A stretch of DNA of 23,459 bases. Source: a virus. This document shows positions 1 through 23,459 of this stretch, piece by piece. The stretch lies in the IMG/VR virus record IMGVR_UViG_3300043469_000998, positions 1-23,459 of that record; one strand, written 5' to 3'. Position 1 is the stretch's first letter. The number at the start of each line of letters is the position of its first letter. Under the pieces are notes generated by a model. The model had not been told where the DNA came from. It saw nothing but the letters and a program-made list of their open reading frames with translations, and searched no databases. A program made the translations under genes and the position numbers.

Positions 1-29
1 GAGATGTCGCCCCTGATTATCTGGTTCAT
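1..29 (-). CDS. Start of a leftward gene, cut by the window edge
   Basis: An ATG on the minus strand at 29-27 opens a frame reading MNQIIRGDI and runs off the left edge. A strong Shine-Dalgarno AGGAG (complement of 36-40) lies six bases upstream. A sigma70-like leftward promoter (108 to 79) and two operator-like palindromes lie just before it. The divergent arrangement with the rightward Cro-sized helix-turn-helix gene at 283 is that of a phage lysis/lysogeny switch, so this could be the partner regulator. With nine residues visible, its function cannot be read from the sequence. Only the start signals are supported. Confidence 0.5.
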
Positions 30-63
30 CGTCGTCTCCTAGTGTTGTGATCTGCGTCAGATC

Positions 64-80
64 GTTGTGAACATCGCAAC
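64..80. promoter_or_regulatory. 17-bp operator-like inverted repeat, site 1
   Basis: GTTGTGAACATCGCAAC is a near-perfect inverted repeat with half-sites GTTGYGA and TCRCAAC around three central bases. It overlaps the -10 and start region of the leftward promoter. A single half-site TGTTGTGA, preceded by the same TAG, lies at 40-50. It belongs to a family of nine such sites in the window. Confidence 0.7.
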
Positions 81-108
81 ACTACAGGCGGCGTTGCGAT
101 CATGTCAA
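79..108 (-). promoter_or_regulatory. Leftward sigma70-like promoter of the switch region
   Basis: On the minus strand TTGACA (complement of 103-108) is followed after 18 bases by TAGTGT (complement of 79-84). The -35 lies inside one 17-bp inverted repeat (93-109) and the -10 overlaps the edge of another (64-80). Bound protein would block it. Transcription would start near base 72 and reach the ATG at 29. The same -35/-10 pair with an 18-base spacer recurs at 13386-13357. Confidence 0.6.
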
Positions 109-109
109 C
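93..109. promoter_or_regulatory. 17-bp operator-like inverted repeat, site 2
   Basis: GTTGCGATCATGTCAAC keeps the outer GTTG/CAAC and the 17-bp length of the family and covers the -35 of the leftward promoter. Its centre lies 29 bp from the centre of site 1, about three helical turns, which would suit cooperative binding of two dimers on one face of the DNA. Confidence 0.6.
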
Positions 110-235
110 ACCAGAATTTCAGGATTTCAGGGGATGACGGCGATGACCGGCGCGGCGGTTTCCAGCAACACTTCGGACGCCTCTCCGGTCGCGCGCTGGA
201 TCGTGGCCTCGCCTGTTTTCCTCGCGCGTGGCCTG

Positions 236-264
236 TTGACGTTGCTGGTATCACAACGTAGTGT
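236..264 (+). promoter_or_regulatory. Rightward early promoter
   Basis: TTGACG at 236-241 and TAGTGT at 259-264 are separated by the optimal 17 bases. The spacer is almost exactly filled by operator-like repeat 241-257. Predicted transcription starts near 271, shortly before the helix-turn-helix gene at 283, and would run through the whole replication operon. Confidence 0.65.
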
Positions 265-279
265 TGCGGAAAGTGCATC
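241..279. promoter_or_regulatory. Operator-like repeats, site 3 and a weaker neighbour
   Basis: GTTGCTGGTATCACAAC (241-257) sits between the -35 and -10 of the rightward promoter. Its reverse complement recurs with one mismatch at 14727-14743. A degenerate second copy, GTTGC-N7-GCATC (263-279), overlaps the -10 and the transcription start. Together they could shut the promoter off. Confidence 0.65.
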
Positions 280-282
280 ACT

Positions 283-525
283 ATGGAGTGTGACGTGAGC
301 GAGATCGTTGAAAAGCAAACCCCGTGGCGGGTTGTGTTCAGGAAGTTCGGCATGACGCAGGCCGAACTGGCGCGCGAGATCGGGGTGGACAGGTCGAAGA
401 TCAGCTTGGCGCTGTCGAATGAAGAAGGGCTGATCAACGCGCGGGATCAACTGAAGCTGATGAAGGCCGCGCGTCGGGCAGGCATCCCGCTGAAGGCTGC
501 TGATCTGCTGCCGGTTATGAAGTGA
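283..525 (+). CDS. Small helix-turn-helix DNA-binding protein, Cro/XRE-like
   Basis: This 80-residue protein carries a compact helix-turn-helix: MTQAELAREIGVDRSKISLAL at about residues 23-43 has the XRE/lambda-repressor pattern (Q-x-x-L-A-x-x-x-G-V-x-x-S-x-I-S). There is room for little else, so it is Cro-sized. ATG at 283 has GGAAAG nine bases upstream. An in-frame GTG at 295 with GGAG in front is a real alternative start. It is the first gene after the rightward promoter, whose spacer holds an operator-like repeat, so it is the best candidate in the window to bind the 17-bp repeats and control its own expression. The leftward gene at the window edge is the other candidate. The helix-turn-helix call is firm; the target is inference. 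Confidence 0.8.
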   Translation: MECDVSEIVEKQTPWRVVFRKFGMTQAELAREIGVDRSKISLALSNEEGLINARDQLKLMKAARRAGIPLKAADLLPVMK

Positions 526-734
526 TGCGCTGGTCGTATGGGATCGTTGCGGCTGATTATCGAACGATGGTCCGGATCGTTGTGGTGCCGCCTACTCGCC
601 TCGAAGTGATCAAGGCTCGGCTGAAGCGCGTTGGATCGGCGGCGGGATATGCGGTCGTGCAAGCCGTGCTGTTGGGTATCGGAATGGGCGCGTTCACCTT
701 CACGCTGCTGTCGCTGGGGCGGGTGTTCCAGTGA
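525..734 (+). CDS. Small single-pass membrane protein, unknown
   Basis: The 69-residue product starts at an ATG overlapping the upstream stop (TGATG). An internal ATG at 567 is an alternative start. A basic stretch (KARLKRVG) precedes one hydrophobic segment, about residues 43-66, rich in Val, Leu, Gly and Phe. This predicts a single membrane helix with the basic side in the cytoplasm. It ends with a GTGA overlap onto the next gene, so it is translated as part of the operon. I do not recognise a family. Small membrane proteins in this position of phage genomes can act in superinfection exclusion or host take-over, but nothing here proves it. Confidence 0.6.
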   Translation: MRWSYGIVAADYRTMVRIVVVPPTRLEVIKARLKRVGSAAGYAVVQAVLLGIGMGAFTFTLLSLGRVFQ

Positions 735-946
735 CCGAAGCCCGCCCGCCCCTCACGCTAGAACAGCAAGCCGACATGATCGGATACCTGATCAGGCGCG
801 CGACGATGAAAGATGGCCGTCCTGCGGGCAAAGCGTGGATGCTGCTGACAGCCGAAGAAATGGAAGACCTGCACGGCATCGCGCAACGGCTGCGGCGGAT
901 CGCTCCGCATGAGGCTGCGATCAAACGGATGGTGGTGGGGAAATGA
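731..946 (+). CDS. Small hypothetical protein
   Basis: A 71-residue, mostly helical, charged protein with a likely GTG start that overlaps the previous stop (GTGA). It contains LTLEQQADMIGYLIRRA and EEMEDLHGIAQRLRRIA, both amphipathic, with no Cys, no membrane segment and no motif I can name. It ends in an ATGATG overlap with the methyltransferase gene. Codon use matches its neighbours, which supports a real gene. Function unknown; position suggests an early regulatory or accessory role. Confidence 0.6.
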   Translation: MTEARPPLTLEQQADMIGYLIRRATMKDGRPAGKAWMLLTAEEMEDLHGIAQRLRRIAPHEAAIKRMVVGK

Positions 947-1767
947 TGAACCTGATGCTAGGCGATTGCCTGGAACGCATGGCGGAAATCGCAACAGGGT
1001 CGGTCGATCTTACGGTAACATCACCGCCATACGATAGCCTTCGAACATACAATGATACGCTTCACGACTGGACCGAAGGGAAATGGCAAGCAGTCCTGAG
1101 TGAAGTTTTCCGAGTGACAAAAGACGGCGGCGCGGCGGTATGGATTGTTGCTGATGCCACGGTCAAAGGATCGGAAACTGGGACCAGCTTCCGACAAGCC
1201 CTGTTCGCAATTGAGTGCGGGTTCAAGCTGCACGACACGATGATCTGGTGCAAAGACACGACACCTTTTCACATGAGCAACAGGTATTATCAGGCTTTTG
1301 AATATATGTTTGTGTTTACCAAGGGGCCTCCGAAAACATTTAACCAGATTTGCGACAAGAAAAATAAATACGCCGGTTCTAGTGTTCACGGCACGTTGCG
1401 AAAAGAAGATGGGAGCGTGAAGCTGCATTCATCGACGCAGCGCGGTGAAGCAAAAAAGATAAAAGACTTCGGGAGCCGCCTAAACTATTGGCTTCAGCCA
1501 ACCGAAAAGAATTCCAAAGCGAACGGTCATCCAGCCGTTTTCCCTGTCGCGCTGGCGCAAGATCACGTCATATCTTGGAGCAATCCAGGCGATACCGTTT
1601 TGGACCCCTTTCTTGGATCAGGCACGACCGGCGTTGCCTGCGTGAACACGGGCCGGAACTTCATCGGCATCGAACGCGACCCCGACTATTTCAAGATCGC
1701 CCAGGATCGTATTTCGCAGGCCCAGACTGTTGCGAATAACGCAACGGGCGGCGATCTTTTCGCATGA
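943..1767 (+). CDS. DNA methyltransferase, N6-adenine/N4-cytosine beta class
   Basis: The 274-residue protein has the beta-class order of the N6_N4_Mtase family: catalytic motif IV TSPPY at residues 26-30 near the N terminus and the S-adenosylmethionine-binding motif DPFLGSGTTG at about 221-230 near the C terminus. Between them lies a target-recognition region of about 100 residues rich in Lys and Ser, locally less G+C-rich than its surroundings. No partner endonuclease is nearby, so it is an orphan phage methylase, probably protecting phage DNA from host restriction or altering promoter methylation. ATG 943 or the adjacent ATG 946 can start it. Its 3' end contains a 17-bp operator-like palindrome and overlaps the helicase start (ATGA). 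The recognition sequence cannot be deduced. Confidence 0.9.
   Translation: MMNLMLGDCLERMAEIATGSVDLTVTSPPYDSLRTYNDTLHDWTEGKWQAVLSEVFRVTKDGGAAVWIVADATVKGSETGTSFRQALFAIECGFKLHDTMIWCKDTTPFHMSNRYYQAFEYMFVFTKGPPKTFNQICDKKNKYAGSSVHGTLRKEDGSVKLHSSTQRGEAKKIKDFGSRLNYWLQPTEKNSKANGHPAVFPVALAQDHVISWSNPGDTVLDPFLGSGTTGVACVNTGRNFIGIERDPDYFKIAQDRISQAQTVANNATGGDLFA
1729..1745. promoter_or_regulatory. 17-bp operator-like repeat inside methyltransferase gene, site 4
   Basis: GTTGCGAATAACGCAAC is an almost perfect palindrome lying in the coding sequence 19 bases before the downstream helicase start. No promoter is visible, so bound protein would act, if at all, as a transcription roadblock or structural site. 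The same palindrome with one changed base occurs at 5886-5902. Confidence 0.55.
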
Positions 1768-3182
1768 GGTCAATCGTGATCACCCTCCGCGATTATCAGG
1801 AAGACGCCCGTGTGAACCTGCGGGTGGCGCTGCGGGGATCGTCGGCTGTGCTGCTGGTGCTGGCGACCGGGGCAGGCAAGACCGTGCTAGCGGCGGCGCT
1901 GATCGATATTCTGTTCAAGGCAAAGAAACGGGTGATCTTCGCCTGTCATCGCAAGGAACTGCTGAAACAGACCGCCAAGACATTCGACGGGTTTGGCATC
2001 CCGTATTCATACATCGCGGCGGGGCATCACTATAATCCGTATCATCGGGTCTATATCGCATCCATCGCAACCCTGAAAAACCGCCTCGACAAAATCCCGG
2101 CTGATTACATCTTCGTGGATGAGGCGCATTTGTCGATGGCGGCGGGCTGGAACGCTGTCGTGTCGCACTATCGCGGCAAGGGCGCGAAGATCATCGGCCT
2201 GACGGCAACACCTGAACGCCTCGACGGCAAGCCCCTGAAGGACAATTTCGACACGATGGTAGCGGGGCCGACCGTTGCTGAGATGATCGAACGCGGCAAC
2301 CTGTCCAGATACAAGGCGTTCGCTCCTGCCGGGATCGACACATCGGGCCTGCATATGCGCGGCGGCGACTTCGTGCAGTCCGAGATCGATGCGCTGATGC
2401 AGGGGAAAGCCGTGGTCGCAAACGCGGTGAAGCACTGGCGCAAGATGGCCAATGACAAGCTGACCATCGCGTTCTGTGTGTCTGTTCAGCGCGCCGAAGA
2501 ACTGGCCGAAGAATTCAGGGCGAACGGGATCGAAGCCGCTGCGATTAGTGGCGACACTCCGCTTGATGTGCGGAACCGCGCGTTCATGGATTTCGCAGAT
2601 CGAAAGCTGAAGGTGATCACGTCTGTGAACCTGTTCAGCGAAGGGTTCGATCTGGCGGCGCAAGTCGGTCGTGACATTACCGTGGAAGCCGTGCTGCTGC
2701 ATCGCCCGACACAATCTCTGGCCATGCACCTGCAACAGTTGGGGCGCGCGCTGCGGAAGAAGCCCTATCCGGCGATCATCCTTGATCTGGTCGGTAACAT
2801 CCAGCGCCTCGGCCTGCCTGACGATGATCGGGATTGGTCGCTGGAAGGCCGGAAAAAAGCGAAGCGCGAAGTCGCGGCTGTGACCTGTGACGAATGCTTC
2901 GCGACGCATCCGCCTGCGCCTGTCTGCCCTGAATGCGGATACCAGTATCCGGCAAAGGAAGCGGTCGCTGGCGGGCGGAAGATCGAAGAGATCGAACACG
3001 ATCTGGAAGAGATCGACATCGAAGCCGTGCGGCGGTCGCGGCAGATCGAACAGGCGAAGGTGAAAACGCTGGAAGACCTGGTGGCGCTGGCAACGGCGCG
3101 CGGATACCGGTCGCCTGAGAAGTGGGCAAGTCACATATGGTCCGCCAGGATGGCCAAGGAAGGGATGCGGCAGTATGGCTAA
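1764..3182 (+). CDS. DEAD/DEAH-box helicase, superfamily 2
   Basis: The 472-residue protein carries the SF2 motifs in order: Walker A LATGAGKT (33-40), DEAH box VDEAH (about 118-122), motif III LTATPERLD (about 145), and motif VI QQLGRALRKK (about 322-331). A C-terminal zinc ribbon follows, with CDEC and CPEC near 373-390, then a Glu-rich helical tail. It resembles the SSL2/RadD-type helicases common in phage replication modules, which unwind DNA using ATP. It would act with the SSB-like protein, nucleases and primase downstream. Translation is coupled to the methyltransferase by an ATGA overlap and to the winged-helix gene by an 8-base overlap. All catalytic motifs look intact. Confidence 0.92.
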   Translation: MRSIVITLRDYQEDARVNLRVALRGSSAVLLVLATGAGKTVLAAALIDILFKAKKRVIFACHRKELLKQTAKTFDGFGIPYSYIAAGHHYNPYHRVYIASIATLKNRLDKIPADYIFVDEAHLSMAAGWNAVVSHYRGKGAKIIGLTATPERLDGKPLKDNFDTMVAGPTVAEMIERGNLSRYKAFAPAGIDTSGLHMRGGDFVQSEIDALMQGKAVVANAVKHWRKMANDKLTIAFCVSVQRAEELAEEFRANGIEAAAISGDTPLDVRNRAFMDFADRKLKVITSVNLFSEGFDLAAQVGRDITVEAVLLHRPTQSLAMHLQQLGRALRKKPYPAIILDLVGNIQRLGLPDDDRDWSLEGRKKAKREVAAVTCDECFATHPPAPVCPECGYQYPAKEAVAGGRKIEEIEHDLEEIDIEAVRRSRQIEQAKVKTLEDLVALATARGYRSPEKWASHIWSARMAKEGMRQYG

Positions 3183-3546
3183 ACAGGTTCCCATCGAAGA
3201 GATTTACCGACCGATCCCTTGCCCGTGCTGCACTCAGCCGGTGAGCGTTCCCGCGCTGAACGTGGTGATCGATCACTTCAAGGTGACGCCTCTGGAAGCG
3301 CGCATCCTCGGCGCGGTGTGGAAGGGCAAGGGTCATCCGGTCCAGACTGAACGCATCTTCGACGCGATGTATGTGGACGATCCTGACGGCGGTCCTACTC
3401 CGACGAAGATGTATCTCGCGTTCAAGGTGGCGCTGTGCCACCTGCGGGAAAAGCTGGCCGGTTCTGGGATCGGGATTGAGAATGTAGGGTATCGGCAGGG
3501 CTACAGGCTGGTGCTGGGACAGAAATCAGAAGCGAAAGGAAACTGA
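3175..3546 (+). CDS. Winged-helix DNA-binding protein with N-terminal Cys pairs
   Basis: This 123-residue protein starts with IPCPCCTQPVSVP, a Cys-rich N terminus that may bind zinc, although only three Cys are close together. Residues about 38-115 read like an OmpR/PhoB-type winged helix: LTPLEARILGAVW-like text, a recognition-helix region, then GIGIENVGYRQGYRLVL, the typical wing (I-x-N-V-x-x-x-G-Y-R-L). It has no receiver domain. Similar stand-alone winged-helix proteins occur in replication regions of alphaproteobacterial phages. It may regulate transcription or recognise an origin. It overlaps the helicase gene and is one base from the SSB-like gene. Confidence 0.75.
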   Translation: MAKQVPIEEIYRPIPCPCCTQPVSVPALNVVIDHFKVTPLEARILGAVWKGKGHPVQTERIFDAMYVDDPDGGPTPTKMYLAFKVALCHLREKLAGSGIGIENVGYRQGYRLVLGQKSEAKGN

Positions 3547-3547
3547 A

Positions 3548-3838
3548 ATGGTAAAACGGCTGACTGCGAAGATTGGCGAGTATGAAAAGGACGGCCAGAC
3601 CAAGGGGCGATACGTCGAAGTCGGCGTGATCCTGTCCAGCGACAAGGGTGAATATATCCTGATGGACCCCACGGTGAACCTTGCCGGGGTGCTGACGCTG
3701 CAAAACATGCTGAACCACAAGGCGGGCCGGAAGCTGTCGGATCGCGTGATGGTGTCGATTTTTTCTGAAGATCGCGGCAACGGTGGCGGCGGGCAGGGCG
3801 GCGGCGCTGGGCCTGAAGACGACAGCATCCTGTTCTGA
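3548..3838 (+). CDS. Probable phage single-stranded DNA-binding protein
   Basis: The 96-residue protein has a beta-rich core (residues 1-73), a Gly-rich linker (GNGGGGQGGGAG) and an acidic C-terminal tip, EDDSILF. Core, flexible linker and acidic tip ending in Phe are the hallmark of bacterial SSB proteins (DDDIPF in E. coli), where the tip recruits helicases, primase and exonucleases. Here it sits between a helicase and an exonuclease, exactly where such a hub fits. The core lacks clear similarity to classical SSB that I can see, so the call rests on tail architecture and context. Its stop overlaps the next start by one base (TGATG). Confidence 0.6.
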   Translation: MVKRLTAKIGEYEKDGQTKGRYVEVGVILSSDKGEYILMDPTVNLAGVLTLQNMLNHKAGRKLSDRVMVSIFSEDRGNGGGGQGGGAGPEDDSILF

Positions 3839-4551
3839 TGGGGTCGAACATGATCCGCGTCATCGACTACGAAACGACAGGAACGAACGAAGAGGATGAC
3901 GCTGAGATCATCGAAGCGGGAAGCTATGATCTGGTGCAGGGCGAAGACGGCGGGCCGTGGCGCGTGACGCGCCCGGTTCGCTGGCTGGTGAAGCCGTCGA
4001 AGCCGATCCCGCCCCAGGCGCGCGCGGTGCATCACATATCCGATGCGGACGTGGCCGATGCTCCGGTGCTGCGCGATGTGGTCGATGACTTCTTGGACGG
4101 TGCCGACATCTGCGCGGCGCATAACGCGAAGTTCGAACAACACTTCACGCCCTACAAAAACATGCGCTGGATATGCACCTACAAATGCGCGCTGGTGGTC
4201 TGGCCGGATGCGCCTGCCCACAATAACCAGGCGCTGCGCTATTGGCTCGGGCTGGATGGGGCTGAAGACTTCGACGCTGATCGGTCGATGCCTCCGCATC
4301 GCGCGCTGCCGGATGCCTATGTGACGGCGCATCTTCTGCGGCGGCTGCTGGCTGAACGGTCGGTCGATGAACTGCTGACGATCTCGCGCTATCCGGCGCT
4401 GCTGCGGAAGATGAACTTCGGCAAGCACAAGGGGATGGCGTTCGCCGATGCTCCGTCTGACTACCTGGAATGGATCAGGGATAAGTCGGACATGAACGAA
4501 GACACGAAGTTCACCGCCAAATACTGGCTTCAGAAGAGGGCGAAGGCGTGA
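3838..4551 (+). CDS. DEDDh 3'-5' exonuclease with C-terminal DUF3820-like domain
   Basis: The 237-residue protein begins with the Exo I motif IDYETTG (Asp10, Glu12 from the first ATG). It continues with HHISDADV and the Exo II region AAHNAKFE (about 93-100), and ends the nuclease fold with Exo III HRALPDAYV, whose His and Asp (near 154 and 159) complete the DEDDh set. It is related to the DnaQ/RNase T epsilon-like family. After about residue 185 the segment MNFGKHKGMAFADAPSDYLEW matches the short DUF3820-type module often fused to such exonucleases. It probably trims 3' ends during phage replication or repair. An alternative ATG at 3850 would lose four residues. It overlaps the next gene by four bases. 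Confidence 0.85.
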   Translation: MGSNMIRVIDYETTGTNEEDDAEIIEAGSYDLVQGEDGGPWRVTRPVRWLVKPSKPIPPQARAVHHISDADVADAPVLRDVVDDFLDGADICAAHNAKFEQHFTPYKNMRWICTYKCALVVWPDAPAHNNQALRYWLGLDGAEDFDADRSMPPHRALPDAYVTAHLLRRLLAERSVDELLTISRYPALLRKMNFGKHKGMAFADAPSDYLEWIRDKSDMNEDTKFTAKYWLQKRAKA

Positions 4552-4967
4552 GCGATGAAATCCCCCTGATGCGGGAATTGCAGATCGCGGCATCTGCGAT
4601 GGGCGCGCGTCTATTCCGGCAGAATGTCGGCCTGGCCTGGGTCGGGAAAGCTGAACGTGTCCAGCGGGCGCGCGCTGTCCAGGTGCGGCCTGGTGATGTG
4701 GTGATCCGCGCGGCGCGACCGTTCAAGGCCGGGATCGCGGGGATGTCGGACTTGGGCGGCTGGGTGCCGGTGACGATCACGCCCGAGATGGTGGGCAAGA
4801 CAGTGGCGGTCTATGCCCAGGTCGAAGTGAAGGACGGCGCGCGCGCGACTGAGGAACAGGCGAAGTGGATCGCGGCGGTGCAGAAGGCCGGGGGCCTGGC
4901 CGGTGTCGCGCGCAACATCTCGGACCTGGCGGGGATACTGACCGCAAGGGCTGGGTCAAAGGAATAA
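4548..4967 (+). CDS. VRR-NUC type nuclease
   Basis: The 139-residue protein fits the VRR-NUC branch of the PD-(D/E)xK nucleases: RLFRQNVGLAWVGK near the N terminus, GIAGMSDLGGWVPV with the active-site Asp (about residue 67), then YAQVEVKDGARATEEQAKW carrying the E-x-K pair, and a last region on positions resembling V.....D. Proteins of this family act as Holliday-junction or flap nucleases, and phages use them in recombination or to resolve replication intermediates. It follows the exonuclease with an ATGA-type overlap. It is the last gene before a 72-base gap holding an operator-like repeat. Confidence 0.8.
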   Translation: MSDEIPLMRELQIAASAMGARLFRQNVGLAWVGKAERVQRARAVQVRPGDVVIRAARPFKAGIAGMSDLGGWVPVTITPEMVGKTVAVYAQVEVKDGARATEEQAKWIAAVQKAGGLAGVARNISDLAGILTARAGSKE

Positions 4968-5014
4968 TTTCACGATCAGCGCGATTTATGGGGTTGCCTT
5001 TGTGCGCGTGTAGT

Positions 5015-5031
5015 GTTGTGAAAAGAGCAAC
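5015..5031. promoter_or_regulatory. 17-bp operator-like repeat before second methyltransferase, site 5
   Basis: GTTGTGAAAAGAGCAAC keeps GTTG-N9-CAAC and sits in the 72-base gap before the second methyltransferase, ending nine bases before its ATG. It is preceded by TAGTGT (5011-5016), the -10-like element found at other sites, but no convincing -35 lies 16-18 bases upstream. Binding here would overlap the ribosome-binding region and a possible weak internal promoter. Confidence 0.6.
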
Positions 5032-5039
5032 AGGGAACG

Positions 5040-5930
5040 ATGGGGAACGGGATGCTGAAGGTGCTGATTGGCGACTGCATCGAACGGATGAAAGGGATCG
5101 AAACAGGGTCTGTGAACTGCTGCGTGACATCTCCGCCATACTTTGGGCTGCGGGATTATGGAATGAACGGCCAGATCGGCCTTGAACGCCGCGCGCCTGA
5201 GTATGTTGCAAACCTTGTCTCTGTGTTCTCTGAGGTCGCGCGTGTTCTTCGTGATGATGGCGTTTTGTTTGTCAATATCGGGGATACCTATGCTGGCTTT
5301 AAGGATGGGAAATTCCCCCCGCAAAGTTCAAGTAACGGAAATCAGCGCGGTATGCCGGTCGATGGTGCGCCGCACCGCAGCAAGAAACTGCTGCAACTGG
5401 ACGGCTTCAGGAACAAGGAAGCTATGGGTATTCCGTGGCGGTTTGCTTTTGCGATGCGGGATGCTGGTTGGTATCTGCGTCAAGAAATTATCTGGGAAAA
5501 GCCGAATTGCACACCTGAGAAGGTGCGTGACCGCTTTGTAAAGTCTCATGAACACATCTTCATGTTCACTAAGCGGGATCGGTATTGGTTTGACGGTGAC
5601 GCGGTTAGAGTTTCGGCAGAAGGTGGAGGGACAAAACTGCGCGGTGACGTGTGGACCGTCCCCGTCAGTTCCTACAGTGGCGCGCACTTCGCGACATTTC
5701 CGCCCGATCTGATCGAACCCTGTATTCTTGCCGGGTGTCCAGAAGGCGGTGTGGTGCTTGATCCGTTCGGCGGTAGCGGAACCACGGCAGGGGTGGCGCT
5801 GAAGCATGGTCGCCGCGCGATCCTCTGCGAATTGAACCCTGAATTTGCGGCGATGGTTGATGATCGCGTTTTTCGTATCTCTGGCGTTGCGATTAACGCA
5901 ACGCAGCGCGATCTGTTTGGGGGCCGCTAA
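5040..5930 (+). CDS. Second DNA methyltransferase, beta class
   Basis: The 296-residue protein has TSPPYFGLRDYG (motif IV, from residue 30) near the start and the S-adenosylmethionine-binding DPFGGSGTT (about 241-249) near the end, so it is a beta-class N6_N4_Mtase. The extended TSPPYFGLRDYG form is frequent in phage adenine or N4-cytosine methylases. The internal region, about 75-200, holds its own target-recognition segment and differs from that of the first methylase, so the two probably modify different sequences. Only the motifs and the last dozen residues (NAT-x-x-DLF) are alike. ATG 5040 has AGGGAACG before it; ATG 5052 is possible. It is followed directly by the primase gene. Confidence 0.9.
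   Translation: MGNGMLKVLIGDCIERMKGIETGSVNCCVTSPPYFGLRDYGMNGQIGLERRAPEYVANLVSVFSEVARVLRDDGVLFVNIGDTYAGFKDGKFPPQSSSNGNQRGMPVDGAPHRSKKLLQLDGFRNKEAMGIPWRFAFAMRDAGWYLRQEIIWEKPNCTPEKVRDRFVKSHEHIFMFTKRDRYWFDGDAVRVSAEGGGTKLRGDVWTVPVSSYSGAHFATFPPDLIEPCILAGCPEGGVVLDPFGGSGTTAGVALKHGRRAILCELNPEFAAMVDDRVFRISGVAINATQRDLFGGR
5886..5902. promoter_or_regulatory. 17-bp operator-like repeat inside second methyltransferase gene, site 6
   Basis: GTTGCGATTAACGCAAC lies in the coding sequence 29 bases before the primase start and differs from site 4 at one central base. It has no recognisable promoter. Both methylase genes carry this element at the same place relative to their stop codons. Confidence 0.55.
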
Positions 5931-8486
5931 ATGGCTGACATCGACAGGCTGCGGCAGGAAAACCCGCTGCATATCGTTGCTGCTGATTTCGGAGTGCGTC
6001 TTGAAAAGGACGGCCATGAATTCATCGCCTGCTGTCCTCTGCACCAGGAAGACACGCCTTCGTTCACGATCTTTCCCGGCAAGGATGGGGTCCAGCGGTT
6101 TCACTGCTTCGGCTGTGGGGAAAAGGGCGACGTTCTGGATTTTGTCCAGAAGATGAAAGGCGTCGATCTCAAGGAAGCGATCCGCGTCCTCGGTGGTGAA
6201 GTGCGCCGTGAAAACGTCCAACCGCGCCGGATTGCGGAACCGGTGGACATCTACGCGGGGATCGTGCCGCTGGCTCCTGCCGGTGAGATCAAGGCCGGTC
6301 GGCGGGTGAAACTATGGAACCCGAAGCGCGACAAGTTCGGGACGATCACGCCTTCGATGGCGTTCCCGTATCGCGCGGCGGATGGCAGTCTGATCGGCTA
6401 CGTCCTGCGCCACGATCTTCAGGACGGCGGCAAGGAAACCCCGATGGTGATGTGGTGTCGCCTGCCTGACGGGTCCACGGAATGGTGCCGGTATCCGTTC
6501 CCGAAGCCGCGCCCGCTGTTCGGCCTGGATCGTCTGGCCGGTGGAAAACAGGTGATCATCTCCGAAGGTGAGAAGTGCGCCACGGTCGGGGCCGCGATCA
6601 CGGGGCGGCTGTTCATGTCATGGGCAGGGGGAACCTATGGCATCCATCATGCAGATTGGTCGCCCCTTGCCGGTCGCTCGGTGGTGATCTGGCCGGATGC
6701 CGATGGGCCGGGGCTGGAAACCGCGTCGAAGATTGCCGCGATCCTGCACGGTATGGGCTGCACGGTGAAGGTGATGGATGTCCAGGACAAGCCGAAGGGC
6801 TGGGACATCGCCGATGCTGCCGATGAAGGCTGGTCGCGGGATGAGATCGATGCGTTCATGCGCGCGCGTGTGCGGGCCTGGGAACCTGATGGGGGCGATA
6901 CCCCGCCCGAACCGCCTGCACCGCCTCCTGCGCCCGCTCCTGAAGCCCCAGAGGGTATTCCTGAGCCGCCACCGCGTGATTACGATGCTGGCGATTGGGT
7001 GCCTGATCCCTACGGCGATCTGGGCGAAGTGGAGATGGACAAGTCCGGCGAGTTGATCGAGTTCGACAAGTCGAAGCGGCGCGCGGTGCCTGCGTCTGGC
7101 AGATCGAAACCCGGCATCCCATACCGCGCGTGGGGCGGCGATGCTGACTTGATGCGGGAGTGGGCGTTCCTGTCGTCAGAAGGCGTGTTCTGTCACGTCC
7201 ATACCGGGGATCGTATGGCGCGCGGGCCGTTCGATCTGGTGATGGTGAATGACACTCCGATGATCGAAACAATCGACGGCAAGGGCGAAACGAAAAACGT
7301 GCGGTTTCCTCCGTCGAAAACGCTGATCGATTTCTGCGACGGTCTGGTGGCATCTCGGACAATGTATCGGCCTGACGTGGATGCGATGACGGTCTGGGTC
7401 GATGGGGTGCTGCACCTGAATTCATATCTGCCTGCATCGGTGCCGGTGGCTGATCCTGACTGGCAGTCGCATGACGCTTGGCGGGCGGCGCGGGATCACA
7501 TCCACAATATCCTGCCCGATGGGGCTGATACGATCATTAAGTGGCTGGCGCACAACGTCCAGCATCCCGGCAAGAAAATCCTCTGGGCACCTATCCTCGT
7601 CGGTCAACAGGGCGACGGGAAAACCACAATCGGGTCGATCTTGCAGCAAGCGATGGGGCGGCGGAACGTGGTCGCGGTCGGGCCGGAAGAACTGTTCTCC
7701 GATTTCACAAGCTGGGCTGAAGGCGCGGCGGTGCGGGTGCTGGAAGAACTGCATCAGGACGGTGTGAATAGATCGTCAGTCGTGGAAAAGCTGAAAGCGC
7801 CTATCACGAATTCCGAAGTGCCGGTGGTGGGCAAGGGCGAGAAAGGCCGCTCGGTCGTGAACGTGACGAATTACATGGGCCTGACGAATAACATGGACGG
7901 GCTGCGGATACCTGAAGGGGATCGGCGGTTTGGCGTCTGGAAGACACGGTTCAAGGATCGCCCGCAAGTGCTGCGGGAACTGACGAAAGAATACTGGCGG
8001 CGGCTGCACGATGCCATCGGGAAGCACCCTGAAGTCCTGCGCGGCTGGCTGCTGTCCGTCGATCTGTCTGATTTCGACAGGTTCGATGCGCCGTCTATGA
8101 CGGATGCGAAAATCGCCATGATCGAAGCGTCCCGGTCGCCGCTGTCTGCGGACATTCGTGAGGCTATCGCGCTGGGCGGGCTGGGCGTCGGGCGCGACGT
8201 GCTGGTGACTGACATGCTGAACGATCTGGTGAAGGCGATGGGCGGGCGGTCTGCCTCGACCACAACGATGTCCAGCATCATGCGGGAAATGGGATGGGCG
8301 CGTCTGGACAAGACCGTGAAGTGGAACGGCAAGCCTCGCCGGGTTTACTATCTGCCGGGGCCGTGGTGCGAAGGGCTGGAAGGCGCTGATCTGGCTACGG
8401 TGCTGCGGGAACGGTTGCAGGATACCGAACTGGATCGGCCGGAAATTGATGACAGGCAGGGCGTGATGGACCCTGCGCTGTGGTAG
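5931..8486 (+). CDS. DNA primase-helicase: CHC2 zinc finger, Toprim and DUF5906/SF3 helicase
   Basis: The 851-residue protein starts with a CHC2 zinc finger (CPLH at 35-38, CFGC at 59-62) that reads the primer start site. A Toprim domain follows, with SEGEKC (about 210) and VIWPDADGPG (about 251-260) supplying the metal-binding acids. A Pro-rich linker (about 325-350) leads to an ATPase domain with Walker A GQQGDGKTT (about 558-566), acidic motif EELHQDG, and GLTNNMDGLRIPEGDRRF, the DUF5906/superfamily 3-like helicase signature. It should both unwind and prime at the fork. It is one of the largest genes here and ends the early operon. Both activities look intact. No polymerase follows, so the host replicase is probably recruited. 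Confidence 0.92.
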   Translation: MADIDRLRQENPLHIVAADFGVRLEKDGHEFIACCPLHQEDTPSFTIFPGKDGVQRFHCFGCGEKGDVLDFVQKMKGVDLKEAIRVLGGEVRRENVQPRRIAEPVDIYAGIVPLAPAGEIKAGRRVKLWNPKRDKFGTITPSMAFPYRAADGSLIGYVLRHDLQDGGKETPMVMWCRLPDGSTEWCRYPFPKPRPLFGLDRLAGGKQVIISEGEKCATVGAAITGRLFMSWAGGTYGIHHADWSPLAGRSVVIWPDADGPGLETASKIAAILHGMGCTVKVMDVQDKPKGWDIADAADEGWSRDEIDAFMRARVRAWEPDGGDTPPEPPAPPPAPAPEAPEGIPEPPPRDYDAGDWVPDPYGDLGEVEMDKSGELIEFDKSKRRAVPASGRSKPGIPYRAWGGDADLMREWAFLSSEGVFCHVHTGDRMARGPFDLVMVNDTPMIETIDGKGETKNVRFPPSKTLIDFCDGLVASRTMYRPDVDAMTVWVDGVLHLNSYLPASVPVADPDWQSHDAWRAARDHIHNILPDGADTIIKWLAHNVQHPGKKILWAPILVGQQGDGKTTIGSILQQAMGRRNVVAVGPEELFSDFTSWAEGAAVRVLEELHQDGVNRSSVVEKLKAPITNSEVPVVGKGEKGRSVVNVTNYMGLTNNMDGLRIPEGDRRFGVWKTRFKDRPQVLRELTKEYWRRLHDAIGKHPEVLRGWLLSVDLSDFDRFDAPSMTDAKIAMIEASRSPLSADIREAIALGGLGVGRDVLVTDMLNDLVKAMGGRSASTTTMSSIMREMGWARLDKTVKWNGKPRRVYYLPGPWCEGLEGADLATVLRERLQDTELDRPEIDDRQGVMDPALW

Positions 8487-8686
8487 GCGGCGCTGATTTG
8501 CCCGAATTTCACCTGCACGACTATGAAGCCATCGCGGAGCAACAGGTGCCGGTCCTCCCGGTCGATAAGGGCCATGTTTGTCAGCTTCCTCACAGCGTTG
8601 GAAGCCTTGAAGGATGCCGCGCGATATTCGGCTGGGTCAACCTTCTTCGCGGAAGGTTGTCTCTCCTAACGGAAGGGGATGCGACA
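8487..8686 (+). other. 200-base segment before the endolysin, coding status unclear
   Basis: Three frames are open over part of this stretch. A GTG at 8480 overlapping the primase stop would give the endolysin a 69-residue N-terminal extension. A different frame (ATG 8574) gives a 31-residue peptide starting MFVSFLTALEALKDA. The minus strand is open from about 8668 to 8503 (…ALIDREDRHLLLRDGF) but without a good start signal. None has a clear Shine-Dalgarno. I leave it as a leader region. Confidence 0.35.
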
Positions 8687-9460
8687 ATGGAAATTTGGAA
8701 GGGCAAGGCCAAGCGTATCGAAGACATCGATCTCCCGCGCGTCGGTCATATGATCGGTGTGGGCGAAGATGAGGTTCATGCGATCCTGGATGTGGAAAGC
8801 GCCGGATCGGGGTTCGACAGCAAGGGCCGCGTGAAGATGCTGTTTGAGCCGCATGTGTTCTGGCGGCTGCTCGGCAAGGGGCCGAAGCGCGATGCTGCTG
8901 CAAAGCAAGGGCTGGCATATCCGAACTGGCGGCGCGACTATCCGAAGGACAGCTTCCCGCGCCTGATCGCGGCGATGAAGATCGATCCTGAGATTGCACT
9001 GCGATCCGCGTCGTGGGGCCTCGGCCAGATCATGGGGTTCAATCACGCGGCGGCTGGGTTTTTGAGTGCGGCGGCGATGGTGAAGGCGTTTGCCGATGAC
9101 GAAGATCAGCATCTGGAAGCGATGATTAGGTTCATCAAAGCGAACAAGCTGGATGATGAACTGCGCCGTCACGATTGGGCCGGGTTTGCGCGCGGCTACA
9201 ACGGGCCGGGGTTTGCGAAGAACGGATACGACAAGAAGATCAAGGCGGCGTTCGACCGTTGGCAGAAGATCAGGGATACCGAATGGTCGCCTGCGCCTGC
9301 GATCTCGCCCGTGCGGACTGCTGAAGCCATCCCGGTCGGGCCGGATGAAGCTGCTGGTCGCGCCGGTGGTTTTGGCGCGCTGATCGCTCTGATCACGGGC
9401 TTGCTGGCTGCTGGCCTGGGCGCGTTCTGGGATCGGGTGGTCGCGCTGTTTGGGGGTTGA
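8687..9460 (+). CDS. Endolysin, N-acetylmuramidase (DUF3380-type) with C-terminal membrane segment
   Basis: The 257-residue protein matches the N-acetylmuramidase family: catalytic Glu in LDVESAGSGF (Glu37), LFEPHVFWRLL, NWRRDYPKDSF and SWGLGQIMGFN, then GFARGYNGPGFAKNGYDKKI. It cuts the glycan strands of peptidoglycan to release progeny. ATG 8687 is chosen because GGAAGGGG lies 9-16 bases upstream and the family normally begins close to this point. After a Pro/Ala linker (about 200-226) comes a hydrophobic segment, GALIALITGLLAAGLGAFW, followed by RVVALFGG, which predicts a C-terminal membrane anchor. No separate holin is adjacent. Its stop lies within the -35 of the small-RNA promoter. Confidence 0.88.
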   Translation: MEIWKGKAKRIEDIDLPRVGHMIGVGEDEVHAILDVESAGSGFDSKGRVKMLFEPHVFWRLLGKGPKRDAAAKQGLAYPNWRRDYPKDSFPRLIAAMKIDPEIALRSASWGLGQIMGFNHAAAGFLSAAAMVKAFADDEDQHLEAMIRFIKANKLDDELRRHDWAGFARGYNGPGFAKNGYDKKIKAAFDRWQKIRDTEWSPAPAISPVRTAEAIPVGPDEAAGRAGGFGALIALITGLLAAGLGAFWDRVVALFGG

Positions 9461-9485
9461 CGCCTGCAACGGCTGATGCGATATT
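9457..9485 (+). promoter_or_regulatory. Promoter of the small-RNA cassette
   Basis: TTGACG (9457-9462) and GATATT (9480-9485) are separated by 17 bases. The -35 contains the endolysin stop codon. The -10 lies inside an operator-like palindrome (9475-9491), the same arrangement as at the switch and accessory promoters. Expected start is near 9491-9493. Confidence 0.6.
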
Positions 9486-9491
9486 CGCAAC
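9475..9491. promoter_or_regulatory. 17-bp operator-like repeat on the small-RNA promoter, site 7
   Basis: GATGCGATATTCGCAAC has a perfect core TGCGA-TAT-TCGCA and the family right arm TCGCAAC; only the second base departs from the outer GTTG. It lies between genes and covers the -10, so repressor binding would silence the RNA. Confidence 0.6.
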
Positions 9492-9615
9492 AGGTCTGGA
9501 TGACGGTTCTCCCAAGACGGACCTCGTTAAATGTCTAGCGTGAGACGCATCGTCCCGGCGATACGGGCTACCTCCCTGTTGGACTTAGGGCCTCGCTTCG
9601 GCGGGGCCTTTTTTT
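9490..9615 (+). ncRNA. Candidate phage small RNA of about 125 nt
   Basis: A promoter predicts a transcript starting at 9490-9493 and a strong terminator ends it at 9615. Its 5' CAACAGG (9488-9494) is fully complementary to CCTGTTG (9575-9581), so the body may close on itself if transcription starts early enough. GCGT/ACGC (9538-9548) and CCCG/CGGG hairpins lie inside. CCTCCC at 9571-9576, just before the terminator, is an anti-Shine-Dalgarno sequence of the kind exposed in alphaproteobacterial Hfq-linked small RNAs (from memory it recalls the suhB/ar14 group, not verified). No reading frame with a start signal is present. Confidence 0.5.
9589..9615 (+). terminator. Rho-independent terminator
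   Basis: GGCCTCGC pairs with GCGGGGCC (one G-T wobble) around a TTCG tetraloop and is followed by seven T. It ends the small RNA and also any read-through from the early and lysis genes. Confidence 0.9.
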
Positions 9616-9699
9616 GAGGGGATGGCGCAAGACACTGGTGCAAACTGGCCAAGCGCGGCTGACGATGCGCGATCCCCTTGCATTGGACCGCATAACTGC

Positions 9700-9787
9700 G
9701 GGAGGTGGGTAGCTGGTGCTACTTGGACGTTCGTGACGTGGCCACGGTAACGGCGTCATCATTTCGGTTCGATCCCGGCGCTTCCCA
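9700..9787 (+). other. tRNA-like segment, possible attachment-site relic
   Basis: GGGAGGT (9700-9706) can pair over seven positions, two of them wobbles, with GCTTCCC (9780-9786). GTAG/CTAC (9709-9722) forms a D-arm-like hairpin with GG in its loop. GGTTCGATCC (9766-9775) is a canonical T-loop with four stem pairs. The anticodon arm is poor (three pairs around TTCGTGA) and no CCA follows, so I do not call a working tRNA. The 3' half overlaps, antisense, the end of the integrase remnant, the usual place for an attP core copied from a host tRNA gene. Confidence 0.3.
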
Positions 9788-10057
9788 GGTCCATCCCGCC
9801 CATCGATCACCCGTCTGCCTGATGTGGGTGTATCGCTTCAGGCTCTGCCACGACCGATGCCCTGACACTGCCGCGACGTGCGGGATCGTCCAGTTCATTT
9901 CGAACAATCGGCTGATCCCTTCATGTCGCAGATCGTGAAATCTAAGATCATCGATCCCCAGAAATCGACAGGCGCGGGTGAAATTCGCGCTGATCGTGTC
10001 GGCGGCGAAAGGAAATATCTCGGCGCGGCGGCGGTCGAGGCGCGAACGGCGAGGGGG
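9719..10057 (-). pseudogene. int: Tyrosine recombinase (integrase), C-terminal remnant
   Basis: On the minus strand 112 codons read as the end of a phage integrase: FHDLRHEGISRLFE is box II with catalytic His and Arg, VAAVSGHRSWQSLKRYTHI has the catalytic GH and the nucleophile Tyr. The N-terminal arm-binding and core-binding domains, the first catalytic Arg and the Lys are all missing. A normal integrase is over 300 residues. No ATG or GTG starts the conserved part; the frame opens directly after the amber stop (10060-10058) of the upstream 65-residue gene, in the same frame. This suggests a deletion that joined unrelated DNA to the integrase tail. The last 20 codons run antisense through a tRNA-like sequence. 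It cannot catalyse integration alone. Confidence 0.8.
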
Positions 10058-10255
10058 CTATGCCTCATCTGGAAACCTCTCCATAAAGTCTTTGCGCGCC
10101 TTTCTGCTCACGTCCAGAAAAGCGCCAACCCGCGCAAACGCTTCTTCGTAGGTTGCGCCTGTGGATGTCATGGGGAACCCGTGCAGCTTTGCGCTGATCG
10201 TTCCATCCGGCATCTCTGTAGCTGTAGCGGCTTCGCGCCAAGGCCGTTTGCGCAT
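10058..10255 (-). CDS. Small hypothetical protein
   Basis: This 65-residue protein contains MPDGTISAKLHGFPMTSTG and ATYEEAFARVGAFLDVSRKA, a short beta strand pair followed by a long amphipathic helix. The pattern loosely recalls HicB-like or DUF1902-type folds, but I would not name it. The ATG lies five bases after the stop of the 28-residue membrane peptide gene and has GAGGGG in front. It is the last intact gene of the leftward operon and ends in TAG, immediately after which the integrase remnant continues in frame. Confidence 0.6.
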   Translation of the reverse strand: MRKRPWREAATATEMPDGTISAKLHGFPMTSTGATYEEAFARVGAFLDVSRKARKDFMERFPDEA

Positions 10256-10259
10256 CCCC

Positions 10260-10346
10260 TCACCCCCTCAACCTGGCGCAGGCAGCCCACACGCCCGCGA
10301 AGAACGATACAGCCGCAACAACGACGGCGGCGATGAGGCAGGTCAT
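10260..10346 (-). CDS. 28-residue hydrophobic membrane peptide
   Basis: The peptide MTCLIAAVVVAAVSFFAGVW plus ACARLRG is almost entirely one membrane helix with a short basic C-terminal tail, giving a likely outside-N, inside-C single span. Its ATG overlaps the upstream stop (ATGA), and GGAAGGTGA lies just before it inside the upstream gene, a good ribosome-binding site. It sits five bases before the next start. Tiny membrane peptides of this kind can modulate membrane complexes or act as lysis helpers or toxins; none of this can be told from sequence. Confidence 0.5.
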   Translation of the reverse strand: MTCLIAAVVVAAVSFFAGVWAACARLRG

Positions 10347-10552
10347 GGCTCACCTTCCAGCGCGCGGAGGATGGACGCTGCCACGGCCTGACAGCCCATG
10401 TCGGAAGCAATCGCCGCCGCCTCTTTCAGCGCCCCCGCCCGCACGTCCTCGGCGGGTGCGGCGGGAAGGGCGCGGATCATGCGGATGGCAGTCACCAAGT
10501 CGTTTTCGGCAACGGCTTTCAGCGCCGCGTCACGGTCGATCATGTCACCCAT
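10343..10552 (-). CDS. Small helical hypothetical protein
   Basis: The 69-residue protein starting MGDMIDRDAALKAVAEND is Ala-rich and helical throughout, with a second helix ALKEAAAIASDMGCQAVA. The ATG chosen overlaps the previous gene's end in the junction AATGGGTGA and has GGAGG six bases upstream; longer starts are less likely. It resembles short phage proteins of the form 'MIDRDAALAA...' found in accessory operons of Rhodobacterales phages. Function is unknown. Its stop overlaps the membrane peptide start. Confidence 0.6.
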   Translation of the reverse strand: MGDMIDRDAALKAVAENDLVTAIRMIRALPAAPAEDVRAGALKEAAAIASDMGCQAVAASILRALEGEP

Positions 10553-11192
10553 TGCTGCCTCCATCGGTGAGGGCGGCGGCGCGTATCGTCGCCAGATTGT
10601 TGTCGTATCCACCGGGGAACAAGCCAGCAGCTATCCGCATGACGCGCTCTTGATCACCCTCCATCCGCGCCAGACGGGCGCGCAGGGTGGCGGCTTCGGC
10701 GGCTTCATCTCGGTAGCGGCCTTCCCAATAGCGGAAGTCTGCCGGGTTGGCATGGTGCGCTTCCCGCTCGGCCTGCAACCACGCCACCGTCGCGGTCAGC
10801 GCCGATATGCGGGCGGCGGCTTCCGGCACCCATTGGCGGGTGAAGGCGATGAAGCAGGCGTTTGCCCACGGCTCCGAAGTGCCCATCCACGACGGGGTGC
10901 AGACTGTTGCGATGGTTTTTGCCGCGCCGTTCTTGGTATAGCCTTCGGCGCAAATCTTGTCCGGCTGACCGGGGATGGTCCATGGCCCATCCGTCACGCC
11001 TTCCAGCGCAGCCGTTGCCTGTGCCACTAGATCATCCCCCGGCGCGAGGTGGCGGGCGATGGCGGCGAGGACTTCATCGCGATCTAGCCAAGCGCCGTCT
11101 GCTGTAGGGATGAAACCGTTGCAGTCGTCAGGGTCTGTGCCATAGCGCGGCACGTCCTTCAGCCAGCGGGCGGCTTGTTCGATGGGGTTCAT
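10545..11192 (-). CDS. Hypothetical protein with Ea22-like repeats and a coiled-coil half
   Basis: The 215-residue protein has an N-terminal part with DGAWLDRDEVLAAIARHL, then ATAALEGVTDGPWTIPGQP, a segment seen in many phage accessory proteins ('L...TPGPW'). The stretch CFIAFTRQWVPEAAARISAL leads to a helical coiled-coil (about 120-195) rich in Ala, Glu and Arg. The phrase order L..TDGPW … N..FIA..R.WVP.L..R matches Ea22/DUF551-like phage proteins of unknown role. It overlaps the upstream gene (ATGA) and the downstream one (AATGGGTGA). Function unknown. Confidence 0.7.
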   Translation of the reverse strand: MNPIEQAARWLKDVPRYGTDPDDCNGFIPTADGAWLDRDEVLAAIARHLAPGDDLVAQATAALEGVTDGPWTIPGQPDKICAEGYTKNGAAKTIATVCTPSWMGTSEPWANACFIAFTRQWVPEAAARISALTATVAWLQAEREAHHANPADFRYWEGRYRDEAAEAATLRARLARMEGDQERVMRIAAGLFPGGYDNNLATIRAAALTDGGSNG

Positions 11193-11359
11193 AGGGTTAC
11201 GTCCTCGTCAATAAGACGTTGCAGGGCGGCCTCAATTGCGGGCTGGTATCCGATGCGCTTGCCATCCTTTAGGCGGTTGTTTCGCATCACCATAATGGCG
11301 AAGTGCGTTAGCGCATCGCGGTCCTCAAGCAACGCCTTGGCGGCTTGTCCGGCTGTCAT
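11189..11359 (-). CDS. Small hypothetical protein, 56 residues
   Basis: MTAGQAAKALLEDRDALTHF opens a 56-residue helical protein that continues MVMRNNRLKDGKRIGYQP and ends in EAALQRLIDEDVTL. The ATG has GGAAGG eight to nine bases upstream. Its stop shares ATGA with the start of the 215-residue gene, and the charged, evenly spread composition looks like a real gene. I recognise no family. It is probably a small nucleic-acid or protein-binding accessory factor by context only. Confidence 0.55.
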   Translation of the reverse strand: MTAGQAAKALLEDRDALTHFAIMVMRNNRLKDGKRIGYQPAIEAALQRLIDEDVTL

Positions 11360-11363
11360 CACA

Positions 11364-11411
11364 TCATCCTTCCGTTGTGTTGTGGGCGATAAGGGAGAGG
11401 GCGCGGGTCAT
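11364..11411 (-). CDS. Possible 15-residue leader peptide
   Basis: Between the zinc-ribbon gene and the 56-residue gene the ATGA at 11411-11408 restarts translation for 15 codons ([15 protein letters not shown]) and stops five bases before the next ATG. It continues the overlap pattern of this operon and would carry ribosomes across the gap. It may be no more than a coupling device. Confidence 0.25.
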
Positions 11412-11611
11412 GCGTCATCCTCGTATAGCGGGCGGCATGTCCAAGAGTGCGAAACATAAACGCCAACAGAAAAAGACGTTTCGCAGCCTCCGCATTCCCA
11501 CTCGGAGGTGTCTTCGCTGTATAGTCTGTAGTTATCGTCGGCAGGATTGTTGAGGTAGTTGCAGTGCGGGCATTCCGCGCCCTTGGTGCTGTATGTTTCT
11601 CGCTCACCCAT
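11408..11611 (-). CDS. Zinc-ribbon protein, 67 residues
   Basis: The protein has two Cys pairs, CPHC (residues 15-18) and CGGC (about 40-43), 20-odd residues apart, in an otherwise polar, aromatic-rich chain ([24 protein letters not shown]). A further Cys lies near residue 59. This is a small rubredoxin-like zinc ribbon, a fold used by phages for nucleic-acid or protein binding. The ATG overlaps the end of the 210-residue coiled-coil gene in the junction AATGGGTGA. Specific role unknown. Confidence 0.7.
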
Positions 11612-12236
11612 TGGCCTTCCCTCCCAGCTTGGCGAGGACGGCTTTCACCTTCTTCTCCACAACCTCCATGTTCATATTCGCGCCAGACAGCGCGGCATCT
11701 GCCAGCCGCAGCGCCTCCACCAGTTCATCCATCAGCGCGGGGGCGGGCGTGTCGAGGGCGGCGAGTTCTTCCTTGACGCCGGGTATATGCAGCACGGCTT
11801 GCAGCTTTCGTGACTGTGCGGCGAATGCGCGCCTCCACTTTGCAACCACATCCACCTGCGCGGTGAGCGTGGCGACGGTGGCCTCGGCGGGGTGCAGGCG
11901 TGACAGCAAATCCCGCGCTCTCATCATGTGCTGCGTCCGTTCAGCGCGCGCCTCATCCCGCTCCTTCTCCACCTCCGCCAGCTTGGCCTCGGCGGCTTCG
12001 GCTCTGGCCCGTTGTTCGCGGAACAGTTCTAGCCTGCGCTTGGCGCTGAATTTCCAATCAGCGTCATTTTCGATGTAGGCTTTCAGCGCATCCGTCTCGG
12101 CCTGCATGGCGCGGAGGGCGACGATCAGGCGGTCAATCATGGCCGTGTCTTGGCCGAATGACACCTTCTCGCCCATGTGGATCATCGCCGATAGCGCCTC
12201 GGCCTCCGCAATCAGATTCTCGTCACTCACAGACAT
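11604..12236 (-). CDS. Coiled-coil hypothetical protein
   Basis: The 210-residue protein is nearly all helical, with a heptad-rich core (about 40-110: [38 protein letters not shown]) and a second helical block near the C terminus. Such Ea22-like coiled-coil proteins are common in leftward accessory operons of phages and usually have no known function. The ATG at 12236 lies seven bases downstream of the point where it overlaps the secreted-peptide gene in another frame, with GGGAGGATT before it. It ends in ANG-stop, the same ending as the 215-residue protein. Confidence 0.65.
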
Positions 12237-12384
12237 CTAATCCTCCCACTTACCAACTGAATACAAACCCCGGTCGCCACCTGACCCCGGTCCGTGGTGC
12301 AGACATACGCCTGACCGACAAACACACAGCGCGTGGCGGCGTCGGCGGCGCTGGCGGTCAGAGCCAGCATGATCAGCGCGGTTT

Positions 12385-12388
<4 letters not shown>
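12227..12388 (-). CDS. Secreted 53-residue cysteine-rich peptide
   Basis: MKTALIMLALTASAADAATR is a clear signal peptide: a Lys, a hydrophobic core and an Ala-x-Ala cleavage site near residue 18. The mature part, about 35 residues, has four Cys (21, 30, 42, 52), enough for two disulphides in the periplasm. The ATG overlaps the upstream stop (ATGA), and GGAGG lies upstream within the repeat-protein gene. Its end overlaps the coiled-coil gene. I recognise no family. An exported phage peptide could alter the envelope or block superinfection, as inference only. Confidence 0.6.
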
Positions 12389-12716
<328 letters not shown>

Positions 12717-12717
<1 letters not shown>

Positions 12718-13073
12718 CACACAGCCTCAACGCTGGCAGCCGCTTCCGCCGTCACGTCAATCATCGCGCAGGCGTTGAACACGGTCACGGTCGCCTGTGC
12801 AGGCGAAAATTTGCACTCGCTTTTCTTGACGCCATAGGTGGCAACGTCGATCAGGCTGATACCCGTCGCGGCGCACCATTTCCAAAGCTGACGCGCGTTC
12901 TTCAGGTGAACGGTCGAACCGTCATTCCCGGCATACTCGCCGTAGATCACGCCCGCGTCACGGCTGCGGATGATCACCTTGCGACCAAGCTGGCCGATGG
13001 GCGCGGATGCCGTCGCGGGCTGGCTGATCTGCTCGAGTAAAGCAACGGCGGATTTCAGTGCGTTCAAATCCAT
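12717..13073 (-). CDS. DUF6948-type phage protein
   Basis: The 118-residue protein has VIIRSRDAGVIYGEY, STVHLKNARQLWKWCAATG, YGVKKSECKFSPA and VTVFNACAMIDVTAEAA. This order (R-x-x-x-A-G-V, ARxLWxW, Cys-Lys-Phe, then an I-x-x-T-E-x-A tail) is the signature I associate with DUF6948 proteins found in many phages beside Gly-Ser repeat proteins. The ATG at 13073 has AGAAGGAG ten bases upstream; a GTG at 13130 would extend it but is not needed. Function unknown. Confidence 0.65.
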
Positions 13074-13137
13074 GTCGAGTTTTCTCCTTCTGCTGGCACT
13101 CGGGATGTCGGCCCGCGCGGGGCCGATCACCGGAGGG

Positions 13138-13317
13138 TCAGGCGGCGAGTGCCGCCCATCCTGCGGGCGTGACGAACGTCACCGAACCCATTACGCGGAT
13201 GTATCCCTTGCGCTGAAGCGAAGCGAACGTGCGGGCTGACACGTTCAGATCGTGCGGCCAGAACTTTTCTCCGTTCTCTGCGATTTCAAGGATCGCGTCG
13301 TGCTGCGCCTTCGTCAT
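13138..13317 (-). CDS. Small winged-helix-like protein, 59 residues
   Basis: The product starts MTKAQHDAILEIAENGEKFW, continues NVSARTFASLQRKGYIRV and ends in VTFVTPAGWAALAA. The layout helix, turn-helix ('SARTFASLQRKGYI') and a beta hairpin ('VMGSVTFVTPAG') is that of a minimal winged helix of about 60 residues. It is the first gene behind the second leftward promoter and its operator, with GGAG upstream of the ATG. It may be a regulator of the accessory operon. Confidence 0.65.
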   Translation of the reverse strand: MTKAQHDAILEIAENGEKFWPHDLNVSARTFASLQRKGYIRVMGSVTFVTPAGWAALAA

Positions 13318-13341
13318 CTCAAGTTCTCCTATCGGTGCGGT

Positions 13342-13358
13342 GTTTCGATATTCACAAC
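13342..13358. promoter_or_regulatory. 17-bp operator-like repeat on leftward accessory promoter, site 8
   Basis: GTTTCGATATTCACAAC (reverse complement GTTGTGAATATCGAAAC) departs from the consensus in one outer base. It begins inside the -10 of the leftward promoter and covers the transcription start. Confidence 0.65.
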
Positions 13359-13386
13359 ACTACTATCAATTTATTCCTACCGTCAA
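13357..13386 (-). promoter_or_regulatory. Leftward promoter of the main accessory operon
   Basis: On the minus strand TTGACG (complement of 13381-13386) and TAGTGT (complement of 13357-13362) are 18 bases apart, the same spacing and -10 as the leftward promoter at 108-79. Transcription from about 13350 would run through eleven small genes to the integrase remnant. Confidence 0.7.
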
Positions 13387-13394
13387 CAGGTTTT

Positions 13395-13658
13395 TTATTC
13401 GGACTTTATCATTTTCGCGATCCGCTCCTTCGACACGCCCAGCGCCATCGCTGCCGCCCTGCGTGACGGATACCGAACGCCTCCGATCTCGACCTGCACG
13501 GCGATCCTGCGGCCACGTGGCGACATCCCTACGCGGTCTTGGGTGCCTGCCTCAAGGGCCTTCTGGACGGTCGTGTAGTGAACCCCTAGCGCGGCGGCTG
13601 CGGCCTTCTGCGACGGATACAGGACGCCACGGATTAGGGTCGGGACAGGATCGAACAT
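13395..13658 (-). CDS. Tandem NUMOD-like helix-turn-helix protein
   Basis: The 87-residue protein holds two copies of one module: GVLYPSQKAAAAALGVHYTT (about 11-30) and GVRYPSRRAAAMALGVSKER (about 60-79). The pattern Y-P-S-x-x-A-A-x-A-L-G-V-x-x-x-x-(I/V) is that of NUMOD1-type modules, the DNA-binding parts of GIY-YIG and HNH homing endonucleases, here without a nuclease. It probably binds DNA at two half-sites. ATG 13658 follows directly after the upstream stop. It is the last gene of the first leftward operon and ends nine bases before the next promoter. Confidence 0.7.
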   Translation of the reverse strand: MFDPVPTLIRGVLYPSQKAAAAALGVHYTTVQKALEAGTQDRVGMSPRGRRIAVQVEIGGVRYPSRRAAAMALGVSKERIAKMIKSE

Positions 13659-13913
13659 TCAAATATCCTCGCCTGCGATCCGCGCCGTGTTTACCTCGGC
13701 TGGGCTGATCCCAGAAAACCTGAGTAAATACCCGTCCTCCACCTTCACGGAATTCACCGCCAGCGTTCCCGGCCTATTCCGTTTCCAGTTGGCGAACGCA
13801 CTCATGTAATAAACCCGCGCCTGTGCCGTGCGGACTTTTAGGACATCGCCCGCGCGGCGTTTATGGAATTCGTATTTGATCTTCGGGCGGCGCTGTCTCG
13901 TTTCAGTCACCAT
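13659..13913 (-). CDS. Hypothetical protein, member of a local paralogous family
   Basis: The 84-residue basic protein contains KYEFHKRRAGDVLKVRTAQ, then R-x-x-x-x-SAF-x-x-W and DGYLLRFSGI. The same framework (Y-[ED]-F-x-K-x-R-x-G-x-x-L-x-V-[KR]-T … AF-x-x-W … GY-x-x-x-F) is present in the 104-residue protein upstream, so the two are duplicates, with a possible third in the 94-residue protein. A compact alpha/beta nucleic-acid-binding fold would fit the charge. Its start lies within the end of the upstream gene. Confidence 0.6.
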   Translation of the reverse strand: MVTETRQRRPKIKYEFHKRRAGDVLKVRTAQARVYYMSAFANWKRNRPGTLAVNSVKVEDGYLLRFSGISPAEVNTARIAGEDI

Positions 13914-14116
13914 TCCTTAAACTCCCCGGCATCTTCGTTCTCTTCATATCCGGCGTGATATTCCGCGATCTCTTCAGGTGTCAGATCGGTGATCTCGACG
14001 CGCCCGATGCCGTCCAGCCATTTGTGCGGCCTGATCTGGCGGTGGTAATAGCTATCCGCCCTGCCACGATCATACGGCGATCCGTGGGGCGGTAGTGCGA
14101 CTGGGGTGCAGGTCAC
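13907..14116 (-). CDS. Small hypothetical phage protein
   Basis: The 69-residue product has PHGSPYDRGRADSYYHRQIR followed by PHKW and then ITDLTPEEIAEYHAGYEENE. The first block, Gly-Ser-Pro-Tyr-Asp-Arg-Gly-x-Ala-Asp-Ser-Tyr-Tyr, recurs in small accessory proteins of many phages of unknown function; the second is an acidic amphipathic helix. The GTG start overlaps the previous stop (GTGA). Nothing suggests enzymatic activity. Confidence 0.65.
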   Translation of the reverse strand: MTCTPVALPPHGSPYDRGRADSYYHRQIRPHKWLDGIGRVEITDLTPEEIAEYHAGYEENEDAGEFKEW

Positions 14117-14397
14117 GATTTTCCCCCTCTCTCAATCTGGATCGGCGCGTCTTCTTCTCGGTCAAACGGCCATTCGTCGCCATAGATTACGACCAGCCAT
14201 CCATCAATGCCGGATACGCTCTTTCCGCGAACGACAGACGTTCTCAGGTTCAATCCCTTCCTTCTGATCTTCGTTGATGCTGCGGCCCTGCAATCATCAA
14301 CCTCTTTTCTGGACGTGCAGAACATCAAGACACCAGGGCGCAAGTCCTGCATGGACACGCAGTTCTCGACTGTCATGCGGGGATAATTGTCGGCCAT
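14113..14397 (-). CDS. Hypothetical protein, possible distant paralogue
   Basis: The 94-residue protein contains QDLRPGVLMFCTSRKEVDDC, then KIRRKGLNLRTSVVRG and GIDGWLVVIYG. D-x-R-P-G, a Thr after six residues, a helical Arg-rich stretch and a final hydrophobic beta strand line up with the better matched pair at 13659 and 14399, so it may be a third diverged copy. The ATG is two bases after the upstream stop. Function unknown. Confidence 0.6.
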   Translation of the reverse strand: MADNYPRMTVENCVSMQDLRPGVLMFCTSRKEVDDCRAAASTKIRRKGLNLRTSVVRGKSVSGIDGWLVVIYGDEWPFDREEDAPIQIERGGKS

Positions 14398-14398
14398 C

Positions 14399-14713
14399 TC
14401 AGATGTCCCCCGGTGCGTCGCACTTCTCAGCCGTCTTCAGGGCGTCATGCGACTTCGACTTGAACCATATCCGGTATCCCGGCCCCTTGGGGTCTTCCTC
14501 GCCAACCTGCGCGCTGACGGCATAGGCTCCATCCCTGCGCGGGGTCAGCTTCTTTTCGACACCCCGAAGCACCCAGTAGCGGAACGCTGCCAGCACCCGG
14601 CATCGCTCGTCGTGCGTCTTCACATGCAGGCTTGCCCCTGGGCGTATCTTGTCGAAGTCATATCGGGCGCGCGCCTTCTTGTGATCCTCTGCTACGTCAT
14701 ATTCAAAATCCAT
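14399..14713 (-). CDS. Hypothetical protein, founding copy of a local paralogous family
   Basis: The 104-residue protein begins MDFEYDVAEDHKKARARYDF and continues DKIRPGASLHVKTHDERCRV, LAAFRYWVLRG and GYRIWFKSKS. It shares the Y-[ED]-F-x-K-x-R-x-G-x-x-L-x-V-[KR]-T framework with the 84-residue protein at 13659. It is the first gene of its operon; the ATG has GAGGT a few bases upstream, and the promoter with operator lies immediately before. First position behind an operator suits an early-expressed regulator or host-directed protein, but no activity can be assigned. Confidence 0.65.
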   Translation of the reverse strand: MDFEYDVAEDHKKARARYDFDKIRPGASLHVKTHDERCRVLAAFRYWVLRGVEKKLTPRRDGAYAVSAQVGEEDPKGPGYRIWFKSKSHDALKTAEKCDAPGDI

Positions 14714-14726
14714 GTTGACCTCATGT

Positions 14727-14743
14727 GTTGCGATACCAGCAAC
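14727..14743. promoter_or_regulatory. 17-bp operator-like repeat on first leftward operon, site 9
   Basis: GTTGCGATACCAGCAAC is, in reverse complement, identical at 16 of 17 positions to site 3 at 241-257. A further half-site (CCGCAACAC, 14748-14756) follows in the promoter spacer. Confidence 0.7.
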
Positions 14744-14769
14744 ATCACCGCAACACGGCCTTTAGTCAA
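14742..14769 (-). promoter_or_regulatory. Leftward promoter of the paralogue operon
   Basis: On the minus strand TTGACT (complement of 14764-14769) precedes TGATGT (complement of 14742-14747) by 16 bases, or GATGTT by 17. The -10 overlaps operator 14727-14743. The start near 14735 is about 20 bases before the ATG at 14713. Confidence 0.5.
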
Positions 14770-14784
14770 TACGGTATCTGCATA

Positions 14785-14826
14785 AACGCTTCAGTTCTTA
14801 GGGTAACAAGCTGAAGTTAAAGCGTT
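14785..14826. repeat. Bulged inverted repeat
   Basis: AACGCTTCAG (14785-14794) pairs with CTGA (14811-14814) and AGCGTT (14821-14826), with a six-base bulge on one side. It marks the edge of the A+T-rich gap and could be a protein site or an RNA hairpin. Confidence 0.4.
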
Positions 14827-14928
14827 CAAAGTCAAGCGTAAGCAAGAGATAACTTTAGAATTGTGGAGTAACAGGTCAGACTTTGTGTAGAAACCCATTT
14901 TTCTCTTTATTTTCTTATACTTAGATAT

Positions 14929-15050
14929 AAAGGGAATGTTAGAGATAGGGTAGGGGGTTCAATGAGAGAAGTAAGAGAGATAAAAAAAAGGGGGAAGAGA
15001 GACAATACTACAGTGGAGTAGGAATGGCCTCTCTAACATTCCCTTTTTTT
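14929..15050 (+). terminator. Long inverted repeat ending in a T run; possible 120-nt RNA
   Basis: AAAGGGAATGTTAGAGA (14929-14945) and TCTCTAACATTCCCTTT (15030-15046) are perfect 17-base complements 84 bases apart, and the second arm runs into seven T. Read rightward it is a factor-independent terminator shape with an unusually long loop. TATACT (14916-14921) lies seven bases before the first arm, so an RNA starting there would begin and end with the two arms. The loop is strongly purine-rich and contains a mini-ORF. Confidence 0.55.
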
Positions 15051-15170
15051 GTAAAGCCAAAACTGAACCGTTCAGTTTAAATGTGGCGATCTCAGCAACA
15101 CGCCCCCCAAATTCCACCTGACAACCTTCAGGCATGTATTCCTTGGGCCAGAGAAAAGCCGTCGATCTGA
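14962..15170 (+). other. Three back-to-back mini-ORFs
   Basis: ATG 14962 (19 codons, MREVREIKKRGKRDNTTVE) has TAGGGGG before it and stops at 15021. ATG 15024 (18 codons, MASLTFPFFVKPKLNRSV) has GGAGTAGGA before it and stops at 15080. ATG 15081 follows at once (29 codons, starting MWRSQQHAPQIPPDN) and stops at 15170, 36 bases before the terminase small subunit start. The first two have good Shine-Dalgarno sequences. They may be leader peptides or chance. Confidence 0.3.
15060..15078. promoter_or_regulatory. Perfect 19-bp palindrome, TetR-operator-like
   Basis: AAACTGAAC-C-GTTCAGTTT has nine perfectly paired positions on each side of one central base. TGAACxGTTCA-type palindromes are typical of TetR-family operators in alphaproteobacteria (recalled, not searched). 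No TetR gene is in the window. Confidence 0.55.
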
Positions 15171-15206
15171 TCGGCTGCTGGATAGAAAACTAGACGGGGT
15201 TAGAAA

Positions 15207-15473
15207 TTGGCGCTGGGAAAGAAAACCGGTGGTCGGAAGAAGGGCGTCCCGAACAAGATCAACGGGCTGCTGAAGGATGCGATCCTCAAGGCTGCGGAAG
15301 ACGCGGGCGGCGATGGTGGCCTGATCGGATACCTGACGCTTCAGGCGCATGAAAACCCGGTCGGGTTTCTGACGCTGCTGGGCAAGGTTCTGCCGATGCA
15401 GGTGAACGCCACGCATGAGGGCGCGGTGTCGATCATCGTGGATACTGGCGTTCCGAGAGCGCCGGATGAATGA
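15207..15473 (+). CDS. Probable terminase small subunit
   Basis: The 88-residue basic protein begins ALGKKTGGRKKGVPNKING, the 'KKTGGRxKGTPNK' N terminus found in small proteins directly before phage large terminases, and continues with a helical stretch (LLKDAILKAAEDA, GLIGYLTLQAHENP, FLTLLGKVLPMQ). It should recognise phage DNA and load the large subunit. The start appears to be TTG 15207 with ACGGGG nine or more bases upstream; no ATG fits. The large-subunit gene begins inside its last codons. The assignment rests on position and N-terminal pattern; no classical helix-turn-helix is obvious. Confidence 0.65.
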   Translation: MALGKKTGGRKKGVPNKINGLLKDAILKAAEDAGGDGGLIGYLTLQAHENPVGFLTLLGKVLPMQVNATHEGAVSIIVDTGVPRAPDE

Positions 15474-16779
15474 TCTCAGCCCCAGCCGCGTCCAGACGGG
15501 ATATGATCCTCACAGGTTCCAGCGTGAGATACACTCGCGCCTGAAGCGGTTTTCGGTTCTTGTCTGTCATCGCCGGTTCGGAAAGACGTTCCTTGCAATC
15601 AATGCGCTGATCGATGCCGCGCTGCGGACGCGCAAGGAAAACGCGCGCTATGGCTACGTCGCGCCCTATCTGAAACAGGCCAAGCAGGTAAGCTGGGATT
15701 ACCTGAAGCGGTTCGCCTATCGCGTTCCTGGCGTGTCTGTGAATGAAAGCGAATTGTCGATCCTGTTTCCGAATGGATCGATGATCCGGCTTTATGGATC
15801 GGACAATGGCGAAGCGATGCGCGGCGTTTATTTCGATGGCGTCGTGATCGATGAGGTTGCCGACTGCCGTCTTGAAACTTGGCCAGAGATTATCCGCCCT
15901 GCGCTGGCAGATCGCAAAGGCTGGTGCCTTTTCATTGGAACGCCAAAGGGCATGAACCAGTTTTTCGAGTTGTATCAATACGCGCAGAAAAATCCTGAAT
16001 GGTATGCGGGCATGTATCGCGCCGATGAAACAAATCTGATCGATGAGAAAGAATTGCAGGCTGCGAGGGAAATCATGTCGGAAAACCAATATCGCCAAGA
16101 ATTCTTGTGCGACTTCACTGCATCGGCTGACAACGTGCTGATCAGCATCGATCTGGTGTCTGACGCCATGAAACGGCATTACCCAGCGCGCGACTTCGAA
16201 CATGCTGTTCGCGTGATCGGTGTCGATGTGGCCTATCACGGCGATGACAAGTCTGTGATCTTCGGTCGCAAGGGCCTTGTGGGGATGCCGCCTGTCGTCA
16301 TGGCGAAGGCTGATCCGATGGCCGTGGCCGGTCGCCTGCTGGCCGTCATGGAACGGTTCAAGCCTGACGCGGTGTTTGTGGATGACACGGGCGGATATGG
16401 CGCTGGCGTGATCGCTCGGCTGCGGGAACTCGGACACTCGCCCATCGGTGTGAACTTCGGGCAACGTGCCGATGATACCAAGTATCGGAACAAGCGAACC
16501 GAGATGTGGTTTCGAACGCGCGATTGGCTGCGAGATGGCGGCGCGCTGCCGGATGACATCGACCTGAAGAACGATCTCGTCAGCCCGACATATCGCGTCC
16601 CATCGACAGGCATCATCGAACTGGAAAGCAAGGACAAGATCAAGGAACGGCTGGGCCGGTCGCCTGATCTCGCTGACGCTTTGGCGCTGACCTTCGCGTT
16701 CAACGTGGTGCCTAATCGCGCCTCGGTTCATGGCGGCAACCATCATCAGGCACAAGTCGATTACAACCCGCTGGGATGA
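15466..16779 (+). CDS. Terminase large subunit
   Basis: The 437-residue protein has the packaging ATPase motifs: Walker A CHRRFGKT (34-41), Walker B VVIDEVAD (about 127-134) and a coupling motif FIGTPKG soon after (about 151-157). A RNase H-like nuclease domain follows, with acidic residues in VIGVDVAYHGDD (about 250-261), FVDDTGGYGAGV (about 304-315) and PDLADALAL (about 400). It cuts concatemeric DNA and pumps it into the procapsid through the portal. ATG 15466 overlaps the end of the small subunit and begins at the usual family start. All catalytic residues seem present. Confidence 0.93.
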   Translation: MNDLSPSRVQTGYDPHRFQREIHSRLKRFSVLVCHRRFGKTFLAINALIDAALRTRKENARYGYVAPYLKQAKQVSWDYLKRFAYRVPGVSVNESELSILFPNGSMIRLYGSDNGEAMRGVYFDGVVIDEVADCRLETWPEIIRPALADRKGWCLFIGTPKGMNQFFELYQYAQKNPEWYAGMYRADETNLIDEKELQAAREIMSENQYRQEFLCDFTASADNVLISIDLVSDAMKRHYPARDFEHAVRVIGVDVAYHGDDKSVIFGRKGLVGMPPVVMAKADPMAVAGRLLAVMERFKPDAVFVDDTGGYGAGVIARLRELGHSPIGVNFGQRADDTKYRNKRTEMWFRTRDWLRDGGALPDDIDLKNDLVSPTYRVPSTGIIELESKDKIKERLGRSPDLADALALTFAFNVVPNRASVHGGNHHQAQVDYNPLG

Positions 16780-16783
16780 TGAG

Positions 16784-17032
16784 ATGCCGAAAGAAGACAT
16801 GATCCGAATGAACGCTGCTGCGAATGGTCGCTGGATGTTGGCGATGCTGTTCGCGATGAACATGATCCTCGGTAGCCTGCATCTGGCCTTTGCCTCGGTC
16901 CTGATCCTGGCGCTGGGCTACGTCGCCGATACGCTGCTGCTGCTGTCGTATCGCCGCGCTGCTCTGGCCGTCGGTATGGCCTGCATCGTCTCCACTGCCA
17001 CGCTGATCGTCGCGACGTGGCTTTCCTTCTGA
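16784..17032 (+). CDS. Small multi-span membrane protein, holin candidate
   Basis: The 82-residue protein from ATG 16784 has three hydrophobic stretches: WMLAMLFAMNMILGSLHLAF, VLILALGYVADTLLLL and ALAVGMACIVSTATLIVATW, separated by short loops, with a charged N terminus and an Arg-Arg pair between spans two and three. Size and topology suit a class I holin, which would be the partner of the endolysin; its place between terminase and portal is unusual for one. It starts four bases after the terminase stop. Assignment as holin is inference. Confidence 0.5.
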   Translation: MPKEDMIRMNAAANGRWMLAMLFAMNMILGSLHLAFASVLILALGYVADTLLLLSYRRAALAVGMACIVSTATLIVATWLSF

Positions 17033-17054
17033 CCTCTAACCTGTGGTGATCCCC

Positions 17055-17276
17055 ATGTGCACGATGCGCCAACCGAAGATGCCTGATCCTCCTGCGCCGC
17101 CTGAGATCGTGCCGCCGACGCAGATGGCCGCGCCTCAGACGCCTGAAGCCGCGTCTCGCACGGCTGGCAGTCAACAGCGCAACCGGATGCGGTCTGCCGC
17201 GCCCACGATCCTGACTTCAGGAAGCGGCGCGCTGTCTACCGCTCCGACTGACAAGAAAACATTGCTCGGTGCCTGA
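17055..17276 (+). CDS. Small proline-rich phage protein before the portal
   Basis: From ATG 17055 the 73-residue product begins MCTMRQPKMPDPPAPPEIVP, followed by TQMAAPQTPE, then a basic part (QQRNRMRSAAPTILTSGSG) and a short tail. Proteins of the form 'MC…PK.P.PP.PP…R.R…S.T.LTSG' lie immediately before portal genes in many podoviruses, role unknown; they may be virion assembly factors. A GTG at 17043 is an alternative start. Its stop overlaps the portal start region. Confidence 0.65.
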   Translation: MCTMRQPKMPDPPAPPEIVPPTQMAAPQTPEAASRTAGSQQRNRMRSAAPTILTSGSGALSTAPTDKKTLLGA

Positions 17277-17277
17277 T

Positions 17278-18972
17278 ATGCAAACCAACGCCCCGGCGAA
17301 TGAAAAGCAGGTGCAGTATCACCGCCGCCGCCTTGAAGAACTCAAGTCGGTTCGTTCGCCGTGGGAAGCGACGTGGCAGGGTCTGGCCGATCACATTGAA
17401 CCGACGCGCCTGCGTTTGCAGTCGATCAACGAAGGGCCGATCTCGCGCGCGAAAATTTTGGACAGTAGCGCGACCTTCGCCCTGAAGACACTGGCATCGG
17501 GGATGCACTCAGGCATCACATCGCCCGCGCGGCCTTGGTTCCGCCTGACCACGTTCGACCCTGACCTGAAGGATTACGGGCCGGTGAAAACGTGGCTGTC
17601 TGCTGTCGAACAGCGGATGCGCGAAGTGTTCCAGAAGTCCAACGTGTATCCCTCGTTCCACACGGGCTATGGCGACCTCGGCCAGTTCGGGCAGTCGTGC
17701 GGCATCCTGTCGGAAGACACGGATACGGTCGTGCGGATGCAGCAACTGCTTCATGGGCGGTTCTGGATCGCCCGCGATGAGAAGGGCCGCACCACGACGC
17801 TGTATCGGCAGTTCAAGTGGTCGGTGCAGAGGATCGTGAACCGGTTCGGGTATGATGCCTGTTCGAAGGCGGTGAAGGATCAGTGGGATCGCGGGAACTA
17901 CGGCAAGACGTTCGACATCTGCCACGCGATTGAACCGCGCCTGTCGCGTGAGCCTGGCCGGATCGACAAGCGGAACAAGCCGTTCCTGTCGAACTATTGG
18001 GAACACAACCACGCGAACGATGACAAGCTGCTGGAAGAAAGCGGGTTCGATGAAAACCCGATCATCGCGCCGGGGTGGGAAATCGCGGGCGATGATGACT
18101 ATGCGAACTCGCCGGGGCAGATCGCGCTGGGCGATGTGAAGATGCTTCAGGTGGAACAGACGCGGAAGCTGGAAGGGATCGACAAGATCGTTCGCCCGCC
18201 CATGACTGGCCCCACGTCGATGCGGAACAACCCGACATCGCTGCTTCCCGGTGCTGTGACCTATGTTGATGATCCGAGTGGCAAGGGGTTCCGTCCTGCG
18301 ATGGAAGTGAACCTGCGGCTGTCGGAACTGGCTGCTGACATCCGCGAAACGCAGGAACGGATCAACCGCGCGTTCTATGCCGACCTGTTCCTGATGATCA
18401 GTCAGATGGAAGGCATCCAGCCGCGCAATCAATTCGAGATCGCGGAACGGAAAGAGGAAAAGCTGCTTGCGCTGGGTCCAGTGCTGGAAAACGTCTATGG
18501 TGGCCAGCTTGGGCCGGTGATCGACCGGACGTTCAACATCCTTGAACGTCGCCGGGAACTGCCGCCGCCGCCGCCTGAACTGGAAGGCGTTGATCTTCAG
18601 ATCGAATACATCTCCATCTTGGCGCAAGCCCAGAAGGCCGTGGCGACCGGCGCTGTTGAGCGGGTGACGGCTTACATCGGCAACCTCGCTGCGGTGAAGC
18701 CTGACGTGCTGGACAAGTTCGATGCTGATGAAGCGGTTGATCAGTATGCCGACATGGTGGGCGCGCCGCCGTCGATCATCGTGCCGGATGACAAGGTGCA
18801 GGAAGCGCGGCAAGCCCGCGCCCAGCGTCAACAGATGGCAGAGAATGCCCAGATGGCCGCGACCGTCGCGCCCGCGATGAAGCAAGGCGCTGAAGCTGCG
18901 GCTGTCATGGCCGAAGCGCGGAATGCGCCCGGTGGCCAAGGGCTGCTGTCTCAGTTGGGGATTAGCGGATGA
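17278..18972 (+). CDS. Portal protein, head-to-tail connector type
   Basis: The 564-residue protein matches the podovirus head-tail connector family (T7 gp8, epsilon15 gp4, BPP-1): RRRLEELKSVRSPWEATWQG near the start, then LASGMHSGITSPARPWFRL (about 75-95), GYGDLGQFGQSCGIL, and a long helical C terminus of Gln, Ala and Met-rich sequence. Twelve copies form the ring through which DNA enters and to which the tail attaches. ATG 17278 is preferred; GTG 17269 in the same frame, overlapping the upstream stop, is possible. It overlaps the next gene by four bases (ATGA). Confidence 0.9.
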   Translation: MQTNAPANEKQVQYHRRRLEELKSVRSPWEATWQGLADHIEPTRLRLQSINEGPISRAKILDSSATFALKTLASGMHSGITSPARPWFRLTTFDPDLKDYGPVKTWLSAVEQRMREVFQKSNVYPSFHTGYGDLGQFGQSCGILSEDTDTVVRMQQLLHGRFWIARDEKGRTTTLYRQFKWSVQRIVNRFGYDACSKAVKDQWDRGNYGKTFDICHAIEPRLSREPGRIDKRNKPFLSNYWEHNHANDDKLLEESGFDENPIIAPGWEIAGDDDYANSPGQIALGDVKMLQVEQTRKLEGIDKIVRPPMTGPTSMRNNPTSLLPGAVTYVDDPSGKGFRPAMEVNLRLSELAADIRETQERINRAFYADLFLMISQMEGIQPRNQFEIAERKEEKLLALGPVLENVYGGQLGPVIDRTFNILERRRELPPPPPELEGVDLQIEYISILAQAQKAVATGAVERVTAYIGNLAAVKPDVLDKFDADEAVDQYADMVGAPPSIIVPDDKVQEARQARAQRQQMAENAQMAATVAPAMKQGAEAAAVMAEARNAPGGQGLLSQLGISG

Positions 18973-19283
18973 CGGGCGAAGAACAGAAGCGAGAATGGCA
19001 GGACACGCTTGATGCGTTCAAGGCCGTGCTGGCCACGCCGCAAGGCAAGCGTGTGCTGTTCTGGGTGCTGGAACAGGCGGCGATCTACCGGGATGCGTTC
19101 ACAGGTGACAGGTCGGCAACTGATTATGTGCTTGGTCAACAGGCGATTGGTCGGCGGCTGATCGGTGTGCTGGATGAGATCGATCCCCGCACCTATCCGC
19201 GCCTGCTGTTGGACATGGCCGATCTGAAGGCAATGGAACGCGCTGCAATGGCGCAAGATGAGGAAGACGATGATGAAGCGTAA
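18969..19283 (+). CDS. Bbp19-like structural or assembly protein
   Basis: The 104-residue protein contains LATPQGKRVLFWVLEQAAIY, then RDAFTGDRSATDYVLGQQAI, GRRLIGVLDEIDP and an acidic tail (EEDDDEA). The pattern 'L.TP.GRRVL.WLLE..G.YR..F.G…T.F.EG.R..G..L…I' is that of Bbp19 of Bordetella phage BPP-1 and relatives, encoded between portal and scaffold as here. Its precise role is not known; it may be a minor virion or head-assembly component. The acidic end overlaps the scaffold gene. Confidence 0.8.
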   Translation: MTGEEQKREWQDTLDAFKAVLATPQGKRVLFWVLEQAAIYRDAFTGDRSATDYVLGQQAIGRRLIGVLDEIDPRTYPRLLLDMADLKAMERAAMAQDEEDDDEA

Positions 19284-20040
19284 CTGGATGATCTCGCCGG
19301 TATGGAATGCTGAAGGTGGCGCTGGTGGCGCTGCTGATCCCGCGCCTGCTGCTGCGCCCGAAGCTGGGTCTGTGCTGTTCCCGACTGACAAGCCCGCCGA
19401 TCCGCCTGCCGGTGATCAGAAGCCCGCCGATCCTGCCGCGCCTCCCGCTGGCGAGTGGAAGGAATATCAGGACGATCCTGCGAAGTCGGCTGAAGAGAAC
19501 GCGGCTGCGAAGGCCGAACACGACAAGACCAAGCCGCCTGCCAATGATCCGGCTGCGAAGGTTCCCGAAGACGGGAAGTATGATCTGAAGATGCCTGATG
19601 GCGTCGATCTGGATACCGAACTGGCCGAAGCCCTTGGGCCTGAATTCAAGGAACTTGGCCTGACACATGCCCAAGCGCAGAAGCTGGTGGACAAATACAT
19701 CGGCATTCAACAGGCGCGGGCTGCGAAGCAATCGGAAGACTTCGGGAAGATCATGGAAGGCTGGGCCGATACCGCGAAGAAAGACCCCGAGATCGGCGGC
19801 GACAAATGGGATGGGTCGGTTCTGGCCGCGCGGCGCGCTGTGGATCGTCTCGGAACGCCTGCGCTGAAGGAATATCTGAATGCGAGTGGTGGCGGCAACC
19901 ATCCTGAACTTATCCGTTTCATGGCAAAGGCCGGGGCCATGATCGCGGAAGACAACCCGGCAAGCGGTGGGGCAGGTGGGGCGGGCAAACCCGCTGAAGC
20001 TGCTTACACCTTGTTCCCGTCTGACGCACCGAAAGGTTAA
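19273..20040 (+). CDS. Capsid scaffolding protein
   Basis: The 255-residue protein has a disordered N-terminal half rich in Ala, Pro, Asp and Lys (about 15-95), a central YDLKMPDGVDLDTELAEALG and helical segments (LGLTHAQAQKLVDKYI, KIMEGWADTAKKD), and a Gly-Ala-rich tail. This composition and position directly before the capsid gene are typical of podovirus scaffolds ('Y.l..P.G…D…l….ef…a.elgLs..QAQ.lvd'). It would shape the procapsid and leave before packaging. ATG 19273 is chosen because AGGAAG lies six bases upstream; ATG 19258 lacks such a site. Confidence 0.82.
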   Translation: MKRNWMISPVWNAEGGAGGAADPAPAAAPEAGSVLFPTDKPADPPAGDQKPADPAAPPAGEWKEYQDDPAKSAEENAAAKAEHDKTKPPANDPAAKVPEDGKYDLKMPDGVDLDTELAEALGPEFKELGLTHAQAQKLVDKYIGIQQARAAKQSEDFGKIMEGWADTAKKDPEIGGDKWDGSVLAARRAVDRLGTPALKEYLNASGGGNHPELIRFMAKAGAMIAEDNPASGGAGGAGKPAEAAYTLFPSDAPKG

Positions 20041-20044
20041 ATAA

Positions 20045-21079
20045 ATGCCCATCATCGGCCAAACTTTCCCGCAACTGATCGATGCTCACAAGGCTTCCGG
20101 CCCTGGGCAGGTGATCGAACTTCTTGCTGCTGACAACCCGATCCTTGATGACGCCATCGCGCGGGCTTGCAACATGGGCGCGACTGAACGCACCATGATC
20201 CGCACGGGCCTTCCGACCGCCACTTGGGGCCGTCTCTATCAGGGTGTTCCGCAGTCGAAGACCACGATGCAGCAAGTTGACGACACGACCGGCTTCCTTG
20301 AAGCCCGCTCGTCCATCGACACGCGCCTGCTGAAGCTGGCCAAAGACCCTGCGAAACAGCGCCTGATCGACAGTGCGCCGTTCTTCGAGACCATGAACCA
20401 GGAAATGGCGACTGGTCTGTTCTACCACGACATCGCCACCACGCCCGAACGCTTCCGTGGCCTCGGCGCGCGGTATGACGCTTTCTACACTGGCGTGAAG
20501 GCCGGTGCGCCTCGCCGCGCTGATGTGCAAGTGGTGGACGGCGGCGGTCGCGGTTCCGACAACACGTCGATCTGGTTCGTGACTTGGGGCGATCATGCGA
20601 CCTCGCTGATCTATCCCGAGGGCACCACGGCTGGCGTGACGATGCAGGACAAGGGCGAAGAGCCTGTTCTGGACGCGGCTGGTAACACCTACTATGCCAA
20701 GGTCGCGACCTATGAATGGCATATGGGCCTGACGGTCAAGGATTGGCGCTACAACGCCCGCGTGGCGAATATCGACGTGTCCGACATGCTGGCTGGCACG
20801 GTCGATCTGTGGGCGCTGATGCGTGATGCCTACTACCGCCTGCGTTCCCGTCGCCGCGACGGTCTGGCAAGCCGGATCGCCATCTACATGAACACCGATG
20901 TCATGCAGGTGCTGGAAGCGCAGTCCACTGACCGGGCGCTGACCACGGCGCGGAACAACACGGTCGCGCTGTCCTCGGCCACGGTCGAAGGCAAGGAAGT
21001 GAAGATGTATCGCGGTATCCCGATCCGCGAAACTGATGCGCTTCTGAACACCGAAGCGTCCCTGCCTGCGATGGTCTGA
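20045..21079 (+). CDS. Major capsid protein, epsilon15/BPP-1-like
   Basis: The 344-residue protein matches the podovirus capsid family of epsilon15 gp7 and BPP-1 Bbp17: MPIIGQTFPQLIDAHK at the start, NPILDDAIARACN, TGLPTATWGRLYQGVPQSKT, IDTRLLKLAKDP, and YYAKVATYEWHMGLTVKDWR later. The HK97-like fold is expected; no cleaved propeptide is evident. GAAAGG lies nine bases before ATG 20045. It is followed by a stable hairpin and then the cement protein gene. Confidence is high on position, length and motif order. Confidence 0.88.
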   Translation: MPIIGQTFPQLIDAHKASGPGQVIELLAADNPILDDAIARACNMGATERTMIRTGLPTATWGRLYQGVPQSKTTMQQVDDTTGFLEARSSIDTRLLKLAKDPAKQRLIDSAPFFETMNQEMATGLFYHDIATTPERFRGLGARYDAFYTGVKAGAPRRADVQVVDGGGRGSDNTSIWFVTWGDHATSLIYPEGTTAGVTMQDKGEEPVLDAAGNTYYAKVATYEWHMGLTVKDWRYNARVANIDVSDMLAGTVDLWALMRDAYYRLRSRRRDGLASRIAIYMNTDVMQVLEAQSTDRALTTARNNTVALSSATVEGKEVKMYRGIPIRETDALLNTEASLPAMV

Positions 21080-21088
21080 TCTGAATGA

Positions 21089-21108
21089 GGGGCGGCTTTG
21101 GTCGCCCC
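21089..21108 (+). repeat. Stable hairpin after the capsid gene
   Basis: GGGGCGGC-TTTG-GTCGCCCC forms an eight-pair stem (one G-T). No T run follows, so it is not a full terminator. It may stabilise the upstream mRNA or reduce read-through. The same hairpin occurs at 21896-21915. Confidence 0.7.
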
Positions 21109-21159
21109 TTCCAACCCATGAACAGGCCGTTGGCCTACTGAAATCTGAAAGGTCATATC

Positions 21160-21582
21160 ATGATCCTCGACCGTCAAACCCTCTTCTCTGATCGTCAGGC
21201 GATTACCGCCACGGCTGGTTCCGTCGATCAGATCGATCTGTCCCCGCGCGGGTCTGGTGTGATCCGCGACATCGGCGCGGGCGGCGCGGTGCCGCTCTAT
21301 GTGCAGGTGGTGGAGAGCTTCAACAACCTCACGTCGCTGACGATCTCGGTGCAAGTGGATGAAGACAGCGCGTTCGGTTCTCCGACGACTGTGGCTGTCT
21401 CCCCGGCGATCCCGCTGGCGCAACTGGTGGCTGGGTTCTCGTTCCCGCAACTGGTGGACAACGTGCCGCGCGGGACGAATGAGCGTTACATGCGCCTGCT
21501 CTACACGATCGCTGGCACCGCGCCGACCACGGGCCGTATCACGGCTGGCATCTCGCTGACCGGGCCGCAAACGAATGGCTAA
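21160..21582 (+). CDS. Capsid cement/decoration protein, Bbp16-like
   Basis: The 140-residue beta-rich protein opens MILDRQTLFSDRQAITATAG, then DQIDLSPRGSGVIRDIGAG, VPLYVQVVESF and ends in RYMRLLYTIAGTAPTTGRIT. 'MILD.Q..FSD.QA.T' and 'RY.RL.Y.V.G..P..G..TA' are features of Bbp16 of BPP-1 and its relatives, a jelly-roll protein that cements capsid edges. It lies directly after the capsid gene, as in that family. GAAAGG lies about ten bases before the ATG. The last codons overlap the next gene. Confidence 0.82.
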   Translation: MILDRQTLFSDRQAITATAGSVDQIDLSPRGSGVIRDIGAGGAVPLYVQVVESFNNLTSLTISVQVDEDSAFGSPTTVAVSPAIPLAQLVAGFSFPQLVDNVPRGTNERYMRLLYTIAGTAPTTGRITAGISLTGPQTNG

Positions 21583-21889
21583 GGTCATCGCAGTTTCGCG
21601 CGGTTACTATGGCCGCATGATCCGTGACATCGGGGACGTGTTTGACGTTCCCGATGAGATCATGGCCGATGAAGGTCTGCGCCCGTCGTGGGTGGAGATC
21701 GTCGGCAAGGCCCCTGCGGAACCGGCTGCTGCTGAACCGGAAAAGCCTGCGAAGGCGAAGCCGGGACCGAAGCCGAAGCCTGCGCCGTTCGCTGATGCGC
21801 CTGAACCTGTTCGGGTGCAGAACGAGATCAACACCGCTCTCGGCACGGCTGAACCCGATTGGGTTATGCCTGCCCGTGGCGACATCTGA
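21575..21889 (+). CDS. Small structural-region protein with Lys/Pro linker
   Basis: The 104-residue protein begins MAKVIAVSRGYYGRMIRDIG and DVFDVPDEI, a short SH3-like beta stretch seen in phage head proteins placed after the cement gene ('KVIA…GYYG…IR.GD.F.VP'). Then follows a disordered Pro/Ala/Lys part (EPEKPAKAKPGPKPKPAPFA) and a short end. It overlaps the cement gene by eight bases. I would place it in the virion or in head completion; no firm family name. Confidence 0.65.
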   Translation: MAKVIAVSRGYYGRMIRDIGDVFDVPDEIMADEGLRPSWVEIVGKAPAEPAAAEPEKPAKAKPGPKPKPAPFADAPEPVRVQNEINTALGTAEPDWVMPARGDI

Positions 21890-21895
21890 AACGGT

Positions 21896-21915
21896 GGGGC
21901 GGCTTCGGTCGCCCC
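21896..21915 (+). repeat. UUCG hairpin, second copy
   Basis: GGGGCGGC-TTCG-GTCGCCCC is the same stem as at 21089-21108 with the exceptionally stable C(UUCG)G loop. It lies between two structural genes, 21 bases before the next start. The loop differs in one base from the first copy. Confidence 0.75.
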
Positions 21916-21936
21916 ATGCTTCAAATAGGTTGGGCC

Positions 21937-22242
21937 ATGCAGCAACAGATCAACACTCGACTTCTCAATGCGGCCTCTGTCACTGGCGCTGCATCTCCCA
22001 TCGCATTCGGCGGCGATTACTGTTTTGACGCGGCTGGGACGTTCGGCGGCGCGACTGTGGGCCTTCAGATGCTTGGCGCTGATAACGTCACCTGGATCGA
22101 TGTGCGCGACGGCGCGGGGCCTGTGGCGTTCACGGCGGCTGGCGCTGTGATCGTGTCGATCCCTGCTGGGCAGTATCGCGCGACGATCACGGGCGGAACT
22201 GGGGTTTCGGTCCATGCGCGGCTTCGGAGTGTTGACGTATGA
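21937..22242 (+). CDS. Small beta-rich structural protein
   Basis: The 101-residue protein starts MQQQINTRLLNAASVTGAAS, followed by IAFGGDYCFDAAGTFGGATV, LQMLGADNVTWIDV, VIVSIPAGQYRATITGG and VHARLRSVD. Alternating short beta strands with 'F.G..Y.F.A.GTFGGATV.LQ.LG.D…W.DV' are found in small proteins of phage head or tail regions and probably form a beta sandwich. A longer start is in frame upstream but would cross the UUCG hairpin; AGGTTGG precedes ATG 21937. It overlaps the fibre gene (ATGA). Confidence 0.7.
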   Translation: MQQQINTRLLNAASVTGAASPIAFGGDYCFDAAGTFGGATVGLQMLGADNVTWIDVRDGAGPVAFTAAGAVIVSIPAGQYRATITGGTGVSVHARLRSVDV

Positions 22243-23459
22243 CTGTTGCGCTTAGTCTGGCGCGGCCTGTAGGTGGGCCGCTTGGTCGGCCTGTCGCTCG
22301 AAGCACTGGTGATAACCCGCCCGCGCCGTTTGTTGGTGTGCTGGATGAGCTTGGCATCACCGCCGCTGCGGCATACAGCCCGCGTCGGCTGAGTTCGGCT
22401 GCATCTTTGGCTTGTCGCGTTCGCCGCTCATCGGACAACGCCGAGGCCAATAGGGGCTTTGCTACGGCAACGCAAACACGCACTAACCTTGCGGCGATCC
22501 CGATTAACAATGATAGTGGGTCTACTGCGCCCGGCGTGACCATGACTGTCACGGGGACCGGAACCGAGTTTGGCCAGCCTTATGTCGAAGTGCGTTGGCA
22601 AGGCACAACATCTAGTGCTTATTTTCTGCAATTAAATCACAGCGCAACGGGTGCTTTTAATCCAACCATTCACGCTCCTGTGACGCCCGGCCTTACTTAT
22701 ACAACATCAATAGGTTTTAGGCTTGTTTCTGGCACTGCGCCAAGCGGGGCTTTATTTGTCCGTGGAAAGCAATGTAATAATGCTGGCAGTTTTATAGGAG
22801 GGACTGGGGTTAGTTTAGGACCCGTGACTTCTACGTTGCAGCGCGGCGCGGCTATTGCGGTAGCGGCAGCTAACGCCGCTTTTATTCAGCCTAACATCTA
22901 CATGTCCGTCAATAATGGCGAGGTTGTCAATGCAACCATCCGCTTCTACGCCGTCAATGTCGAACTTGGTGTTGGTAATGCCCGCCCGCTGTTGCAGCGG
23001 AATGTGCCGGAAACGGTTGCTGCGATTGGTGATCTGGACGCCGAGGCCCTGCTTACTTTTGTCGGTGGTGGCAACGGCTTTATAACAACTGAGTATGACC
23101 AATCCGGCAATGGTCGCCATGCCACGCAAACAGACCCGACCCAACAACCACGCATTGTCAGCAATGGTGCGATAGAGGCTCTTAACGGTCGGCCCGTGGT
23201 GAGGTTTGACGGCACTGACCTACTCAACACACCAAGCTTCATTTTGGGCAATACAGTGGTCACAGTAGCCAGACGAAGCGCCACTAATCAGCCCGTGGTT
23301 GAGGGTGAAAACGTTGGCTCCGCGGATCGTGGTCTTTGGGGTCTTCGGAGCGGTTCCACCGATTTCACCACCCACTTGAACTATGGCATCAACGGCGGCC
23401 CGCTGAATGCTACAAATGCAGATGGATTTCCTATCAACGTTCCCCAGATTGTGTCGCAA
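22239..23459 (+). CDS. Tail fibre or receptor-binding protein, arabinofuranosidase-like, partial
   Basis: This frame is open from ATG 22239 to the right edge (407 codons) and is incomplete. A short N-terminal part leads to AAYSPRRLSSAASLACRVRR (about 47-66) and SSDNAE. After about 200 residues of different sequence come ALLTFVGGGNGFITTEYDQS (about 272-291), GNGRHATQTDPTQQPRIVS and GRPVVRFDGTDLL. The pieces 'AAYSLRRL…VRRSSD' and 'WYDQSGNGRDATQ…QPRIV..G….GRP.V.FDG' belong to the concanavalin-like/arabinofuranosidase-type phage fibre domain. The intervening part, richer in A+T, looks like an inserted carbohydrate-binding module. It should contact host surface sugars. Confidence 0.8.
   Translation, partial: MTVALSLARPVGGPLGRPVARSTGDNPPAPFVGVLDELGITAAAAYSPRRLSSAASLACRVRRSSDNAEANRGFATATQTRTNLAAIPINNDSGSTAPGVTMTVTGTGTEFGQPYVEVRWQGTTSSAYFLQLNHSATGAFNPTIHAPVTPGLTYTTSIGFRLVSGTAPSGALFVRGKQCNNAGSFIGGTGVSLGPVTSTLQRGAAIAVAAANAAFIQPNIYMSVNNGEVVNATIRFYAVNVELGVGNARPLLQRNVPETVAAIGDLDAEALLTFVGGGNGFITTEYDQSGNGRHATQTDPTQQPRIVSNGAIEALNGRPVVRFDGTDLLNTPSFILGNTVVTVARRSATNQPVVEGENVGSADRGLWGLRSGSTDFTTHLNYGINGGPLNATNADGFPINVPQIVSQ

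Follow-up and report, generated by a model that had tools for sequence, protein, structure and literature searches.

A stem-loop of about 100 bp located 3′ of the replication gene is required in the crenarchaeal plasmid pRN1; together with the replication operon it is sufficient, and it still works when relocated within the plasmid (Berkner et al. 2014, PMC4234260). In the sections of that work drawn on here, pairing within the stem-loop is conserved but its sequence is not, one change in the stem was tolerated only if a second change restored symmetry, the authors found that the protein does not bind the stem-loop specifically, and phage BIP-1 is suggested to have an origin of the same kind. 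PICI origins, as described in the part of PMC6092414 used here, lie 3′ of the initiator gene and comprise two sets of iterons flanking an AT-rich region, and the Rep protein of SaPIs is described as recognising its origin via its C-terminal domain (PMC7581432, in part). For the NrS-1 genome, the part of PMC7102993 used here gives two copies of an 8-nt recognition sequence, one per strand, as the proposed origin. The element examined here lies in a stretch of viral DNA of 23,459 bases, hereafter called the window, and shares with the PICI/SaPI and pRN1 origins the combination of inverted sites or a large stem with an AT-rich or unpaired region. We consider it to be probably the DNA replication origin of this virus. 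A replication structure was among the options listed in an initial annotation of the element, and it is the one best supported, since the same plan recurs beside related primases.

The 17-bp perfect stem with arms 84 bases apart that was described in the initial annotation was confirmed by its coordinates (Table 1), the arms AAAGGGAATGTTAGAGA and TCTCTAACATTCCCTTT being perfect complements. In 100 dinucleotide-shuffled windows, perfect inverted repeats with up to 150 nt between the arms reached maximum lengths of 0-15 bp; the real window, with 17 bp, exceeded all 100. It is also the sole inverted repeat in the whole window with a score of at least 12 and a spacer of 50-140, the runner-up scoring 11 at 21765. 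The -10-like TATACT and the T run reported earlier are both present: TATACT (14916-14921) lies inside the AT-rich core, seven bases ahead of the left arm, and a run of seven Ts (15044-15050) starts within the right arm. The loop is purine-rich, as had been stated. The RNA fold of 14929-15060 had an energy of -29.9 kcal/mol (z -2.3), and the single-stranded DNA fold of the 118-nt element a z of -3.9. A search of the element against Rfam gave nothing at gathering scores, the surrounding gap had no DNA match to phage and plasmid sequences, and the window held no extra copy of the arm with up to 3 mismatches allowed. The likeness of GGAGTAGGAA to the relatives is based on their consensus before the right arm, tggagg.gg.a..ggaAaaA, which was read from the profile described below. 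An ORF of 19 codons is open within the spacer (14962-15021), with AGGGGG just ahead of its ATG; in locus L061 its length and frame are kept, with two amino-acid changes. Downstream of the element lies a palindrome, AAACTGAACCGTTCAGTTT (15060-15078), possibly an operator, whose 15-base core was found in 21 stretches of viral contigs, twice in L295 and, in L289, about 1.9 kb before a TerL-like match. A reading of ATATAAAGGGA as a promoter of a phage RNA polymerase was dropped, there being no other close copy within the window.

The element is situated in a 493-bp gap between a divergent cluster of minus-strand ORFs (13395-14713) and the candidate for the terminase small subunit (TerS) at 15207. 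Because the gap is flanked in this way, the element does not have the position of a terminator for a preceding plus-strand gene. The gap is AT-rich, with 39-40% G+C in 300-base windows versus 60% for the window as a whole. A protease and a major head protein are also among the proteins around the element, and the virus is podophage-like. Two N6/N4 DNA methylase genes (943-1767 and 5040-5930) lie in the helicase-to-primase region.

Table 1. Parts of the element and neighbouring genes, in window coordinates
Feature	Position	Strand	Remark
Left arm	14929-14945	+	Proposed initiator site, inverted relative to right arm
Right arm	15030-15046	+	Proposed initiator site
Purine-rich spacer, 84 nt, 79% purine	14946-15029	+	Purine-rich spacers recur in primase-linked elements
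AT-rich pyrimidine core TTTTTCTCTTTATTTTCTTATACTTA	14898-14923	+	Proposed melting site; 26 bases identical in L310; profile match 14893-14965
GGAGTAGGAA	15015-15024	+	Directly ahead of right arm; similar G/A-rich words before right arm in relatives
GGGTAACAAG	14801-14810	+	Possible degenerate upstream site (weak); TAACA at 14804, which may resemble relatives' GTAAC repeats
GAGTAACAGG	14866-14875	+	Possible degenerate upstream site (weak); TAACA at 14869
Primase-helicase	5931-8486	+	Proposed initiator; CHC2 zinc ribbon and DUF5906
Muramidase	8480-9460
First ORF of divergent minus-strand cluster	14399-14713	-	Homologues flank gap in L061, L204, L092
Terminase small subunit (TerS) candidate	15207-15473	+	phrog_11043 (unknown function); from position and overlap with TerL
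Terminase large subunit (TerL)	15415-16779	+	phrog_2; exchanged in G001
Portal	17269-18972		About 45% identical to epsilon15 and BPP-1 portals

The plan of the element, in which an AT-rich pyrimidine core is followed by the left arm, the purine-rich spacer and the right arm, recurs just 3′ of related primase-helicase genes. Leaving aside a sister contig, 70 of 71 primase relatives were considered; in 67 of them the sequence 3′ of the match extended for 400 nt or more. An inverted repeat scoring at least 10 (spacer 50-140, up to 600 nt 3′ of the primase match) was present in 52 of these 67 loci versus 24 of 271 control stretches, which were taken from the same loci and are mostly coding DNA, and the best repeat beat all 40 of its own shuffles in 42 of the 67; these counts include near-identical loci (e.g. 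L365-L367, L399/L400 and L372/L375). An architecture scan of 4.76 Mb for inverted repeats with a score of at least 12, a purine-rich spacer and a pyrimidine-rich lead returned 22 matches. Sixteen of them, in 13 loci (L360, L361, L362 twice, L365, L368, L377 twice, L382, L389 twice, L391, L399, L402, L411 and L418), follow a primase match at a distance of up to about 450 nt; 13 share the strand of the primase and three are on the opposite one. The remaining six comprise a sister of the window (L166), L095, L147 and three loci from Pleomorphomonas (L225, L226 and L227) whose arms are very long. The inverted repeats in these three measure 29-44 nt (spacers 69-108), stand near prophage genes, and look like chromosomal repeat elements unrelated to the one studied here.

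Arm sequences vary from phage to phage, and in many cases each arm of the inverted pair consists of a 7-8 base unit that is doubled (GGTTACAGGTTACAG, AGGATCGAGGATCGAGA, AAGGTCGGAGGTCGGAG); at several loci (e.g. L361, L364 and L365) an outer iteron pair outscores the one that encloses the purine-rich spacer. Beyond the arms, arm k-mers had no further copy in the window and one in its sister L061 (chance about 1.1), and at least two in all 28 other loci given, the two each of L393 and L418 being near chance. That relatives' arms mostly resemble inverted copies of short repeats outside the stem points to DNA sites, not an RNA helix. In the window itself, nothing element-like was found 3′ of the primase gene, and the element is 6.4 kb away.

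A DNA profile was built without the window or its sisters; 35 elements from the 67 loci satisfied the arm, purine and pyrimidine criteria, and 33 were left after removal of duplicates. Against the window this profile gave one match at E≤10 (14893-14965, plus strand, E 6e-4, 13.8 bits), and it also matched the Chi-like phages chi (E 1.7e-6), Rostov 43 (E 2.9e-8) and sal3 (E 9.7e-6). For a second profile, L363, which shares the exact 26-nt core, was removed; the best window match was then 14894-15034 (E 0.015, 9.3 bits), the next being meaningless at E 6.8, and shuffled controls reached at most 2.6 bits in 60 windows and 2.8 bits in 200 gaps. A third profile of 37 sequences, again without L363, dropped six loci with doubtful arms or limits that had been part of the first two (L372, L375, L385, L387, L409 and L418), and gave a window match at E 0.0043 with a bias term of 14.2 bits. 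The match on the window is weak and, given this bias, partly compositional. A search of 389 other loci (4.29 Mb) with the second profile gave 23 matches at E≤1, all of them in primase loci, in Chi-like records beside the primase, or in L095/L324, a single contig in which the match lies upstream of the terminase; the window's sisters and L204 stayed above E 1 in this search.

Among relatives of the virus the AT-rich core is conserved in L204, L061 and L095. The nearest prophage relative is a Rhodobacteraceae prophage (L204, portal 83%), whose homologous gap gives a significant alignment (score 52 versus a best of 41 in 300 shuffles); the similarity peaks over the block TTTTTnTnTTTnTTTTCnTATAnTTA and what comes right after it. 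The L204 gap has neither the 17-bp stem nor inverted arms and no fold excess (z -0.05). Among 394 genomes of L204's family, the ORF family adjoining the gap was found only in L204's own genome. Locus L310, which was found via the core block, carries all 26 core bases of the window immediately 3′ of a gene for a primase 36% identical to the window's; the arms of this locus differ (GGTTACAAGTTACAG and CTGTAACCTGTAACC, spacer 81). Chi-like phages have unannotated DNA next to the primase that this L310 region matches (best E 4e-7). In L095 (TerL 71%) the core block stands upstream of the terminase with the arms AAGGTTCCCAGTTTC and GAAACTGGGAACCTT. L090/L171 (portal about 67%, TerL 73%) possess a divergent gap with the same plan and other arms, CGTTAATAG and CTATTAACG, 97-98 apart; an AT-rich core, a purine-rich spacer and GGTTACATG/CATGTAACC repeats were read by eye in this gap, which beyond the minus-strand ORF gave a weak profile match (E 0.07-0.16).

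The primase of Paracoccus phage KLEP18-1 is the best match among phage records (47.7%), and the gene order of this phage in the element region resembles that of the window. A weak profile match (E 0.024-0.03) lies between its minus-strand cluster and the end of the record, and, with the record taken as circular, precedes TerS at 133; TAGGAACGCTTGTAACC is present there, with no long arms. No profile match was obtained in L092 and L093 (TerL 73%). Repeat arrays in both orientations occur upstream of the terminase in L095 (1-345, GGTTCCCAGT) and L093 (850-1090, GTGACGCAC), and are likely to be iterons of other specificity. Across 66 sequences upstream of TerL, the window included, long stems occur but have no common sequence, and searches of viral contigs with core patterns returned mostly AT-rich chance matches. 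Cumulative GC skew, computed for KLEP18-1 and a sister phage (G001, see below), made no turn at the element and tracked gene orientation. Compensatory change in the arms, proposed earlier as a check on the element, is suggested by L090/L171, L095 and the primase loci, where the arms differ in sequence and are mutually complementary, which favours a functional inverted repeat; it does not extend to L204 and KLEP18-1, where arms are missing.

The exact arm pattern occurs in 84 stretches of viral contigs, with both arms in two contigs only, both from sister phages. One (IMGVR_UViG_3300042473_000385) is 99.3% identical to the window over 7.1 kb; the other, G001 (IMGVR_UViG_3300042363_000610, 48,555 bases), carries both exact arms. 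DNA similarity to G001 covers the minus-strand cluster and the element, ends at window position 15146 and returns only past TerL, with a 59-base piece at 16719 and then from 17034. Across the gap (14714-15146) there are 7 mismatches in 430 aligned bases and none in the arms, while the two stretches flanking the gap are 92.5% and 94.7% identical; the ORF adjoining the gap is 98.4% identical, and the high conservation thus includes that gene. Both TerS and TerL are replaced in G001, the TerL match being 41% over residues 234-454 only. The exchange is a clean swap of the terminase module between otherwise close phages (window 15146-17034 versus G001 from 19145 onward; L161, L166), with one break point directly after the element.

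This exchange bears on the most speculative suggestion of the initial annotation, namely a packaging RNA, or more broadly a packaging (pac/cos) site read by the terminase. The position before the terminase genes is all that speaks for it. Because G001 keeps the element and the upstream genes with a different terminase, the element is not tied to the packaging motor; in addition, the terminase of this phage has two subunits, Rfam gave no match, and the relatives' elements adjoin the primase. A packaging RNA is therefore not supported, and we regard a packaging role of either kind as extremely unlikely. Equally hard to credit is a sponge for small RNAs or ribosomes, or a coding leader: the spacer is indeed purine-rich with Shine-Dalgarno-like stretches, and its 19-codon ORF is open and of equal length in L061, but the element class as a whole is purine-rich, and coding would be supported by two sequences that differ by two amino acids.

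A leader RNA of the terminase (late) operon deserves more attention, although we judge it unlikely. Such an RNA would start after TATACT and stop or pause about 120 nt on at the T run, with the stem as an attenuator or terminator overridden by a phage factor; lambda pR′ and tR′ are the model for an override of this kind. The placing of TATACT and of the T run on either side of the arms, the plus-strand structural operon that follows and the RNA fold (z -2.3) all agree with it. The 84-nt loop, however, is far from that of a standard intrinsic terminator, a short-loop GC-rich hairpin with a T run, and the element was absent from a terminator scan that accepts loops of 3-8 only; scanning gave no -35 match near TATACT. 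Moreover, the stem is missing in L204, and primases in unrelated contexts have the same plan on their 3′ side. Neither TATACT nor the T run is evidence of a transcript, because TATA-N-T-TA belongs to the conserved core and A/T flanks recur in relatives. Regulatory DNA with no replication role is improbable as well. Here the arms would bind a repressor or activator of divergent promoters, with looping between two operators, as would suit the divergent gene arrangement, the palindrome at 15060-15078 and weak HTH-like matches in one small minus-strand ORF; yet at some loci with a related element 3′ of a primase (e.g. L310 and L365) a divergent gap is not required, and an operator pair needs neither an AT-rich core nor a purine-rich spacer. 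The element may nonetheless be transcribed as well as serving as an origin.

A protein that could act on such an origin is encoded in the window. Residues 401-851 of the primase-helicase were modelled (pLDDT 89.9), and the model found its best PDB fold matches in the C-terminal region of the NrS-1 polymerase (E 4e-21), followed by the SaPI5 primase-helicase (Pri-Rep) and PriRep1 (E about 1e-9); by sequence, a PDB search returned two NrS-1 'Primase' sequences only. In the model, a winged helix seems to be formed by helices 337-386 together with the strands that come next (396-407). The window thus encodes a primase and SF3-type helicase with a C-terminal DNA-binding fold, as judged from DUF5906 and the fold matches, the winged helix being our own reading of the secondary structure. 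We propose that this C-terminal domain would recognise the two inverted 17-bp arms and that two helicase rings would assemble face to face there. Next, the core (14898-14923) and the spacer would melt, and the primase part would make the first primers on the exposed strands. The arms may be either two duplex binding sites or an extruded hairpin of the sort argued for in pRN1.

With no extra iterons, an initiator 6.4 kb away and arms missing in L204 and KLEP18-1, the window copy is an atypical member of its class, and would be either a minimal origin with one strong site per side or a stem-loop of the pRN1 kind. The loci compared suggest a module common to many phages. We advance only tentatively, as a possibility somewhat short of an even chance, that tailed phages with a DUF5906 primase-helicase, the Chi-like phages included, share one origin module, recognisable and for the most part unannotated, of which the window copy would be a stripped-down and relocated form with a single perfect inverted pair replacing iteron arrays. 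If the origin reading is right, a pyrimidine core, inverted arms and a purine-rich spacer 3′ of a primase gene would locate origins in many phages, where they are apparently unannotated so far, and the pairing of initiator and origin would become directly testable; the speculation on a packaging RNA would be replaced by a reading that can be tested with a cloned fragment of about 300 bp.

Compared with the systems described at the outset, the element resembles pRN1 in having one large inverted repeat that goes with a protein combining primase, SF3 helicase and winged-helix domains, as far as PMC4234260 was drawn on here. That source gives pRN1 a 21-nt stem and a 58-nt loop, predicted at 75 °C, compared with 17 bp and 84 purine-rich nucleotides in the window; the pRN1 stem-loop is described as directly 3′ of its gene, whereas the element is 6.4 kb from the primase gene, and the pRN1 primase as archaeo-eukaryotic, whereas the window protein has a zinc ribbon of the CHC2/DnaG type. 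NrS-1 has the polymerase closest in fold to the window's helicase part; its 8-nt site does not occur exactly in the window, where near copies are fewer than expected by chance. Bordetella phages BIP-1/BPP-1 share the portal family of the window (44.6%). In BIP-1 (L431, 26300-29900), perfect 22-bp arms built of a tandem TTGCCTCGTT repeat, with a 60-nt spacer, lie 467 nt 3′ of the replication gene; we regard this repeat as a candidate origin for BPP-1-like phages, and it may differ from the stem-loop drawn in PMC4234260. Its arms and core are unlike the window's, and the second and third profiles had no match there at E≤1. Chi-like phages (Chivirus, Rostov 43) have a core of the window type and a purine-rich spacer beside a related primase, unannotated, and carry many GTTACAAG/TTGTAACC copies whereas the window has none; searches of an open-access library turned up no account of this module for Chi-like phages, which does not prove that there is none.

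To the PICI and SaPI origins, as far as their description was drawn on here, the element is related by two sets of sites with an AT-rich region and by an initiator fold of the SaPI5 Pri-Rep kind. Those origins have repeated iterons directly 3′ of the gene; in the window neither several iterons per side nor that position was found, the element having one perfect site per side, 6.4 kb away. The alpha protein of satellite phage P4, by its description in the part of PMC4234260 used here, likewise unites initiator, helicase and primase in one repeat-binding protein. If the shared module proposed above is real, the arm sequences would change together with the binding domain of the initiator, and the window copy would be a natural intermediate between the iteron origins of PICI and P4 and the stem-loop origin of pRN1.
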